This document shows, one piece after another, positions 1 through 64,000 of a DNA stretch of 64,000 nt. Origin of the DNA: Desulforapulum autotrophicum (GTDB taxonomy: Bacteria; Desulfobacterota; Desulfobacteria; Desulfobacterales; Desulfolunaceae); the NCBI GenBank assembly GCA_020723285.1, contig DYJE01000001.1, positions 435,509 to 499,508 of the forward strand, in the 5' to 3' direction. A program made the translations under genes and the position numbers. A model generated the notes under the pieces. That model had not been told where the DNA came from and made no database searches. It saw only the letters and a program-made list of their open reading frames with translations. The number at the start of each line of letters is the position of its first letter. The first letter of the stretch is position 1.

Positions 1-88
1 TTACCTTTTTCGCCCTAAACTCACGGACTTCCGAACGTTTCAACCCTCTGACACTTATTTTCCGACCGTCGACTTCAACAATCCGCAT
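1..88 (-). CDS. Start of a phage tail-region protein (partial, runs off left edge)
   Basis: The ATG at 86-88 opens a frame that stays open to position 1 (29 codons, beginning MRIVEVDGRK and ending ...AKKV). A GAAAGGGG ribosome site lies just upstream. It directly follows the tail tube gene, where tailed phages usually encode a tail assembly chaperone or a similar small tail protein. That role is inferred from position only; the fragment is too short to assign a family. Confidence 0.6.
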   Translation of the reverse strand, partial: MRIVEVDGRKISVRGLKRSEVREFRAKKV

Positions 89-116
89 AAAACCCCTTTC
101 AATCTGTTATCCGCTA

Positions 117-1058
117 TCAGGCATGCTCATCCGCATTGGTAAGCACAACCTGCATGGATGTTGCCTGTGACGCATTTTCATAATAGGCCACAAAAGGCAG
201 GGTAACCTGAACACCTTTCGGGCCTTCAATCGCCGGCATATCTTCCTGATACTGCAACTCAGGCACCGTAAACGCCAGAACAGCCGCACCGTTTGTGAAT
301 GTGGCCACAATGGAACTTTCCGTTGAGCTCTGAGCTTTGAGAATCAGGGCTGTGTCCTCGAACAGGGCCTTCAAACTTCCGTTCACGGTATAAAGCCCGT
401 CCAGTATATTGTAGAGTTTTCCGGCACCGCCGATGCAGTAATTTTCAGTGTCCAGATTGAAATTCACATCAATACCAAAGGACATGGCGTTTTCAATCGC
501 TGAACCACCTTCTGTTAGTGCAAGATGACTGTTTTTCATACGGTTCATGGATACAGCTGTTGGAGTTGCATCAAATGGCGCTGTTTCAATGCTGTAATCA
601 GCACCCACAACACCCAGAGTTGCAACCAGCTCACCATCACCACCCATATCAATTTTCATGGTAGATATCTTACAGCCACGGTAGCGCATATACCGTGCTG
701 ATCCCAAATCCGTGAACTGAAGCTCAAGTGTAAACGAAGGCCGCACACCCCCGAGACCATACGTGTGAACATACGGGCCTGTTCCGGTTGTTATCGGGCT
801 ACCCATAGCCAGCCTGAGCCAGTACCAGAACGCCACGCTGTCAACCGGAACAACGATATCACCCGATGCGATCAGATTTCCGTCAAATGGCGCAGCGGGA
901 TTCAGGTTCCCACGAATCGTTCCAGCCGTGTTTTTTGGCCTTGATGCCTTAACCGTGCATGAGTTTACGGGCATCAAAAACCCGTCGGCAGGCGCTGTCT
1001 TGAATACGCCTTCAAAGCCGATAACAACCTGTGATTTAACTCCTGTGGCCTGGGCCAT
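117..1058 (-). CDS. Phage tail tube protein
   Basis: A 313-residue protein of mostly beta-strand character with no membrane segment, in the position of the major tail (tube) protein after the terminator and head-tail genes. Subunits of this kind stack into the hollow tube through which DNA passes in long-tailed phages. An AAGGAGGAT ribosome site precedes the ATG. It lies 12 bp after the 158-residue tail terminator gene. Family assignment rests on size, composition and order; a siphovirus or myovirus tube cannot be separated from this alone. Confidence 0.75.
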   Translation of the reverse strand: MAQATGVKSQVVIGFEGVFKTAPADGFLMPVNSCTVKASRPKNTAGTIRGNLNPAAPFDGNLIASGDIVVPVDSVAFWYWLRLAMGSPITTGTGPYVHTYGLGGVRPSFTLELQFTDLGSARYMRYRGCKISTMKIDMGGDGELVATLGVVGADYSIETAPFDATPTAVSMNRMKNSHLALTEGGSAIENAMSFGIDVNFNLDTENYCIGGAGKLYNILDGLYTVNGSLKALFEDTALILKAQSSTESSIVATFTNGAAVLAFTVPELQYQEDMPAIEGPKGVQVTLPFVAYYENASQATSMQVVLTNADEHA

Positions 1059-1070
1059 GGAATCCTCCTT

Positions 1071-1547
1071 TTAATACGGGCGTTGCCCGATGGTTCTTGG
1101 TTCATGAACAATGAATCTCATTCCGCACTGCAATAACGGCCAAGACTCAACAGGACTGTTATCAAGTTCAAGCTCATCCACGGTTGCATTGTTCGGCAAG
1201 ACACCCAGAAACGCATCAAGAACCAGTCCGTTGAACGTCTCCAATCTGTCAAGCCCTGCATTTTCGAAAACAAGCTGGCTTGAGTGCTTTACAATGTCCC
1301 TGTCATACAGATTACAGATGATGATAAATCTGTATTCAACAGGGTTTTTATCCGGGCCGGTTAACCGGCCTTCCGTCATGATTTCAACATAGGGGCAGTC
1401 GCGTTCACCGGGCGGCTTATCCTCATCCACACCGACAAACACCTTCATCAATCGCCCATAGGTTTGATAACTCCAGATCTGGATATCCGAATCCGTATCC
1501 ACCAGAGCAGCAACAAGCGCGTTTTTAAAAGCCGTGACATCCATCAA
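1071..1547 (-). CDS. Phage tail terminator / minor tail protein
   Basis: A 158-residue soluble protein between the head-tail joining gene and the tube gene, the usual place for the lambda gpU-type terminator that caps the tail tube and joins it to the head. Its start overlaps the end of the preceding gene by 4 bp (ATGA), indicating coupled translation. No catalytic motif is visible. The function is inferred from synteny and length. Confidence 0.6.
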   Translation of the reverse strand: MMDVTAFKNALVAALVDTDSDIQIWSYQTYGRLMKVFVGVDEDKPPGERDCPYVEIMTEGRLTGPDKNPVEYRFIIICNLYDRDIVKHSSQLVFENAGLDRLETFNGLVLDAFLGVLPNNATVDELELDNSPVESWPLLQCGMRFIVHEPRTIGQRPY

Positions 1548-1876
1548 CGGTTCCCCCTGTACCGGGATCTCTCATCATACACGATAGGTATTTTCCACCA
1601 GACCCCATCATGATTGATCCGTGTATCCCCGCCATTGTGGACATCAAACTGCTGTGATCCGATGGTGATGGTGTCCCCGCTCTCAGGTGCAGATATGGCC
1701 GTCTTAAGGATCTCAACCGTCCATGTAACAGCGTTCATGCTCCCGATCTTTTCATCACGGTTCACAAGGGCATCAAGTTCAACAGCAATGCCGTCAACGG
1801 GCGTGTATGTCACACGCTCCCCAAAAGCATTGAGCAATCCCTGTGCATCCCGTGCGGCGATTTCCTCAAGACCCAT
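1544..1876 (-). CDS. Head-tail joining protein (lambda FII-like)
   Basis: The 110-residue product starting MGLEEIAARD fits the small head-tail connector family of lambda gpFII. The open frame extends upstream to 1,999, but the ATG at 1,876 has an AAGGTGT ribosome site and the upstream residues are Cys-rich and unlike the family, so 1,876 is preferred. It lies between the small membrane-protein gene and the terminator gene in the morphogenesis operon. Confidence 0.65.
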   Translation of the reverse strand: MGLEEIAARDAQGLLNAFGERVTYTPVDGIAVELDALVNRDEKIGSMNAVTWTVEILKTAISAPESGDTITIGSQQFDVHNGGDTRINHDGVWWKIPIVYDERSRYRGNR

Positions 1877-1878
1877 GG

Positions 1879-2073
1879 TTACACCTTTTTCTTTCGAAGT
1901 TTCCTGATCGACTCCATAGCCTTTGGGGCATCGTGGATAATCCTTACAACCAGGCTCACAAAAACAAGAATAACGGTCACTTTTTGCACCGCGCCACACG
2001 CCCAGTCGAACATTGTTGCAAGATATCCGAACATAACAGTCCCATAAGTTTTAAGAGAGTCGAACAGGTTCAT
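1879..2073 (-). CDS. Small single-span membrane protein in the head operon
   Basis: About 64 residues (starting MNLFDSLKTY) with one hydrophobic stretch around residues 22-42 and a strongly basic C-terminus (RKLRKKK). The ATG at 2,073 follows AGAAGGGA and is favoured over upstream starts at 2,091 and 2,100. It sits between the capsid and head-tail joining genes. It could be a holin-like or envelope-directed protein, but an LLH-type holin is already encoded at 20,719, so no function is assigned. Confidence 0.5.
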   Translation of the reverse strand: MNLFDSLKTYGTVMFGYLATMFDWACGAVQKVTVILVFVSLVVRIIHDAPKAMESIRKLRKKKV

Positions 2074-2111
2074 AACAGATTCCCTTCTCATGGCGTTCAC
2101 CCTTCAGGGCA

Positions 2112-3110
2112 TCAGGCTGTGATATTATCGAACAGAAAAAAACAAGACGCGGCAATGTTACTCACAACAGTTCCGCTTGAGTTGAAAGACTGAATCAACC
2201 GCTCATCAACCGAATGACGAACACGGTAAACATCAGACCTGATTTGTTCTTCGCGGTAAACCTCAACAATGGGGTTGTCGCTTGAATCTTCGTCCCAGAT
2301 AAACGTTCTGCCCACACAGGGTTCGGTCGGGTCCAGAGTTGTAGCAACCCTTGCAAGAGCAGCGTATTCACTGTTCCAGATATCCGTGATGGATTTGCTC
2401 CGCCCCTTGTTCGCGCTGTCATAAACAGCATTGCCAACAAACACACGGGGCACGTCAAAAATTGCGGCAAGCTGTTCAGACGTCATTTTGTTGATGTCGA
2501 TGCCAGGGAAGGTGTATTTCAGACGATTCACAATCTGATCACAGTTTTTGAGATCCTGAAACGTGGACCATGCAATAATCAGAGCGTTCGGAAGCATGCC
2601 GCACTGCGCCCTGAATGCTGACACACCGTCTTTCACATCCGTGATGGGCGTTGCGTTCACTGCATCATCCCATTCGTTGGTCACAGCATGGGCGGTGAAA
2701 TTGGTTTCATTGAAAAGCTTGTTCGCAATCCGGTATTCCTGAGCCCTTGAAATAATACCAAGACCACGGCGCGTCACAATTGAGTCAACAATACCGGGAT
2801 TTCTGCGCTCAAAGATCTTTCGTTCATCATCGTCAATGGGCTCTTCATGGCCCTGCTCAGCGCAGTTGTAAAGACCTTCTTCGTATTCCCAGCCTGACCG
2901 GTTGTAAGCGCCACCGGACGAACGTTTGGTATCAGGCATTTTCAGAAGAGCCTCAGCAGGTATAACCTTATAAGCTCCCTGCTTGTCCGCAACGGGGAAT
3001 ACGGGCATGATTTGAGTGCCAATCATACCCATTCCTTCCTGTTCAAGATATTCCATAACAGAAACCCCAAGATCGGGTCTGTAAACGGGCGTTCCGTTCG
3101 CTGGTCTCAT
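2112..3110 (-). CDS. Major capsid protein (lambda gpE-like)
   Basis: A 332-residue protein in the capsid slot directly after the decoration protein gene. The region with RRGLGIISRAQEYRIANKLF and the C-terminal part with WDEDSSDNPIVEVYR resemble gpE-family capsid proteins of phages with lambda-type head modules. It forms the icosahedral shell around the DNA and would be matured together with the S49 protease/scaffold encoded upstream. No separate scaffold gene is visible, consistent with the scaffold being the C-terminal part of the protease gene. Confidence 0.85.
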   Translation of the reverse strand: MRPANGTPVYRPDLGVSVMEYLEQEGMGMIGTQIMPVFPVADKQGAYKVIPAEALLKMPDTKRSSGGAYNRSGWEYEEGLYNCAEQGHEEPIDDDERKIFERRNPGIVDSIVTRRGLGIISRAQEYRIANKLFNETNFTAHAVTNEWDDAVNATPITDVKDGVSAFRAQCGMLPNALIIAWSTFQDLKNCDQIVNRLKYTFPGIDINKMTSEQLAAIFDVPRVFVGNAVYDSANKGRSKSITDIWNSEYAALARVATTLDPTEPCVGRTFIWDEDSSDNPIVEVYREEQIRSDVYRVRHSVDERLIQSFNSSGTVVSNIAASCFFLFDNITA

Positions 3111-3165
3111 AATAATCTCCTGTTAAAAAAAAGTGTTAATACCGAAGCTGCCAAAAATTAAGGCA

Positions 3166-3555
3166 CTACGATACAGTCGTTGTACTGGTATAGTCGTAAG
3201 GAAGAACCTCAATGATAGAGCCGTCAGCACTTGCCGCTTCCAGAGCGATACCGATTTTCAGATACGTCGCAGCCGCAGCCGGAAGCGCCTGGACCTTTCC
3301 TGATGCCGCAGCATAAACAACAGCGCCACTTGTAATGGCACCCGCCGCCGTCATTTCAATGGTTCCGCCCGTGTTGATCAATTCAACGGACACCACATCA
3401 GCCGCAGAACCATCCCGTAACGAGACACCAATGGGATCATCCGTCGCCGTTGCCGTATTCAGAACAACCGTTCCAGACGCCAGTTTCACAAGTCTGTTTG
3501 CGTAAACTCCGCCGATTCCGACGGTGAACGCCTTTGGACCTTTATTGGATTGCAT
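3166..3555 (-). CDS. Head decoration protein (DUF2190-like)
   Basis: A 129-residue, Ala/Gly/Thr-rich beta protein with short repeated strands, typical of DUF2190-type capsid cement proteins that bind the outside of the expanded head. An AGGAGAAAG ribosome site precedes the ATG. It lies between the protease and capsid genes, the same order as lambda C-D-E. Confidence 0.75.
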   Translation of the reverse strand: MQSNKGPKAFTVGIGGVYANRLVKLASGTVVLNTATATDDPIGVSLRDGSAADVVSVELINTGGTIEMTAAGAITSGAVVYAAASGKVQALPAAAATYLKIGIALEAASADGSIIEVLPYDYTSTTTVS

Positions 3556-3633
3556 GGCTTTCTCCTTTTTTCCCTGTTATTATCCGGACCTTTCAAAGAA
3601 AGGCCCATGATGCTTGTTTTCAAAAAAATGGAA

Positions 3634-4974
3634 CTATGCTTTTTTCTGCTTTCCCTTGAGCCATTTTTCATGAGCATCCGGGTATTTTTTAGCCATAGCC
3701 GCCATGGCCTCACCCTTGGCACAGTTCTTTTTATCCATGTGGTCTTCAACAAGAGCGTCAAAATCAAGACCCTCTGTTTCAACCCGATGCCCATCACCGC
3801 CCGCCGGTTTGTGAGTTGATGTTTTAAGCGCGTCAAGAATGGCTTTCCTGCTTTCAGCATCCTGATCATTTGAATCAGCCAAAGGTGTCACACCGCCAAC
3901 AACTTCAACCATAAGGGACGCCTGTTCAGCGGTGATTCCTGAGCTGACAAGTTTTTCAACTCGATCACCAACGTCTTTACCCGCGACAACGCACACCACG
4001 CCCATTGCGGAAGCGACGGCAGCCTTGACAGCTGCTTCCGTTTTAAGTTTTTCCGCAGCGGCCCCTTCGGCCATGACCTGATTGTGAATATCAGGGTGAT
4101 TGGCTTTCAATGTTGCCAGATCCATGAGTGTATCCTCCTCATTTTTGATGTATTCGATAAACGTATTAATGTCTGATTCGATCCGATCGATCAGACCGGC
4201 CTCAACTGCCGGGCCTGCCAGCAGAACTTTTGCTTCAAGATCCGTTATTTTTTTAGAGTCAATCCCCCTGTTTCCAGCAACATCAGCAACGAAAATGGCG
4301 TATGTCTGATCAAGGCTGCTCTGAACATAATCCAAAGCCTCTTTTGAAAGGGGTTCATCACTGTTCGGTATGGCTTTGTATTTACCAGCCGTGATGTGGG
4401 TATATTTAATCCCCATATTTTTATCGTATTCAGACCAGTCAGAATGGAGAGTCCGAACCCCGATGCTACCGATCTGAGCTGTTTCAGGAGCCGCAATCAC
4501 CTTTCCGACCGATCCAAGCCAGTACGCAGCAGACATCATGGAGCCATCCACATACGTGTAAATGGGCTTTTTTTCTGATGCCGCTCTTAAAAAATCAGCG
4601 CATTCCTTGCAGCCATCCACGGTCCCGCCAGGGGAATCAACGTTGAACAAAATGGTTTTTACGTTTGGCATAAGAAGGGCTTTTTCAACCTTTTCCCGGA
4701 TGCCCAAATACCCTGAAAACTCACGGCCTGAATAATAACTCATCCAGCCATGGTCTTTTGCTATGGCCCCGGTCATGGGAATAATGGCGATACCATCCAC
4801 CACACGGATATCGATGTTTTTTGGGTCACGGCTATCCACGGAAAAAGGAGCAAGGGCGGACTGAGCCGCTGAAACAACATGGGCCGCAATCATGTCAAGG
4901 GCATCACCCGTAATGGCCCATATCTGAGTGAGGCATGAAATCAATGGATTAATCGTCACTTGTTTTTTTGTCAT
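3634..4974 (-). CDS. Head maturation protease, S49/ClpP-like, with C-terminal scaffold
   Basis: 446 residues. The N-terminal 260 form an SppA/S49 serine peptidase: oxyanion segment NVDSPGGTV near 111-119, catalytic Ser in GSMMSAAYW (Ser148) and general-base Lys in AGKYKAIPN (about Lys200). The remaining 185 residues are charged and Ala-rich and probably act as the internal scaffold, as in lambda gpC/gpNu3. The gene overlaps the end of the portal gene by 26 bp, which suggests translational coupling. Confidence 0.88.
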   Translation of the reverse strand: MTKKQVTINPLISCLTQIWAITGDALDMIAAHVVSAAQSALAPFSVDSRDPKNIDIRVVDGIAIIPMTGAIAKDHGWMSYYSGREFSGYLGIREKVEKALLMPNVKTILFNVDSPGGTVDGCKECADFLRAASEKKPIYTYVDGSMMSAAYWLGSVGKVIAAPETAQIGSIGVRTLHSDWSEYDKNMGIKYTHITAGKYKAIPNSDEPLSKEALDYVQSSLDQTYAIFVADVAGNRGIDSKKITDLEAKVLLAGPAVEAGLIDRIESDINTFIEYIKNEEDTLMDLATLKANHPDIHNQVMAEGAAAEKLKTEAAVKAAVASAMGVVCVVAGKDVGDRVEKLVSSGITAEQASLMVEVVGGVTPLADSNDQDAESRKAILDALKTSTHKPAGGDGHRVETEGLDFDALVEDHMDKKNCAKGEAMAAMAKKYPDAHEKWLKGKQKKA

Positions 4975-6508
4975 CGCCTTCTTTTTCCTCTTTTTCCGAA
5001 TTGATCACGATGGATGTCTGGGCAACCATGGCCCCTTTTTCACGTTCCATCTCAATTTCAATGCCCCGTTGTTCGATATTGCTTTCCCAGTCACCACCCA
5101 GTTCAGCGGCAATCTGTGCCAGAGTCATCATGTTATGCTCTTTGGCCATGATATAGGCGTCCATCTCTTTTTTAGGATCAACACTGCCCTTCTTGGGTGG
5201 TATCCACATGGCTCTGGTGTAAAGATGACGGGCTTCATAAAAATCAGGTGACCCCTTGGGCAGAACGATCATGCCACGAAGCCAGGCTTCTTCCATCACC
5301 ATGTCCCAGCAGGGTTGACACAGAGTATCCACCAGCCATTTCTGATAAAATGCATAAACACGCCAGGCCTCAAGCAGCGCAGCCCGAGCGGATGAGTAAT
5401 TGGTTTTTGAAAAGTCTTTTGCGATCACTTCATAGGGCTGACCAGCCGCCGCCCCAATGGCACGAAGAAGCCGTTCGACAAACGTGTCAAAAGCATTGCC
5501 CGGACGATCCGTTTTCAAAACATGGGGACGCTGATTCAAATTTCCGTAAAGAATCTGGCCCGGCTCCACTTCCTGATAGCGTGAATCGGAAGAAGATGTC
5601 ACGGACGTGCCGTCAAGGTTTGATCCAAGACCCATAGCCGTTCCACCCGGATCGCTGGTTTCAATAAAAAGTGGAAATGAGCTGGTGATAATGGCCCCGA
5701 TCAATTCAAAATCGAGATAATCGGCCAGATCACGAATCAGCTTCATGGCTGGACTCAATATGGGAATACCACGGCCCTGCTCATCTTCTTTCTGGATAAA
5801 TCCATGAAGCATGCCGGGCCTGTGTGAGTTTTGTGCAGGAATTATGGTGAATTTGTCCGAGTTCAGGGACATTCTGGAATACATTTCGCGGGTATTGGCC
5901 ACGCAATACCCCACGGGTTCACCATATTCACCAAGAACAATGCCGTCACGGATTTTTGAATCCGTGCGTTTATCTGATGGCGTGAATATGCGAGAAGGGT
6001 CAATCCCCTGGAGCGCAAACGAAAACGGAACAAGGGGCCTGTCCACCATCACGGGTTGCCTGAAAAACTCACCCTTCATCAGCATGGAATAGGCTGCGAT
6101 ATACTGGATCTGCCAGAATTTTAAACGGCCACGGATATCGGCATGTTTTGACCACAAGGTCCATGCCGCCTCAGCCTGATCCTGAAAATAACGGCTTTGT
6201 TCACGATTCCAGCCCAGCAGTTTGGCATATGGGTTTGCCTGGGGCGTGAGTCCGGTCCCGGAAATATTAATGCCCATGCTGTCAATGGTACTTGCAGCAT
6301 GGGCATCGTTTGCAACCACATCCATGGAACGTTCAACAACGGTTTCGCGCTCCGAACGTTCGGACGATCTATTCAGACGATTGACAAGCCACTTGGACAT
6401 TTGCCCGGATCGTGACCCTGATTTTTTTGAAACACCATAAACATCAGAATTGACCACTGGCTTTGGTGACCGTCTCAAATCCAAATTCTTGATTGCGTCA
6501 ACAGCCAT
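4949..6508 (-). CDS. Portal protein (lambda gpB family)
   Basis: 519 residues, the usual length for the lambda family. Typical features are the N-terminal RxxRDxxRNxxxA-like region around residues 55-75 (ERSMDVVANDAHAAST), which this family uses near the clip, and the middle FSFALQGIDPSRI segment. It forms the ring at one head vertex through which DNA is packaged by the terminase and ejected. The start overlaps the stop of the gpW-like gene by one base. Confidence 0.9.
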   Translation of the reverse strand: MAVDAIKNLDLRRSPKPVVNSDVYGVSKKSGSRSGQMSKWLVNRLNRSSERSERETVVERSMDVVANDAHAASTIDSMGINISGTGLTPQANPYAKLLGWNREQSRYFQDQAEAAWTLWSKHADIRGRLKFWQIQYIAAYSMLMKGEFFRQPVMVDRPLVPFSFALQGIDPSRIFTPSDKRTDSKIRDGIVLGEYGEPVGYCVANTREMYSRMSLNSDKFTIIPAQNSHRPGMLHGFIQKEDEQGRGIPILSPAMKLIRDLADYLDFELIGAIITSSFPLFIETSDPGGTAMGLGSNLDGTSVTSSSDSRYQEVEPGQILYGNLNQRPHVLKTDRPGNAFDTFVERLLRAIGAAAGQPYEVIAKDFSKTNYSSARAALLEAWRVYAFYQKWLVDTLCQPCWDMVMEEAWLRGMIVLPKGSPDFYEARHLYTRAMWIPPKKGSVDPKKEMDAYIMAKEHNMMTLAQIAAELGGDWESNIEQRGIEIEMEREKGAMVAQTSIVINSEKEEKEGDDKKTSDD

Positions 6509-6732
6509 CAGCGCCTCACCATTCCAACATTTACATAAAGTTTTCCGGTTCCGCTGGACAATGCCTGTTTTTCTTCTTCAAGCCATTCCAACGTTTTTCT
6601 GATCTCAGGCAGATCTTCACGCTTTAGCGTTTTTCCACCTGCCGTATATTCTTTGCTCATCGACAAGGCCATAAGGGCCTCTTTGTATGCCGCCATCTGA
6701 GCGTCTATTTCTGCGATGGTGAAAATAGCCAT
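6508..6732 (-). CDS. Small head-tail joining protein (gpW/DUF6148-like)
   Basis: 74 residues, two helices joined by a short turn (residues 5-26 and 38-58) and a C-terminal strand. This size and position, directly before the portal gene, match gpW-type connector proteins. It is the last head gene before the opposite-strand insertion at 6,983-8,400. Confidence 0.72.
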   Translation of the reverse strand: MAIFTIAEIDAQMAAYKEALMALSMSKEYTAGGKTLKREDLPEIRKTLEWLEEEKQALSSGTGKLYVNVGMVRR

Positions 6733-6809
6733 GTCATTGTCCCGGTCTTATTTTTTGATTTTCGTCCTTGACGTTTTACGGGATGATTATCCATGGTCTT
6801 TTTCAAAAA

Positions 6810-6840
6810 GTCATTCGCGTGGTGCGCGTCATTCGCGTGG
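6810..6840. repeat. 13-bp direct repeat in AT-rich gap
   Basis: GTCATTCGCGTGG occurs at 6,810-6,822 and again at 6,828-6,840. It lies in the 250-bp gap between the gpW-like gene and the + strand module. The remainder of the gap (6,841-6,980) is very AT-rich and could hold the promoter of the module, but no clean -35/-10 pair was found. Confidence 0.6.
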
Positions 6841-6982
6841 TTCACAACTATTTTATAAAATACTGATTTAATTCATGATAAAAATTCGTATTTTTTCATT
6901 ATTTTGATTGATTGTTGCTTATACTGTGATTGTAAACAAAAATAATCCTTGTTTGTAGCTACAAAAAGAGCTATATTTACCC

Positions 6983-7879
6983 ATGCAATTTGAATGGGAC
7001 GATCAAAAGCTTGAAAAAAACATCGAAAACCACGGACCGGATAAAGAGCACCCGTTCGGCCATAATAAACGAATGTTCAAGATCAATTTGAATTTTAATA
7101 ATGACTATTTTGTCGGTTTGTTTTTAACGATCAAAGACCATAAAAAATTCTGCCAGCTAAAAAACGAATCAGGAAAGCTTACACTTAAAGTCAGCAGCAC
7201 CGACCCAGATGCCAACCTGATGGATTTTAATTTTTTTGCTATTCATAAACAAACAGGCGCTGGGATATACCAGCACTATCACCAGTCTTGCAGTCTGAAT
7301 CAATTTTGCATTTTTCTTCAAAACCGTTTTCGTGATTATAAGGATATGTGCATAAAATCAGATTATTTAAAACTCGCTGATCCAACCAATGAAAAAGAAC
7401 AGAAAAAAGTACGTGCCAAATATTCGAACGATAAATTCAATCACAGCATGATATTAAGGGAAGAAGATTTTATTGAAATTCTTAATGAATTCGAAAAAAT
7501 AAACTCATTTGAATTTAATTATTCTATCCTGCATTCCGAAGAACAGAATTTTTCTATGCTCAAAGACATGATCCAAACCGAGAAGATCAAGGTTTTATTT
7601 AAAAGAGATACACATGTTTCTATCCTTGCATCTGCTATCAGTGGCATAAAAAACAAACTTTCAATTAAAAAGGGAACTGTAAGCGGGAAGGATAGTGAAG
7701 GCAAGACAAGGGTTATCGATCTTATTGACAACCCAAACAATTTTGGTGAATATGAATTTGATGAAGTTGCTTCGGAGCTTGATTCACTCGATGTCAATAA
7801 ATTTGAATCGAGTTGGCTTGTTACTGAAATACTAAAGATATGCAAAGCGAACGAATATTTTCTTAAACATATTAAATGA
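6983..7879 (+). CDS. Unknown cytosolic protein of an inserted two-gene module (RexA-like arrangement)
   Basis: 298 residues, soluble, Lys/Asn/Phe-rich, with no signal peptide or recognised catalytic motif. Its base composition is much more AT-rich than the flanking phage genes and it runs against the direction of the head operon. Its end overlaps the start of the four-span membrane protein by 4 bp, so the two are translated together. Size, order and partner resemble lambda RexA (279 aa) with RexB (144 aa, four spans), which exclude other phages. This is an analogy of architecture; no convincing sequence identity is claimed. Confidence 0.75.
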   Translation: MQFEWDDQKLEKNIENHGPDKEHPFGHNKRMFKINLNFNNDYFVGLFLTIKDHKKFCQLKNESGKLTLKVSSTDPDANLMDFNFFAIHKQTGAGIYQHYHQSCSLNQFCIFLQNRFRDYKDMCIKSDYLKLADPTNEKEQKKVRAKYSNDKFNHSMILREEDFIEILNEFEKINSFEFNYSILHSEEQNFSMLKDMIQTEKIKVLFKRDTHVSILASAISGIKNKLSIKKGTVSGKDSEGKTRVIDLIDNPNNFGEYEFDEVASELDSLDVNKFESSWLVTEILKICKANEYFLKHIK

Positions 7880-8400
7880 AAAAAAATCTTATTATATCCT
7901 TATCGATTGCATCTGTTATGCTCGCATGCCTCTATGCCATAACTGTTATGGATATAATATCGAATGTAAAAATAGTTGATTTTTATTCCGCGAATATAAG
8001 ATCAAGCCTTTTTTCTAGCTTTCTCACTCTGAGCGGCTTTTTGTTTTCGCTGAAAACATTCATTATCGTAAAAATGAAAGAAGGCGTCTATGATAATGAA
8101 ATATATAAAGATCGGGTCAAAGACTTCCGGAAGATAAACCCTTCAATATCGCATTATGGCCCACTTAAACGTCTGGGCCATCTTCTATTCTTTACCATTT
8201 TATCTTCTCTTGTAACTTCTGTATTTCAACTGACCATCGGTTTAACAAAATGCTGGCCGCTAATCTATCTTTGCATCGGTTCCGCAATTTTTTCGATAAC
8301 CATGTTCGTTATTTCACTGTTCTATATCAAAAAAAATCTTGATGATTGGTTTGAGTTCCTGGAAGAAAACTCACGCAAACTCAAAAATGACATGGAATGA
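7876..8400 (+). CDS. Four-span membrane protein of the same module (RexB-like arrangement)
   Basis: 174 residues with four hydrophobic segments at about 4-26, 46-66, 100-121 and 126-151, and a charged loop at 67-98. The ATG overlaps the stop of the upstream gene (ATGA). In RexAB and other two-component exclusion systems a soluble sensor activates a membrane partner that depolarises the cell. A similar role is inferred here from topology, coupling and location. KwaA of the Kiwa system also has four spans, but in Kiwa the membrane gene comes first. Confidence 0.75.
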   Translation: MKKNLIISLSIASVMLACLYAITVMDIISNVKIVDFYSANIRSSLFSSFLTLSGFLFSLKTFIIVKMKEGVYDNEIYKDRVKDFRKINPSISHYGPLKRLGHLLFFTILSSLVTSVFQLTIGLTKCWPLIYLCIGSAIFSITMFVISLFYIKKNLDDWFEFLEENSRKLKNDME

Positions 8401-8537
8401 CGAGATGGAAATCACCACCCTCTCTTATAATAAGGTAGCACCTAAAGCCACGTCAAAACAGTTTTGATTTTTATCTGAAAAATCTGTAAAAGTTAACCAA
8501 TGTTAAGATAACGAAAACCCAGATATAACACTTTCAG

Positions 8538-8810
8538 TCAGTTAGGTTTATCACCCCGTGTCATCATCAGATCCCATTCGTCTGAAATAACATCCCATTC
8601 ATCCGAAACAACATCTACGAATTGTTTTTTTATATAAATTCTACCGTTTCCATACGGTTTACCACCATATCCAGGCCCAGAAAGTTCAAGATAGTCAGGT
8701 TTCCCAGGGCATTCAAACGCATCACAAACTGGCATAACACAACCCTCTTGCACCTGGTAAAATGTTCGATCCTGGAAAAACACAGCGCCTTGTTTTATTG
8801 TGACTTTCAT
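8538..8810 (-). CDS. Hypothetical small phage protein with a repeated SDEWD motif
   Basis: 90 residues starting MKVTIKQGAV. An SDEWD motif occurs twice near the C-terminus (VVSDEWDVISDEWD). The ATG at 8,810 overlaps the upstream stop (TGATG) and follows GAGGTGG; a GTG at 8,813 is the alternative. It sits between the terminase-linked HTH gene and the + strand insertion, so its normal neighbour would be the gpW-like gene. Function unknown. Confidence 0.55.
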   Translation of the reverse strand: MKVTIKQGAVFFQDRTFYQVQEGCVMPVCDAFECPGKPDYLELSGPGYGGKPYGNGRIYIKKQFVDVVSDEWDVISDEWDLMMTRGDKPN

Positions 8811-9040
8811 CACGCCACCTCATTCTGATCGTTCATAATTTTCACAAGATCAGACTCATAAACCCGTATGCCTTTTTCAATTCCAAATTTAAAACTATTG
8901 AGCTTGTTATCATTGATCATGTTGTACACATGACGGGTTGAACATCCCAACCGATCAGCAACCTGCTTGACCGTGAGCACAGGATTTTCAGCATCTTTCT
9001 TGTTTTTCAGATTCCGCGCATAAACGGATGAATGGGCCAT
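8810..9040 (-). CDS. Excisionase-family (MerR-like) HTH protein
   Basis: 76 residues. Residues 22-68 match the helix-turn-helix_17/excisionase pattern: LTVKQVADRLGCSTRHVYNM (helix-turn-helix) followed by a wing with KFGIEKGIRVYESDLVKIM. It lies 11 bp after the terminase large-subunit gene, far from the integrase, so it may be a transcription regulator of the late operon rather than an excisionase. Confidence 0.75.
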   Translation of the reverse strand: MAHSSVYARNLKNKKDAENPVLTVKQVADRLGCSTRHVYNMINDNKLNSFKFGIEKGIRVYESDLVKIMNDQNEVA

Positions 9041-9051
9041 GTTGTTTTCTC

Positions 9052-10995
9052 CTATGCCCTGAACCAGCTTGGGCGTGATCGTTTATCCGCAGGTTCATGA
9101 TTTTCAACATGATTTGCGGGTTTTTGTTTAACGGGATCATGAACCCGTTGTTCTTCTTTTGCCGTGTTTTTTGCAAGAAATGAAAGTGCCGGTGTCCATT
9201 CGCTGTCAGCGCATGCGGCGGCGTATACTTCGCAATCAAGCAGATGGTTGTCTCTGCTTGTCTGTTTCCACTCAACCTTGCCTTTACGGTCCCTTCGCAG
9301 TTCTTCGGCCAAAATCTGTTTGGCGTAGTCTATGCCCGTGTCCGCATGCAAAGAAAAATACTGGGATTCGTTTTCCTTCCGGGACATCCTCCAGTGAACC
9401 AGCCCCTTGAACTGATGGGTATCTAAGATTCGAAGTTCCAGACCGCCTGGAATCGGGCGGTTATTCCGTGGGTAACGGTCCTGAACGCTTCTCCGAATAC
9501 GGTTGAGCATCGGCCTCGATGACCCCTTGATTCCGAAGATTTTACCACGGGAATATTCCCTGAGAAACTGATACGACTCTTCGGTCCGTGACCAGTCGTC
9601 ATCATCCACCAGACCGCCGCCAGTATCCAGCGCCGCCCTCCATATACCCATTTTCCGGTCTGAGTTTTCAACCGGATACTGGGTTTCGAAACAGAGCGCC
9701 ACCACATCGTCCCAAGATGACAGGGTGCCGTACTGAACCAGATGACTCCGGAGATCCTTGTCCCAGGCCCGAACCACAAACCAGAAACCGTGCTTCTGCA
9801 TGTCGATTCCGGCGGTGAGGGCCACGGCCCATGACGGAACCACGCCCACCGGAGTTTGGACCCGATGTTTCAGGACGGCGGTTTCGTCCTTAAGCTCGAT
9901 GGTTTCCTTCCACGGCTCTGCCTGGTGCTGGGTTACGAAGGCTTGCAGCTTTTGAGGGTCTTGAAGCCCTTTAAGGAATGCCCCAGCCACGTCGGATAGG
10001 CTTATGAACGTCGAATACCACGACGGAAGATGGAATCCGACTGACGCCGGGCGCTCGATGGTCTGACGTTCGGGTGTGACAATCCCGTCCCCAACAGCCA
10101 TCTTGACCCACGGCCAGTCTGATTCAACCCACCGGCCATCGCGCACGGCATCGTTTCTGTAGGCGTCGTTCCAGTCCATGCCGCACTTGGTGCATGAATA
10201 CCGGCCCAGTTTTTTACGCTGGATCACACGATGGTCTTTCAGGCCGCCCCAGTGGATGTTCTCAAACTCCATGAACTGATATTCGTGGCAGAAGGGGCAG
10301 CATGCTTCATACCGGTACACAACGTCAACATCAGCCTCCAGTGCGTTTGAAAACGCATCCTTATCCACGTTTGGTGTGGAAAAATACATGATTTTTTTCG
10401 TGTGAGGATAGGCGTTCGTCCGGACCTCAGCCAGTGAAAACGGATCCGCTTCTTTTCCAGCGAATGGCGGATATTTCCCCGGCTCATCGAGGAACAAATA
10501 CCGGACGGATTCTGAGGCCATTTCCGAGGCAGACGTTGCCCAAGCCATCATCAGGTCCATGCCGTTCTTGAACGTGATGCCCTTCTGGGTTGTATCTGCG
10601 TCACGGTCGCTCATCAGTTCAGCAATACGAGGTGAGGATTTCATGGCTGGAAGGATCTGACGGCGCATAAGACGCTTCGCCGTGTTCTCAGCGCTCATGA
10701 TGTACATGGCCGGGCCTGGATCTTGATCCACAGCGTAGAGCAGGCAGTTGATGGCCACTTGAGTTTTCCCGATCTGGGGACCGAAACACAGAAATATTTT
10801 CCTGATCCATGGGAGCGTCCATTGGTCCATGGGTTTCACCAGGTACGGCGTCATGGCGTTCGACCATCTGCCTTGCGCCGGGCCTTTGGAAACGTAGCGG
10901 TGAAGTTCAGACCAACGTGACACAGGCTGTTTTTCCTTTGGCTTGAAGATACGGCGTTCGTATGCCGAAAACTCAATTTCAACCGGCAGCTTCAT
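9052..10995 (-). CDS. Terminase large subunit (GpA family)
   Basis: 647 residues. It packages DNA into the prohead with an ATPase motor and a nuclease. Walker A-like FGPQIGKT at residues 71-78, Walker B YLFLDEPGKYP near 165-175, and a zinc-binding CPFC...CTKC pair as in lambda gpA. The ATG at 10,995 follows GAGGGGGAAAAAC, so it is preferred over the longer frame starting at 11,079. It overlaps the small-subunit gene by 17 bp. Confidence 0.92.
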   Translation of the reverse strand: MKLPVEIEFSAYERRIFKPKEKQPVSRWSELHRYVSKGPAQGRWSNAMTPYLVKPMDQWTLPWIRKIFLCFGPQIGKTQVAINCLLYAVDQDPGPAMYIMSAENTAKRLMRRQILPAMKSSPRIAELMSDRDADTTQKGITFKNGMDLMMAWATSASEMASESVRYLFLDEPGKYPPFAGKEADPFSLAEVRTNAYPHTKKIMYFSTPNVDKDAFSNALEADVDVVYRYEACCPFCHEYQFMEFENIHWGGLKDHRVIQRKKLGRYSCTKCGMDWNDAYRNDAVRDGRWVESDWPWVKMAVGDGIVTPERQTIERPASVGFHLPSWYSTFISLSDVAGAFLKGLQDPQKLQAFVTQHQAEPWKETIELKDETAVLKHRVQTPVGVVPSWAVALTAGIDMQKHGFWFVVRAWDKDLRSHLVQYGTLSSWDDVVALCFETQYPVENSDRKMGIWRAALDTGGGLVDDDDWSRTEESYQFLREYSRGKIFGIKGSSRPMLNRIRRSVQDRYPRNNRPIPGGLELRILDTHQFKGLVHWRMSRKENESQYFSLHADTGIDYAKQILAEELRRDRKGKVEWKQTSRDNHLLDCEVYAAACADSEWTPALSFLAKNTAKEEQRVHDPVKQKPANHVENHEPADKRSRPSWFRA

Positions 10996-11527
10996 GTTTT
11001 TCCCCCTCTTCTGTGTGAGCTGGAACCGTCCAGACTTTTTCCTGAGCGTACTTCCCGAAGAAGACTTCAACCTGCTCAAGCATCAGCTCGATGAGATCAG
11101 GAACTTTGGTCAGGTCCCCGTCAACCACGTTCGCCATGTTGGTGGCGTAGGACCTGACGAAGTTCTCGAAATCAGATTTCAGTATGGCCGCCCGGGCCGA
11201 CATTTCCCCGTAGAACAGCTCTTTGTCGATCAGCTGCCCTGCCATGATCCCGGTCTTCATCTCCCAGTGTATCGCCTGAGCCTGTGACTTCCTGGCATCG
11301 GATTCAATCCTTACCCTCTGCAATTCCTCGATATCGCCCTGCACCGAAGGTGACGGCCCTGACTCAAGCTTAAGATTCAACGCGGCGTATTTGTCCACGT
11401 CCCGAGCCTTGAACTCCCCGTCTTTCTTCGAGAGTTTCCCGGAGTTGACATGGTTGTACACCACGGACTTTCCGCACTTGTAGCCCTTGCTTTGCAGGTA
11501 TGTCACGACATCAAGAACGGTTTTCAA
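10979..11527 (-). CDS. Terminase small subunit (Nu1-like), TTG start
   Basis: About 182 residues starting LKTVLDVVTYLQSKGYK. The N-terminal 45 residues form a DNA-binding winged-helix like Nu1, followed by a helical region and an acidic C-terminus that would contact the large subunit. The TTG at 11,527 has GAGGAAGAAGC directly upstream; a longer frame from ATG 11,605 adds 26 Arg/Ser-rich residues unlike the family, and those bases encode the preceding gene in another frame. The two genes overlap by 17 bp. Confidence 0.75.
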   Translation of the reverse strand: MKTVLDVVTYLQSKGYKCGKSVVYNHVNSGKLSKKDGEFKARDVDKYAALNLKLESGPSPSVQGDIEELQRVRIESDARKSQAQAIHWEMKTGIMAGQLIDKELFYGEMSARAAILKSDFENFVRSYATNMANVVDGDLTKVPDLIELMLEQVEVFFGKYAQEKVWTVPAHTEEGEKHEAAG

Positions 11528-11936
11528 GCTTCTTCCTCCACGCCCAGACCGTTGACCTGTCCATGTCCGTGATCTCTGCAATCCTGGAATCGCTGAAACC
11601 CTCACGAACCAGGAACGCCAGCATGTAGACCTTCCGCGGATCCAGCTTGCACCCGGACAGCCATGTCCCGGAAACAGCCGAATACCACTTCCCGCACAGG
11701 CACATCGCCCTCATCCCCGCATTCAACCGCACCGAATACGGCGATCCATCAGCCCCACAATTCGGACACTTTACCCCGTCAGGATGCAGCCACCGGTAGA
11801 TCAGAAACCGGCAGTAATCCGCATCAAGCGCCTGATACGTGAACCCAATCCCACGGGCAACAACCGCACCACCACCCAAACCACAAGTATCAGTTTCCAC
11901 AACACATTCCATTTTTCCACCCCAGTTTTTTCCCAA
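11511..11936 (-). CDS. Zinc-ribbon and HTH protein upstream of terminase
   Basis: 141 residues. A four-cysteine ribbon is formed by CPNCG (about 57-61) and CLCGKW (about 79-84), followed by a C-terminal helix-turn-helix (FSDSRIAEITDMDRSTVWAW). The layout recalls IS1 InsA-type DNA-binding proteins, but there is no transposase partner. In this position it could regulate late genes or assist the terminase. ATG 11,912 is an alternative start. Confidence 0.65.
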   Translation of the reverse strand: MGKNWGGKMECVVETDTCGLGGGAVVARGIGFTYQALDADYCRFLIYRWLHPDGVKCPNCGADGSPYSVRLNAGMRAMCLCGKWYSAVSGTWLSGCKLDPRKVYMLAFLVREGFSDSRIAEITDMDRSTVWAWRKKLENRS

Positions 11937-12029
11937 AACTCTCAGACCTATCGGGCTGCCGGAAACCTCGATAGGCGACCCCTTAGGAGGGACCCGCGCA
12001 CCCCCAAAGGCAACACAAGCCGAAATCGA
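11937..12029. promoter_or_regulatory. GC-rich gap with perfect inverted repeat, possible cos or late control site
   Basis: A perfect 7-bp inverted repeat (CCTATCG at 11,947-11,953, CGATAGG at 11,969-11,975) is followed by a GC-rich run at about 11,976-12,005. In lambda-type phages the cos site lies just upstream of the terminase small subunit genes. Here one extra gene intervenes, so this gap is a candidate for cos or a late promoter control region. No direct evidence of cleavage. Confidence 0.3.
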
Positions 12030-13004
12030 TCAGCCACAGGACGAAGGGCTTGATCTGGATGCCGGAATGGTCTTGATCGTCAGGCCGATGGATGAAAGAA
12101 AATCTTTCTGCTTTGAAAGAGAAGCTATAGCCAGCTTGTATCCTTCGGCCTGCTCAGCGTTTTCTTTTTCCCACAGATTACGGCTGTTCTTTGTCAACAC
12201 GTACTTCCACCAACCCCACGGATTATCGATCACACCACTGTTCCAGTTGTCGACCATCTCACCCAGAACGTACAGGATGGCATCTGGATGCATCCCATCG
12301 TTCACAGCTTTCTGAACAGCCTGATACGGGTTGAATGCCCTGTCTTCTTTTTGCGGGAGTGCGATGATAGAGTCACAAGCACCCTTGACCTTGACCATCA
12401 CTCGATCAAGCCGGTTGCGGAAATGCTTTTCAGAGTTTTTGAAAGAAACCACCGCAGGTGCCGAAGGCTTTCCCGCATCGACATTTGCGTCGACGTTCGG
12501 ATGTGGTTTTTTTATTTCTATGTCTTTGTCTATGTCTTTGTCTGTGGTGTGACGTATGCGTTCGTCACGTTCCGTCACGACGTGACGTATGCGTGACGAA
12601 CACGAACCATCAGATAACATCTTGATTTTATCTCTATATCTTTGAGATCTTATCTTTGATTTTTCTGCATTTGCATTTATTTTTTCCGTCTTCTGGTGCT
12701 TATCGAAGTTCACGATATAGATTCCACCATCTTCCATGACTTCGATCATCCTGTATTGTTCAAATACAGAAAGGCCAAGACGAACAGTGTTTATCGGAAT
12801 ATCAAGATCAACAGACAGCGCCTCCGGAGTGAAAGGAATCCCGTCACCAATCTCCAATATCCCTGGTGTTCCTGATTTCATTGCAAGGCAAAGAACACCA
12901 ATCCACAGAACAAGCAGGCTATCCCCATCAGGCATTTTACGAATCAGCTTTATCTTTGTGTCATTCAGAATGTTGATGTCTAATTTGATAAACGTCAGGT
13001 TCAT
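12030..13004 (-). CDS. Phage replisome organizer (DnaD-like)
   Basis: 324 residues. The N-terminal 115 residues match the phage replisome organizer N-terminal winged-helix domain (IKLDINILNDTKIKLIRKMP, PGILEIGDGIPFTPEALSVD). A Lys/Asp-rich linker with a repeated DKDIDKDIDI pattern leads to a C-terminal DnaD-like part (NPWGWWKYVLTKN). It would load the host helicase at the phage origin. The DNA encoding the linker carries iterons and may be the origin itself, as in lambda O. The next gene upstream ends 2 bp before its ATG. Confidence 0.8.
   Translation of the reverse strand: MNLTFIKLDINILNDTKIKLIRKMPDGDSLLVLWIGVLCLAMKSGTPGILEIGDGIPFTPEALSVDLDIPINTVRLGLSVFEQYRMIEVMEDGGIYIVNFDKHQKTEKINANAEKSKIRSQRYRDKIKMLSDGSCSSRIRHVVTERDERIRHTTDKDIDKDIEIKKPHPNVDANVDAGKPSAPAVVSFKNSEKHFRNRLDRVMVKVKGACDSIIALPQKEDRAFNPYQAVQKAVNDGMHPDAILYVLGEMVDNWNSGVIDNPWGWWKYVLTKNSRNLWEKENAEQAEGYKLAIASLSKQKDFLSSIGLTIKTIPASRSSPSSCG
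12549..12606. repeat. Iterons and palindromes inside the replication gene (candidate origin)
   Basis: GTGACGTATGCG occurs at 12,549-12,560 and 12,582-12,593, 33 bp apart (about three helical turns). Between and around them are the perfect 13-bp palindrome GTCACG-A-CGTGAC (12,574-12,586) and the inverted pair GTTCGTCAC/GTGACGAAC (12,560-12,568/12,593-12,601). An adjacent run with repeated TATGTCTTTGTC lies upstream. Phage initiator genes often contain their own origin at such a place. Confidence 0.55.
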
Positions 13005-13006
13005 AT

Positions 13007-13531
13007 CTATCCCCTCAAAGCCCGATACACCCCATTGCCAATATGATCAAAGTTAAACCCAAGCTGGGTGTAGATCCACAGCATATGCACCTGAACCTCT
13101 TTCCTGAATGGCATATCCAATTCACGCAAACCATCATCGTGCAAATGGTCGTTACCCTCTGACATCATGAATACAATCTCCGAGTAATGAGCCATGTGGT
13201 GTTGAACAAGGCCAAGCATCCGTTCAGCCAGATCTTTAAACCCATGAGCCGATGTGTACGCAATGGCATCAACAGCAGACCGATCAGAAACAACGATATC
13301 GTAATGAGTCATGAGATTAAGTTCAGCCTGAATGTGGTTGGTGAACACCCACATCTGCCTTTCTTCAGTCGATTTTCCATTAATTGGATACGGGCAGAAC
13401 ACAAGGTTCTCGGCATGAGGGCCGATGATAAGCTCCGGTTTTTCTTTTTTCAAGGAGGCGATACGATCATAAACAGCCGTTGTCTTTCCTGTTCCATGGG
13501 TTCCAGAATACGCAATGATATTTCCCATCAT
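13007..13531 (-). CDS. P-loop NTPase / nucleotide kinase-like protein
   Basis: 174 residues with a Walker A GTHGTGKTT at about 10-18 and a DIVVSDRSAVDAIAY segment near 78-92 that fits the Walker B/lid side of nucleoside or nicotinamide riboside kinases (AAA_28 group). It is probably a phage kinase acting on a small nucleotide-like substrate. The stop of the upstream Cys-cluster gene overlaps its first codons; its own stop lies 2 bp before the replisome organizer gene. Confidence 0.7.
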   Translation of the reverse strand: MMGNIIAYSGTHGTGKTTAVYDRIASLKKEKPELIIGPHAENLVFCPYPINGKSTEERQMWVFTNHIQAELNLMTHYDIVVSDRSAVDAIAYTSAHGFKDLAERMLGLVQHHMAHYSEIVFMMSEGNDHLHDDGLRELDMPFRKEVQVHMLWIYTQLGFNFDHIGNGVYRALRG

Positions 13532-13893
13532 ATCCCCTTCCGGTCACGACGCTTGATTTGAGCAGGCGTCAACGAATCAGGCGGTTCATTACCACGAACC
13601 TCATGATATTTCCTGACAGCAAGGCAACTGTTACAATACCCCTTGATCTCAGCCTGCCGTTTACATCCACCCATTTTGCATGGTCCTGATTGTGGCTGAG
13701 CCTTTGGCTTTGCCTTCACAACGCTTTTTGTAACCATTGTTATTTTCGTAATAGTGGGTTTATTTTTTTTGACAACATGATCTTGTTCAGACCCAGACTC
13801 AGGTTCAGAAACAGGAGTTTTACAAATCAAAATATCATCCAGATACTTTCCATACTCCCGATATTTCGGACAGTCGTAACACGGATTAATCAT
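13528..13893 (-). CDS. Hypothetical protein with two cysteine clusters
   Basis: 121 residues. The N-terminus has CYDCPKY, and the C-terminal part has CKMGGCKRQ...GYCNSC, both consistent with zinc binding. A basic, low-complexity linker (KSVVKAKPKAQPQ) joins them. It is the first gene of a - strand run (kinase, replisome organizer) and its end overlaps the kinase start by 4 bp. It may bind nucleic acid; no known family is recognised. Confidence 0.6.
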   Translation of the reverse strand: MINPCYDCPKYREYGKYLDDILICKTPVSEPESGSEQDHVVKKNKPTITKITMVTKSVVKAKPKAQPQSGPCKMGGCKRQAEIKGYCNSCLAVRKYHEVRGNEPPDSLTPAQIKRRDRKGI

Positions 13894-14259
13894 GGTCTTT
13901 TCCCCTCGTTTTTTTTGATCACTTTCCTCATTAAAACAATTGAATTATTTTAATTAAGAAAAACAATACATTAAAAAATAATTAAAAATATTTATGATTA
14001 TTTTTACTGAGAAAAAAGCGGACCAGCAGAAAAAGCCCATTCCCGTTATCGGGATATGAGCTGGTGAAAAAATTGTCTCACATGGATTCGCTGGTCCGTG
14101 TGAGGTACAAACTCAACTGGATTCGCTGGTCCAGATGAGGTACATCGAGTGGGAATTCACATGTAAACCAAATAAAAAGCAGATGTCAACACTCTTTTTT
14201 TATCCGCCTATCAAATTAACACTGTTTTATCTATATTTCAGAATCAATCAAAACCATTT
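13894..14259. other. 366-bp gene-free, repeat-bearing region
   Basis: No credible gene. Positions 13,915-14,010 are very AT-rich and could carry the promoter of the leftward replication genes. A 14-bp palindrome (TCCCG-TTAT-CGGGA) lies at 14,041-14,054, followed by the 35-bp-period direct repeats annotated separately. The last 90 bp are AT-rich without clear signals. Confidence 0.5.
14083..14144. repeat. Two-copy composite direct repeat (35-bp period)
   Basis: The 15-mer TGGATTCGCTGGTCC occurs at 14,083-14,097 and 14,118-14,132, and each copy is followed 3 bp later by TGAGGTACA (14,101-14,109 and 14,136-14,144). Near-identical spacing of both halves suggests a pair of protein-binding sites or remnants of a tandem duplication upstream of the replication genes. 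Confidence 0.65.
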
Positions 14260-15039
14260 TTATGAATAAGCTTCCATTAAAACAGCCACAGCGCGCCGTA
14301 TTTCAGAGGCGCGTGGTGGAGCATAGCCGTATGCCCATCGGTTTTCAATTGTTGAATAGCCAAAACGCCTATACCTTCCAGGCTTTCCATTAGCACCCAT
14401 CCTGTTACGTGCATAAACATTCAACCATTCATAGTTGTTTTGAGGAACAGCAAAAACAGCTTGCGACTCTCCAATATCACAAACAACATACCTCTGGTAA
14501 GGCACCACACCCTTTTTCTGTTCATGGGCAGACGTTAAAATGAGTTTTGAATAATCAGGAAGATGATCTATCGTTCCGTGTTCAAAAATGGCAGATATAA
14601 GATGTTTGCATAATCTACGTGGGTCTGTGGCATTAAATTCAGACCTTACTTCAACAAAATCTCCGCAAGTGCATCTCATAATATCTAAATCAACACGATA
14701 CGTAACGTTCTTGTCAGAAAAGCTCTTGATCTGAACAGGGCCTTCTAAACAAGGCGGGATTTTTATTGAAAGATCATGGCAATAAAACCGTTTCGAAAGG
14801 TCATTATTTTTTTTGTTTTTATATAATCCTGACTTTTGATCATATCCATCACTTTCTGTATAACCAGCGCCGCTTTTCATTTTTAAATTTGCGTATATTG
14901 CACATACAGCAATAAAAGCGATAACAACCCCTGTAATGATTATCCCTGAATCTCCAAATTTATCATGAATTATGCCTAAAACAATAAATAAAACAAATAC
15001 TATTAAGCATCCGGAATCTTGATTCTTTTTTTTAGCCAT
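14260..15039 (-). CDS. SWIM zinc-finger protein with N-terminal membrane segments
   Basis: 259 residues. Two hydrophobic segments (about 10-25 and 31-51) are followed by a cytosolic part with a SWIM motif CxCx18CxH (Cys123, Cys125, Cys144, His146). SWIM fingers bind nucleic acid or protein. It lies 17 bp after the HsdR-like nuclease gene, in the same direction. The pairing of a membrane-anchored SWIM protein and a nuclease in the immunity region of a prophage suggests exclusion of other phages, but that is inference. Confidence 0.7.
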   Translation of the reverse strand: MAKKKNQDSGCLIVFVLFIVLGIIHDKFGDSGIIITGVVIAFIAVCAIYANLKMKSGAGYTESDGYDQKSGLYKNKKNNDLSKRFYCHDLSIKIPPCLEGPVQIKSFSDKNVTYRVDLDIMRCTCGDFVEVRSEFNATDPRRLCKHLISAIFEHGTIDHLPDYSKLILTSAHEQKKGVVPYQRYVVCDIGESQAVFAVPQNNYEWLNVYARNRMGANGKPGRYRRFGYSTIENRWAYGYAPPRASEIRRAVAVLMEAYS

Positions 15040-15056
15040 TTTAACTCATACCCATT

Positions 15057-16133
15057 CTACGAAAGGTATGAGTTTATAACATTAAGAATTTTATCAGAAT
15101 GTTGATATAGATCCGTAATATCATCTATGGGAATTCTGTTTTCTTCCTTATTTGAATCAACAATCCCTAAATATTTCTGCTTTGCATTGAACCATAGACG
15201 GCACACTGGCCTTCGGTTATTATCGTCAAGAAGAATACCAAGATATGACTTTGTATCACGATGAACAATTCTTGAAGGAGCCACAACTTTTGATGCAATA
15301 GCCCTTATAATATTAAAACCATCAATTTCAAGTTCCGTTGTTACGATTCCATTATCTATTTGCCGATCTGAATTATTGCCATTATTGCTTGGTTCAACCC
15401 GATCACTAAAATCTTTTTCATTTTCAAGAGCGCTTCTAAGCCTGTCATTTATCTTATCGCTTATAAATTGGTGGAATCCTTTTGAAACAAGAGGAGTAAA
15501 CTGTTCTTTCATGACAGGCGTAAATCGTCCGCCAGGAACAACTCTCTGGAATATAAACTTTATGAGATCCTCCTCAGGGGACTCAAGCTGCATTGCAAAA
15601 ATCTTAATTACTTCATTCGTGTATTTAAGTTCACTCGCAGTACTCAACATGCGCTCAAGGTCAAAATCATCCTTTGCCATTTTTCTGACTTCGGCCAGCG
15701 CGTTTTGTTTTGGGTTTTCGAGGTCAAGTTCAAGAAACGGTTTATCATCCATCTTGTTTTTTTCATCAAGATCTGAAAAAAAACGGTATTGAATTCCGTT
15801 TGTCAGAATGGCGATCCTGGCCTTCGTTGTATTAAAATACCTGTAAAGCTGACTGTAATTTTCTTTAGAAAGATCCACGCCCGATTTTTTACACTCAATA
15901 AGGATAATGGTTTCACCATCTTTCACGATGGCATAATCAACCTTTTCACCTTTTTTTGTCCCAATATCAGCAGTATATTCCGGAATAACCTCTTTTGGAT
16001 TAAAAACATCATACCCAAGAGATGATATAAACGGCATAATAAGGGCATTTTTCGTGGATTCTTCTGTTTCAAGAACATCTTTGATTTTTGGCAGACGTTG
16101 AACAAGTGCAGCTATCTTTTCGTCAAAGCTCAT
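15057..16133 (-). CDS. HsdR N-terminal-like nuclease (type I restriction enzyme R family)
   Basis: 358 residues. The N-terminal half matches the type I restriction enzyme R protein N-terminal domain with a PD-(D/E)xK core: Asp66 (KVDYAIV), Glu80-x-Lys82 (LIECKKSG). The translocase motor, HsdM and HsdS are absent, so this is a stand-alone nuclease; the C-terminal 100 residues (from ELEIDGFNIIRAIA) form a separate small domain found in this family. It lies between a hairpin-rich region and the SWIM gene, in the area where prophages often carry defence genes. Confidence 0.82.
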   Translation of the reverse strand: MSFDEKIAALVQRLPKIKDVLETEESTKNALIMPFISSLGYDVFNPKEVIPEYTADIGTKKGEKVDYAIVKDGETIILIECKKSGVDLSKENYSQLYRYFNTTKARIAILTNGIQYRFFSDLDEKNKMDDKPFLELDLENPKQNALAEVRKMAKDDFDLERMLSTASELKYTNEVIKIFAMQLESPEEDLIKFIFQRVVPGGRFTPVMKEQFTPLVSKGFHQFISDKINDRLRSALENEKDFSDRVEPSNNGNNSDRQIDNGIVTTELEIDGFNIIRAIASKVVAPSRIVHRDTKSYLGILLDDNNRRPVCRLWFNAKQKYLGIVDSNKEENRIPIDDITDLYQHSDKILNVINSYLS

Positions 16134-16166
16134 TACCCCTCCGGTATTTGAAGCTCTTCTAAAAAA

Positions 16167-16303
16167 GGGCCTACCCCCTTAACCTAAGGCCCAGTGCGCA
16201 CCAAACGTGCGCTCGTCAGCAGCTTGTGGATTGAAGCTGACGATGATCCGTGATCCCGGCGGGTGCCGGAGATCGTTCAATTTTGCCCCCATCGACTATG
16301 GGG
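16167..16303. ncRNA. Five consecutive hairpins, candidate structured RNA
   Basis: Five short stem-loops follow each other with almost no unpaired sequence: 16,167-172/187-192 (6 bp); 16,196-201/207-212 (6 bp, loop CAAAC); 16,214-220/236-242 (7 bp); 16,252-260/265-274 (9 bp with one bulged A, loop GGGT); 16,287-292/298-303 (6 bp, loop CGACT) followed by ATTTT. The 200-bp gap holds no reading frame of note. It could be a small RNA in either direction, a regulatory leader of the nuclease gene, or a recombination site. Strand is not determined. Confidence 0.5.
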
Positions 16304-16340
16304 ATTTTCATGCGGCCAGGTGTGATCGTATAGATAACAC

Positions 16341-16829
16341 CTAAACGGCTGTTTTTTTTTCTTCGGGCGCTTGAACCTGTTGTTTTTCAAGCTCTAAAAT
16401 CCTGTCCCGAAAATGGTTTCGCTCTTCTCGAAGATACTTGATTTCCTCCCTCAGAGCGGCGAGTTCATCCCTGTAGTGCAGGATGATTGCATCGTCTTTA
16501 ACTTGATCCATCCCATTACCCACCTTTGCATCGTTACTGTTTTGGTTGATGCCGCTGCTTTTACTATGAGTAACTGGATTTTCACCATTCTCCAATCGTC
16601 GGCCAAGATCAAGGAAATTTTCGTAACCATAACCACAGGCCTTTGCAAGGTTAACCTGAGTCCTCATTGATGCTTTCTTGATAGAATTTCCGCTAAGTAT
16701 CTGACTTAACAACGGCCTCGATATTCCGGCGTCAATGGCAATTATTTTTTGAGCACCATGCCCCATTCCATCAGAACAATGCTTAAGTGCCCTTAAAAAA
16801 TATGAATATAGAGAATCAGGTGTTTCCAT
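16341..16829 (-). CDS. Phage HTH regulator with C-terminal coiled coil (repressor-like)
   Basis: 162 residues. The N-terminal 75 residues form a lambda-repressor-type HTH (QKIIAIDAGISRPLLSQILS), and residues 115-150 form a heptad-rich coiled coil (ELAALREEIKYLREERNHF) that would mediate oligomerisation. There is no S24 peptidase domain, so RecA-triggered self-cleavage is not expected. It is divergent from the Cro/CI-like gene at 16,933, with a shared promoter/operator region between them. Confidence 0.75.
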   Translation of the reverse strand: METPDSLYSYFLRALKHCSDGMGHGAQKIIAIDAGISRPLLSQILSGNSIKKASMRTQVNLAKACGYGYENFLDLGRRLENGENPVTHSKSSGINQNSNDAKVGNGMDQVKDDAIILHYRDELAALREEIKYLREERNHFRDRILELEKQQVQAPEEKKTAV

Positions 16830-16848
16830 AGCCTTAATTAACCACGGG

Positions 16849-16926
16849 CAAATAATTTATTAAAGATAAAATTATTTGACAAAAGCAAATTATTTTATTG
16901 ACAAGTTGGTATTGGCTAACTATAAA
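16849..16926. promoter_or_regulatory. Divergent promoters and operator of the phage switch
   Basis: Rightward: TTGACA at 16,898-16,903, 17-bp spacer, TATAAA at 16,921-16,926; the start point would fall at about 16,933, on the ATG itself. Leftward: TTGTCA (complement of 16,876-16,881), 17-bp spacer, TAAATT. A perfect 10-bp inverted repeat (CAAATAATTT 16,849-16,858, AAATTATTTG 16,869-16,878) covers the leftward promoter, and a related CAAATTATTT lies at 16,886-16,895 next to the rightward -35. These are the likely operators. Confidence 0.7.
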
Positions 16927-16932
16927 TTTGCC

Positions 16933-17136
16933 ATGATCAAACTCAATCAAAAGACAATCGCAAAGAAAGCGGGTATAAGCGAACCATTTGTTAGCCAAAT
17001 AGTTAACGGTAAAAAGCGCCCAACATGGACAAAGGCAAAAAAATTAGCTGACGCCACCACCACAAACCCCGAACTCTGGCTCGAAGGAACCCCGGACCAG
17101 ATCCGGGACGCCATCAAGAACGCATCAAAACAATAA
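16933..17136 (+). CDS. Cro/CI-like HTH protein, probably leaderless
   Basis: 67 residues starting MIKLNQKTIAKKAGISEPF, an HTH_3 fold (QKTIAKKAGISEPFVSQIVN) with a C-terminal tail. The frame is open from a TTG at 16,876, but the consensus promoter ends at 16,926, so transcription should begin at or next to ATG 16,933, as for lambda cI from PRM. Its last 54 bases are part of a 58-bp block duplicated at 17,526. It would act as the partner regulator of the divergent gene at 16,341. Confidence 0.75.
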   Translation: MIKLNQKTIAKKAGISEPFVSQIVNGKKRPTWTKAKKLADATTTNPELWLEGTPDQIRDAIKNASKQ

Positions 17137-17140
17137 AGGA
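17083..17140. repeat. 58-bp direct repeat, copy 1 (end of the HTH gene)
   Basis: Matches 17,526-17,583 at 54 of 58 positions. It covers the last 18 codons of the HTH gene, its stop codon and the AAAGGA behind it. The two copies are 443 bp apart and flank a foreign-looking cassette. Confidence 0.9.
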
Positions 17141-17157
17141 ACGAACCATGAAATATA

Positions 17158-17502
17158 TCAGCAATCAACAGGATTCAGGTAGCGTGGAGACGCCTTGTCA
17201 TGGCTTCCAGACCCATCATGCAATGAATAAATCTCCGCAACAACCCTGTTACGCATCATCTGATGAAACACTTCCCTGTTTTGTTTTTCAAACAGAGAAA
17301 GACGCTCTTTTGGCACTCTCTCAGAGGCTTCCAATGTATCAACAATCCACCCATACTTTGAAAAATAGTGGGTTGCCACCTCATAAGCTTCTGTTTCTTC
17401 ATCCGATACAACCCAGGCATTCGCATAACCATATTATAGCCCCTGAAGCTGGATAGAATCTCCAACAGGACGAAGTTTAAGTGAAATTCTGAACACATTC
17501 AT
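17158..17502 (-). pseudogene. Small unknown gene interrupted by one in-frame TAA
   Basis: From ATG 17,500-17,502 (AAAAAAGGATTATAAAA upstream) the frame reads MNVFRISLKLRPVG..., reaches TAA after 22 codons, then continues in the same frame as YGYANAWVVSDEETEAYEVA and on to a stop at 17,158 (114 codons in total). Both sides look like one compact protein, and a single CAA-to-TAA change would explain it. Either it is inactivated, it is read through, or translation restarts at a GTG at 17,379. It lies in the cassette between the 58-bp repeats. A + strand frame over the same bases (17,148-17,456) is less protein-like. Confidence 0.5.
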
Positions 17503-17525
17503 TTTTTATAATCCTTTTTTCTAAA

Positions 17526-17583
17526 GAAGGAACCCCTGACCAGATCCGGGACGCCATCAAGAACGCATCGAATCAATAGAGGA
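17526..17583. repeat. 58-bp direct repeat, copy 2 (orphan end of HTH gene)
   Basis: Second copy of the HTH-gene 3' end, with 4 mismatches relative to 17,083-17,140. It is not attached to any HTH reading frame, which shows that sequence was inserted or duplicated here. The next gene on the - strand ends at 17,585, two bases beyond. Confidence 0.9.
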
Positions 17584-17584
17584 T

Positions 17585-17986
17585 TCAGTCATGACGCTGA
17601 AGCAATTCATTAAAAACATTATCCATATCCTTTTTGGAAAAATCTGCCTGGAACCCACACCGGCTGCATTCATACGGAAAGAAGTCAATGGACCACATGG
17701 GGGTTCTGCAAACCACGCAGTACGCCGTTTTACCATAGTGTCCAGACTGTTCCCTCTTGAAAAGTGCACCCCTAAATTCCGTAAACTGCTCCTTTTCACG
17801 CCATGCCTTAAGTTCCTGGTCCTGATCACGTATCTTTGCTTTAGCATCGGTCAACTCCTGCTTAAGGCGTATGTTTTCCTTTTCAGCATTATCAAGCTTT
17901 TGAACCAGGAGCATGACACGCTCTCTTAAAATCGTGCTGCTTCCATGCTCATTGATCAGGTTGGTTATTTCAGAAATAAGTCCCAT
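17585..17986 (-). CDS. Coiled-coil and zinc-ribbon phage protein
   Basis: 133 residues starting MGLISEITNLINEHGSS. A long coiled coil (about 28-68, LRERVMLLVQKLDNAEKENI) is followed by a zinc ribbon CVVC...CSRC (about 92-114). ATG 17,986 follows AAGGAG; the frame from 18,040 is therefore too long. Such proteins are common single genes in proteobacterial prophages and have no assigned role. Confidence 0.65.
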   Translation of the reverse strand: MGLISEITNLINEHGSSTILRERVMLLVQKLDNAEKENIRLKQELTDAKAKIRDQDQELKAWREKEQFTEFRGALFKREQSGHYGKTAYCVVCRTPMWSIDFFPYECSRCGFQADFSKKDMDNVFNELLQRHD

Positions 17987-18073
17987 GTGCTGCTCCTTAT
18001 GAAAGTAAGAGGTTGATAAAAGGTCCATAAGGGGTAGCACTTTTTAAACCATGTTTCAACACTGAGGCAAACC

Positions 18074-18352
18074 ATGACCGAACAGACATACATCAGATTC
18101 CCGAAACCCGAACACCAGCAGCGCACAAAAAGGCTCACGGACCCGTCCACATACGCCACGGCCACATGGCGCAACACGACGCCCCTGGGCGGCATGGTCG
18201 GCATCGGCTTTTACACCTTTGGAAACATCACATCCCTGGTGAAACTTGACAAGGAAAACGCGCAGCTCCTTTTTGAAAGCTTGCGCGACTATCTCGAAAT
18301 CGAACCGTGCACGGAACCCACGGGGAAAGCAGCGGCATCAACCGGACTCTGA
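18074..18352 (+). CDS. Hypothetical phage protein
   Basis: 92 residues, soluble, no recognised motif; the middle (GGMVGIGFYTFGNITSLVKL) resembles a beta-hairpin. GAGGCAAACC lies upstream of the ATG. Its last 15 bases overlap the convergent RHH gene. Function unknown. Confidence 0.5.
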   Translation: MTEQTYIRFPKPEHQQRTKRLTDPSTYATATWRNTTPLGGMVGIGFYTFGNITSLVKLDKENAQLLFESLRDYLEIEPCTEPTGKAAASTGL

Positions 18353-18505
18353 TCTGTTTTGTTCGATGGATTTTTTGAGAAAATAGACGCACTGACTTGA
18401 AAGCGTTCGCTCATTACTCTTTGCAATCTTGAGCAGCTCCCTTTTCAAGTCCTCAGTACACCGTAAATAAATGCAAGTGGTCTTTTTCTCATTATCCATA
18501 CCCAT
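18338..18505 (-). CDS. Small ribbon-helix-helix-like regulator
   Basis: About 55 residues starting MGMDNEKKTTCIYLRCTEDL. The strand-helix-helix pattern (TTCIYLRCTEDLKRELLKIA) fits an Arc/MetJ-type DNA-binding protein. A longer frame from 18,580 exists, but it would run through the inverted repeat at 18,513-18,532, which is better explained as the gene's own operator. It converges on the gene at 18,074. Confidence 0.55.
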   Translation of the reverse strand: MGMDNEKKTTCIYLRCTEDLKRELLKIAKSNERTLSSQCVYFLKKSIEQNRSESG

Positions 18506-18512
18506 GGTGTAC

Positions 18513-18532
18513 GACAAACGTTTTGGTTTGTC
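18513..18532. promoter_or_regulatory. Inverted repeat upstream of the RHH gene, likely operator
   Basis: GACAAAC at 18,513-18,519 and GTTTGTC at 18,526-18,532 form a 7-bp inverted repeat that overlaps a TTGACA (complement of 18,529-18,534) for leftward transcription of the RHH gene. Autoregulation is typical for such proteins. Confidence 0.5.
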
Positions 18533-18674
18533 AATTTTATACAACTTTAAACCACTGTTTTTATTGTGTTTGTAATACACTAATTAGCATTTGACATACA
18601 ATGTTTGACATTAACGTATCAATTGATGGCGTCAACAGGAAGGACGCAATTAAAATCATACGACCGGGAGGAAA

Positions 18675-19166
18675 ATGAAATCACACGCACAAAAACCCAT
18701 TGAAACAGAATCCGAAATCCTTCCTTTCACGCCTCGAAACTGGCTGTCATCGATAAGGGAAATCTTTGGTGATTCGTACATCATCAAACTCTTCCACATC
18801 GAAATCCGAACATTCCAGCGCTGGACAGCCAAACGACCCTACGTGTCCGAAGAATCCATAAGGGAAAACTACATCGAAAAACACGACCACATTCTTCAAC
18901 GCCTCATGTCAGAAGGGTACACAGACATAGCCCGTGCCATCGTTGCCCATCATGCAGAAATAACCGGATGCACCATCATCCCCATATCAGAGGTATCACC
19001 AGACAAAACAAACCTGCATGAAGAAATGCTTGACGACTACCCAGCAGTCACAAAACTTCATGCCGCCATACTCAATTCCTCACCCATTGATGAAGTCCGC
19101 CATTTATCGCAAATGGCAAAACAAGAACTTGATGAAACGGTTGCGCTTTACCGCGCCAAGCAATAA
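18675..19166 (+). CDS. Phage DNA-binding-like protein of unknown role
   Basis: 163 residues. The N-terminal half (WLSSIREIFGDSYIIKLFHI, then EIRTFQRWTAKRPYVSEESI) reads as a helix-turn-helix followed by a linker, as in small phage regulators; the C-terminal half is helical and acidic. GGGAGGAAA lies upstream of the ATG. Two TTGACA boxes at 18,591 and 18,605 may drive it, but good -10 boxes were not found. Confidence 0.6.
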   Translation: MKSHAQKPIETESEILPFTPRNWLSSIREIFGDSYIIKLFHIEIRTFQRWTAKRPYVSEESIRENYIEKHDHILQRLMSEGYTDIARAIVAHHAEITGCTIIPISEVSPDKTNLHEEMLDDYPAVTKLHAAILNSSPIDEVRHLSQMAKQELDETVALYRAKQ

Positions 19167-19174
19167 ACGTCGAA

Positions 19175-19221
19175 ACCCCGGACCGGAGAACCGGGGTCTT
19201 GAAGGGATCGCTTCCCTTCAA
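19175..19221 (+). terminator. Two tandem hairpins after the 18,675 gene
   Basis: Stem ACCCCGG/CCGGGGT (19,175-19,181/19,191-19,197) is followed at once by TTGAAGGGA/TCCCTTCAA (19,199-19,207/19,213-19,221, loop TCGCT). There is no long T run, so they may be Rho-independent terminators of low strength or RNA stabilising elements between two genes. Confidence 0.5.
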
Positions 19222-19293
19222 CTGATGAGACAGGCGGGCTGGTGGAAAAAATTGTCCGGGTGGGACCGACAACCAGAAAAAGGAGAAAACAAC

Positions 19294-19533
19294 ATGAACA
19301 CAGGACGTTGTGAAATCTGCGGTAACACTATGAGAATAGTCCATCACGAAAACAACAAATATTGGTGCTGGGAGTGCGAGCCCTACCGGGCAGGTGCTGC
19401 CATTCTTCCGGCTCAAAATAATATTGACAGGGTGTTCAAAAAGGCATCCAGCGAGTTCATAAAGGCCAGCATCTTTATCATGGCCGGTTACGCCTGGGCA
19501 GCTATTGCCTATGGGGTTTTACCCATACGGTGA
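19294..19533 (+). CDS. Small zinc-ribbon membrane protein
   Basis: 79 residues starting MNTGRCEICGNTMRIV. CEIC...CWEC at residues 6-29 form a zinc ribbon, and residues 55-76 form one membrane span (ASIFIMAGYAWAAIAYGVLP). An AAGGAGAAAACAAC ribosome site fixes the start; the frame upstream to 19,018 is a shadow of the preceding gene. Function unknown. Confidence 0.6.
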   Translation: MNTGRCEICGNTMRIVHHENNKYWCWECEPYRAGAAILPAQNNIDRVFKKASSEFIKASIFIMAGYAWAAIAYGVLPIR

Positions 19534-19536
19534 TTT

Positions 19537-19728
19537 ATGGCTGATGTGCAACTGACATTCGGACGTTTTATAGGCTCATACGTGAGTCAGGTTCCAAGCT
19601 ATTACCTGAAATATCTGTACACCAATGCCTATGATCCGCGTGTTCGTCAAGCGGCTCATGATGAATGGATACACCGCAGCCGAATGAACGGCCACTGGCT
19701 ACCACCTAAAAATAAACGATTTTCGTGA
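19537..19728 (+). CDS. DUF3820-like small protein
   Basis: 63 residues. LTFGRFIGSYVSQVPSYYLK matches the DUF3820 pattern (compact small domain with a conserved FGK-YxxxxVPxxYLxWL), often found beside phage nucleases or fused to exonucleases. It begins 4 bp after the preceding stop. Confidence 0.55.
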   Translation: MADVQLTFGRFIGSYVSQVPSYYLKYLYTNAYDPRVRQAAHDEWIHRSRMNGHWLPPKNKRFS

Positions 19729-19737
19729 GGAAAACAC

Positions 19738-20016
19738 ATGCAGGAAATAATCAAAGACGAATGCGATAAAATAAAAGAACTTCTTCTAAAAAAAAACAAA
19801 TCCTATGGGAACAGCGCTGCTGAACCCATCGGAATATTTTCGAAATCAACACCCATCGAGCAGATCAACGTCCGAATCGATGACAAACTGAAACGCCTGA
19901 GAGACGGGTCAGAATTCGAAAATGAAGATACAGAACAAGATCTGATCGGATACCTCATCCTCAAACGATGCGTTAAACGAGCCCTGCACACCGACACGGC
20001 ACGCTCACCCGAATAG
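19738..20016 (+). CDS. DUF1599 / nucleotide-modification-associated domain protein
   Basis: 92 residues. KKNKSYGNSA, INVRIDDKLKRL and EDTEQDLIGYLILKR are the diagnostic segments of the DUF1599 (Nmad1-related) family, which occurs in phages and near DNA-modification genes. It is an all-helical fold related to MazG-like NTP hydrolases; hydrolysis of an unusual nucleotide is possible but not shown. GAGGAAAACAC precedes the ATG. Confidence 0.75.
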   Translation: MQEIIKDECDKIKELLLKKNKSYGNSAAEPIGIFSKSTPIEQINVRIDDKLKRLRDGSEFENEDTEQDLIGYLILKRCVKRALHTDTARSPE

Positions 20017-20119
20017 CCGCAAAACCTCTAACGGCGGTTCAGCCCGTCGAAAGGCGTCATGCCTACAGGGTTCAAATGGGGCCATGGCTGAAAAACAACA
20101 CCAAAAAAGGATTGCGAAC

Positions 20120-20689
20120 ATGATCACCGGAAACATAAACATCGATATCCAGCACGACGCGGCCCGATACCACCTGTATCATCCGGAGCATCGGACAACC
20201 ATATCCATTCCCATCGTTCCAAAAAACAGCGCCGGTGAGAAAAACCAAAAATTGGCAGCCGCCCTGTCCATGATTTACACAGCATGCCATTGCCTCACCG
20301 TACATTACCAAGGAGCCAGCGCGAACCAGCAGAAAAAGGCCCAACGCCTGAAAGACCTGTCTTACAGACACATGCGGGTCGTTGCGAAAACCCTCCACGA
20401 TTTCGACATCATGCAGATCGGAAACCGCATCGATACCCTGAACACAAAACTGGGGTTCAACGATCAGCCGTCATGGATGGTGTACGTATCGTTCTGTATC
20501 GCGGTCCTGGCTGATGCGTTTCCGGACCTCAAAAAGACCCGCCTTTCAGAACGCCGGACCGAACTCGAAACCATCATGGCCGCACTTCAGGACCTCCACG
20601 ATTACATGACCAAAAAAGAAGGCAAACAGGCCAAGGAATACGACCGTAAAGCCTGCGAATTATACAGCATGTGGGAAGGACTTTTTTAA
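20120..20689 (+). CDS. Hypothetical phage protein
   Basis: 189 residues from ATG 20,120 (AAGGATTGCGAAC upstream); ATG 20,084 would add 12 residues but has a weaker site. Largely helical and basic with no membrane segment. It lies upstream of the holin-like gene. No family recognised. Confidence 0.55.
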   Translation: MITGNINIDIQHDAARYHLYHPEHRTTISIPIVPKNSAGEKNQKLAAALSMIYTACHCLTVHYQGASANQQKKAQRLKDLSYRHMRVVAKTLHDFDIMQIGNRIDTLNTKLGFNDQPSWMVYVSFCIAVLADAFPDLKKTRLSERRTELETIMAALQDLHDYMTKKEGKQAKEYDRKACELYSMWEGLF

Positions 20690-20718
20690 AACATCTCTCC
20701 GAAACGAAAGGGAAAATC

Positions 20719-21246
20719 ATGAAAGACATCATCATCCAGGGGCTGCTCCCAGTTGCGTCAACCCTCATAACGGCACTTGTGTCTATGGCACTCGTTGAGG
20801 TCAAAAAACTAACCGCCGAGAAGCTGAAAAACGAAAAGATCAACGCGGCCATGGATCGGGTTACACACACCGTTCAGACCACCGTGGACAACCTTACCCA
20901 AACCCTTGCAATCCAACTGAAGGACGCATCGGAAAATGGCAAGTTGACTGCGACCCAAGCCAGGACGCTTAAACAAGACGCTGCAAAAACCGTTTTGAAG
21001 CAGCTTCCGGATGCCACTAAAGCCGCCACTGAACTCGCCGTGACGTCTATAAATGCGCTGATCGGATCGAAGATTGAACAGGCATTGTTGAAGCAGTCTT
21101 TTGACAACGCAATGGTAAAAGCCGTCAATACCGCGAGTCGACCGAAATATCCATTCCCAGCGCTCGATTTAAATAAGCTAAGTTCGTATAAGCTCGCTCA
21201 AGTGATGGGTATCTCAACAGAAAATACGAAAGGACCAGAATCATGA
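20719..21246 (+). CDS. LLH-family phage holin-like protein
   Basis: 175 residues starting MKDIIIQGLLPVASTL. One N-terminal membrane segment (5-28) precedes a long Lys/Glu/Ala-rich helical part with the TATQARTLKQDAAKTVLKQL pattern of Phage_holin_LLH. Holins of this type form membrane lesions that release endolysin. No endolysin gene is visible in the window, so an alternative is a structural role. GAAAGGGAAAATC precedes the ATG. Confidence 0.6.
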   Translation: MKDIIIQGLLPVASTLITALVSMALVEVKKLTAEKLKNEKINAAMDRVTHTVQTTVDNLTQTLAIQLKDASENGKLTATQARTLKQDAAKTVLKQLPDATKAATELAVTSINALIGSKIEQALLKQSFDNAMVKAVNTASRPKYPFPALDLNKLSSYKLAQVMGISTENTKGPES

Positions 21247-21623
21247 CATCGTTCATCAGCCCAGAAGACGTTTCTCTATCTAACCTTGCTCAAGGCGCAG
21301 CCATAGAACGGTTCGACATCGAGCTTAAAAACGTACTGAAAAACGTACTTGACGTTAATACGGACCCTAAAAAGAAACGAAAAATTAAACTCACCGTGAC
21401 AGTTTCCCCGTCACGGGACCGTGATCACGCAGATGTCGAAATATTATGTGAATCAACACTCGCGGCACTTGAAAGCTTTTCAGTGCCTATCTACATCGGG
21501 AAAGACGTTCATGGCAATCCAATCGCGCGGCAATCCCATTTCAAACAGACTACTTTTGCGGACCTCCCACAAAATCAAAACAAAATTGACAATGTAACCA
21601 CCATCGAAAGGAAAGCACAATGA
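21243..21623 (+). CDS. Phage 'replication terminator protein'-like
   Basis: 126 residues. The pattern GAAIERFDIELKNVLKNVLD followed by NTDPKKKRKIKLTVTVSP is that of a small phage family usually named replication terminator protein by annotation tradition. The biochemical role in phages is not established. It overlaps the preceding and following genes by 4 bp each (ATGA). Confidence 0.65.
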   Translation: MTSFISPEDVSLSNLAQGAAIERFDIELKNVLKNVLDVNTDPKKKRKIKLTVTVSPSRDRDHADVEILCESTLAALESFSVPIYIGKDVHGNPIARQSHFKQTTFADLPQNQNKIDNVTTIERKAQ

Positions 21624-22327
21624 TCACCGCCGCCATCGAAAAAATTTTAGATCTCAGAGATGACACAACCATCGATATCGAAAACAGGATGTTCATAAAA
21701 CAAGGATACACACCCGTCAAAGAACCCATGGCCGCCGCGCTGCACCTGCACACACTGACCGGCATCAGGGATTACATCTCAAACGGCATTGACAAGGACC
21801 ACGAACCCACCATCATCCACATCGTTGACTACAACCATGTGGATCTGATCACCGGGCTCACCGGAGAATGGAAGCAGCGCGAAACCCGCCTCACGGCCAC
21901 GTCCCACGAACACGCCAACATCAACGGGAGATGGAGATCCGTCGAGGACTTCATCATCATGCTGCATTCAGAATTCGTCGAGAACGAAGGCGCGAACTAC
22001 CTGAAACGGATCACCGCAGGCATCGTCGATTCAGCCTCAGCCCAGATCAAGGACAACGGCATCACCCAGACCGCCACCGTAAAATCCGGTGTCTCGCTGG
22101 TCGAGGAGGCCGAAATCAAAAACCCGATCACCCTGAAACCCTACCGGACATTCCCCGAAATCGAGCAGCCCGAAATCGCGTTCGTTTTCCGAATCCGGAA
22201 AGGCAACCACGGCCCCGAATGCGCCCTGTTCGAATCCGATGGCGGGAAGTGGAAGTCTGATACCATACAGACGATCAAGGCGTGGCTTAAGAATGAACTG
22301 AGTGGCGAAGTAAGCATTATCGCGTAA
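21620..22327 (+). CDS. DUF2303 family phage protein
   Basis: 235 residues. Two conserved parts are visible: HLHTLTGIRDYISNGIDK and WRSVEDFIIMLHSEFVENEG, followed by a C-terminal region rich in beta-strands ending FRIRKGNHGPECALFESDG. DUF2303 proteins usually lie beside RTP-like genes in phage early regions, as here. Function unknown. Confidence 0.7.
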   Translation: MITAAIEKILDLRDDTTIDIENRMFIKQGYTPVKEPMAAALHLHTLTGIRDYISNGIDKDHEPTIIHIVDYNHVDLITGLTGEWKQRETRLTATSHEHANINGRWRSVEDFIIMLHSEFVENEGANYLKRITAGIVDSASAQIKDNGITQTATVKSGVSLVEEAEIKNPITLKPYRTFPEIEQPEIAFVFRIRKGNHGPECALFESDGGKWKSDTIQTIKAWLKNELSGEVSIIA

Positions 22328-22333
22328 AAAAAT

Positions 22334-22430
22334 GATGGCGTGGCGGAATTGGTAGACGCGCCGGGCATGCTCGCAACGGTTGGACCGGGGGCAAAACCGG
22401 GATTTGCAGGTTAGAATCCTGTCGCCATCA
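22334..22430 (+). tRNA. tRNA-like sequence (class II, Leu/Ser-like) with an aberrant anticodon arm
   Basis: A perfect 7-bp acceptor stem (GATGGCG 22,334-22,340, CGCCATC 22,423-22,429), a D arm identical in style to tRNA-Leu (GCGGAATTGGTAGACGC) and a T arm (GCAGG-TTAGAAT-CCTGT) are present. The T loop has A instead of C in TTCGAAT. The 46 nt between the D and T arms do not form a normal 5-bp/7-nt anticodon arm; the best fold has two G-A mismatches. Length is 97 nt. It may be a decayed or highly divergent phage tRNA. No CCA directly follows. Confidence 0.45.
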
Positions 22431-22451
22431 ACACCAGAAAAAGGCAACATC

Positions 22452-23258
22452 ATGACAAGAATCGAATGGGCCGACAAAACATGGAACCCGGTGAGCGGAT
22501 GCACGAAAATAAGTGAAGGATGCCAGAACTGTTACGCCGAGCGCATGGCCAAACGCCTTGCCGGGAGATGCGGATATCACGAAAATACCCCGTTTCAAAC
22601 GACATACCATCAAAATCGCATTGATAATCCACAAAAATGGATTAAAAGCCAGCGCGTTTTCGTTTGCAGCATGGGAGATTTATTCCATCAAGATGTTGAT
22701 AAAAAATGGATAGATAGCGTCTTCAGAAGAATGATGGTATGGAATCGCCACACGTACCTAATTCTAACCAAAAGGCCAGACAGAATGCTCGATTATCTAT
22801 CTGGTGATATCCATTGCTACGAACCTCACCACGGCCTGTTTAAGGATCACGGACCATGGCGAGGGGATCTTTATCCACACATATGGTTTGGCGTAACAGC
22901 CGAAAACCAGGCATGCGCCGATCATAGAATCCCAATTCTATTAAAAATAAATGCGCCGGTTCGATTTGTATCTGTCGAACCGATGCTTGAGCCAATCGAC
23001 ATCACCAAATATCTCCATTGTGAATCATGCCTCGATCCGGCTGTCTGCTGGTGCGGAGATCCCAAAATAAACTGGGTAATCTGTGGCGGAGAGACAGGGC
23101 CAGGAGCACGCCCCATGAATGTGAGATGGGCCAGGAACCTTAAAAACCAGTGTGTCGAAAATGCTGTTCCGTTTTTCTTCAAACAGCAGGCAGGTAAAAA
23201 CAAAATCCGTTTTCTTGAAGGAGAAATCTGGGAACAATTCCCGGAGGCAACATCATGA
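22452..23258 (+). CDS. Gp37/Gp68 family protein (DUF5131)
   Basis: 268 residues. MTRIEWADKTWNPVSGCTKI with Cys17, Cys24 and Cys27, then YLILTKRPDRM, IWFGVTAENQ, FVSVEPML and WVICGGETG are hallmarks of the phage Gp37/Gp68 family, which is related to radical SAM folds by its cysteine cluster. The exact reaction is unknown. ATG 22,452 follows AAAAAGGCAACATC; the frame from 22,380 starts inside the tRNA-like sequence. Common in phages near modification genes. Confidence 0.85.
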   Translation: MTRIEWADKTWNPVSGCTKISEGCQNCYAERMAKRLAGRCGYHENTPFQTTYHQNRIDNPQKWIKSQRVFVCSMGDLFHQDVDKKWIDSVFRRMMVWNRHTYLILTKRPDRMLDYLSGDIHCYEPHHGLFKDHGPWRGDLYPHIWFGVTAENQACADHRIPILLKINAPVRFVSVEPMLEPIDITKYLHCESCLDPAVCWCGDPKINWVICGGETGPGARPMNVRWARNLKNQCVENAVPFFFKQQAGKNKIRFLEGEIWEQFPEATS

Positions 23259-23386
23259 TAAAATGCAGAAAATGCGGGAAATCCATGAGATTGAAATCGT
23301 CCCACCATTTCCCCCTGATCTGGGTAACGGTCCACACCTGGGCGTGTGACTGCGGAAATATGGCCACGACGGAAGAGAGGCATTGA
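23255..23386 (+). CDS. 43-residue zinc-ribbon microprotein
   Basis: ATG 23,255 overlaps the upstream stop (ATGA), and TGA at 23,384-23,386 lies 2 bp before the next ATG. The product starts MIKCRKCGKSMRLKS and ends WACDCGNMATTEERH, with CxxC and CxC pairs that can bind one zinc. The tight coupling on both sides supports it as a real gene despite its length. Confidence 0.6.
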   Translation: MIKCRKCGKSMRLKSSHHFPLIWVTVHTWACDCGNMATTEERH

Positions 23387-23388
23387 AC

Positions 23389-23760
23389 ATGATTGAAAAT
23401 AAATTGCTCAAAATTTTACAGCACTCCCTTGGAGTTGATGAATATGGCCAAGGGGATCAATACAGAAACCATTTTGCAACAGGTCCAGAATCTACCGACT
23501 TCGAAAATTGTAAATCCCTATGCGAAATGGGGCTCATGGAAGATCTTGGGCCCAGGCAGCTGTGTGGAGGCATGCATTGCTTTGTCGTGTCCCCAAAAGG
23601 GATTGACGCTGTAGCGTTCGAAAGCCCGAGGCCACCAAAGCTTACACGAAGCCAAAAACGCTATAGAGACTATCTTGAAATAGCAGAATGCTTCGATAAC
23701 TTTAGGCATTTTCTTGCATACGACGCAGAAAAAAGACGCGAACAACGGATGGGCTTTTAA
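23389..23760 (+). CDS. Small phage protein of a widespread unknown family
   Basis: 123 residues starting MIENKLLKILQHSLGVDEYG. The pattern LGVDxYGxGxxYRNHFxTG with a downstream CMEMGL/GGMHCFVVSPKG-like half occurs in many small prophage proteins. No catalytic motif. TTG 23,383 is an alternative start. Its stop overlaps the next ATG (TAATG). Confidence 0.65.
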   Translation: MIENKLLKILQHSLGVDEYGQGDQYRNHFATGPESTDFENCKSLCEMGLMEDLGPRQLCGGMHCFVVSPKGIDAVAFESPRPPKLTRSQKRYRDYLEIAECFDNFRHFLAYDAEKRREQRMGF

Positions 23761-24860
23761 TGCATAATGGCACAACAGACGCAGCCGGAAACGCCCCATC
23801 ACCGCTCACAGACGCGGAGGTGAAATGGAGATCCATGCTCGAATCCGGCCAGATCCGTGCGCGGATGGCGGAATTGAGAAAACGCCAGAGCCTTCCGCTG
23901 GCCGACAAGATCAGCATCAGCATCGAGCGCATCCGCGAATGGCATCAGGCATTTGACGGCAATGTGGCCGTGTCATACTCCGGAGGTAAAGATTCCGAAG
24001 TCTTGCTTTGGCTCGTCCGGTCGGTATTCCCCGATGTCCCGGCTGTTTTCGTCAATACCGGCCTTGAATACCCGGAAATCGTCAGACATGTGAAATCCCA
24101 TGAAAACGTGATCATCCTCCGGCCGCGCATGCCATTCCACAAGGTCATCAAAACATACGGCTATCCGCTGATCAGCAAAAAAGTGGCCAGAGGGATTTCA
24201 GTCCTTAAGCATCCGACTGACAAAAACCAGAACATATGGCGGCTGTACAACGAAGGAGTGAACCGATTCGGGCAGCCCGTGAACGGCTTCAAAGTGGCGA
24301 ATCGATGGAAATTTCTGAAAGACGCACCGTTCGACATGTCAGACCAATGCTGCTCCATCATGAAAAAGGAGCCGATCCACAGGTTCGAACGCCAGACGGG
24401 CCGGACTCAGTTCGTCGGGACCATGGCCAGCGATTCTAAAACGCGAGAAAAGACCTACCTGCGCCATGGTTGCAACGCATTCGACACCAGTTATCCAAGG
24501 TCCACACCCATAGGATTCTGGACCGACCAGGATGTCCTGGCATGCATCGTTGAAAACAATCTCCGGATATCACCGGTCTACGGAGAGATCATCCGGAACC
24601 ATTCTGGCAAACTCCATACAACCGGCTCCAGAAATACCGGGTGTGCATTCTGTTCGTTTGGGCTCCATTTAGACGATGCACCAACGCGATTCCAACGCAT
24701 GCACGATACACACCCACGGCTCTGGGACTACTGCATGAACCGACTTGGCATGAAGGACGTGTTCCGCTACATCCGGGAACGGTGCCCGGATCGGAACGTG
24801 ATCGGAAATTTCAATCCAGAGCCTGTTCATAAACCGAAACAGATGGAGCTTTTTTCATGA
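23760..24860 (+). CDS. PAPS reductase-like adenine nucleotide alpha hydrolase
   Basis: 366 residues. PP-loop SGGKDS at 74-79 with the following VNTGLEYPEIVRHVK region matches the phosphoadenosine phosphosulfate reductase/DndC-like superfamily, which activates a substrate with ATP or adenylyl-sulfate chemistry. A CAFC motif near 298 may bind metal or an Fe-S cluster. Phage members are suspected to act in nucleic acid modification. The protein ends in KQMELFS, similar to sliding-clamp binding peptides, and the same end occurs in the next gene. Confidence 0.8.
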   Translation: MHNGTTDAAGNAPSPLTDAEVKWRSMLESGQIRARMAELRKRQSLPLADKISISIERIREWHQAFDGNVAVSYSGGKDSEVLLWLVRSVFPDVPAVFVNTGLEYPEIVRHVKSHENVIILRPRMPFHKVIKTYGYPLISKKVARGISVLKHPTDKNQNIWRLYNEGVNRFGQPVNGFKVANRWKFLKDAPFDMSDQCCSIMKKEPIHRFERQTGRTQFVGTMASDSKTREKTYLRHGCNAFDTSYPRSTPIGFWTDQDVLACIVENNLRISPVYGEIIRNHSGKLHTTGSRNTGCAFCSFGLHLDDAPTRFQRMHDTHPRLWDYCMNRLGMKDVFRYIRERCPDRNVIGNFNPEPVHKPKQMELFS

Positions 24861-25087
24861 ACCCATGGGAAGACCCAAAAACCCCACGATGGATACGACA
24901 ACGCCGGTTGTGGAACGCTGCCAATGCCCACGGAGATAAATTCATCAGCCTAAAAAGAGACGAATACATAAACAGCACCAAGCGAGCAGCGGCAGAGCGT
25001 GACGCTTTTTACTCTCGGCATGAAAAAGAAATGCTATATGCCAAAAACACAAAAAAACGTCTTGAACAGATGGAGCTTTTTCCATGA
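24857..25087 (+). CDS. Small basic helical protein ending in QMELFP
   Basis: 76 residues, highly charged, with aromatic residues in the first half (WEDPKTPRWIRQRRLWNAAN). It overlaps the PAPS-reductase-like gene and the next frame by 4 bp each. Its C-terminus (EQMELFP) repeats that of its upstream neighbour (KQMELFS), and the 17-bp DNA of both junctions is nearly identical. No family recognised. Confidence 0.6.
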   Translation: MNPWEDPKTPRWIRQRRLWNAANAHGDKFISLKRDEYINSTKRAAAERDAFYSRHEKEMLYAKNTKKRLEQMELFP

Positions 25088-25194
25088 AAACAATCCAGGC
25101 CATCGATCTTTTCTGCGGGGCGGGCGGAACCAGCACCGGGCTTTTGACGGCTGCCCGGGCCATGGGCCTTGACGTATCCCTCACGGCCTTAACC
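25084..25194 (+). pseudogene. Remnant of a DNA cytosine-C5 methyltransferase (N-terminus only)
   Basis: MKTIQAIDLFCGAGGTSTGL contains motif I (FxGxG) of C5-cytosine methyltransferases, but the similarity stops after about 37 codons. The catalytic PC and ENV motifs are absent, and the frame then runs into the C4/Ash region. This is a truncated gene whose 3' part has been replaced. Confidence 0.7.
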
Positions 25195-25236
25195 ATGCAA
25201 ACATCCGTAAAAAAACACTTGACATCAAAACGAGAT

Positions 25237-25497
25237 ATGTGCCAGCCTTACCCCGTACCCGCAATAGCAGGTATCGGGTTTCGCAGCCCGATCACAGAGG
25301 CGGACAGCGCCTTCAATTTTTCAGGCGTTTTTTTATGTCCGGAACTCGGCATCGCTCCATACTTGGGCGAGCCGGATGGGGAGCCGAAAGGCTCGCCGGT
25401 CCCTTTGTGCCGGTCTGCGAACCCGTCTGGTTCGCCCATTCTGTTTCGCAGCAGAACAGGCGGGATATTCAATATCTCATCACAAAGGAGCAATCCC
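25237..25497 (+). CDS. Ash/Icd-like reading frame over a structured leader
   Basis: From ATG 25,237 the frame reads MCQPYPVPAIAGIGFRSPIT, then FLCPELGIAPYLGEPDGEPK and on to SPILFRSRTGGIFNI, the pattern of the phage Ash family that overlaps C4 RNA. The frame runs straight into the next gene (ATG 25,498) without a stop. In phage P1 the Icd peptide in the equivalent place inhibits cell division and is translated ahead of ant. Here function is inferred from arrangement, and the peptide may only be a by-product of RNA structure conservation. Confidence 0.4.
25262..25345 (+). ncRNA. c4: C4-type antisense RNA
   Basis: Hairpin 1: ATCGGG/CCCGAT (25,273-278/287-292) with loop TTTCGCAG. Hairpin 2: outer CGGACA/TGTCCG (25,301-306/336-341) enclosing GCGCCT/AGGCGT and seven T residues, a terminator-like end. 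The loop of hairpin 1 (TTCGCAG) is complementary to CTGCGAA at 25,415-25,421 downstream, as required of a C4 RNA that pairs with its own leader. It precedes a Rha-type antirepressor. In P1 and P7 the C4 RNA blocks ant expression. Boundaries are approximate. Confidence 0.65.
25366..25435 (+). promoter_or_regulatory. Target leader with competing hairpins
   Basis: GGCGAGCC/GGCTCGCC (25,366-373/390-397) competes with a smaller GAGCC-GAAA-GGCTC hairpin (25,381-394, GNRA loop). A second 7-bp stem GCGAACC/GGTTCGC lies at 25,417-423/429-435 and contains the C4-complementary CTGCGAA. Pairing with C4 RNA would disturb this stem and thereby the downstream genes. Confidence 0.55.
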
Positions 25498-25776
25498 ATG
25501 CCGAGCGCCATCGCCACACCTGCGCCCTTCATCAGCACCCCGGAAGATTATTTCATTCCAAACCCAGATGCAAAAAAAGAAATACCTGTTGACGCCCTCC
25601 TCTGCGCGATGTGTCGTGCCCGGTCTGTCCTTGAACTCATTATGGATAATGGCCACAATCTTAAAGATGGTTTTTTGATCAGTCACACAACCCTCATGGA
25701 CGCCCTGTGGTGCCTTTCCGGAATCCTCGAACAAGCCGAAGCAATGATCCAAACCCCATTCAAAAAAGGAGAATAA
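25498..25776 (+). CDS. Hypothetical protein between C4 leader and antirepressor
   Basis: 92 residues starting MPSAIATPAPFISTPEDYFI, mostly helical in the second half (VDALLCAMCRARSVLELIMD). AAAGGAG 8 bp upstream fixes the start. A GGGAT/ATCCC pair (near 25,471 and 25,493) could hide this ribosome site. It ends 3 bp before the antirepressor gene, so it is likely to be controlled by C4 as well. Function unknown. Confidence 0.65.
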   Translation: MPSAIATPAPFISTPEDYFIPNPDAKKEIPVDALLCAMCRARSVLELIMDNGHNLKDGFLISHTTLMDALWCLSGILEQAEAMIQTPFKKGE

Positions 25777-25779
25777 CAC

Positions 25780-26535
25780 ATGAACGAACTTACAAGAATA
25801 CCATCACAAAACGCACGCATGAGCAGCGTTGACATCGCAGATGTAATGGGCAAACAGCACAAGAATGTCATTAGAGATATAAAGAGCCTTATTGACGAAG
25901 GATCAATCACTGGGCTCAATTTTGAGCTCAGTGAATACAAGGACGCTTCAGGAAAATCAAACCCCATGTACAAACTCGACTTTCAGGCCACCATGACCCT
26001 GATTACAGGATATGACTCCAAGCGCCGGGCCATGATCATCGACAGATGGATGAAACTTGAAACAGGAGAAGCCGAACCGGCACTTGCACCACCACAAGAA
26101 CTTCGCCCCCTTGAAACAAACCTGCGCTCCGCCGTGAACATAGCAAAACTTCTCGGGTTAAACGACAATCAGGCCATCCTTTCCGCAAATCGCGTAATAA
26201 AACGCAGCCACGGAGTGGACTGTATGAAAATGTTTGAAGCCACCCACTTGATCAACCCAAAACAAGAACGCTTACTTACAGCAACAGAACTCGGGAACAC
26301 CCTTGGCATATCAGCGCAATCAGCAAACAAACTTCTTGTTGAATCTGGAATCATCGAGCCCAAACGTAACCATAAAAATAAAGTATTCTATGTTCCTACA
26401 GAAAAAGGAATGCCATTCTGCGTCTTGATGGACACCGGAAAACACCACAACAATGGAACACCAGTTCAGCAGTTGAAATTTTATGAATCAGTAAAAGAGC
26501 CCATGGCCAATACTGGATACAAAAAATCGGAATGA
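25780..26535 (+). CDS. Rha-family phage antirepressor-like protein
   Basis: 251 residues. The N-terminal 85 residues form a pRha domain (MSSVDIADVMGKQHKNVIRD ... YKLDFQATMTLITGYDSKRR). The C-terminal half is a winged-helix with LTATELGNTLGISAQSANKL and ends in a KFYESV tail. Such proteins inactivate phage repressors or act as regulators. Expression under C4 control would keep it silent in the lysogen. AAAAGGAGAATAACAC precedes the ATG. Confidence 0.82.
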   Translation: MNELTRIPSQNARMSSVDIADVMGKQHKNVIRDIKSLIDEGSITGLNFELSEYKDASGKSNPMYKLDFQATMTLITGYDSKRRAMIIDRWMKLETGEAEPALAPPQELRPLETNLRSAVNIAKLLGLNDNQAILSANRVIKRSHGVDCMKMFEATHLINPKQERLLTATELGNTLGISAQSANKLLVESGIIEPKRNHKNKVFYVPTEKGMPFCVLMDTGKHHNNGTPVQQLKFYESVKEPMANTGYKKSE

Positions 26536-26912
26536 TCATGACATCAGAAGACCTGACCCAAGAATTCGGACGCTCCATAAAACCGAAAGATCTCGCAAAA
26601 TATCTTGACATCGATGTCCGTACATTAAAAAAATACGCTCATCTATGGGGAGGTGTTTACGTTACAGACACCGACGTCAGGTTCTTTGAAAATTTGGTAA
26701 AGGAGGCAATAAATAATGCCAACACTTATAGAGAAACGCGGAAAGAAACGATGGAAAGCGGTAGTATATGTCGACCACACCCGCAAAGAGAGACTGTTTC
26801 CGGACAGCACCAAACAGTCAAAGTCGGACGCGATAAAATGGGAAGAAGAAACCAGGAAAGCATTGATACGCCAAAAGACCGCCATGGAATCTTTGCATGT
26901 GTCGGTCGTTGA
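26532..26912 (+). CDS. HTH protein overlapping the integrase gene
   Basis: 126 residues. The first 62 contain a compact HTH (KPKDLAKYLDIDVRTLKKYA), as in AlpA/Xis-type regulators and excisionases. From 26,716 the frame runs out of phase through the first 197 bp of the integrase gene, giving a C-terminal half of shadow-like composition. Either a real long overlap or loss of an earlier stop codon has occurred. Start overlaps the antirepressor stop (ATGA). Confidence 0.6.
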   Translation: MIMTSEDLTQEFGRSIKPKDLAKYLDIDVRTLKKYAHLWGGVYVTDTDVRFFENLVKEAINNANTYRETRKETMESGSICRPHPQRETVSGQHQTVKVGRDKMGRRNQESIDTPKDRHGIFACVGR

Positions 26913-27858
26913 CTGGGCGAATCAATACCTGGATTTTGTTCAAACACGTTTCGTTAAAAAAACGTTCGTTGAAAAAAAATCCGCCCTCGGCAAACTTGCT
27001 ACACATCCGTTAATCCATCCAGAAACATCATGCAATGAAATCACGATAAAAATCGCTGAAGAAATTCTAAGAGACAAACTTTCCACATCTGGATCGTCAG
27101 CAAACAAGCTCAGGAAGCACCTTTCAGCGGCGTGGGCATGGGGAATGAAATACATTGACGACTTTCCCCAGGCCAATCCATTTGCAAGGATTCAAAAGTT
27201 TCCAGAAATTCAACAGCCTCGGTATGTTCCACCTGAAGAAGATTTCTGGAAGCTCATGGAGTACATATCCGGCCTTGACGGAATCTCAGCGAAACAGGAT
27301 CGGGTCATTCTCCTGACATATCTTCATTGTGCCGGTCGCCGCGGTGAAATATGGCGGCTGAAGTTTTCAGACCTGGACTTCCGGAACAACCGGATCCGCC
27401 TATGGACCCGAAAACGGAAACATGGGAATTTTGAATCAGACTGGCTTCCAATGACATCCGATCTTTCAGGTGCTTTGAAAGACTGGGCCGAAGAACGTTT
27501 GAAAATGGCCACAGAAGATAAAGAGCATGTTTTCATCAGCCTTGAAAACACGCCGTTTTGTGAAGAGTATTATGGCAAACCGTTCAACGAGCGCCGCCAC
27601 TTCATGAAACGCAGCTGCATACGAGCAGGCGTGACCCCGTTCGGGTTTCATGCCATCCGTCACCTGACGGCCAGCATACTCTATCGAAGCGGTCAACGCA
27701 TGGGAACGATCCAGGCCATACTGAGACATGAAAATAAAAACACCACCGAGCGATATGTCCGCTCATTAGGAATCGACGAAGTACGCCCCGACCTTGAAAA
27801 GGCCCTGGCAGCCCCGTCAAAGGTAATCCGGATCGAGGCAATAAAAAAAGCCGGATGA
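26716..27858 (+). CDS. int: Tyrosine recombinase / phage integrase
   Basis: 380 residues. It integrates and excises the prophage. N-terminal arm-binding domain (PTLIEKRGKKRWKAVVYV), core-binding helices (about 60-145) and catalytic domain with Arg in CAGRRGEIWRL (about 208), HxxR as HAIRH (about 311-315) and the nucleophile Tyr in TTERYV (about 346). AAAGGAGG lies upstream of the ATG. It ends 88 bp before the tRNA-Glu 3' end. Confidence 0.95.
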   Translation: MPTLIEKRGKKRWKAVVYVDHTRKERLFPDSTKQSKSDAIKWEEETRKALIRQKTAMESLHVSVVDWANQYLDFVQTRFVKKTFVEKKSALGKLATHPLIHPETSCNEITIKIAEEILRDKLSTSGSSANKLRKHLSAAWAWGMKYIDDFPQANPFARIQKFPEIQQPRYVPPEEDFWKLMEYISGLDGISAKQDRVILLTYLHCAGRRGEIWRLKFSDLDFRNNRIRLWTRKRKHGNFESDWLPMTSDLSGALKDWAEERLKMATEDKEHVFISLENTPFCEEYYGKPFNERRHFMKRSCIRAGVTPFGFHAIRHLTASILYRSGQRMGTIQAILRHENKNTTERYVRSLGIDEVRPDLEKALAAPSKVIRIEAIKKAG

Positions 27859-27872
27859 TTTCTCATCCGGCT
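27849..27872 (+). terminator. Terminator hairpin after integrase
   Basis: Perfect 10-bp stem AGCCGGATGA/TCATCCGGCT with loop TTTC, overlapping the int stop codon, followed by TAATTTGT. The U run is weak, but the stem is strong and it separates int from the convergent tRNA genes. Confidence 0.75.
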
Positions 27873-27945
27873 TAATTTGTGTCCGCTATTTGTGTCCACT
27901 GTAGCGGATTGCCATTTCAACGCCGTAACACGTTGATTTATTTGG

Positions 27946-28020
27946 CGTCCCCAAGGGGATTCGAACCCCTGTCGTCGCCGTGAAAGGGCGATGTCCTGGA
28001 CCGGGCTAGACGATGGGGAC
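27946..28020 (-). tRNA. tRNA-Glu (anticodon UUC)
   Basis: Reading the - strand gives a complete cloverleaf: acceptor GTCCCCA/TGGGGAC, anticodon loop CTTTCAC with anticodon TTC, T arm with GGTTCGAATCC, discriminator G and encoded CCA (27,943-27,945). Its 3' end faces the integrase gene, the usual target arrangement for tyrosine integrases. Confidence 0.95.
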
Positions 28021-28045
28021 GTAATCTCTTACGTCAGCGTCCTGG

Positions 28046-28118
28046 TGGGTCATGTTGGATTCGAACCAACGACTCTCTCCTTAAAAGGGAGATACTCTAC
28101 CGGCTGAGTTAATGACCC
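28046..28118 (-). tRNA. tRNA-Lys (anticodon UUU)
   Basis: The - strand folds into a standard tRNA: acceptor GGGTCAT/ATGACCC, anticodon stem TCTCC/GGAGA with loop CTTTTAA (anticodon TTT), T loop TTCGAAT, discriminator A and encoded CCA (28,043-28,045). It precedes tRNA-Glu by 25 bp and is probably cotranscribed with it. Confidence 0.95.
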
Positions 28119-28208
28119 CCGTGATCAAAAACAAGGACCTTTTACCCGATCCTCGAAGGCTTTGTCAACTTAAAATATCACATACCCAAAAATAATTTTC
28201 TTTTTCCA

Positions 28209-29171
28209 TCAGGCGGACACGCCGGCTTCGGGGGTTTCTTCCGGATTATCACGTTCCGGGGCTTTTTTCCGGGCGTCTTTTCTGACCACAACCTTCTGTT
28301 TTTCAAGTATTTCCTTGATTCGTCTCAACGAAACCAGCTTGCCTTCACGGGCGGATGGCGTCAGAAAGGCCTTGAGCTTCCGTTCAAGCACTGCCGGGTG
28401 GGATTCACTACCGATGGCGATCACACCCTCCATAATTATTTTTTGAAGCAGCAACTCCTGGTCGGTGCGTTCACGGATATTCACGGCAAAGGGGAGAAAA
28501 AAGAAGTTGGCCAGAAAAACGCCGTAGAGGGTGGAAACGAGAGCCACGGGAATGGTTGTAAGAATCACCGTGGTGTCCCCCACCCCCGCCAGCATGCTCA
28601 CCAGCCCCACCACACTGCCGATAAGACCGAAGGCGGGACAGATGTCGGCCATGGTGGACAGCACACGTTCATGCTCTTCGCGCCGCTGTCTGAAAAAATA
28701 CATTTCAGCGGACAGACATTCACGGATATCGTGGAGGGAGTAGCCGTCCACCAGAAAACCCAGGGCCTGACGCAGAAACACCACGGTGGTCTCCTCTTCG
28801 TCGTCCTGAAGGGACAGAAGCCCCTGAAGTCTGCTTTTCACCGAAAGATCCACAAGAATCTGAACCACCTCGTCCGGGGATTTCATGCGTGTCCGGTATG
28901 AACTGACCAGAACTTTCCAGACAATAGCCAGCCGCTTGAACCGATAGCAGATCAGGGTGGCCCCCAGGGTGCCGCCGATGACGATAAGGATGGCTGAAAG
29001 ATTGAGATAAATACCGATCCCGCCGTTGATGGCGACACCAACGATGAATATCACCGTACAGGCCAGAACGCCCATCATGTTCTTACCGAACACGGAGCCC
29101 CTTAAACTATCATGTTTCTGTTCGCCGTCATCCTCTTCATCCTGGCGGTCTGTCTTATCATATTCTTTCAT
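28209..29171 (-). CDS. motA: Flagellar motor stator protein MotA
   Basis: 320 residues from ATG 29,171 (GAGGGCAACC upstream; ATG 29,183 possible). Four membrane spans (about residues 32-55, 56-78, 178-203, 210-235) and the MotA/ExbB signature around ADICPAFGLIGSVVGLVSML. The long cytosolic loop (about 85-170) carries the charged residues that contact the rotor FliG. It forms the proton or sodium channel with MotB, encoded directly upstream. The acidic N-terminus and the basic, Pro-rich C-terminus are longer than in E. coli MotA. Confidence 0.9.
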   Translation of the reverse strand: MKEYDKTDRQDEEDDGEQKHDSLRGSVFGKNMMGVLACTVIFIVGVAINGGIGIYLNLSAILIVIGGTLGATLICYRFKRLAIVWKVLVSSYRTRMKSPDEVVQILVDLSVKSRLQGLLSLQDDEEETTVVFLRQALGFLVDGYSLHDIRECLSAEMYFFRQRREEHERVLSTMADICPAFGLIGSVVGLVSMLAGVGDTTVILTTIPVALVSTLYGVFLANFFFLPFAVNIRERTDQELLLQKIIMEGVIAIGSESHPAVLERKLKAFLTPSAREGKLVSLRRIKEILEKQKVVVRKDARKKAPERDNPEETPEAGVSA

Positions 29172-29193
29172 GGTTGCCCTCATCAGATAGCGT

Positions 29194-29946
29194 TCATGAC
29201 GGTCTGTCCCTGGTGATAATAATCTCCACCCGCCTGTTCACCGAGCGGTTTTCCTCGGTGAGGTTTGATCGTATGGGGTCGAAATAGGCATGGGCGCTGA
29301 TAAAGAAGCGTTCACCGGGAATGCCCTGGCGCTCGGTCATGTACCGGACCACACTGCACGCCCGAGCCGCTGACAGCTCCCAGTTGGTGGGATAAAGGGC
29401 TGTCCGGATGGGGATATTGTCCGTATGCCCCACCACATTCACGACATAAGGTGTCTGCATGATCACCTCAGCCACGTCGTCAAGGACGGTCAACGCGCCG
29501 GGCTTCAGCTCAGCCCTGCCTGTTTCGAACAGAAGGTCGTTGGTCACCGTGATCCGTATGGCCTTGTCGTTGACCAGCTCCACCTGGGCGTTATTCGACA
29601 GGTTTTTCCTGCTGAGTTCGTAAAGTTCCGGAAAAGACTCCTGAATGGCGGGGCTGACCTCGTCCATTCGGACCACGTTTTCAAGTTTCCGGGTCCCGGT
29701 GCCGCCCTGTTCCTGGGGCCTCCATTCCCGGTTCGCAAGCTGGTAAATGTAAAGAACGGCAAAAAAAACGAACATGGTCATCATCAGATCCGACCATGGC
29801 ACGGCCCAGTGCCCTTTTCCCCGTCGATCCGATCCCCGTCCGCGCCGCTCGAAGGCGTCAAACTGGAGATACGAAAGCCTTGGAGAATCCGAAGGTTCTT
29901 CCAGGACATCGGTTTTTTCTTGGCCGCCATCGGTTGTCATGTTCAT
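29194..29946 (-). CDS. motB: Flagellar motor stator protein MotB
   Basis: 250 residues. One membrane span with the essential ion-binding Asp (PWSDLMMTMFVFFAVLYIYQ, Asp53), a linker and a C-terminal OmpA-like peptidoglycan-binding domain (VVGHTDNIPIRTALYPTNWE, then NRSVNRRVEIIIT). It anchors the stator to the cell wall. The stop is 10-22 bp before motA. The gene follows the glycan cluster after a 43-bp gap. Confidence 0.92.
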   Translation of the reverse strand: MNMTTDGGQEKTDVLEEPSDSPRLSYLQFDAFERRGRGSDRRGKGHWAVPWSDLMMTMFVFFAVLYIYQLANREWRPQEQGGTGTRKLENVVRMDEVSPAIQESFPELYELSRKNLSNNAQVELVNDKAIRITVTNDLLFETGRAELKPGALTVLDDVAEVIMQTPYVVNVVGHTDNIPIRTALYPTNWELSAARACSVVRYMTERQGIPGERFFISAHAYFDPIRSNLTEENRSVNRRVEIIITRDRPS

Positions 29947-29989
29947 GATATCGTGTTTCCGCCTGTGTTCATTTCACACCGGACACCCC

Positions 29990-31375
29990 TCAGGACCCGT
30001 GCGACGTGTCCTTGTCAAAATTCCGCCCTGGCGTGTCGGATATCCGCTTGAGGACGCTGTCCAGATCCTCTTTCATGTCGTAGGCTTTTTTCAGTTCAAA
30101 CAGGGAATCATCGTCGAAACCGGTAAGGTTGAGTACGAATTCTGTGGCATCTCCAAGCCTCTCGATAAATTCCCGTTCATCTTCGATCATCGGGCTGACC
30201 GTGGAATATAGGTCTGTTTCCGGATAAGGATTAGCAAAAAACGAGCCACACTCAAGACCGAGTTCTTTTTTAAATGCAATGGTTTCCCGGATGGTTTCAA
30301 GGGTTTCGCCGGGATAGCCGTAGATGAATGTGGTGTTGGGAAAAATTCCGGCTCTCCGGGTTTCAATAATGGCGGCTTTCGCCTTTGCCACATCGGTTTT
30401 TTTGTTCATGGCGTCAAGGATGATCTGGCTGCCGGATTCGATGCCGTAACCGATCCATACGCATCCCGCTTCAGCCATGAGCCTAAGGATTTCCGGCTTT
30501 GCGCTGGTCACCCGTCCGTGGCAGCCCCAGAAAACCTTAAAGGTCTGTTTCATCAAAAGTTCGCAGAACTCCCTGAGCCGTTGTTCGGACGCCATCATGT
30601 TGTCATCCACAAAGCCGATGAAATCCACGTCATAGCGCTTGACCAGAACCTCCATCTCGGCCACGATGTTCGCCGGAGACCGGTAACGGTAGCTTGACCG
30701 GCCGAACAGATGGTAGCAATAACGGCAGGAGAAAGGGCATCCCCGGCTTGAGATGATGTTCATGCTGCGGTTGATTGTGATATCCCGCCTGAATCCCGAT
30801 GAATTCCCCGCCACGTCGCCCCAGATGGGATTTTTCAGATAGATGTCCATGGGCAGAAGGTCCCAGGCCGGAAAAGGAAGACCATCGAGATCGGCAATAT
30901 TTTCCCGCTCATCCGTCACATGAACGCCTTCTTTATCCCGGTAGACAATGCCCCTGACCGTCTTGAGCGAGCCTTTTTTTTCAAGGACCGAGGCCAGTTC
31001 AGCCATGGTCGCCTCCCCTTCCCCCAGCACGGCGATGTCCAGATCCGTCTCCTCAAAAAGCATGGCGTGGCAGGTCGTGGCAAGACCTCCTCCCGCGATG
31101 ACCGGGGCCAGGGGATTCATTTTCTTCAGTTCGGGGATGAGCCATCGCTGAAAAGCCCAGGTGGTGATGAGGCCCGACACCCCCACCGCATCCCACCGCA
31201 GTGTTTTCAGAATATCAAGCACCTCGTTTCGACTGTGGCGATGAGCGTTGATGTCGTAGATACGCACATCGTGGCCCCAGTTCCTCAGAACGGAGGCAAT
31301 GACGGCAAGGCCATAGGGAATGCAGTTGGGCTTGGCGTTAAGGCGGATGGGAGAATTGATGAGGAGTATATTCAT
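29990..31375 (-). CDS. B12-binding radical SAM protein
   Basis: 461 residues. N-terminal cobalamin-binding Rossmann domain (about 1-135), then a radical SAM core with CPFSCRYCYH (CX3CX2C at about 210-217) binding the 4Fe-4S cluster. Members of this class methylate unreactive carbon or phosphorus or rearrange rings. ATG 31,375 lies 4 bp after the previous stop; TTG 31,396 is possible. It is the last gene of the glycan cluster before motB. Confidence 0.85.
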   Translation of the reverse strand: MNILLINSPIRLNAKPNCIPYGLAVIASVLRNWGHDVRIYDINAHRHSRNEVLDILKTLRWDAVGVSGLITTWAFQRWLIPELKKMNPLAPVIAGGGLATTCHAMLFEETDLDIAVLGEGEATMAELASVLEKKGSLKTVRGIVYRDKEGVHVTDERENIADLDGLPFPAWDLLPMDIYLKNPIWGDVAGNSSGFRRDITINRSMNIISSRGCPFSCRYCYHLFGRSSYRYRSPANIVAEMEVLVKRYDVDFIGFVDDNMMASEQRLREFCELLMKQTFKVFWGCHGRVTSAKPEILRLMAEAGCVWIGYGIESGSQIILDAMNKKTDVAKAKAAIIETRRAGIFPNTTFIYGYPGETLETIRETIAFKKELGLECGSFFANPYPETDLYSTVSPMIEDEREFIERLGDATEFVLNLTGFDDDSLFELKKAYDMKEDLDSVLKRISDTPGRNFDKDTSHGS

Positions 31376-31379
31376 GACG

Positions 31380-33674
31380 TTAATTGACTTTAACAAGATA
31401 CGTTTGAATCATGACATCCAGTTCCATTTTTCTATCATTTTCCATGACCGCACAATCATCATGAAGAATAGAAGCAGATGAAACCGCCTCATTGACCCAA
31501 AACATTTTTTTTTCCTGGCTGACCTCATGATGCACCATGACCAGGCGTCCATTCAGCATTTCCCCACCGATATACGATTCCAGCTCTCGATTTGACGGTA
31601 TATAGATGGGGGCTTTGACGACCATGGCCTCCATACAGCTGTCATCGACGTGACTGTACCAGATTTCTTTGGAGAAAAACCGTCTCTGGTCATCCGGAAC
31701 CTGAACGGCTTTTGTTTCAGGGTTCATTTTCAGCTTATGGGTAAAGGGATAGTAACAGTACAAGCCCGTCGGTTTTTCTAAGGTCTGGATTGTAAAATAA
31801 ATATAGCCTCTGGACACACGACACATTTCCCGCACTGCCTGAACCGGATCGATGGTAAATATCAGAACGTTGTTTTCAAACACAAAATCAAAATGACCAT
31901 CAGGAAACGAAAGAGAACAGACGTTCCCGACCCTAAAGTCCCCTTCCGGGTAATTGGTCATGCACCTGAGAATCTGTTTCCTGCTCAGATCCATTCCAGT
32001 ATAATCAAAGGCTTTGCTGTTTATCTTCAATGTGTGGTAAAAAGCGCCCGCACCGCATCCGACCTCAAGAAGCCTGCTGTCCGGCTTACACACAGAGTCA
32101 ATGGTTTTCATCAAAGTGACGAATCGTTCTCCGCCGGTTGAGCCAAATTGTTTCGGAAACAACCCAGTCTCCTTTTCTTCAATCTGGCGGCAGCTTTTTT
32201 CCATATCGTACATATCCACAAGAAATGAATATTCATAAGGATTGAAGCTATGTTGGAATTCCGAATAGAGCGCATCAAAAACTCTGAGATCCGGTTTCTC
32301 GATAATTTTCTGACCGGGCGGAAGGTTTTTTTGATAAACCGTGCACGTCTGATTTCTCAACACATAATCAAAGGACATTCCATCGATATTGGCGTATTCG
32401 ACAATTTTCACTGGGCTGTGATGGATATATTTACCCAGCACAGGGAGAACAAACTGCTGTTCGACCAACGCCTTGTTTTTGCCCTCATTGACGGGAAGAC
32501 AGATGACAAGTTCCACTTTATCCGAAACATGATAGGTGTCTAAAAAAAATCTGAGCCACCGGTCTTCTTCTTCGCCCCATGCGTCGCAAATCATGGCAAA
32601 GATCAGCATCCTGGCCCCGGCTGTGCATCCAGACAATGCCGATGTGACAGCATGGTTGTTGGCGTTGAATTGCTTGTTTTCAGGATCGATCCTGAGGGCC
32701 GTCTTTATATAGCCCAAGGCCTCGTTGATATTGCCCTGACCGTAAAACATGACCCCGAGATTGTTGTAAGCTTCAGCAAAATCCGGCTTCAGTCGGGTGC
32801 ACTTAAAAAAAATCTCTTTGGCCTCATCGACTCTGCCACTGTTCGCCAGGGCCTCCCCATGGGCATTCATCGCTTTCACATCAGGCATGTTTTCGCCTAT
32901 TGTATCATCAAGCACCCAACGCCATGGCGTTCCGACAAGGCAGTCCACCACGGCGTCATAGTTATTCACAAGATCTCTCAACGTTCCGGGATTGCTTTTG
33001 ATATAATCTGTTTTCATATCGTATAGGCGGCGTTCTATTCCGAGATAATCGTAGATCCGGTCCAGAACTGATGGAGCCATGACTTGAGAAATCATTTCAG
33101 GGTTATCGAAGCAGTCTTCGTAATAAACGTCCAGGCATGGCAGGTATTTTTTTATGTATTGCCCATAATGATCAATTGTTTTCTGCCTGCGCTGAAGGTC
33201 ATCTATAAGGGTCTGAAGATTCACATCCACTTTTACGGGTTTGACTTTTTGGGTTTCGTGGAACTGCCTTCCAAGTTGCTCTCTGATAGAATGGAGATAG
33301 CAGGCAATATTATGTTTCAGATAGTTTTTCCGGATCAGATGAACAGCCTTGACCTTTTTCTTCTTAAGGACATCCATGAGCCCTGGGACCCAATCCATCT
33401 GGTAATACTTGATATCCATCCCGACAACATGTGGGCCGTCTCCAAAATGAGCGTAAACGAAATCGAGGTAACGTCCAAACACCTGGTGCCATTGAAAGGG
33501 AATGATCTTTGCGGGGTCGGTTTTAATCTCTTCCAGAAGGAAATGGAAAAAATGGTGGGGCTGGATATGGGAAAAAATTTCATTGAAACATTGAATATCC
33601 GGGTGTTGGTTCAAGATACTCTCAAAGTAATGAGTTCCTGTTCTTGCATCCGCAAACACGATAAAATGGTTCAC
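31380..33674 (-). CDS. Sulfotransferase-TPR-methyltransferase fusion
   Basis: 764 residues. 1-250: sulfotransferase-like domain with a modified 5'-PAPS loop (FADARTGTHYFESIL) and a 3'-phosphate-binding-like HLIRKNYLKHN (112-122). 265-340: two TPR repeats (AEAYNNLGVMFYGQGNINEA). 530-650: class I SAM methyltransferase with LLEVGCGAGAF (motif I) and DFRVGNVCSLSFPDGHFDFV. It could sulfate and methylate the same glycan while the TPRs hold a partner. An unusual combination for one protein. Confidence 0.8.
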   Translation of the reverse strand: MNHFIVFADARTGTHYFESILNQHPDIQCFNEIFSHIQPHHFFHFLLEEIKTDPAKIIPFQWHQVFGRYLDFVYAHFGDGPHVVGMDIKYYQMDWVPGLMDVLKKKKVKAVHLIRKNYLKHNIACYLHSIREQLGRQFHETQKVKPVKVDVNLQTLIDDLQRRQKTIDHYGQYIKKYLPCLDVYYEDCFDNPEMISQVMAPSVLDRIYDYLGIERRLYDMKTDYIKSNPGTLRDLVNNYDAVVDCLVGTPWRWVLDDTIGENMPDVKAMNAHGEALANSGRVDEAKEIFFKCTRLKPDFAEAYNNLGVMFYGQGNINEALGYIKTALRIDPENKQFNANNHAVTSALSGCTAGARMLIFAMICDAWGEEEDRWLRFFLDTYHVSDKVELVICLPVNEGKNKALVEQQFVLPVLGKYIHHSPVKIVEYANIDGMSFDYVLRNQTCTVYQKNLPPGQKIIEKPDLRVFDALYSEFQHSFNPYEYSFLVDMYDMEKSCRQIEEKETGLFPKQFGSTGGERFVTLMKTIDSVCKPDSRLLEVGCGAGAFYHTLKINSKAFDYTGMDLSRKQILRCMTNYPEGDFRVGNVCSLSFPDGHFDFVFENNVLIFTIDPVQAVREMCRVSRGYIYFTIQTLEKPTGLYCYYPFTHKLKMNPETKAVQVPDDQRRFFSKEIWYSHVDDSCMEAMVVKAPIYIPSNRELESYIGGEMLNGRLVMVHHEVSQEKKMFWVNEAVSSASILHDDCAVMENDRKMELDVMIQTYLVKVN

Positions 33675-33716
33675 CGCAAATCCCCCTCATGGGCTGATTA
33701 ACGTTTATGGTTAATT

Positions 33717-35513
33717 CTACAGCACGATCACCTGCTGCCAAGGCTGGACGATGGGTTCAAGTTCTCTTCTAATCTCTTGGGCATAGTCTCTTGAAATAAC
33801 GAGGATCGTTTCAGGGGACAAGCGGTCCAGCTCATCTTTGTTTCTGAGAAACACGGGTTTTCCCATGAACGGATGAGCCAGGCGTTCCGGACTTGCATCC
33901 AAAAAACCGATCACACGGTCGAAGGGAATGTTAACCAGGGCTGACATTCGAAGAACGTCATGACCCGACGGTGTCAGGACGACCCGGTCCAAATGCTCGA
34001 CCGTGTTTAAGAATGTTTCAAAATCATTCAATCTTTTTGACAGGCCGGGCAGGTCTTTGGGATGAACCATGATGGGATAAAAACAAGAGCTGCAGGGAAC
34101 AATGACCTCAAAGCCTTCTTCACGGACTTCCAAGGACACCCTGGCCCCGCACGCAGAGCATGAAACGTTCATGGCCGTTCTGTTGCCGGATCTTTCTTCA
34201 ATGATCACATCACGGGCCGAGTGGCTTTTTAACAGCCAGTCATACACCTCTTTTGATGCCTTTTCCTGACAATTCAGAAGTGTTTCATCATCCATGGCCG
34301 TCATGTTGACTTTCAGTTTGCTGAAGTACCCCAGACGTTTTAAGAAGTCTTCCTTATTGACAATCAATCCCTCGGACAGACAGCGCTGATAAATGGCTGA
34401 TCCGGGATAGGGGACCACCATGCCGATATCGGACACAGGGATCAGTGCATGTTCCTTGATAAACGACACGGTTTCCCCGATGGTTTCAGGAGTCTCCGCG
34501 AAATCCCCCAGGATCACCCCACCCGTTGCCAAGAATCCTCCGGCCCGAATTTCAGATATACCCTTTATGGACTCCTTGACCGTAATTTTTTTCTTCATGG
34601 ATTTCAGGACAGCATCACTGCCGCTTTCAAATCCTGCGGACACCCTGATGCATCCTGAATTTTTCATCATGGATAGCACATGACGGTCCGCATGGTTCAC
34701 CCTGATCTGGCATTCCCAGGTCACCCGGTTCTTCAAGGATCCCATGGATCTGCAAAAGCTTTCGGTCCATTCCTTGTCAAGGGCGAACAATTCGTCGTTG
34801 ACGGTCACATGATGAATGCCGTATCTGCCGACCAGAATTTCGATTTCATCCATGACATGGTCCACGGACCGTCTTCGGTAATGGCTGTCTTTGGGATGAT
34901 AGCAGAAGGTACAGTGAAACGGACAGGACCTGCTGGTAAAAATGGGCATGACACCCGTTTTTTTAATGATTTCTTTAGGGACAAAGGCTTCCCAGTCAGG
35001 AATGGGCAGCTGGTCGGCATCATGAACGCAGGTGCCCCGGTTTTCCACTGTCTCTCCTTCCTTCGAATACACGAGCCCCGGTATATCCTGGATACCCGAG
35101 TGATCTTCGATGGATTTGTACAGCATCCGGGCCGGAATTTCGCCTTCGCCCACAATGCCGTAATCCACATTGAACTCTCTGAAACACCATTCAGGCTCCG
35201 CACTTATCAGGTTTCCCCCACCCACGCAGATCACATGGGGGAACCGGTGCTTTATCCTGTGAAAGAGTGTTTTTTGAAATTCAAAGGTTGTACACAGCCC
35301 GCCCATGGCCACGGAATCGAATGCCCCCTCCCCAATACGGTCCAGCACGCACTTAAGGGCATTCTCAATCGAGCCGCCGATATGATTCGTATTGATACCG
35401 TGGACAGTGTGGCCGTCCTGTTTCAGGATCGCCGATATATAAGCCGGGCCGATTGGGAAATACGACTGTACCGACGACGTGTAATACCGGGGTTCGATCA
35501 ATAAGATGTTCAT
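33717..35513 (-). CDS. B12-binding radical SAM protein with C-terminal zinc ribbon and Rossmann domain
   Basis: 598 residues. Cobalamin-binding domain (1-130), radical SAM core with CPFHCTFCYH (about 194-202), then a zinc ribbon CSACG...CSSCF (about 451-478) and a small Rossmann-like domain (about 505-598, VVLTPSGHDVLRMSALVNIP). The same small domain recurs in the proteins at 54,280, 59,707 and 61,358. The ATG overlaps the stop of the glycosyltransferase gene. Confidence 0.85.
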   Translation of the reverse strand: MNILLIEPRYYTSSVQSYFPIGPAYISAILKQDGHTVHGINTNHIGGSIENALKCVLDRIGEGAFDSVAMGGLCTTFEFQKTLFHRIKHRFPHVICVGGGNLISAEPEWCFREFNVDYGIVGEGEIPARMLYKSIEDHSGIQDIPGLVYSKEGETVENRGTCVHDADQLPIPDWEAFVPKEIIKKTGVMPIFTSRSCPFHCTFCYHPKDSHYRRRSVDHVMDEIEILVGRYGIHHVTVNDELFALDKEWTESFCRSMGSLKNRVTWECQIRVNHADRHVLSMMKNSGCIRVSAGFESGSDAVLKSMKKKITVKESIKGISEIRAGGFLATGGVILGDFAETPETIGETVSFIKEHALIPVSDIGMVVPYPGSAIYQRCLSEGLIVNKEDFLKRLGYFSKLKVNMTAMDDETLLNCQEKASKEVYDWLLKSHSARDVIIEERSGNRTAMNVSCSACGARVSLEVREEGFEVIVPCSSCFYPIMVHPKDLPGLSKRLNDFETFLNTVEHLDRVVLTPSGHDVLRMSALVNIPFDRVIGFLDASPERLAHPFMGKPVFLRNKDELDRLSPETILVISRDYAQEIRRELEPIVQPWQQVIVL

Positions 35514-36313
35514 TGTTTCTCAAACCATTCACGCGCCCGTATGGCGCATGCAACGGATTCCCGAAGGAGGTTGTTGTAGCGTTCTCCCGTGTGCTGGCCT
35601 GTTTTCCGGTTTTCACCGTGGTGTCTGACGGAATAGAGAATCCGGTTCAGATGATAAAACCGGGCGCCAGCCATGGCGAACCGCAGATAATGGTCGTAAT
35701 CGTTGGCCGAGCGGTAGTTTTTTTCATCCATCAGTCCGGCTTTTTCATGCCATTCCCTCAGGTAGAGATGGCTTACTCCCAGGCGGAACCACGGCATGAG
35801 GCTCTCTTCGAAGCTGTAATCCGGCAGCCTGATCTGGCGAAGGATCCTGCCGTCATCGTCCACAAGGTCCATGTCCGAATAGACGAAATCGGCACCGGTG
35901 GTTTCAAGGGCCGCGGCCAGTTCCTCGATCATGTGGGGATGGGGCAGATCGTCTCCCACGATGTAGGTGACGTAATCCCCGGTGGCCTTCCGAAATCCTT
36001 CGTTGTATGTGCGCGTGGCTCCGATGTCATGATCGAAGCACAGGATTTTCAATACGCGGTTCTGGGGAAAAACAAGCTGTTTTTCCCTGACGATGTTTCC
36101 GGCTTCATCCACATGGGACACCGGTTCGACGGTCCGTGTTCTGACATCATCTTCGAGAGTTTCAAGCCACACCTGGGTGCCGTCCGTGGAGCCGCCATCC
36201 ACAATGATGATTTCCAGGTCGGGCCAGGTCTGAAACAGGCAGCGGTCCACACAGGCCGGAAGATAGGCCGCCTGGTTGAAACTGGGTATGACGATGGACA
36301 CGCGTTTAGTCAC
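35510..36313 (-). CDS. Family 2 glycosyltransferase
   Basis: 267 residues. VSIVIPSFNQAAYLPACVDR and DLEIIIVDGGSTDGT are the GT-A nucleotide-sugar site, GDDLPHPHMIEEL holds the DxD-like metal ligand and NDYDHYLRFA fits the acceptor side. It would transfer one sugar to the growing glycan on the cytosolic face. It overlaps both neighbours by a few bases. Confidence 0.9.
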   Translation of the reverse strand: MTKRVSIVIPSFNQAAYLPACVDRCLFQTWPDLEIIIVDGGSTDGTQVWLETLEDDVRTRTVEPVSHVDEAGNIVREKQLVFPQNRVLKILCFDHDIGATRTYNEGFRKATGDYVTYIVGDDLPHPHMIEELAAALETTGADFVYSDMDLVDDDGRILRQIRLPDYSFEESLMPWFRLGVSHLYLREWHEKAGLMDEKNYRSANDYDHYLRFAMAGARFYHLNRILYSVRHHGENRKTGQHTGERYNNLLRESVACAIRAREWFEKQ

Positions 36314-37943
36314 GGTTCTTCCTTAAAAGGCAAGGCCCCATGGCCAGCATGTCCATGCCGGTGCTGTAAAAGCACCGGACCGCGTCGGCCGGTGTCATGA
36401 CGATGGGTTCCCCTTTGATATTGAAGGATGTGTTCAACACGATCCCCTCTCCGCTCAAATCTTTCAATCCGGAAATCAGTCGGTGGTACAGACTGTTGGA
36501 TTCCCGTGTGACCACCTGGGGCCTGATGGACCCGTCATGGTGAACCACCGCCGGAATGGTCTCCCGAATGGATTCCGGTGCATCAAAAGCCAGAATCATG
36601 TATGGGCCGTCTTCGGACTGTTTCAGGTACCGCCCCCTGTCTTCCTCTATCAGCGAGGGGCAGAACGGCCTGAAGGGTTCCCGGAATTTGACATGATGGT
36701 TGATGTAGTCCATGTTTTTTCTGTTCCGGGCGTTCATGAGAATGGACCTGTTTCCCAGGGCTCTGGGCCCGGATTCCATGCGACCCTGAAACCAGCCCAG
36801 ACATTTGTTTGCATCAAGGGCGCGGGCGCAGCGTTTTATCAGCTCTTCATCACCCATAACCTCGAAATCCAGTTTCTGACGGGTCAGGAAACCGATGATC
36901 GTCTCGTCGGAAAATTCGGGGCCCGTGTAAAGGTTTTCAAGACAGCCGGGCAGCCGTGATGCGTCCGATTCCGCCACGGCGTTCAAGGCCGCGCCCAGTC
37001 CGAGCCCCGCGTCGGAGGGATTGGGATAAGGGAAAAAGCGGTCGCAGATGTCAAGATCCGTCAGTTTCCTGTTTAAAACGATATTCAAAAAAACGCCTCC
37101 GGCCACGCAAAGATTCCTGGTTCCCGTCCGTTCCAACCAGTAAGCCGCCAGCCGTGTGTGCTGGTCTTCGATGATCCATTGGGCGGCCGCGGCGATATCC
37201 TCCGGTGAGAACCGGCCCATAAGTTTCTTGATACGGCGTGCGTCGTCCAGATGCCATTGCACGGCGGACATGAGTTTCAAGGCGTGGACATCCCCGAAAC
37301 GCCTTTTTTCTGTCAGCACCCCCCGATCGTATTTGGGGACGAAGGGCAGCATTTCTTGAAAGGGTCGGTTCTTGTTCCCGAAAGTCGCCAGGGCCATTGT
37401 TTTTCCCTCGCCATCTCCGTGGATCCAGCCCAGGGCTTCGGTGACGTTGCTGTAAAACCATCCCAGGGACCCTTCGGCAGGATATTTTTCGATGAGCTCA
37501 AGGCGTCCGTTGTCACCAAGCCAGATGGAAACGGCACAATCGTCACCAAATCCATCGCTCACCAGGACCAGAGATTTTTCCTTGAAACCCGAAAGATGAT
37601 ACGCGCATGCGGCATGGCATCGATGGTGGTCGTAACGCACGATTTCAACAGATGGGGGAAGATCTTTCAAAGGATGGTACACCGGCGTATGGCTGTTCAT
37701 TCCGTCTGTTCTGAATACAGTATCGAAATCCGGGTGCCCGTTAATGCCCGAAACAGCGACACAGTCCAGTTGCGATGCGGATATTCCCGCCTGCGCAAGG
37801 CAATAGGCCGTACTGTGAACCGGAGCGTCCGCCGAATGTTTCAACCGGTTGAACCGTTCTTCCGCCGCGTCGGCGACAATCTTGCCGTCCGTGATAAGGG
37901 CGGCGTTGGCATCGTGGCCAAAGTGCACTCCGAGTATATTCAT
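36306..37943 (-). CDS. Carbamoyltransferase (NodU/CmcH family)
   Basis: 545 residues. Full-length two-domain enzyme: N-terminal Kae1-like part (MNILGVHFGHDANAALITDG, YDHHRCHAACAYHLSGF with metal-binding His) and C-terminal carbamoyltransferase part with FQGRMESGPRALGNRSILM and VLNTSFNIKGEPIV. It transfers a carbamoyl group from carbamoyl phosphate via ATP to a sugar hydroxyl or similar. It overlaps the upstream gene by 4 bp. Confidence 0.92.
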   Translation of the reverse strand: MNILGVHFGHDANAALITDGKIVADAAEERFNRLKHSADAPVHSTAYCLAQAGISASQLDCVAVSGINGHPDFDTVFRTDGMNSHTPVYHPLKDLPPSVEIVRYDHHRCHAACAYHLSGFKEKSLVLVSDGFGDDCAVSIWLGDNGRLELIEKYPAEGSLGWFYSNVTEALGWIHGDGEGKTMALATFGNKNRPFQEMLPFVPKYDRGVLTEKRRFGDVHALKLMSAVQWHLDDARRIKKLMGRFSPEDIAAAAQWIIEDQHTRLAAYWLERTGTRNLCVAGGVFLNIVLNRKLTDLDICDRFFPYPNPSDAGLGLGAALNAVAESDASRLPGCLENLYTGPEFSDETIIGFLTRQKLDFEVMGDEELIKRCARALDANKCLGWFQGRMESGPRALGNRSILMNARNRKNMDYINHHVKFREPFRPFCPSLIEEDRGRYLKQSEDGPYMILAFDAPESIRETIPAVVHHDGSIRPQVVTRESNSLYHRLISGLKDLSGEGIVLNTSFNIKGEPIVMTPADAVRCFYSTGMDMLAMGPCLLRKNRD

Positions 37944-38428
37944 AATATTCCATTTACCATTAAACTTTCCAAGAGGATCGTTTTATCCAAAAGTTTCTCT
38001 TTCGGCATTCGATAGAGAATCATTGCATCCCTATCGATTGTTTCATCCAGAATACATCCGGGAGGAATACCGACCAGTGCCGGCCTGATGTTGTATATAG
38101 CCGGGTAGCAATGCCTGTTGCCACGAATATCCTTGGGAATGTCAAAAAGATAGGCTTCGTTCCCATCATCATCCACAGTCAGAATACGGTAGGGATGGAT
38201 CACACTCGGGCAGGCTGTTGAAACAACGGCAGCGTGCTGAACAGCAAACCGGCTGAATGAATCGACATCATCCAGGCCTATCATGGGATAGTCTCTGTTT
38301 ACGATAACTCTGAAAACATTTGAAACCGGCAGCACCGGCCATGTTTTATCGAATAGCCGGAATGTCTTTGATCCGGCAGATTCGATCTCGCTGGAAATAA
38401 TAATTTTTTCTATTGAAACATTCATCAA
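37940..38428 (-). CDS. Half-length cytidylyltransferase-like protein
   Basis: 162 residues that resemble only the second half of NeuA-type CMP-sugar synthetases (FRVIVNRDYPMIGLDDVDSF, then HPYRILTVDDDGNEAYLF). The nucleotide-binding IPARGGSKG loop present in the paralogue at 39,103 is missing. It may be a regulatory or accessory subunit, or a fragment; the open frame, overlap with the next gene and lack of stops favour a functional product. ATG 38,425 is an alternative start. Confidence 0.5.
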   Translation of the reverse strand: MMNVSIEKIIISSEIESAGSKTFRLFDKTWPVLPVSNVFRVIVNRDYPMIGLDDVDSFSRFAVQHAAVVSTACPSVIHPYRILTVDDDGNEAYLFDIPKDIRGNRHCYPAIYNIRPALVGIPPGCILDETIDRDAMILYRMPKEKLLDKTILLESLMVNGIL

Positions 38429-38479
38429 AGCATAACCGTGAATAACCGGGATTTGGTTCCAATGGGAATGGATTATAAA

Positions 38480-39106
38480 TCAGTAAAAATCATAAACATC
38501 GATGTGTTCTTCCAAAAGTTTTTGATCACCGGCATCCTTGGCTAAAAAAGAGCTGCAATTCCCGACATACTTCCCTTTGTCAAGCCCCCGGTTGATCACT
38601 TTTTCAACAGAAAGTCCGGCCTGCACCATCATCGTTTTCCAGGTTTCGTCCGAATAAAACCGTTCGTCTCCGTAACTGGTGTTTGAGCAGCGGTCATTGG
38701 GAACGTCCACCACCACATACCGGGCGACGCGTCTCTGTTCTTCAAGCAGCCTTAGAATATCCGGTGGATCGAAATGTTCCATGACCCCGCAACTGTAAAC
38801 GAGATGAAATGCCTTATCCCGTACGGGGATGTGAAACATATCCGCGTGAACGGGAGAAAGACCGTGGACCCATGCTGTAATAGCGGAGAGTTTGTCAATC
38901 AGGTTTTTTTCCTTATCAAGTGCAGTAACCTTATAACCCATATCCGCCATCATCACGGCCGTTCTGCCAGAACCGCAACCAACTTCAAGAATGGCATCGC
39001 CCGGCCTCGCGATCCTCCGGATCAACTTGATCACCGGCTTGTAAACCAGGGCGTTCACGTAGAGGTTGAAATGTTCCGTGTCCGCCAGATAGTTCTCCCA
39101 CATCAC
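38480..39106 (-). CDS. Class I SAM-dependent methyltransferase
   Basis: 208 residues with motif I ILEVGCGSGRTAVMMADMGY (about 36-55) and post-motif VYSCGVMEHFDPPDILRLLE. Probably methylates a sugar hydroxyl, amine or acyl group of the glycan precursor. The start overlaps the cytidylyltransferase stop (ATGA). Confidence 0.8.
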   Translation of the reverse strand: MMWENYLADTEHFNLYVNALVYKPVIKLIRRIARPGDAILEVGCGSGRTAVMMADMGYKVTALDKEKNLIDKLSAITAWVHGLSPVHADMFHIPVRDKAFHLVYSCGVMEHFDPPDILRLLEEQRRVARYVVVDVPNDRCSNTSYGDERFYSDETWKTMMVQAGLSVEKVINRGLDKGKYVGNCSSFLAKDAGDQKLLEEHIDVYDFY

Positions 39107-39813
39107 TTGCTCCCCGGCTGATTTGAAAATGGATAATGTTTCAAAGCAACGACACGCCGGGCCAGTTCGAGATCGTACGGTGTGTCGATGTCAATGGACT
39201 CGATGTCCGTAAGCATCACCGGAATCCGCCTGTTTGTGTTTTCGCTCCGGTTGATGAACACGATATTGAAGGACATGGCGGTCTGATACAGCCTGTCCGG
39301 CTCATCGGCCCAACGTTTATTTATGTGGAGACGTTCATAACCGCCGTTTTCGGCAACCCAGAAGTTATCGGTCCGGACATGGGCCGGAGCTATGGAACCG
39401 ATGTTGAACACGGAACTGTCCGTCAGAGCATGATTGAGGGCCTCGTTGATCCGGCACGGCAGCCGGAAGGGATAGGTCGGACTCATGACGATCAAGATGC
39501 CCGGATTGTAGTTTTCATCTGCCTTCAGGCGTTCCAGGGAATACGCCAGGGCGTCATCCAGCCGGGCGTCATCTCCGGCCAGTTCCGAAGGCCTTAAAAA
39601 CGGAAGATCGGCCCCGTGTTCGCAGCTGACCCGCGCGATTTCTTCGTCATCCGTCGAAACGAACACCCGGACCTCGCCCGTGACCGCCCGGGCGTCCCGG
39701 ATCGTATAGGCGATCAACGGCAAGCCGCCAAGATCGGCCAGGGCTTTTCGCGGAACACCCTTGGAACCGCCACGGGCAGGGATGAAAACCAGAATGCGGA
39801 GATTTTCGCTCAT
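39103..39813 (-). CDS. CMP-acylneuraminate synthetase-like cytidylyltransferase (NeuA/PseF type)
   Basis: 236 residues. LVFIPARGGSKGVPRKALAD is the CTP-binding loop, STDDEEIARVSCEHGADLPF and LRPSELAGDDARLDDALAYS are typical of activation enzymes for nonulosonic acids. It would make the CMP-activated sugar used by the cluster. A NeuB/PseI-type condensing enzyme is not in the window, so the sugar identity is open. It overlaps both neighbours by 4 bp. Confidence 0.85.
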   Translation of the reverse strand: MSENLRILVFIPARGGSKGVPRKALADLGGLPLIAYTIRDARAVTGEVRVFVSTDDEEIARVSCEHGADLPFLRPSELAGDDARLDDALAYSLERLKADENYNPGILIVMSPTYPFRLPCRINEALNHALTDSSVFNIGSIAPAHVRTDNFWVAENGGYERLHINKRWADEPDRLYQTAMSFNIVFINRSENTNRRIPVMLTDIESIDIDTPYDLELARRVVALKHYPFSNQPGSK

Positions 39814-40910
39814 AGCCGCCTGAAAAAGGAATGGATTTCGTTAACGACATCGTCCACATCGGTTTGGGTCATCGAAAGACCGATGGGCAGTGAGAGGACT
39901 TCCTTTGCCAGCCTTTCGGTCACAGGCAGGTGGAATTCACCGAAAGTTTTCCTGTAATACGGATGAAAGGGGACATAACAGGTGTAATGGATCCGGGTTT
40001 CGATGCCTTTTCCGGCCAGGTAATCCTTCAGCCTGTCCCTCGTGTCGGTTTTGATCATATAGAGCTGGTAAACACCTTCAGATCCGGGCCGCTCTTCGTT
40101 GATCCCCACCGTGCCTCGAAGGGATCGCGAATAGATTGCGGCCATCTCCCTTTTTTTTTGAGTGATGGTTTCAACGGATTCCAGCTGGTCCTGAAGCACC
40201 GCCGCATGGATGTCGTCAAGGCGGGAATTGTAACCCGGCATGCGGACAAGTCCGTCTTCAAGCCCGTGGTTCCTCAATTTCATCAGCGTTTCATACAGTT
40301 TTTTATCGTTGGTGACCAAGGCACCGCCGTCCCCCAGGGCATGGATGTTTTTAAGGGGATGGAAACTGAAGCAGCCCGCATCGCCGAGAGACCCGGCCCT
40401 CTTCCCGTTGTACAGCGCGCCCAGGGCCTGGGCCGCGTCTTCGATCACCGCGATGTTCCTGTCGCGACAGAAATCGACGATGGGCGCCATGTCGCAGGGG
40501 GCACCGGTGAGGTGCACCGGAATCACGGCTTTGGTCCTGCCGGTCACGCAGGGTTCGAGGGTGTCCACTTCCACAAGCATGGTTTCATACGATACATCGC
40601 AGAAAACCGGAACGGCACCGGTCATCATGACGGCCCCCGCAACTCCGGCAAACACGTTGCCCGGCAAAACCACCTCATCCCCAGCACCGACACCCAGGGC
40701 TTTCAGTGAGAGGAACAGGGCGTCGGTCCCCGAATTCAGCCCGACGCAGTACGCCGTCCCAGCAAAATCAGCCAGCGCCTGTTCAAACCGTTCAAGGGCA
40801 GCTCCCAGGACAAAACTTCCACTTTCAAGGACAGAGGAAACGGCCGCCATGTACAGCCGGTATGCCTCTGTCCCTTCGGAAACGGCCAGATCAACAAAGG
40901 GGATCTTCAT
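39810..40910 (-). CDS. DegT/DnrJ/EryC1/StrS sugar aminotransferase
   Basis: 366 residues starting MKIPFVDLAVSEGTEAYRLY. PLP-binding Lys in CFSFHPLKNIHALGDGGALV (about 180), VIPVHLTGAPCDMAPI and the C-terminal TRIHYTCYVPFHPYYRKTF are family-specific. It aminates a keto sugar nucleotide using glutamate. ATG 40,910 follows GAGGATG; the frame from 40,973 is too long. It overlaps the adenylation enzyme gene by 20 bp. Confidence 0.9.
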   Translation of the reverse strand: MKIPFVDLAVSEGTEAYRLYMAAVSSVLESGSFVLGAALERFEQALADFAGTAYCVGLNSGTDALFLSLKALGVGAGDEVVLPGNVFAGVAGAVMMTGAVPVFCDVSYETMLVEVDTLEPCVTGRTKAVIPVHLTGAPCDMAPIVDFCRDRNIAVIEDAAQALGALYNGKRAGSLGDAGCFSFHPLKNIHALGDGGALVTNDKKLYETLMKLRNHGLEDGLVRMPGYNSRLDDIHAAVLQDQLESVETITQKKREMAAIYSRSLRGTVGINEERPGSEGVYQLYMIKTDTRDRLKDYLAGKGIETRIHYTCYVPFHPYYRKTFGEFHLPVTERLAKEVLSLPIGLSMTQTDVDDVVNEIHSFFRRL

Positions 40911-42405
40911 GGCACATCCTCGCAATGGCATTCCTATCGGTTTTCCCGTTTTTGTTGACGGGAATGTCATCAAGAAACAGGAAACGTTTCGGAATCATGT
41001 AGGCCGGAATTCTTTCGGCGAGAAGCCGGCCAATCTGCCTGGGTTCAACAGCCTGTCCCTGTTTTTTTTCAAGGGCGCATCCCACGGCCGTGCCGCCCCT
41101 GTGCTCAAAAATGAAACAGACCACCGTGTTTTCGCCGGTCACATGGCGGACATGGGCTTCTATATCCATAAGCTCCACACGGTAACCGCTGACTTTCACC
41201 TGGGAATCGAGCCGTCCCTTGACAAACCAGACACCGTTCTTCCTGACCGCCATGTCGCCGGTGTGGAACCATGTCTCTCCACCGATTTCCTCAAACCGTT
41301 CTCTCCCTATACCGCCGAGATATCCGGGAAAGACCTGGATGCCGCTGATCAGAAGTTCGGATGTTTCGTCATCCAGCCGGACCTTGTTTCCCGCGAGGGG
41401 TGTTCCCGTCGGGACATAGCCGTTTCCGGCGAATGTTTCCAGATCCTTAAGGTCACAAGCGTGATAGAAGTTCTCCACCCCCGTTTCCGTCAGGCCGTAA
41501 AAATTATAGATGTGCGGGATATCCAGGTAACGGTAGCTGTAAGCAAGGGTTTCAATGGGAAAAGGTTCGCCGCAGACGAAAAGAATCCGCACACAAGTCT
41601 CCGGTTTTTCATCCGGCCTGAGTTTTCTGAACCGGGCAAGGGTCGAAGGGACGGTGGACCAGACGGTCACCCGGTTTTGGATAAGATGGTCCAGGGGAAA
41701 AATCCGTTCGTTCTTGTTCCTTACCGGTGCGTAACTGCCTCTGCAAAGCACGGCGCAGAACAGGTAGAAAATGGACAGGTCGAAACCGAAGTCGTGGTAA
41801 TCCGAAAACACGTCGCCTTCTGAAAAAGGAAGGAGTTCAAGGGCGTTGTAAATAAAATTGATGTAGTTGACATGGGTGACCGGAACGCCTTTGGGGACGC
41901 CGGTGGAACCGGAGGTAAACATGATGTAGGCGAGATCCCCGCCGTCTTCCGGCAGCTGGTCGAAGGGAGCTGTTTCAGGCGATGCCAAAAGGTCCGTCAT
42001 GGACGCGGCTGAAACCCCTAATTCCGCGAGGGTGTTCATCAATTCCTTGGGAATGTCCACATCGGTTATGAACATGTCCGGCTGCGCGGCACGGATCATG
42101 TCCACGCATCTTTTTTCCGGGAGTTCCGGGTCCATGGGAATCCAGACATTCCCGGAAAGAAGGACGGAAAAAATCGCGCCGTATGCGTGGAAATCCTTGC
42201 CCATGAACAGGACGACACGCTTGTTCCGGTGCGGTGCGAGATGGGCGTTGATTCGCGTCATCTGTCCGAACATGTCGGCGTAGGACCGTGTTTCGCCGTA
42301 GTATCGGTAAACACAGCCGTCAGAGGTCTTGAATACGTCGAGAAGGGTTCGGTAAAAAGCGGCAACATCCCCATCGTTTAGGGGGTTCATCATTTTTTTG
42401 TCCAT
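40891..42405 (-). CDS. AMP-binding adenylation enzyme
   Basis: 504 residues, ANL superfamily. FTSGSTGVPKG phosphate loop near 163-173, YGLTETG in the A5 region, GETWFHTGDMAVRKNGVWFV (A7/A8) and the C-terminal NKNGKTDRN lysine motif. It activates a carboxylic or amino acid as acyl-adenylate and may load the stand-alone acyl carrier protein encoded at 47,576. The substrate cannot be read from the sequence. Directly follows a methyltransferase gene. Confidence 0.88.
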   Translation of the reverse strand: MDKKMMNPLNDGDVAAFYRTLLDVFKTSDGCVYRYYGETRSYADMFGQMTRINAHLAPHRNKRVVLFMGKDFHAYGAIFSVLLSGNVWIPMDPELPEKRCVDMIRAAQPDMFITDVDIPKELMNTLAELGVSAASMTDLLASPETAPFDQLPEDGGDLAYIMFTSGSTGVPKGVPVTHVNYINFIYNALELLPFSEGDVFSDYHDFGFDLSIFYLFCAVLCRGSYAPVRNKNERIFPLDHLIQNRVTVWSTVPSTLARFRKLRPDEKPETCVRILFVCGEPFPIETLAYSYRYLDIPHIYNFYGLTETGVENFYHACDLKDLETFAGNGYVPTGTPLAGNKVRLDDETSELLISGIQVFPGYLGGIGRERFEEIGGETWFHTGDMAVRKNGVWFVKGRLDSQVKVSGYRVELMDIEAHVRHVTGENTVVCFIFEHRGGTAVGCALEKKQGQAVEPRQIGRLLAERIPAYMIPKRFLFLDDIPVNKNGKTDRNAIARMCHEDPLC

Positions 42406-43154
42406 CAGACAGCCTCGAACACATAGGTAAAGACACCGCCCACGCGGTCATCGTCATCCGGCCCCAGCTTGACCTTGCTTTTAAGCACGAAACCGGCGGA
42501 AAGCATTTCCTCCTCGAACATCCGTTCATGACGTTTGAAATCCCCGACCATGTGAAGCCCAGACTCAAGGGCGTTGATCTCGATCTGCGCCAGCCTGAAA
42601 TGGCCCTGCCGAAGGGCTTTGGTGATGATCATTTCATGGTACTTATAAAGGGATTCCTTCCGCTGATCCTCGGTTTCAAAAAAGGGAAGAATCTCGCCGC
42701 CCATGACGTAGATTCCGCCTTTCACCAGGTTAGACCTGATGTTCCGGGCAAACGAATGCCTTAGATCATAATGGATATGGTCGTGTGCAAAAGCCGAGGC
42801 GACGATGTCATAGGGTTTGTCCCGCCGGTACGTCACGGCATCGCCGCAGATGCAGTTCACCCTGCCGTTCATGTTCTTCCTGATGATCTCGAAGCAGTTG
42901 CTGTCCAGTTCCACCGCGTCGATCGCAAGCGCTCCGGATCTGGCCAGTTCTTCAGTCAAAAGGCCTGTACCGCAACCGATCTCAAGCAGCTGAGTGGGAG
43001 CGCCGTTATCCGAGGCCGAGGCGTTGATCCATGACAGCATTTCTTCGACCATCTCGATATAATAAGGATGACTCCGTTCAACAGCATGGTACACCTCAAG
43101 GTCGATATACCTGGACATCTCGTATTTCCCTGACGGGTCGGACAATGATCCCAT
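42405..43154 (-). CDS. Class I SAM-dependent methyltransferase
   Basis: 249 residues starting MGSLSDPSGKYEMSRYIDLE. Motif I LLEIGCGTGLLTEELARSGA, motif II/III CGDAVTYRRDKPYDIVASAF. ATG 43,154 follows AAGGAAAC; the frame to 43,217 runs into the Ntn-hydrolase gene. Its stop overlaps the adenylation enzyme start by one base, suggesting they act in sequence. Confidence 0.8.
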   Translation of the reverse strand: MGSLSDPSGKYEMSRYIDLEVYHAVERSHPYYIEMVEEMLSWINASASDNGAPTQLLEIGCGTGLLTEELARSGALAIDAVELDSNCFEIIRKNMNGRVNCICGDAVTYRRDKPYDIVASAFAHDHIHYDLRHSFARNIRSNLVKGGIYVMGGEILPFFETEDQRKESLYKYHEMIITKALRQGHFRLAQIEINALESGLHMVGDFKRHERMFEEEMLSAGFVLKSKVKLGPDDDDRVGGVFTYVFEAV

Positions 43155-43167
43155 GACCGTTTCCTTT

Positions 43168-43914
43168 TTATAAATTGAAGTTTTGATGAAACCTTTTCCA
43201 GGGGCCGTTTCGCTCACCGGAATAAACCATCGCCTTTTCCCCCAGGTCGATCACCGTGGCGGACACGGTGTCATAGACGCCTTTTCGCCAGACGGATCTG
43301 TCTTCATCACGGTCAGAACGGTAAAGGAACGCCTGGACATCCTCCCGTGTTTTCATGAGGGGAACCTCATCGGCACAGGCGTCATACCGGTTAAACGAAC
43401 TGGGGTAATCGTCCCTTAAGACCGGACCGTAAGGGATGCCGAAAAAATGGTTGGTCACAAAATACCTGTCGGGCAAGGAATGGACGATCCTGCGGTCTTT
43501 ATACAACTCCAGGTGGAAAGCGCGGTGGGAATCGGCGGCCACGATGTTGTACGGCATCCAGTTCGAGGGTTCGGCGGCGATCAACCCAGCCAGGTCTTCG
43601 GCGCATTTCATGGATTCAAAACGTTCGGACACGAACAGGGTGGGCCGGACAAGACCGTCCAGTTCCTCCACGAGAATGGCCTTAGCCATGCTGCGGTCAC
43701 CGCTCTCCACGGCCCGCATCCATTCCGGGCAGTTGACGGCCGTGCTGACAAAGGCCACGCCGTGCCGGTTGATGCCCAGACTCAGGTAGCCGCTTCCCAC
43801 GCTTTTGACGCCGAGGACGCCGTTTTCATGGACGACGGTCTCTTCTTCCGGGTTTTCCTTGTCCCTGTTTTTACACAGAACCCCTAGGGCTTTGATATAG
43901 ATCACCGTGCACAT
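43168..43914 (-). CDS. Ntn-hydrolase / NRDE-like protein with N-terminal cysteine
   Basis: 248 residues starting MCTVIYIKALGVLCKNRDKE. Removal of Met would expose Cys2 as the N-terminal nucleophile, and NRDK, a NRDE-like motif, follows as in TANGO2 and C45-type acyltransferases. YLSLGINRHGVAFVSTAVN fits the beta core. It may transfer or remove an acyl group, possibly from the ACP-bound product. The open frame reaches 44,109 but the family start is at 43,914. Confidence 0.72.
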   Translation of the reverse strand: MCTVIYIKALGVLCKNRDKENPEEETVVHENGVLGVKSVGSGYLSLGINRHGVAFVSTAVNCPEWMRAVESGDRSMAKAILVEELDGLVRPTLFVSERFESMKCAEDLAGLIAAEPSNWMPYNIVAADSHRAFHLELYKDRRIVHSLPDRYFVTNHFFGIPYGPVLRDDYPSSFNRYDACADEVPLMKTREDVQAFLYRSDRDEDRSVWRKGVYDTVSATVIDLGEKAMVYSGERNGPWKRFHQNFNL

Positions 43915-43915
43915 G

Positions 43916-45118
43916 TCAGATCCCCAGGGTTTCAAAGAGTGTTTCAGGCTGAAGCTGCAGGTCTTGATCCAGTTGTCCTGGAAACGACGACAAAAGGTAG
44001 CAGAACTCCAGCATGGGGGATACAAAACCCGGGTAGCGGAGCATCCCGAGTTTGTCCATATCCAGGAGGATGTCCGCGTCTCGTTTGACCAGGACGCCCA
44101 TGAAAACAAAGGGCATGTACCTGCCGGAGATTTCAGAGCAGAGAGAACCCTTCATCATCTGCTGGGTGATCAGACTGACCCGGTAGGCATAAAGCCATCT
44201 GAAGGCATCGATGGTCCCGCTGGTTCCCAAGACCACCAGCCCCGGCAGCACCGGAGAAAGGGGATGACCCAGATATCCGTTGATACGGTGCCAGGTGTAA
44301 GGCGTGTCTGTGTCGTAGACCGTGACCATCAGACTGCGGGGGCTGATCCTCCCTCCGGTTTTATCCTTGATTTTACGGCACACATGCCGGGAAATCAGCG
44401 TGCAGATCTCATTGCACTTCACAGGTGCCAGAAGCAGGTGGTCCTTATATTTCTCGATGGACGGCTTGCTGATGTCTGACAGCACGAGGCTGCTTTCAAA
44501 TTCCACACGGGTCATGGATAAGCCTTCGTAACAGCGGATTTTTTCCCTGCACCGTTCAAAATAGGCCTCTCTGACTTCCGTGGGATAACCGGTGATTTCA
44601 TGGGGATCGACCTCAAACCCGTCCACGCTGAACAGAACATCCCCGTGATGAACGCTGAGCCCGAAAGCCTGGGACAACACTTTCGAGGCGATCACCACGC
44701 CGTAGTAAAGCCCTTCGCTGCGCCACTTTCCCGTATCTTCGATAATGGCCCTTTTCACATCCCCTTCATGTTTGTCGTGGCAGGTGATGTAGGCTTCAGC
44801 GATCTCGTCTTCCAGCGATTCGATGCTGGTGAAGGAGACCGGACTGTCGTAAACGGCGGGAATCGTGAGTGACGAAACGGACGTGCCCTGAAAAAGGGAA
44901 TCCCCTTCCCGTGTTCCGTACCAGGCTTTCAGCTCCTCGGTCCTGACCTTCCGATTGAACAGATCCATCATCCGGTCTCGAAGACCGGCGTCCCCGTTTT
45001 CAAAGGATTCTTTCCCGGCAAGGCATTTTTCCTTCAACGTTTTGAACCAGGCCTTCTGGTTGTCGTCAGCCCTCACCGATTCGATCTCTCTCAAATATTC
45101 CGTCAGGGAATGCGTCAT
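43916..45118 (-). CDS. Unknown 400-residue enzyme-like protein
   Basis: 400 residues, soluble, no membrane segment. Several conserved-looking His/Asp/Cys-containing segments (SVHHGDVLFSVDGFEVDPHE, VTVYDTDTPYTWHRINGYLG, LAPVKCNEICTLISRHVC) suggest a catalytic fold, but no family is recognised. It stops one base before the Ntn-hydrolase gene, so the two are probably a functional pair. Confidence 0.7.
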   Translation of the reverse strand: MTHSLTEYLREIESVRADDNQKAWFKTLKEKCLAGKESFENGDAGLRDRMMDLFNRKVRTEELKAWYGTREGDSLFQGTSVSSLTIPAVYDSPVSFTSIESLEDEIAEAYITCHDKHEGDVKRAIIEDTGKWRSEGLYYGVVIASKVLSQAFGLSVHHGDVLFSVDGFEVDPHEITGYPTEVREAYFERCREKIRCYEGLSMTRVEFESSLVLSDISKPSIEKYKDHLLLAPVKCNEICTLISRHVCRKIKDKTGGRISPRSLMVTVYDTDTPYTWHRINGYLGHPLSPVLPGLVVLGTSGTIDAFRWLYAYRVSLITQQMMKGSLCSEISGRYMPFVFMGVLVKRDADILLDMDKLGMLRYPGFVSPMLEFCYLLSSFPGQLDQDLQLQPETLFETLGI

Positions 45119-45139
45119 GTGTGATTCCTCATTTCCAAT

Positions 45140-46963
45140 TCAAACCTGTTCGATCCGCCGCCGTTCATACTGTTTGCGATCACGTATGGCCCTTGCGATA
45201 ATTATCAGATCCTCGTTCACCCGTTCCTGTTCCCGAAGAAACGGCTCCGGGATCATACGGCTTATATTATCTTTGCAAAGCGCGCCTTCTTCCACAAAGT
45301 TTTCCGTACTCACCAGCATGTCTCTCACGGTTTCACGGCCGATGGTCCTGGAAAAATCCCTGGCCCAGGTGTTTCCGAACATCTCGCAGAACATCATCCG
45401 GACCTGGTCTGGGAAAAGAGTCATGAAACCGATGTCCGGCCGCTGTCTGATGATATCCAGCATTATTTTATGGGCTTTGGGGACGATCGTCTCCTTCCAG
45501 TTCCCGCCGTGAACCCAATACGGCAGCCGGACCTGGAAATCCCTGGCCGGTTCGCAGCTGAGGCCGTAGGGGTTGTCTTCGCTGAAATTCTGCTCCATGG
45601 GCGATTTCCGGGTCAGGTCAAAGGTGGCCACCGTCAGGGTGTGGATATGAGGCTGACCCACGATGTAGGCGGTCAGATGCTCCCTCATGTCGTCGGTTTC
45701 ACCGGGGAACCCCACCAGCACGAAACAGAAGTTGAGGATTCCCGCCTCACCTGAAAGCGTCAGTACCCGGTCGGTGGTCGAGGTGTCTGTTTTCTTGTTC
45801 ATGGCTTTGAGAATGGATGGATCGCTGGACTCCAGGCCCCAGTGGATTTTCCGGCATCCGCCCCGGTAAAGCTGATTCAAAAATCCGTCTTCCGTGAATG
45901 CCGTTTCAAGACGGGCGAAGGTTTCCCAGAATATCTCAAGCCCCTGTTTTTCGATTTCAACGGCAATCCGGTACAGAAGTTCCGGGGAGGATGTGTCTTC
46001 CATAAATTTGAAAAACCGGGCTTTTTTTCCGTATTTTTCCTGGGTTTCCGTCTGAATCCGTATCAGGTCGGAAATCACATCCTCGGCCGACCGTTTCAGG
46101 TAGGTGTTGGCCCCGGCGGGAATGGCGCAGAAAGCACATGATCCGTAGCACCCCCTTGTGGTTTGAAACGGAACAAGCATGTCCGGAAAAACGTAACGGT
46201 CAAAATCGATATCCGAATAGTCGGAAAACGGGATGTCCTTTGCTTTCAAGGCCGTTTTTTTGCGGTCGATCTCCGGCTCCCCGTATCCAGAACGGATGAT
46301 GTTCGTAAACGATACAGCTTTCCCGCGAAGGACATGCTCGTGAAGCTCAAGGAGCGGAGTTTCTCCTTCCCAGAGAATCAGGTAGTCGTACAGATCTCTG
46401 AGACAGGTGTTTTCCATGAGGGATTCGTGGCACCGGGTGATCATCTGGCCGCCCAGAACGACCGTTGTCCGGGGCAGTTTAGAGCGAATCAGCGATGCCA
46501 GGGTGAAGGCCGGAATAATCTGGTCCTGAAACGTGATGGAGATTCCGACCATGGACGGACTTTGCGGAACGATGTCCCTGTCGATCAGGTCGGAAAAAAA
46601 CGCGATGAACGGGTTGGCCTTTTCATCGCCCACCGCCTTTTTCACTTCTCCGAAGTCGGTCCGGTCATAGGCCATCCCCAGGGACCTCAGGCCCAGGCGC
46701 ACACCGGGGTATTCCTTGAAGCAGGATTTCAGATACCCTTCAAGTTCCGTATAATAGCCCAGTATTTTCAATGGGTTTTCACGGCATTCAGCCAAATTGG
46801 GACACGCCTCTTCTGATTTCAGAACCTCGTTGAAAAACAGGATATTCGCGTCAATCACGCGGGTCGAAAACCCGTTTTTCCGGAGATATCCCGCAAGAAG
46901 GGGGAGGTTCAGCTGGGGATGCAGCGGGCTGGATACCGGAGGGTTGATCAGGATGGAATCCAT
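45140..46963 (-). CDS. B12-binding radical SAM protein
   Basis: 607 residues from ATG 46,963 (the frame also opens from an ATT at 46,978). Cobalamin-binding N-terminus (ILINPPVSSPLHPQLNLPLL), radical SAM CX3CX2C in TRGCYGSCAFCAIP (about 271-281) and a long C-terminal domain. A methyltransferase or ring-rearranging role on a glycan precursor is likely. Gap of 21 bp to the next gene. Confidence 0.85.
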   Translation of the reverse strand: MDSILINPPVSSPLHPQLNLPLLAGYLRKNGFSTRVIDANILFFNEVLKSEEACPNLAECRENPLKILGYYTELEGYLKSCFKEYPGVRLGLRSLGMAYDRTDFGEVKKAVGDEKANPFIAFFSDLIDRDIVPQSPSMVGISITFQDQIIPAFTLASLIRSKLPRTTVVLGGQMITRCHESLMENTCLRDLYDYLILWEGETPLLELHEHVLRGKAVSFTNIIRSGYGEPEIDRKKTALKAKDIPFSDYSDIDFDRYVFPDMLVPFQTTRGCYGSCAFCAIPAGANTYLKRSAEDVISDLIRIQTETQEKYGKKARFFKFMEDTSSPELLYRIAVEIEKQGLEIFWETFARLETAFTEDGFLNQLYRGGCRKIHWGLESSDPSILKAMNKKTDTSTTDRVLTLSGEAGILNFCFVLVGFPGETDDMREHLTAYIVGQPHIHTLTVATFDLTRKSPMEQNFSEDNPYGLSCEPARDFQVRLPYWVHGGNWKETIVPKAHKIMLDIIRQRPDIGFMTLFPDQVRMMFCEMFGNTWARDFSRTIGRETVRDMLVSTENFVEEGALCKDNISRMIPEPFLREQERVNEDLIIIARAIRDRKQYERRRIEQV

Positions 46964-47180
46964 GGCGGTCACTTTCAATGGGTAAACGTATGTAATAAAA
47001 GCAGGCGGTGCGGACTTCGACCGTGATGATATGGCCCAGGGGAATCAGGATCACACCAGCATAGCTGGTGGTTTAATATTTTTAATTTATCCGTTAAAGT
47101 CTAAAACCTTTGCAGCAATTCTCGGTGAACATCGTGAGCTGCTGCATCGTTGACAAATTTGACCGAGAATTACTAAAGCT

Positions 47181-47420
47181 TATGCCCCGAAGGGGCTACA
47201 TCCCACAGCCCAGGGTTGCGGCGAAAGCCGCTACCCTGGGATCAAGGCAAGAAAAGCCGCCTACCCCAAAGGGGTTGTGTAATCGTTACAGGGAATGTTT
47301 TTTATTGTCGTAATATTGCCAATACACAACCCCTTCGGGGTTGATGATATTTCGGATGTTGACCCAGGGTAGCGGCTTTCGCCGCAACCCTGGGCTTATA
47401 GACGTAGCCCCCTTGGGGCT
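47181..47420. repeat. Large nested palindromic element (MITE/REP-like)
   Basis: Three matched pairs of inverted modules: 47,184-47,199 with 47,404-47,420 (CCCCGAAGGGG type); a perfect 32-bp inverted pair at 47,209-47,240 and 47,363-47,394, each itself a hairpin around CGAAAG/CTTTCG; and 47,264-47,280 with 47,324-47,340 (ACACAACCCC). The order is mirrored around about 47,302. Such mobile palindromes form in non-coding DNA and can act as transcription attenuators. Confidence 0.85.
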
Positions 47421-47500
47421 GGTTCTGCGAAATATGGCTGGCTTTTTGAATCAATCCTGCCAAAAAAAATCCTGATTGGAACAGCAAAATCCATGGAATT

Positions 47501-47532
47501 TCATTCGCACAATCGGAACAGATTTATGACAA
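47501..47532. repeat. 32-bp dispersed repeat, copy 1
   Basis: Matches 63,378-63,409 at 31 of 32 positions in the same orientation (TCATTCGC-A-CAATCGGAACAG part conserved). Both copies lie in non-coding DNA beside cluster genes. Confidence 0.85.
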
Positions 47533-47575
47533 ACACGATACACGCGTTTGCCCTGGACACGTTCAGGCGGTCTCT

Positions 47576-47818
47576 TCAGGTTGAATGTTGAGGTTTGAAT
47601 TTTGACAGAATGGCTTTGACGCTGGTCATGGTGACGATCTCCTCGGGCGTCAGGCGGATTCCGGCAAGGGTTTCCAGGCGGATGACCAGTTCGACGTGGC
47701 TGATGGAATCCCACTCGAAAAGATCGTCCATGGCGGTGTCCATGTCCACCTCGTCTGCGGGGACGTCGAACAGGTCCTTGAACAACCGCCGCAAAAGGTC
47801 GAGATCGATGACGGTCAT
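47576..47818 (-). CDS. Acyl carrier protein
   Basis: 80 residues with the phosphopantetheine site FEWDSISHVELV (Ser38) in the canonical four-helix fold (DLDLLRRLFKDLFDVPADEV). It would carry an acyl or aminoacyl thioester, perhaps loaded by the adenylation enzyme at 40,891 and used by the acyltransferase gene directly upstream. Its ATG overlaps the acyltransferase stop by 4 bp. Confidence 0.92.
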   Translation of the reverse strand: MTVIDLDLLRRLFKDLFDVPADEVDMDTAMDDLFEWDSISHVELVIRLETLAGIRLTPEEIVTMTSVKAILSKFKPQHST

Positions 47819-48735
47819 GAGCCGAAAACCTGCCTTTCTTCTTTTGTTTTCATCATCCAGGCATGATGGGGCATGGCGTAAAAACCGGCCATCACCGCAT
47901 CGGGCTGTGTTTTTTGGACAATCACGGCACCTAAATGGGTCCGGGTCCGTTCACCAAGTTCGATCTTGTCCCTCACAACGGTTCCAGGGGCCAGATAACA
48001 GCCTTTGCGGATGACGGCTCCGCCGCAGACCACCGTCCCCGCCGAAAACACGCACTCATCCTCGATAATGGCGTTGTGGCCGATATGGACGCAGTTATCG
48101 ATCTGGCATCTGGCACCGATTTCCAGCATGCCGTTCAACACATTTTTCGACACGGTGCAGTTGGCCCCGATAACGGTGTCCTCGCCGATGACTACCCCTC
48201 CGGCATGCCGTATCCGGACCAGCCTACCCCTGACCCTGTAGTTCGTCGCGTTGCCTTCTGCACCGACCACGGAGTTGGCTCCCACCACGACCCTGTTCCC
48301 GATCACCGCGCCTTTTTCGATCACCGCGCCGGCCTCAATGACAACGTCATCGCCCATCACCACACCGTCCTTGATCACCGCCCGTTCATGAATCCGGCAG
48401 TTCCGGCCAATGATCGGGCTGAATTTGAACGAATCGTAAAAATCGGTCTGCTCATACAACGCATTGTGAAGATGGTAAAACTCCCCGGCGGGATCGGGTG
48501 TTAAAAAAACAGTGATCCGCTGAGCCACGCTGCCGACCAGAATCACCGGACAGAACAGGGCAACGGCCCGGGGAGTTTCGTTGATTTTTTTCAGATACGC
48601 CCGGTTGTTACAGAACGTCACAACAGACCCGCCGGTCCGCGGTGAATCCGCATAGTCAAGGCCGTCTATGCGCAGGTTCTCTCCCGTATAAGGAATATCC
48701 GATATGCGCGAAATATCTTCGATAAACAATGTCAT
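47815..48735 (-). CDS. LpxD-like left-handed beta-helix acyltransferase
   Basis: 306 residues. N-terminal uridine-binding-like domain (about 1-105) followed by hexapeptide repeats (IGRNCRIHERAVIKDGVVMG ... IGHNAIIEDECVFSAGTVVC) and a C-terminal helix. It resembles UDP-3-O-acyl-glucosamine N-acyltransferases, which use acyl-ACP to N-acylate an amino sugar nucleotide. Linked to the ACP gene, it probably acylates the amino sugar made by the DegT enzyme. Confidence 0.85.
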   Translation of the reverse strand: MTLFIEDISRISDIPYTGENLRIDGLDYADSPRTGGSVVTFCNNRAYLKKINETPRAVALFCPVILVGSVAQRITVFLTPDPAGEFYHLHNALYEQTDFYDSFKFSPIIGRNCRIHERAVIKDGVVMGDDVVIEAGAVIEKGAVIGNRVVVGANSVVGAEGNATNYRVRGRLVRIRHAGGVVIGEDTVIGANCTVSKNVLNGMLEIGARCQIDNCVHIGHNAIIEDECVFSAGTVVCGGAVIRKGCYLAPGTVVRDKIELGERTRTHLGAVIVQKTQPDAVMAGFYAMPHHAWMMKTKEERQVFGS

Positions 48736-50300
48736 TACAGCACGGATCCCGATCTGAAAATTTCGAGTTTATGGATGGCATCAATGCCCCTTCTGGCATC
48801 TTTCACCTTTCCGTTTATTTCTTTGACTTTTTCCCCATCGGCCCGTTCGGCAACCAGGTCTTCAATCAGTTTTTTCAGCAGTCTGAGCTTCACCATGGCC
48901 TGTGAGGAGGAGGTCATATGGCCGGTCCTGTCCATTTCACGCTTCATTTTCACTTCATCGTGGTATGTTTCAAGAAACCGGTATTGCAGTTCCCTCACTT
49001 CGGGATCGGCGGCCCTTATGAAATAGTTCTTCTTAATGGTCTTGTCCGTTCCTGGTATCGCAACAATCTCGGATTCAATGTCGTTGCAGTGGTCAAAATA
49101 ATAGGACCCCTTGAACGGCTGGACAGCCACATTCACTCCGGCTTCCGCGAGCCCGTCTTCAAGCTGCGCGATCATCCCGTCCACGGTCATCGAAACATCT
49201 TCAAGGGTGGCGTCCGGTCCACAGAGGATCACGGACATGAACGGCGTGATCCCGTGGATTTTTAACAGAGCGATATTATCCATGGCTTTTTGGTAATTCA
49301 GTTTTTTACCGTATTTTTTTAAAAGCGGCTCCGAAAAAGACTCAAGGCCCATATTAACAAGCCTGAAACCCGCCTGTTTCATAAGGACGATGGTCCGCTC
49401 ATCCAGGTTGTCCAGCCGGGAGAAGCAGATAAATGACACCTCCAGGTTCAAGGCTATGATTTTTTCGCAGAAATCCCTCACTTTCCGCAGATCCAGACAG
49501 AAATTATCGTCCGTGAAATAGAGGGTTTTAACCCTGGGGTGGGATTTGATGATTCTGAGTATAATGCCGATCAACGCGTCGCCCACCACATCGGCAGGCT
49601 TCACAGCTTTCCTTTCCGATGCGTCCGCAAGCTGGTTTGTCGAGCAGCAGAACTTGCATCCCATGGGACAGTAGTTTCGGGTGAATATCCTGACCGTATG
49701 GATATTCCTGTCTTCCTTTTCCGTAAGTTCCCCTCCGTACATGGCCTTATAGTAATCCCAGTAGGCCTCGTAGGGCATGGTTTCATAGGGGATAGCCTCC
49801 GTAACCTCACGGAACTTATCCACGGACAAAGGAACGGCCGGATTTTTAAAAACAATGCCGGGAATTTCATTAAAGGGCGCACCGTCGGCAATGGCCAGCA
49901 TGGGTTCCTCGCCTTCACCCAGAATACAGAGCTTGCAGGGTGACTTGTCGAGAATCTCCTGATAGCTGTACTGGGCCTCGATCCCGCCTGCCACGAGGAC
50001 CGCATCCGGGCAGACGCTTTTCACAAGGTTCATGCAGCCGATATCGTGGATCAGGGACTCTTCGAGCACCGAAAAACCTATGATATCAAATTGTTGTTCG
50101 GCCAGCTTCGCCCTGATGGCCGACTCACGTTGGTCCGCAGGTGTAAGGGCGGTGTCGAAACACTCGGCCCTATGGCCGTTCCTGTTCAGATATCCGGCGA
50201 TCCGGTAGATTCCCAGACAGGGGCTCAACCATTTGGTCGCGGCACTGTCACGGCCCATGTTGGGGGCGAACAGAAGTATTTTCTTCATTTGGATCGTCAT
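48735..50300 (-). CDS. B12-binding radical SAM protein
   Basis: 521 residues. Cobalamin-binding domain (1-135, LAEQQFDIIGFSVLEES), radical SAM cluster YCPMGCKFCCS (about 207-217) and FTDDNFCLDLRKV. C-terminal helical region with repeated Lys/Arg. ATG 50,300 overlaps the upstream stop (ATGA). ATG 50,288 is an alternative. Confidence 0.85.
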   Translation of the reverse strand: MTIQMKKILLFAPNMGRDSAATKWLSPCLGIYRIAGYLNRNGHRAECFDTALTPADQRESAIRAKLAEQQFDIIGFSVLEESLIHDIGCMNLVKSVCPDAVLVAGGIEAQYSYQEILDKSPCKLCILGEGEEPMLAIADGAPFNEIPGIVFKNPAVPLSVDKFREVTEAIPYETMPYEAYWDYYKAMYGGELTEKEDRNIHTVRIFTRNYCPMGCKFCCSTNQLADASERKAVKPADVVGDALIGIILRIIKSHPRVKTLYFTDDNFCLDLRKVRDFCEKIIALNLEVSFICFSRLDNLDERTIVLMKQAGFRLVNMGLESFSEPLLKKYGKKLNYQKAMDNIALLKIHGITPFMSVILCGPDATLEDVSMTVDGMIAQLEDGLAEAGVNVAVQPFKGSYYFDHCNDIESEIVAIPGTDKTIKKNYFIRAADPEVRELQYRFLETYHDEVKMKREMDRTGHMTSSSQAMVKLRLLKKLIEDLVAERADGEKVKEINGKVKDARRGIDAIHKLEIFRSGSVL

Positions 50301-51367
50301 CCCACGAAGTTCCTGTGGATTTTAAATTCAGGGCACTCCAGCCTGTGCATGGCTTCATTCAGATAATGGGGTCTGCATCCCCTGTAACACCTGTCGATGT
50401 CGATGTTTTCCACGACCTGCCGGTACAGGTCCGAGTTAAGGATGGAGGCATAGGATTGCTCTTTCAGGTTTCCGATTTTCTTTTTCATGGGGCCGCAGAT
50501 ATCCACATCGAGATTGTGACGGATCCACCACTCGAAGTTCAGCGCGTAACACCGTGTGTAGTTTCTGTGGAACCGTTCGTTTTCCATATGGGCAAAGGGC
50601 GTGTTGTTCACCTGGAACTGGTAAGGTTTGTACAGAACTTCGAAGGAATCATCGGCCATGGCCGACAGCGTTTCAAGGTCTTTCAGCACCCTATCGGGAT
50701 CCATCTCGAACTTGTCGCACCGAACCCCCACGGCCCCTCTCATGATCACAGGCTTAACCGAAAAATAATCGGCACCCAGGTCTTTGACAAGCCGGGCGGC
50801 GGCCACCATGTCTTCCCTGTTCTTCTGGTGCAGGGCGTACTGGACGCCCACCGTGAACGATTCCGGCCCTTTCCGCAAAGAGAGCAGGGTTTTCATGTTT
50901 CGGATGATGCTGTCAAAGGTGTTCGTTTTTCCGTGAACGATGTTGTGCACAGGTGTTGAGGCCGCGTCCAGACTGAACCGGACCCAGGTAAACGCCTTGA
51001 CCATGGGTTCACAGTAACGCTCGGGAAACGCGCCGTTCGTAAAAATTCCCTGCTCGATCCCGTTTGAATGGATTTCTTTCACCAGCTCAAGGAAGCGGCT
51101 GTAAAGCGTGGGTTCCCCGTAACCGATGTGGGTCACTGCCTTGAGTCCCCTTTCGGCTCCTTCTTTCAATGCGGACACAAGGCTCGCGTAGTCGATTTCC
51201 TTGTGGTTTTCCTGCTGTTCCTCATAAGCCGAGCACCAGATGCACCGGTGATTGCAGTAGTTGATCGTATCGATATTCACGTGAACCGGGTACATGGACC
51301 TGCGTTCAAGGGTCGCCTTCACATGGTCCGGATGGTAGAGGACCTTCAGGCCGGAAAATTTATCCAA
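50297..51367 (-). CDS. Radical SAM protein with SPASM-like C-terminus, TTG start
   Basis: 356 residues. CX3CX2C at Cys38, Cys42, Cys45 (YCNHRCIWCSA), a TIM-barrel core with THIGYGEPTLYSRFLELVKE and C-terminal cysteines (CYALNFEWWIRHNLDVDICG, CYRGC) that can bind an auxiliary Fe-S cluster. The TTG at 51,367 follows AAGGAAGGTGG, which sets the start. It overlaps the B12 enzyme gene by 4 bp. Confidence 0.85.
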   Translation of the reverse strand: MDKFSGLKVLYHPDHVKATLERRSMYPVHVNIDTINYCNHRCIWCSAYEEQQENHKEIDYASLVSALKEGAERGLKAVTHIGYGEPTLYSRFLELVKEIHSNGIEQGIFTNGAFPERYCEPMVKAFTWVRFSLDAASTPVHNIVHGKTNTFDSIIRNMKTLLSLRKGPESFTVGVQYALHQKNREDMVAAARLVKDLGADYFSVKPVIMRGAVGVRCDKFEMDPDRVLKDLETLSAMADDSFEVLYKPYQFQVNNTPFAHMENERFHRNYTRCYALNFEWWIRHNLDVDICGPMKKKIGNLKEQSYASILNSDLYRQVVENIDIDRCYRGCRPHYLNEAMHRLECPEFKIHRNFVG

Positions 51368-51383
51368 AAGCCACCTTCCTTAT

Positions 51384-52337
51384 TTAACAGAAAAATTTCG
51401 CGACACTTCGTTCAATTTCTTCTCTGTAATCTTTCAACAGGTATTCTTCCCTGTTTCTCGGCGGGAACGATAAACATTTTTCATAATTTTCCTTTTTCAC
51501 CGTCAATGCCCCTCCATTCTTTTCAAGAACCGACGAAAACGTTTTGAAAAAAGACCGGGGGTCCGCTTTCGCACGGTCGAAATCAACACGGATGATCTTG
51601 GACGATGGAAGAAAAGCCAGCTGCCTTTCGATATGATCCGAAAGAAGTTTGATGGAAACGGCGCTTTCTTCCACAATTCCCCGGGGCGAATGTGCGTCGA
51701 ACCCTTCGGGACGGAAATAGATCATCTCGCCGTAGTTGCCTTTGTTTTTCCGGGTGTAGGCATGATCCTTGATTTCAGTTTTCCCCCGGACATAGGAATT
51801 CACGAGGTACAGCGGGTCCCGCGACACATAAACAACCATCAGGTTCGGGATGTGGCGGGCCAGGATTTCGAGGTTGATCGTCGCATAAACGTTCTGAAAC
51901 AGGATGGAATTCCCCTTGACATGCTCCATTCCCGCCAGCTTTCGGTTCAACCCCTCGAAATCAATAGACGACTCATCCTCGATATAATAGTTGTTTTTTT
52001 TGACTTTCAACCAGTGGTTCCAGAACCATCCCCATTCGTTGGGCTCCAGGGGGCCGAACGTGATCCCGTAAAAATGCTCCTGGTTGCTCAGGTAGTCGGT
52101 TTCCATGAACTCTTTTTCGATCATGGCCCCGATATAGGGGGCTTTGTAAAACTTTGCCTGAACATTGGATATGTATCCGATATCGGAGACGCTGATAAGG
52201 TACTGCTGAACAAATGATTTCCCCCCCCTTGGAAGCCCCACCACGGCGATCACCGGTTTTTCGGGCGCGGTAAAACTCCGGGTCAGTTCGTCATCCACAG
52301 GAGCGAGGATCTGGTTCAGAAGATGCACATTTTCCAT
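51384..52337 (-). CDS. P-loop sulfotransferase-like protein
   Basis: 317 residues from ATG 52,337 (GGAGA at 9 bp; GTG 52,346 is possible). VVGLPRGGKSFVQQYLISVS is the 5'-PAPS P-loop and LMVVYVSRDPLYLVNSYVRG the 3'-phosphate-binding motif (RDPxxxxxS). Likely sulfates the glycan with PAPS from the APS kinase encoded just upstream. Confidence 0.78.
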   Translation of the reverse strand: MENVHLLNQILAPVDDELTRSFTAPEKPVIAVVGLPRGGKSFVQQYLISVSDIGYISNVQAKFYKAPYIGAMIEKEFMETDYLSNQEHFYGITFGPLEPNEWGWFWNHWLKVKKNNYYIEDESSIDFEGLNRKLAGMEHVKGNSILFQNVYATINLEILARHIPNLMVVYVSRDPLYLVNSYVRGKTEIKDHAYTRKNKGNYGEMIYFRPEGFDAHSPRGIVEESAVSIKLLSDHIERQLAFLPSSKIIRVDFDRAKADPRSFFKTFSSVLEKNGGALTVKKENYEKCLSFPPRNREEYLLKDYREEIERSVAKFFC

Positions 52338-52342
52338 TCGCT

Positions 52343-53119
52343 TCACTCTCCATTATCTCGATTGATATGTTCTGGTTTTTTTCGGAATTCAGGTTGCAGG
52401 GCCAGTATGGCCAGATGCTTCAGCACAGGGTGGATAACATAATACATCCCGCCCTCCTCGCCGGCCTGATCCTCTGGAGTATACCGATAACCGGCCCCCA
52501 GCCGTTCCAGGACCTCTGTCAGAAGATCGGCTCTCAGGGCATTGTCATACCGATGATCGATATCCACGCAGGCGTCAGGCAGAGGATACATTTTTTTCGC
52601 CACCACAGGTCCCCGGTCGATGTCATCGGTCAGCAAGATCACCGAAACGCCGCATCGTTTCTCCTGGATGATGCTATAATACTGCGTGGTGCTTCCCCTG
52701 AAATCCGGCAGATAGCCGCCATGACCGTGAAGGAACGGGATTTTAAGCGACAACAGTCCGTTTCCGACAATCTGTCCTCCGTAACCCGAGTAAACAACAA
52801 GATCGGGATGAATCGCACGGATCAATTCAATGATTTCCGGGGAATTAACCGTTTCGGAATCGATAAAATGAATCCGGCGGCTGATGCAGGAGCAGGACGC
52901 CACCAGTGGAACAGAAAGGTCCGGAAGCAGGATACCGTTTATCTTGCCCTCTCCAGAAAAAATGCCGTTTTTCGCCTTGTAAACCTTATTTTGAACAGCA
53001 TCATCGCGTTTGAAAATAAGGGTATCCGAAACATGAACGCCGCGTTCGGCCATGGTCTGTGCATAGGCTTTTGAACGGCTTGTATCCGCAGCAAGAAAGA
53101 GGATTTTGTCTTGTCCCAT
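52343..53119 (-). CDS. Formyltransferase-family protein
   Basis: 258 residues. FLHGHGGYLPDFRGSTTQYY contains the HxSLLPxxRG-like catalytic segment of methionyl-tRNA/sugar formyltransferases, and DDIDRGPVVAKKMYPL matches the following active-site strand. It probably N-formylates an amino sugar using N10-formyl-tetrahydrofolate. A C-terminal tRNA-binding domain is absent, which favours a small substrate. Confidence 0.82.
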   Translation of the reverse strand: MGQDKILFLAADTSRSKAYAQTMAERGVHVSDTLIFKRDDAVQNKVYKAKNGIFSGEGKINGILLPDLSVPLVASCSCISRRIHFIDSETVNSPEIIELIRAIHPDLVVYSGYGGQIVGNGLLSLKIPFLHGHGGYLPDFRGSTTQYYSIIQEKRCGVSVILLTDDIDRGPVVAKKMYPLPDACVDIDHRYDNALRADLLTEVLERLGAGYRYTPEDQAGEEGGMYYVIHPVLKHLAILALQPEFRKKPEHINRDNGE

Positions 53120-53124
53120 GATTT

Positions 53125-54279
53125 TTATATCCGTTTTGAAACCAGCTCCGGATGGAGCCTGCCTGAAATGGCGTCGATATACCTTCGCTCCTGAATCAGC
53201 AGATAGGCGCGTGCCTTGCTTTCAGATTCCGTCAGGGCGGTCCCAGGGGAACAGAGAATATCGTTCAGTTTTAGCAACGCGTTCACATACGACAAATGAG
53301 AAAAACATTCGTAAGCCACACAAAAAAGGTAACCGATCCAGAGATAATTGCCGATGCCCCGATACGCGGATCTGTCTTCCGGCCGACAATTCAGGTCATA
53401 ACTTGCGTAAATTTTCTTGGTCACTTCAAACCGTTTCACCAGGGTATCCACAACGGTCCTTGATTCGGCAGCCAAGTCTCCTCCATTTCTGAGGGCGTTG
53501 ATCAGAGTCTCTGCGAACTGACCGGTTTCGATGTGGCCGGAGGAGGCGAACAGGTCCAGCACGTTACAGCCTGCGGTCCTGATTTGGAAAAAACCGCACA
53601 AGGAGGCCGTTTCCCCGCCTTGAATATACCGGTCCCTTTTTTGAACCCAGGCGGAGATGAACGCACGGCCCCCATAAGATGAATAACTATAGGAAACGGG
53701 CGTTTCTATGCAATTCACCTCATCATAGGGATACCCTGTAGTCCCTTGACCCAATGCCGTCATGCCCATGGCGCGGCGCAATACGACCGGAGCCCAGGCC
53801 AAAAGCCCTTCTTTCCCTTCAGCGGCGTTGTCGATGACCATGTCGGGGTTTTCAGGTTCCGCAAACGGAATGTCCACACCCACGACCTCTGTTCTTCGTC
53901 CGTTGATGGCGTCCTGATAGAGGTTTTTCGGATTCCGTTTGATCAGGATATCCATGGGCACGGCCAGGTAGACTTCGTAATAGGAGGAATAGTTGACTCT
54001 GTTCCAGACTCTGGACTCTTCGAAAAGGGACTGGATGCAGCACACCACGTTCTGTCCCTGGGTGTCCAGCCACCGGCAGATGCCGCAAATCCTGTCGGCG
54101 TTTTGCTTTCTGGCCTCAAGGGTGTAATCTCCGGATGTCAGGTCCTTTCCGAACACGGTCCTTATCTCGTCTCCGTCCACAAACACCGTGTTGGGCTCAC
54201 GCCTTTTCAACAGGTGAAACACGTCTCTTCCCAGTGTCGACTTTCCACTTCCGGAAAGCCCGATAATCCAGATAACCAT
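53125..54279 (-). CDS. cysC: APS kinase with 200-residue C-terminal extension
   Basis: 384 residues. 1-175: adenylylsulfate kinase with GLSGSGKSTLG P-loop (7-17), DGDEIR (36-41) and the lid region. It phosphorylates APS to PAPS, the sulfate donor for the sulfotransferases in this cluster. Residues 176-384 form a helical domain (GCNVLDLFASSGHIETGQFA, RRYIDAISGRLHPE) unrelated to ATP sulfurylase and of unknown function. It lies directly after the large carbamoyltransferase gene. Confidence 0.85.
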   Translation of the reverse strand: MVIWIIGLSGSGKSTLGRDVFHLLKRREPNTVFVDGDEIRTVFGKDLTSGDYTLEARKQNADRICGICRWLDTQGQNVVCCIQSLFEESRVWNRVNYSSYYEVYLAVPMDILIKRNPKNLYQDAINGRRTEVVGVDIPFAEPENPDMVIDNAAEGKEGLLAWAPVVLRRAMGMTALGQGTTGYPYDEVNCIETPVSYSYSSYGGRAFISAWVQKRDRYIQGGETASLCGFFQIRTAGCNVLDLFASSGHIETGQFAETLINALRNGGDLAAESRTVVDTLVKRFEVTKKIYASYDLNCRPEDRSAYRGIGNYLWIGYLFCVAYECFSHLSYVNALLKLNDILCSPGTALTESESKARAYLLIQERRYIDAISGRLHPELVSKRI

Positions 54280-57090
54280 TTACTCTCTTTCAAGAAAACT
54301 CAGGGTGAGTATCCGTTTTCCAAGAATATTGGTGAGGAATGGCCGTTCAAACGGACCTTTCATCTGCCCGAACCCTTTGATCAACCGGATGCCATGATTT
54401 TCCATCCATTTGTTTTTCAGGTAAATCTCGCCCTGGTGTTCATACGAGGCGATGATCACAGCGTCCACCTTTCGCCCGACAATCTCATCCGGTTCTATAA
54501 CCGGCCTCCCGTGCACCGTCCGGCACCACATCGAGGGAAAGGAGTCCAGAAAACAGTCCACTGTGACGCTTTTGTCTCCATCTTTTTCCAGCAATTCCAG
54601 CAGAAGCGGCCCGAGTCCGTTTGTCCCGTAAATGGCCACTTTTTCGATATGTTCCGCCTTGAAAAACCGAAGCATGTTCTGGACAGATTTGATTTCACAC
54701 ACCGAAAGACGCGACTCAGGTTCATAAAATGCCCCGTTTCCGTTCGACGGAGCCTGGGATGACAGAAGATGAAAAAGATCCCCTTTGACGGACTTGATAC
54801 CGATCAAACTGTCCCACTCCGGAATAAGCGCCGTTCCGCATCCGGTGCAGAGTTGAATGTCCTTTAACCCCTCTTCAGCGCCCGGCCGGCTCATTTCAAA
54901 AAGGTAATGGAACGACGTCCCTCCGCATGTCCTGCAGGCGTCTTTTTCAGGTGCGAGTATCCCATGCCATACGGCCAGGGCCTCTTGTTCGGTGATCACC
55001 GCCCCGTCGGGCTGAATGAAATAAATATCCAGCTCTCTTTTTTTCCGAAGGATGGACAGTTCATTGTAAATGACCGTGCCCCTTTTCCCGAACACCGCCC
55101 CGCTGTTGAACATATTCCCGTTCACAGCCAGAAGCACCGAGATCTTACCCTCCGCCGTCCTGATCTTTTCAACCACATCCATCCATCGTTCCAGCGACGC
55201 CGCTTGATACCGCAGATCTTTCTTGAACGGATGGTTTTCCTTCATCAGAAGAAAGGATATGGTGCGGCCGCCTGATGTTGCAGCATCAAAAAGGGTTTCA
55301 TAAGGTGTTGAATCAAACTCTGAAATAACGACCATTTCCGAGTTCACAGGCACTCTGTTCAGGGTGCTGTACACCGGATGGATGGCCAACGTCATGGAAG
55401 GCTGAGAAGTAAGCCGGTTTTTTTCAATGTAAAAGCGGCCCAGAACCAGGATATCCATATCTGTTTTCAGAAACAGCCGGACCGCCTCTTCCGGTGTGTT
55501 GACCACAGGTTCTCCCCTGTAATTCAGTGAGGAGTTCAGAACGGCGCCGATCCCGGTTTTTTCCTTAAAGCTTCGAATCAATTGATAATACAGAGGGTTA
55601 TCAGATTCACAAACCGTCTGAACCCTGGCTGTGCCGTCCACATGAACGGTGGCCTGGATCGCTTCATATTTTTCCGGACGAACGGAAAACACCTTCAACA
55701 TGAACGGTGACGGCCCCCTGCCTTCAAAATAGTCTGAAAAGTCTTCTTCCAGAACGGACGGGGCAAAGGGTCTCCAGGGTTCCCGGTTCTTAACCTTGAG
55801 ATTGACCCGGTCTTTCGTGTCCGGCCTGGACGGGTCCGCAATGATTGAACGGTTCCCAAGAGCCCGGGGCCCTACTTCAGAGCGGCCCTGGTACCAGCCG
55901 ATGATATTGCCGGATTGCAACTTTTCAGCGGTCCAGTCCCAGATGGTTTCCGATTCATTCACAGGAAGGCCGTATTTCTTAAGGACAGGCAGAATGTCTT
56001 CATCGCCATACTCAGCCCCCCAGTACGCGTGCCGCATCTGCCAGTACGTGTTTTCCCGGGGATATCCGGCTTTGTTGTAAAGCAGCCACAACCCGCCTCC
56101 CAGGGCCGTACCTGCGTCGTTGGCAAGAGGCGTGATGTAGATGTCCCTGAAAAGGCCGGAGGCTTCCAGTTTCCCATTGGCCACGCTGTTCAGGGCCACA
56201 CCGCCCGCATAGCACAACCTGTCACAACCGGTTATCCGCAGGGCTTTTTCGGCCAGTTCCATCACCGCTTCTTCCAGAACCGCCTGAACCGATGCCGCCA
56301 CATCGGCGTAATAGCCCATGACCGATTCATCGGGTGTCCTTTGGGGACCGAAATAGATTTGCCAGTTCGGAACACCGTAATGGTGGTATAACGAGCACCT
56401 GGACCTGAAGCCACCGTTTCCCGTTGTGTGGAACAGGTACTTTTTAATTTTATCTGCAAACACCGGTTTTCCGTAAGGGGCAAGGCCCATGGTCTTGCCC
56501 GCGCAGGACAGCGGGCTGTACCCCAGCCATTCGGTGACCTGTTCATAAAAGTGCCCCAGGGAATGGGGGAAGGGAATTCTGTCAAGAATCCTGATCGCCG
56601 TGCCCTCGCCTATCCCGATGATGGCTGTCTCCATCTCTCCACCGCCGTCGATGGAAAGAATGGCGCTTTCTTGAAATGGAGACGGGTAAAAGGCCGACGC
56701 AGCATGGCAGATGTGATGCGGCACGGGCACCAGCCTGTTTCTGTTTACGCCCAACCCTTCAAGCAGTCTCAGATACTTTTGATAACCCTCACGCGTCCGC
56801 AACTCTATCGATTTTCCATCGTCACGGTATTCTTTTCCATAGGCACGTGCGTAGGCTTCATCACGCCCGTTGGCCAGGTCCGGATCAATATAACAGGAAA
56901 CATAGTCCGCGGAGCCAATACCCCGGCTGTGATTTTTGCCGTACCAGTCAAGCGCCCCGGTTGAAATCGTCTGGGCGTGTTTGACCCTGTTGAACCGTTC
57001 TTCTTCGCCGATAAAGACAACCCGGCCGTCTTCGATGACCACGTAGGTTGCATCGTGCTCCGCCGGTTTGGTTCCGAAAATGAGTGTCAT
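54280..57090 (-). CDS. Carbamoyltransferase (NodU/CmcH) with zinc-ribbon and Rossmann C-terminus
   Basis: 936 residues. 1-575: complete carbamoyltransferase (HHICHAASAFYPSPFQESAI, WYQGRSEVGPRALGNRSIIA, VLNSSLNYRGEPVV). 576-700: extra domain. About 717-750: zinc ribbon CRTCG...CTGCG. About 815-905: Rossmann-like domain KVAIYGTNGLGPLLLELLEK. It is nearly twice the usual length (about 550-600). The tail may present or recognise a nucleotide-bound substrate. Spaced one base from the APS kinase gene. Confidence 0.88.
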   Translation of the reverse strand: MTLIFGTKPAEHDATYVVIEDGRVVFIGEEERFNRVKHAQTISTGALDWYGKNHSRGIGSADYVSCYIDPDLANGRDEAYARAYGKEYRDDGKSIELRTREGYQKYLRLLEGLGVNRNRLVPVPHHICHAASAFYPSPFQESAILSIDGGGEMETAIIGIGEGTAIRILDRIPFPHSLGHFYEQVTEWLGYSPLSCAGKTMGLAPYGKPVFADKIKKYLFHTTGNGGFRSRCSLYHHYGVPNWQIYFGPQRTPDESVMGYYADVAASVQAVLEEAVMELAEKALRITGCDRLCYAGGVALNSVANGKLEASGLFRDIYITPLANDAGTALGGGLWLLYNKAGYPRENTYWQMRHAYWGAEYGDEDILPVLKKYGLPVNESETIWDWTAEKLQSGNIIGWYQGRSEVGPRALGNRSIIADPSRPDTKDRVNLKVKNREPWRPFAPSVLEEDFSDYFEGRGPSPFMLKVFSVRPEKYEAIQATVHVDGTARVQTVCESDNPLYYQLIRSFKEKTGIGAVLNSSLNYRGEPVVNTPEEAVRLFLKTDMDILVLGRFYIEKNRLTSQPSMTLAIHPVYSTLNRVPVNSEMVVISEFDSTPYETLFDAATSGGRTISFLLMKENHPFKKDLRYQAASLERWMDVVEKIRTAEGKISVLLAVNGNMFNSGAVFGKRGTVIYNELSILRKKRELDIYFIQPDGAVITEQEALAVWHGILAPEKDACRTCGGTSFHYLFEMSRPGAEEGLKDIQLCTGCGTALIPEWDSLIGIKSVKGDLFHLLSSQAPSNGNGAFYEPESRLSVCEIKSVQNMLRFFKAEHIEKVAIYGTNGLGPLLLELLEKDGDKSVTVDCFLDSFPSMWCRTVHGRPVIEPDEIVGRKVDAVIIASYEHQGEIYLKNKWMENHGIRLIKGFGQMKGPFERPFLTNILGKRILTLSFLERE

Positions 57091-57112
57091 GACATACTCT
57101 TCTTTGATTGTT

Positions 57113-58552
57113 TCATGTGTTCAGCGCAAGAATTTCCGCCGCGATCATCCGGGCGTACAGTGTGTTTACCGCATCGTTTGCGTGGTTGTCGTAAGGTTCG
57201 TTCGTAAGCTTTAACGTTTTATCATAGGGGTATGACGTGCAGACATTGAATCCATGCCGTTGCAGATAATCCACATAAGGGTTTTTACTGAGCTGAAGGT
57301 CTGCCACGATCAGGGTTATCGCGTTGTTCTTACAGAACGATTTTATTTCTTCAAAGAGAAGCTTTACGGATTGAACGACTTTTTTATCCCGGCCGGAATA
57401 TTTCAGGCTGTTCCACAACCATTCAAGACAGCTGATCACCGCACTGTTTTCCGTGGAAAAAAAGGTGCTGTATTTTTCCTTGTTAAGCCGGGTCAATTGG
57501 CCTGAATCTTCAACCGCTCCCGGCTTTCCTTTATAATTCTTCAGTTTCAGCCCGATGGTCTGTGAGGTTGTTTTTATTTCCCGGAGGATATTGGGGACCC
57601 TGAAATCCTGCTGCCCTTCAAACCCGATAACCGCAACGGCCGGCTTTCTGATTCCGCAGATGTTCTGCAAAACAAGAAACTGCTGATACAACGAATGACC
57701 GGGACAACTGCAATTCTTGACCGTGTGTCCGGGCAGGGCCGCCTGAAGTTTCCAGCAGAATGTCATGGAGTCATCCAGACACTTTCCGTATGTCCATGAA
57801 TCCCCGAATACAGCCACAAGGGATTTCGTTTCTTCACAGCCATTTTTTTCCGATGTAATCCTGAACCCGTCTTCCCCCACCGTGTAACCGACCTGTTTGT
57901 CAGGCCAGTTCTCATGTTTGTACAAAGTGACGTACCTGCCCGGTTTCAGTTTGTACCCGACCGAATCATCCGCGACGTAGCGGCTGAGGATACCGTTCAC
58001 CACCTCATAGGGATGCCTGTAGATCTCCCGGGGCCAGCTCCCCAGACGAAGGCAAAGTTCGACGAGAAGAAGACAGAGTCCCATTGAAACCAAGGGTGAT
58101 ACCCTTGCCGCTTCCGTGAACAGCAGAATGAACGAGACACAAAGAGCCGATCCGAAAGAGATGCCTCTCGACACCCGTTTTTTGATATGCCGCCGTCTTT
58201 GCTCCATGATGCCGTGAAACGTCAGAAAGGAATCATGGCAATACCAAATAATTTCAGGTTCTTTTCCAAAACAATAAGCCGCAGACAACATATCCCTGAC
58301 ATTGTCATGGGAAAACGAACGGCCGCAGACGATGACGATACGGTCCGGACGGATCATTCGGATGCGGAGCATCAGATCCACACGTCGGGGATGAATCCGT
58401 CCTTTGAAATAATGGATATTATAAGACTCTTTCAGCGATTCCAGCCGGTTTTCACGGACAAGCAGCCAGACTCCCTCTGGCCCGGTACCATGGGTGGCGA
58501 TGTAACTCACGATGCTGTCATCCGGGGCGGCCCCGACAATCATCTGCCGCAT
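57113..58552 (-). CDS. Membrane-linked SGNH-type hydrolase
   Basis: 479 residues. Two adjacent hydrophobic segments near 134-172 separate a cytosolic N-terminal part from a C-terminal SGNH domain: VAVFGDSWTYGKCLDDSMTF (GDSx, nucleophile Ser) and the final DNHANDAVNTLYA block (catalytic Asp/His). Likely an acetylesterase or O-acetyltransferase component on the envelope side. The N-terminal 110 residues are unassigned. Confidence 0.72.
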   Translation of the reverse strand: MRQMIVGAAPDDSIVSYIATHGTGPEGVWLLVRENRLESLKESYNIHYFKGRIHPRRVDLMLRIRMIRPDRIVIVCGRSFSHDNVRDMLSAAYCFGKEPEIIWYCHDSFLTFHGIMEQRRRHIKKRVSRGISFGSALCVSFILLFTEAARVSPLVSMGLCLLLVELCLRLGSWPREIYRHPYEVVNGILSRYVADDSVGYKLKPGRYVTLYKHENWPDKQVGYTVGEDGFRITSEKNGCEETKSLVAVFGDSWTYGKCLDDSMTFCWKLQAALPGHTVKNCSCPGHSLYQQFLVLQNICGIRKPAVAVIGFEGQQDFRVPNILREIKTTSQTIGLKLKNYKGKPGAVEDSGQLTRLNKEKYSTFFSTENSAVISCLEWLWNSLKYSGRDKKVVQSVKLLFEEIKSFCKNNAITLIVADLQLSKNPYVDYLQRHGFNVCTSYPYDKTLKLTNEPYDNHANDAVNTLYARMIAAEILALNT

Positions 58553-58583
58553 GATTCTTTTGTTTCCAGGGAGGAACGTTCCA

Positions 58584-59675
58584 TCAGATAAAATTCACAT
58601 GGGGTTCGGGATATTTGAGTTCCCAGAGGTAATCGTTGACAAAGGTCATCCGGCAATTCATCCGGCATTCGCTCACATCAAAGGTTTTCATGGTGTGAAA
58701 AAGCTGTTTCCGTTTTTCCCCTTCCCAGATCTCCCCAAACGACGCCTCGGTCAGATTTCCCAGAAGGAATTTGGGGTCCATGATATGGGAGCTGCATGCG
58801 TAGACATCATGATTCGCCATGATGTGGGTCCAGAAAAAGGGAATGGAACAGCAATGGCGGTAACGGGGTTGTCCCTGAAGGTGGTTGTCGAAAGCCTGTT
58901 TCCTGAAAATCACCTGAAACCTGTCGGTGGACATCGCTTCCACATCGTCTATGGATGACATCAGCCTGTCGTAGGAAAGGGTTTCATAAAGCCGGTTGTT
59001 GCTGTGGAGGTGCTGTGAATACGGTTTGATCACGAGGTAATCAAGCCCCGTGTCCCGGCACATTTTGGCAAGATCCGTGAGTTCATCCTTGTTTTCCGGC
59101 AACAGGATCATCTGGGCCCCCAGAGTGCAGGGATATCCGTTTTTGTGTTTCAGGTTGACGGCGTATTCAAGGTTTTGAAACACCGTGCGGAAATCCGCTT
59201 CCTTTGTTTTTCTGATGGCCGCGTAGGTTTGGGGAGTCCCCGCATCGATGCTCACCTTGATCCAGGAGGAAGCCGGAACGGCCAAATCGCATTGCCGTCT
59301 GTCCATCAGGACGCCGTTCGTGCTGAACGCCACGTCGATTCCCTTTTCTTTGGCCACGGCGGCCATGCGTCCAGCGTCCCTGTTCAGGAACGGTTCCCCT
59401 TCTCCGGCGAGCATGATGCTTTTCACCTTGTTTTCCGCCATGATCGTTGTGGTTTTATCCCAGATCCCAAGGTCAAACAGACGGTTCCTGTACCCCACGT
59501 AATCCATGGCGCAGAAAGAGCACCGGTGGTTGCACCCCCCCGCGGGTGACGCTTCGATGTAAATCGGATAAATCGACTTCGCGGTATCCCAGCTGTCATG
59601 GCCGTCCAGCCATTGCCCGACACGTCCGGGATGGAATATCAGTTTATGGCTGTCGATACGGTATTGCTGCGCCAT
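58584..59675 (-). CDS. Radical SAM protein with SPASM domain
   Basis: 363 residues from ATG 59,675 (AGGAGATTCTT upstream). Cys48, Cys52 and Cys55 (GCNHRCSFCAM) bind the SAM cluster; the C-terminal part CCSIPFFWTHIMANHDVYAC ... CRMNC fits a SPASM auxiliary-cluster domain. It is a paralogue of the 50,297 enzyme. SPASM enzymes usually oxidise or cross-link; the substrate here is unknown. Confidence 0.85.
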   Translation of the reverse strand: MAQQYRIDSHKLIFHPGRVGQWLDGHDSWDTAKSIYPIYIEASPAGGCNHRCSFCAMDYVGYRNRLFDLGIWDKTTTIMAENKVKSIMLAGEGEPFLNRDAGRMAAVAKEKGIDVAFSTNGVLMDRRQCDLAVPASSWIKVSIDAGTPQTYAAIRKTKEADFRTVFQNLEYAVNLKHKNGYPCTLGAQMILLPENKDELTDLAKMCRDTGLDYLVIKPYSQHLHSNNRLYETLSYDRLMSSIDDVEAMSTDRFQVIFRKQAFDNHLQGQPRYRHCCSIPFFWTHIMANHDVYACSSHIMDPKFLLGNLTEASFGEIWEGEKRKQLFHTMKTFDVSECRMNCRMTFVNDYLWELKYPEPHVNFI

Positions 59676-59706
59676 AAGAATCTCCTGAGATGGTCTTGGT
59701 AAAAAA

Positions 59707-61380
59707 TTAAACCATAAGGTCGGAATAAACCTGTCGATACCGGAGAATTTCCGTATCAAGGGAATGGTTCTCCTGGAAACGCCGAACGTTATTCAACAGG
59801 CCGTTGTAGTCGCACTGCCGGATGATAGCCGACAGGTCGAAGATATCGTCATAGGAAAGAGCGATGCCCAAGCCGTTCTCCTCCACAAAGGACGCCATAT
59901 AGCGAAGTTCCTTCGACACAAAAACCGGAAGCCCCGCTGAAAGATAATCGAACAGCTTGGTGGACATGGTGGTTTCACGGTGTGCCGTTTGGATCGGGCA
60001 GGTCCTCAGGTCGACCACGTTCCATCCGAAATCGTAGCCTGCCAGGGTTTCAATCACGCGTTCGTTGGCCACCGGCGGGTGGTAGGAAAAAAGGGGGTTC
60101 TTTTCCGCTTTTTCATCATACGCCTTGTACGTGCCGTCCTGCCTGTCATAGGCGTTGTAGATATCAAAACATATGTTCTGTGAGGTGATCAGGTCGGCGA
60201 TCTCATACAGGGATGTGGTGGCACCTCCACCAGCGCTTTTTTGTGACAAAACCCCGCCGGAATAGACGATTCGGACAAGCTTCTGCCGTTTGTCATAGGG
60301 TTTTACCACATCCCCGCAGTATGCCTGGAACTGGATCGCGTTTTTTTTCACCTGGTATTCCCTTTCAAGAATATCCAGCACAGCGGGGCTGTCTTTATAG
60401 GATATCACATCCGCGTTCCTGTATAAGAACGATTCCTGGGCCAGCAACCGGTGGGCATCTTCGTTGCCCAAGGCTTCTGAAAGGGACGATTCCGTATGCA
60501 TCGTACACAATACGTCATGAAATTCGCACACCGTTCTGAATTTTTTCATGGCCATGAGAAGGATGCTGAGCAACGTGTCCATGACAATGGGCATCAGATG
60601 CAGTACGGCATTTTTTTCAAGATTCATGAACACGGTTAAAAAGGACAGAATATCGCCGCCCGAATTATAGATATGGTCGAAACAGTCCGATATCCGGTGG
60701 TCCCCAGTCACGCCGGTGCAGTTTCTGTCAAGGGACATCAGCAGCGTCACGCACCCGCAGTTTTTCAACGCCCGGACCCTTTTCACAAAATTCACCGGAA
60801 AATGATTGACCGCAAACAGGACCACCGGTTTCCCTTCCGAAGAACGGATGATGTCGTTGAAGGTTTTTACTGTCAGTTCATCATCCTTTTTTAAAAAGGC
60901 TTCATCGATGAACGGGTGAACAATCCTGTCCGCATATGAAGGAAAGGACCCCGCAATCCTTTCGAAGAGCTCATCACCATAGGCGCTGCTTGTCAGAATG
61001 ATGAGATCCGCTTCCAGACTGTCCAGACAGCTTAAAGGATACAGCGGTTCACCCAGATAACTGTCCTGGGACTCCGCCTTGAAGCTGTCCAGAACACCGG
61101 TAACCGTATGGCCCGTTTCCCTTGCGATCGAAATCACATCCTTGGTCAGTCCCCCGGCAGGACAAACCGCGATCTTTTTGTTCTTCACCGATCCCAGCTC
61201 TTCGCGCAATCCTCTCAGAACGCTCTCCGTTTCGTGATTTCGTTTCAGGACACCGCAAAACCGGATGATATCTCCAAAGGAAACAAGCTGTTCCGATTCG
61301 ATAAACCTGGCAGGGCCTGGAAGATGTTTTCTGAAAGCATGCTTCAGGATCAATTCGTCAGTTTGCCTGATGGCATTCAT
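59707..61380 (-). CDS. Glycosyltransferase with N-terminal Rossmann-like domain
   Basis: 557 residues. 66-160: Rossmann-like domain (KIAVCPAGGLTKDVISIARE, LEADLIILTSSAYGDELFER). 175-557: GT-B-type glycosyltransferase with TTMSTKLFDYLSAGLPVFVS (nucleotide-sugar binding E/D-x-LAxG-like region). It overlaps the 61,358 gene by 23 bp. The N-terminal domain is shared with three other cluster proteins. Confidence 0.78.
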   Translation of the reverse strand: MNAIRQTDELILKHAFRKHLPGPARFIESEQLVSFGDIIRFCGVLKRNHETESVLRGLREELGSVKNKKIAVCPAGGLTKDVISIARETGHTVTGVLDSFKAESQDSYLGEPLYPLSCLDSLEADLIILTSSAYGDELFERIAGSFPSYADRIVHPFIDEAFLKKDDELTVKTFNDIIRSSEGKPVVLFAVNHFPVNFVKRVRALKNCGCVTLLMSLDRNCTGVTGDHRISDCFDHIYNSGGDILSFLTVFMNLEKNAVLHLMPIVMDTLLSILLMAMKKFRTVCEFHDVLCTMHTESSLSEALGNEDAHRLLAQESFLYRNADVISYKDSPAVLDILEREYQVKKNAIQFQAYCGDVVKPYDKRQKLVRIVYSGGVLSQKSAGGGATTSLYEIADLITSQNICFDIYNAYDRQDGTYKAYDEKAEKNPLFSYHPPVANERVIETLAGYDFGWNVVDLRTCPIQTAHRETTMSTKLFDYLSAGLPVFVSKELRYMASFVEENGLGIALSYDDIFDLSAIIRQCDYNGLLNNVRRFQENHSLDTEILRYRQVYSDLMV

Positions 61381-62473
61381 TTTTTTCCTGTCGACATATT
61401 AATTCAAACGAATGATTTAATTCATGATCGAACAAATTTACCCAAACATTTTTATTCACACTGAAACAGGATTTTCCAACAATGTGGTTGGAACTTTTAA
61501 CAGCTTTTTCAATATGCGACCGGGCACAGTCAATCCCGGCAAATGCCATGGCCTCCGATAAAACCGGGACAATATTGGACTCGTCCATTGCATCATGGTT
61601 CAAATGAAAGCAACGTGTATCCTCTATCCACTTACGTTGTTCCATCATTTCTTCTGCCATGGATTTCACATATTTCCCGTTGGGTGCCGTATACCCGTCA
61701 AAATGTATTTTCAATGAAGCGATCAAGTCCTCCCGTTCTTCAATGTTATGGATTTCAGGAGAATCGGCTTTTTCCGAATGATACCGGAAATAAAGAAGAT
61801 CTTTGATATTTCTATAATAATAAATAAACTTGGCTTTGGGATATCGTTCCATTGTCTGGCTGAATTGTTCATGGGAAAAATGACCGTGGACGTATGAAAA
61901 ATTTTTCAAATGTGAAAAAACAACCGAGCGGCTGCTGAAGGAGCATCTGTAATCGTAATGAAACGAACCCAACAGTTCCATGAAAATTCGATTTACATGC
62001 CCGTCGTATGCATGGGAGCATAAAACGACAGGATTTCCTGGGCATTCGATATCCGTGAAACCGACATTATCAGACCGGAAATCGGGAAGATAGGCCAAAA
62101 AAATCTTTTTACCCTTCAACCTTTTCAAGATCGACGAATAATGTCGGGGATGAACTGCAACAATAACGGCACCGATACTCCAGTCGAACGCCAACTCATC
62201 CGGGTCTCTGATAATTCCTGAAGAAAGGCCCCGGCTTTGTTGATCAACAAAATAAGAGACCAAATCCTGCTTTTTTATCAATCCCAGAGCATTGTATACC
62301 GTAACACCACTTTTACCAGAGCCGTAAATACAAAGCCGAAGTTTATCTGGGGCTGTATTGATATTGGATATGAATTCCTCAAGGTCTGCGGCCAGTTGCT
62401 GAGACATGTCACGTTCCTGCGCGTATTCATTTTCTTCATAACATACTGAACTGTAAAATATTGTATCAGACAT
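61358..62473 (-). CDS. Rossmann domain and sulfotransferase-like fusion
   Basis: 371 residues from ATG 62,473. 45-130: Rossmann-like domain (LRLCIYGSGKSGVTVYNALG, AVIVAVHPRHYSSILKRLKG). 145-340: sulfotransferase-like region with YPKAKFIYYYRNIKDLLYFR (3'-phosphate motif variant) but an unclear 5'-P-loop. A divergent or reassigned activity is possible. It is more AT-rich than the flanking genes. Confidence 0.62.
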   Translation of the reverse strand: MSDTIFYSSVCYEENEYAQERDMSQQLAADLEEFISNINTAPDKLRLCIYGSGKSGVTVYNALGLIKKQDLVSYFVDQQSRGLSSGIIRDPDELAFDWSIGAVIVAVHPRHYSSILKRLKGKKIFLAYLPDFRSDNVGFTDIECPGNPVVLCSHAYDGHVNRIFMELLGSFHYDYRCSFSSRSVVFSHLKNFSYVHGHFSHEQFSQTMERYPKAKFIYYYRNIKDLLYFRYHSEKADSPEIHNIEEREDLIASLKIHFDGYTAPNGKYVKSMAEEMMEQRKWIEDTRCFHLNHDAMDESNIVPVLSEAMAFAGIDCARSHIEKAVKSSNHIVGKSCFSVNKNVWVNLFDHELNHSFELICRQEKNECHQAN

Positions 62474-63251
62474 ATCCGAGATCCTTGAGAACATCGCCCA
62501 TCACCGAATTAAAGACAGCGATCGCTTCATCCGTCAGGTATTTTTCCCATTGCCTGGACGCGCCGCTGCGGTAAAAACTCCCTTCCTTTTCCTCGCCCCG
62601 TTTCCGGCCTTCCCTTAAAAACACATCCCGCGCATAACATGCGGTCTCGACTTCTTCCATGGAAACCGGAAGACCGATGTAATCCGTAATATTCTTGACC
62701 GTGTTGAACATATCCGATGTAAGGTCTTCGAACCGTATGATCCGGCACCCGCCTTTTTTTGCCTCCTGGACCCAGGGCGTGATCACCTCGGCAAGGGATG
62801 AGGGAGAAACGGGATACCATGTTTTTCCCCACATCTCGAATGTGAAACCTTTTCGGGTGACCAGCCGGTTGATGGCAGCTTTGTGATCGAGCCCCTCAGA
62901 TTCAAGGAATGCCCTGTAAGCCTTCATGTAATCCGTCATGTCGGGACCGGTGTAGGTGCACTGGTATTTGTGGTGGGAAACCATGATATCCCTGGGATCT
63001 CTGATGAGAAACAGCACCTTGTAAAAAGGGTTTCCGAGGATCGGCTTCACCGTGGCATGGGGATAGTGCTGGAACGTGAACTCGTTCGGTTCCATATCCC
63101 TGAAAAAATTCGGATGAGGCGTCACCCGGTGGGTCGGAAGCATTCTTTTGTGGTAATAACCCTGGCGGTCCAGAAGGTATTCCAGGATCGGGCCTAAAAG
63201 CGTGGTGCCGGAATTGATGGATGTCGAAAGGATGACCGGAGGGTTTTTCAT
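62466..63251 (-). CDS. PAPS-dependent sulfotransferase
   Basis: 261 residues. STSINSGTTLLGPILEYLLD (5'-PSB loop), FLIRDPRDIMVSHHKYQCTY (3'-phosphate motif with RxxxxxxS) and the C-terminal GSFYRSGASRQWEKYLTDEA (GxxGxW-like PAPS closing segment) are all present, so it should be active. It is the first complete gene at the right of the window; its stop overlaps the next gene by 8 bp. Confidence 0.88.
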   Translation of the reverse strand: MKNPPVILSTSINSGTTLLGPILEYLLDRQGYYHKRMLPTHRVTPHPNFFRDMEPNEFTFQHYPHATVKPILGNPFYKVLFLIRDPRDIMVSHHKYQCTYTGPDMTDYMKAYRAFLESEGLDHKAAINRLVTRKGFTFEMWGKTWYPVSPSSLAEVITPWVQEAKKGGCRIIRFEDLTSDMFNTVKNITDYIGLPVSMEEVETACYARDVFLREGRKRGEEKEGSFYRSGASRQWEKYLTDEAIAVFNSVMGDVLKDLGYV

Positions 63252-63377
63252 AAATCAACGAGTTATCCTATTGCCTGTTTTTTTGAAGCCGTTATAGTGT
63301 TTATCAGATTAAAATTCAGAAATGGAGTTATCCTTCATTCGATGTTGTACGTTGGACGTTGGATGTTCGATGTTCAT

Positions 63378-63409
63378 TCATTCGCGCAATCGGAACAGAT
63401 TTATGACAA
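63378..63409. repeat. 32-bp dispersed repeat, copy 2
   Basis: Matches 47,501-47,532 with one mismatch. It overlaps the stop codon end of the partial methyltransferase gene (stop at 63,401) and is preceded by short GTTGGACGTTGGATGTTCG tandem-like sequence (63,350-63,370). Confidence 0.85.
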
Positions 63410-64000
63410 CCAATCAAATTGATTTTTTTTCGCGTACCAGAGCTTTGTCATGTATACCGGTTCAAGACGTTCAAGACGTGATATCCTGTTTTCCACATAC
63501 CTGAGGAATTCGTCGAAAACCTTCGGCCCGGCCTGCACCCTTATGTCGTTCACGCTCCGCCAGATGCCCAGGTACCGTTCCGTGCTCATGGTTTCCGTGT
63601 GAAGAAACTCGCCGTACCAGGCGTCTTCCACCCAAGGACACTGTTTCAACCGGTCGAGAAGGCCGTCGCAAAACTCCGATTTTCCCGAAGACACGCGTTT
63701 CATATGGGGTGCCATGGCGTAAAGCGTTTCCTCGATTTCTGTAAAAAGAGGGCTTTCGTCAATTTTCCGGGTGTTCCACAGGGCACCGAACACGCCGCCG
63801 GGTTTCAGTACCCGTTTGAACTCGTCCGTGGCTTTTTCGAAATCCGCCCAGTGAAAGGCCGAAGCCATGGTCACCAGATGGCAGCTTTCATCGGCCAGGC
63901 CCGTGTCCTCCGCACTGCCTTTGATCCAGGCCACGTTTTCAACGGATGCCGAAAGGTCTTCGCCCTTGGCCCTCATTTCATCACAGGGTTCGACGGCTGT
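63401..64000 (-). CDS. Class I SAM-dependent methyltransferase (partial, runs off right edge)
   Basis: At least 199 residues visible; the frame is open to the window edge (TAVEPCDEMRAKGEDLSASV), showing that the N-terminal part with motif I is outside. ASAFHWADFEKATDEFKRVL and LKPGGVFGALWNTRKIDESP are typical of Methyltransf_11/25 proteins. A 149-bp gap separates it from the sulfotransferase gene, so it may belong to a different transcription unit. Confidence 0.8.
   Translation of the reverse strand, partial: TAVEPCDEMRAKGEDLSASVENVAWIKGSAEDTGLADESCHLVTMASAFHWADFEKATDEFKRVLKPGGVFGALWNTRKIDESPLFTEIEETLYAMAPHMKRVSSGKSEFCDGLLDRLKQCPWVEDAWYGEFLHTETMSTERYLGIWRSVNDIRVQAGPKVFDEFLRYVENRISRLERLEPVYMTKLWYAKKNQFDWLS

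Follow-up and report, generated by a model that had tools for sequence, protein, structure and literature searches.

Rex exclusion is a classic abortive-infection system, and the RexA/RexB pair of phage lambda is the first of the systems with which the locus reported here is compared. Five Rex systems have been described so far, as counted in an excerpt of PMC12894663. The same excerpt presents RexABpp of the Pseudomonas putida prophage P1 (PP_5643/PP_5644), whose RexA-like protein is structurally similar to RexA with a DALI Z of 8.8 and whose partner is a four-span membrane protein. Both genes are required for defence, and the overexpressed RexA-like protein is toxic only with the membrane partner present (PMC12894663).

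The window analysed here is a stretch of 64,000 nucleotides from Desulforapulum autotrophicum. A preliminary description, made from the sequence and its open reading frames, had pointed to two coupled genes within it as a possible RexAB-like exclusion system. Gene 1 (P0001, 6983-7879, plus strand) encodes a protein of 298 residues, predicted to be soluble and RexA-like from the open reading frame list, a family match and a structural model. Gene 2 (P0002, 7876-8400, plus strand) encodes a membrane protein of 174 residues with four spans and a RexB-like topology. Both genes are present as described, coupled by an ATGA overlap at 7876, and hydropathy agrees with the description in giving four spans for gene 2 and none for gene 1. 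The pair is also as AT-rich as had been claimed, with a GC content of 0.34 for gene 1 and 0.35 for gene 2, compared to 0.46-0.53 in the head genes (those at 117-6732 and TerL). At 8538-9040, two small genes have a GC content between these values (0.41), and further AT-rich stretches are found in the window at 13.7-16 kb.

Matches to PHROGs confirm that the pair is inserted on the opposite strand in a minus-strand head operon, between the terminase genes and the gpW and portal genes. In this operon TerL (phrog_15), portal (phrog_21), head protease (phrog_53) and major head protein (phrog_1005) are recognised, as well as a terminase small subunit by a weak match (E 0.0002). One edge of the slot holding the pair is formed by the gpW-like head-tail adaptor (phrog_118, 6508-6732, minus strand). 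At the other edge are a 91-residue gene of unassigned function (8538-8813, minus strand) and a 76-residue HTH_17 protein (8810-9040, minus strand). The latter follows directly after TerL in four of the eight relatives discussed below (L124, L125, L127 and L128). A short direct repeat, gtcattcgcgtggt, can be seen by eye at 6810-6841, where a spacer separates the pair from the gpW-like gene. PHROGs also identify an integrase (26716-27858, plus strand). The pair is not beside the prophage repressor, as it would be in a lambda-type arrangement: repressor-like genes lie about 8 kb away at 16341-17136, of which 16876-17136 is assigned by PHROGs and 16341-16829 by eye. In some actinophage Rex systems the genes are likewise inverted and distant from the repressor, as far as the excerpted text describes them. 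Near the repressor region, at 14260-16133, there is a second AT-rich minus-strand pair, possibly another cargo or defence module; one of its proteins has a SWIM-like cysteine motif, read by eye, and the other belongs to an endonuclease family (phrog_4225, E 4.8e-123).

For neither protein had a family been recognised in the preliminary description. This is wrong for gene 1, which matches phrog_2802, a family of unknown function, over residues 27-284 (E 3.9e-42). The comparison with Rex gave a divided answer, as sequence kinship to RexA or RexB was not found while the predicted fold of gene 1 is that of RexA. At the sequence level, neither P0001 nor P0002 matches RexA (PF15969) or RexB (PF15968) in Pfam up to E 10. 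The 38 members of the gene 1 family match 27 Pfam families at E 1, and RexA is absent among the best 25 of these; RexB gives no match at E 0.01 among the 32 gene 2 members. The positive controls were found with ease, lambda RexA matching PF15969 at 1e-97 and lambda RexB matching PF15968 at 8.5e-92. In hhalign comparisons of the two families with lambda RexA, a four-member RexA alignment and RexB, the probability was at most 0.21 on the percent scale.

Profile searches against PDB chains found nothing for gene 2, while the matches of gene 1 (portal proteins and others, best E 0.00075) were judged to be noise. PADLOC has no match for P0001, and its only match to gene 1 members is a weak one to PDC-S21 (E 0.0077, one member of 38). 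A link of gene 2 to the SLATT domain (RTasSLATT, E 0.0019) was dropped because only one of the 32 gene 2 members, P0002 itself, shows it.

The structural link is seen in the predicted models of gene 1. Among 995 PDB chains aligned with the model of P0001 (pLDDT 85.5, pTM 0.70), lambda RexA (8TWQ) ranks first, with a Z of 8.5 that is only a little above the 7-8 typical, according to the tool, for models without a clear match; the next chain reaches 6.0. The superposition aligns 220 residues at an rmsd of 9.1, and this high value may be an effect of the domain movement that the RexA paper proposes. Since P0001 has an unusual N-terminus, discussed below, an intact homologue (L106:5917-6852) was modelled too. 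Its model (pLDDT 91.1, pTM 0.85) has RexA as the best of 998 chains with a Z of 10.8 and an rmsd of 3.3 over 147 residues, the next chain being at 6.5. The two models share one alignment and are therefore not independent. The alignments used for folding (A5/A6) have 36 rows, compared to 38 in the gene 1 family alignment A3: L022 stands in for the phage-record row L007, and L110 and L113 were left out. In addition, five open reading frames were shortened at their upstream end to begin at the conserved start, and three were used without their non-ATG start codon.

The RexA fold has two domains and is related to RdgC. The structural relatives named for RexA in an excerpt of PMC11077077 are RdgC, Iml3, Chl4, Cas2 and a sugar epimerase. 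RdgC and Iml3 entries occur in the structure lists of both models (Z 4.6-5.2), whereas Cas2 and a sugar epimerase are not among the listed matches of either. Chain N of the yeast and human CCAN is also listed for both models (Z 4.8-6.5); we take this chain to be Chl4/CENP-N. Foldseek places RdgC first for both proteins, clearly for the L106 homologue (E 1.4e-5, probability 1.00) and weakly for P0001 (E 9.7e-3), so that the P0001 model has no PDB match at E <= 0.001; RexA is absent among the 50 Foldseek matches listed for either model. A search of BFVD with the gene 1 model returned three unnamed phage proteins at E <= 0.001. Taken at the level of the predicted models, with Z of 8.5 and 10.8, gene 1 would have the two-domain, RdgC-related fold of RexA.

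The spans of gene 2 lie at residues 6-24, 47-65, 103-121 and 129-147 by hydropathy, and those of lambda RexB at 8-26, 48-66, 84-102 and 116-134. The charged loop between spans 2 and 3 contains nine lysines and arginines in gene 2 and five in RexB. Over the gene 2 family, the same hydropathy rule gives four spans in 22 of the 32 members and three in the other ten. The family has a conserved core, with R42, F46, F55, L56, F62 and Y77 invariant in all 32. The likeness of gene 2 to RexB is one of layout and topology rather than of detectable sequence kinship.

If the two genes form one module, they should be found together, and the preliminary description had proposed to check this. Profile-based scans find both genes in 61 of 62 distinct viral contigs, the exception being a contig that ends inside gene 1, and at 13 of 13 loci in a scan of genomes. 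These counts are lower bounds, since the scans rely on short peptide patterns. A first viral scan with P0001 alone as query had found no relative. The genome loci are from Methylococcaceae, a Bathymodiolus symbiont, Marinospirillum, Marisediminitalea, Kangiella, Parendozoicomonas, Alteromonas, Nitrosomonas, Denitromonas, Oxalicibacterium, Pseudomonas, a contig labelled Flavobacteriaceae and a Phycisphaerales MAG; the hosts include Gammaproteobacteria (E. coli and Pseudomonas among them) and Betaproteobacteria. The intergenic gap is -13 in 36 of the 62 viral contigs, many of which are near-identical enterobacterial copies. A divergent pair is found on the chromosomes of 218 of 5,426 complete E. 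coli genomes, with at least 80% of the query covered; 21 more E. coli genomes have a weak match, and the ones listed match only in Q. Two E. coli phage records contain a 28% identical homologue of gene 1 followed by a gene for a small membrane protein. In the genus to which L118 (Pseudomonas parakoreensis) belongs, four of the 398 genomes searched have family members, one of these being broken. P0001 has no match in the plasmid collection, and among 96 genomes of host relatives it matches two, one of which is its own genome while the other match is 33% identical and has three internal stops.

Gene 1 is split into two open reading frames in three viral contigs (L045, L047 and L048) and ends early in four more (L038-L041), which suggests decay in some prophages.

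The recurrence of the pair in distant phages and genomes is more than chance, and the pair is a widespread module hitherto unrecognised. In the literature searched we recognised nothing about this gene-pair family and no mention of phrog_2802. The RexAB-like reading of the preliminary description is thus supported by co-occurrence and, as far as the models are concerned, by the predicted fold that connects gene 1 with RexA.

The preliminary description did not recognise that gene 1 begins with foreign sequence: its first 18 codons, together with the 36 bases preceding them, are brnT-derived and do not belong to the gene 1 family. This segment (6947-7036, plus strand), consisting of promoter region, palindrome, start codon and 18 codons, is 88% identical over 90 bases to the beginning of a brnTA operon that the same genome carries on contig C90. 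Exact runs are shared at 6947-6975 (29 bases) and 6987-7008 (22 bases). Residues 1-18 of the protein correspond to the start of brnT, only the first 20 resemble BrnT, and the phrog_2802 part begins at about R30; P0001 has no PF04365 match. The remainder of the BrnT toxin and the BrnA antitoxin were not found at the window locus, and the three BrnT genes found in the genome are all elsewhere. In the alignment A3, 36 of the 37 other rows start with a native stretch (consensus MxVKxxGFSI...) that is missing in P0001. The one exception is L107, where the called open reading frame begins later; the native N-terminus is present in L007, the locus of the mEp460_4F5 pair of an E. coli phage.

Within the segment, the palindrome TTTGTAGCTACAAA (6952-6965, assigned to no strand) is a proposed BrnA operator. 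A possible -35 element (TTGTTT, 6949-6954, plus strand) and a possible -10 element (TATATT, 6972-6977, plus strand), both read by eye, are spaced by 17. A consensus promoter scan, whose promoters were no more numerous than in shuffles, did not list this brnTA-type promoter. The genome (5.44 Mb) contains the 12-base core of the palindrome at two sites, one being this segment and the other lying upstream of the C90 brnT. Because the same pattern read backwards, used as a control, is also found twice, the count is no evidence and the positions alone matter. Upstream of the brnT gene of L124 there is an analogous palindrome, TTTGTATATACAAA, at the same distance from the start. We also sought TGTA-N0-4-TACA up to 90 bases upstream of BrnT genes at 33 loci, of which 17 were recognised by motif and 16 were dropped; it is found at 3 of the 17, compared to 1.2% in base shuffles. 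The three include the C90 gene, which leaves 2 of 16 as independent support for the operator.

The similarity to C90 suggests that gene 1 has captured the start of a brnTA operon, and this capture is well supported. The identity of 88%, not 100%, speaks against a chimera with the C90 copy in the assembly. A second match between slot and C90 (8332-8366, E 0.002) was judged to be chance; the stretch is conserved in the closest gene 2 homologue. The simplest account, with an order of events that we infer, would be that in-frame recombination joined a Rex-like pair to the start of a brnTA operon, which replaced the native N-terminus of gene 1. Perhaps brnTA was formerly in the slot of the window, as it is in L124, and was displaced by the pair.

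Since BrnA is reported to bind the brnTA promoter (an excerpt of PMC10714953, citing Heaton 2012), it is possible, by analogy, that the BrnA of C90 controls the pair, its operon being in the same cell according to the assembly. It can be speculated, though we find it on the whole doubtful, that the pair is driven by the captured promoter with its operator and repressed in trans by this BrnA. Loss of BrnA during infection would then free the abortive-infection module, either in place of the RNase toxin or together with it. The C90 locus itself (L002) has its brnTA operon, recognised by Pfam, beside a gene that resembles a terminase small subunit, with a RelE-like gene nearby, both seen by eye; it probably belongs to a second prophage that carries cargo next to its terminase.

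The captured start also raises a minor but appreciable chance that the copy in the window is damaged. The family would be Rex-like, but the brnT start would have replaced the first strand and helix, and this module would no longer exclude phages. The near-universal native start of the other A3 rows speaks for this, as does the model, in which the first strand shrinks from residues 4-14 in the L106 homologue to 2-4 in P0001, where the pLDDT is about 75. Nevertheless, both frames are open without a stop and join in frame, in the model the borrowed piece forms a strand and a helix that keep their order, and the split and early-ending copies described above show that decay in the family takes other forms.

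The position of the pair can be understood from relatives of the prophage. In the two loci that show the whole slot (L124 and L125), the order TerS, TerL, HTH gene, slot, gpW and portal is kept, and the other six loci found by the portal protein show this order in part. Neither gene of the pair is matched in any of the eight, L130 and L131 being too short to include the slot. Instead, the slot of L124 (3195-4515) carries, on the opposite strand, brnT and brnA (PF04365, PF14384) together with a RelE toxin and its HTH partner, and that of L125 (4988-5570), also on the opposite strand, an HTH partner together with a ParE-like toxin that narrowly misses the Pfam cut-off. In L127 and L128 this place is taken by other open reading frames, of which the long ones share the strand of the head genes. 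As the contents of the slot differ between relatives, it is a space for variable cargo, and the pair in the window is a moron.

Elsewhere, 25 loci with the pair were inspected and ten neighbours were picked by eye, eight of them with a Pfam family; these are therefore examples and not a rate. On the contig labelled Flavobacteriaceae (L108, 129-3771) the pair lies between hsdS and the start of hsdR on one strand, i.e. a Rex-like module within a type I restriction locus. In L115 the pair has a type ISP restriction enzyme beside it on the other strand, and in L106 a PIN-domain gene close downstream. Phage genes are found as neighbours as well: an S24 repressor one gene away in L051, antiterminator Q in L018, a tape measure gene in L010, where the pair is on the other strand, and an integrase in L107. 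The gene upstream of the pair in L006 was first taken as a repressor and has no Pfam match. In none of the contexts inspected is a homologue in a structural or lysis role, the finding that the preliminary description had named as one that would speak against it.

We suggest that the window pair is a Rex-type superinfection-exclusion (abortive-infection) module, carried as reverse-strand cargo of the head operon, and put the probability of this reading, in which the function is assigned by analogy, at about three in four. It is supported by the two-gene operon, the predicted fold, the RexB-like topology, the cargo position and the restriction or toxin-antitoxin type of neighbours in some relatives. 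Against it are the lack of sequence kinship, the three-span prediction for ten of the 32 gene 2 members, the head-operon position away from the repressor and the missing native N-terminus of gene 1. The gene 1 protein, with its predicted RexA/RdgC fold and probably dimerising, would sense an infection signal, probably DNA or DNA-protein intermediates of an incoming phage. It would then trigger the four-span gene 2 protein, which would abort the infection by harming the membrane or arresting growth. Four elements of this scheme, namely DNA binding, the activation of the membrane protein by the soluble one, membrane damage and exclusion, are proposed from what is described for lambda RexAB and RexABpp.

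The roles could also be reversed, the soluble protein being the toxic effector and the membrane protein restraining it until infection, as an excerpt of PMC12894663 describes for Butters gp30/gp31. The gene layout is the same as in Butters, and adjacent or overlapping genes in a fixed order would suit a protein pair that has to be produced jointly. We nevertheless consider this improbable, as in RexABpp and Sbash the membrane protein is the effector and is required (PMC12894663 and PMC6426596, both in excerpt), and the core of gene 2, with its six invariant residues, is conserved. Kiwa (KwaA/KwaB), on the other hand, pairs a four-span membrane protein with a cytosolic protein, and the comparable pairing here could place the locus with Kiwa or another known two-gene defence system. 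This is very improbable: no match with a Kiwa name is found by PADLOC, which contains Kiwa models, for P0001 or the family members, and the fold search points to RexA and RdgC. That the pair serves lysis or the virion of this phage group is scarcely credible. The pair is surrounded by late genes, and a small membrane protein is often a holin; however, the pair is on the opposite strand to the late genes, is unmatched in the eight portal-found relatives, with other cargo in the slots of L124 and L125, and its E. coli phage homologues are near a separate annotated holin and endolysin or lysin.

The Rex-type reading can finally be set against the known systems. With lambda RexA/RexB, the window pair shares the two-gene operon with the soluble protein first and the four-span protein second, the predicted fold of gene 1 (Z to 8TWQ as given above), the spacing of the spans and the positively charged loop between spans 2 and 3. 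It differs from lambda in having no sequence or profile match, in its place outside the immunity region, in its brnTA-derived start and in the larger loop between spans 2 and 3 of gene 2. What is new is a module that is Rex-type by predicted fold and layout and lies outside Pfam RexA and RexB by sequence, with a captured start in this copy. RexABpp, compared by its published description only, similarly combines a soluble protein of RexA fold with a four-span partner; the family members in the genus of L118 could not be tied to PP_5643. The actinophage pairs Sbash gp30/gp31, CarolAnn gp44/gp43 and Butters gp30/gp31 have a Rex-like two-gene layout according to the excerpt of PMC12894663, again compared by description, and Sbash gp31 has, like gene 2, four predicted spans (excerpt of PMC6426596). 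A predicted RexA-fold family in many hosts would enlarge this known Rex set.

In lambdoid prophages of E. coli, an unnamed pair near Q is alike in protein family (phrog_2802) and gene order. It differs in being annotated as hypothetical, in an identity of only about 28% and in its native N-terminus (L007). This E. coli form of the module, found in 218 genomes, is open to direct test. BrnTA, lastly, shares with the window pair the promoter region, the palindrome, the start codon and 18 codons of gene 1, whereas the coding body in the window is Rex-like and the full BrnT domain and BrnA are not at this locus. The brnTA-derived start would be a concrete case of a defence module placed on the control region of a toxin-antitoxin system, one that a relative phage has in the very same slot, and it makes testable how prophage cargo becomes regulated.
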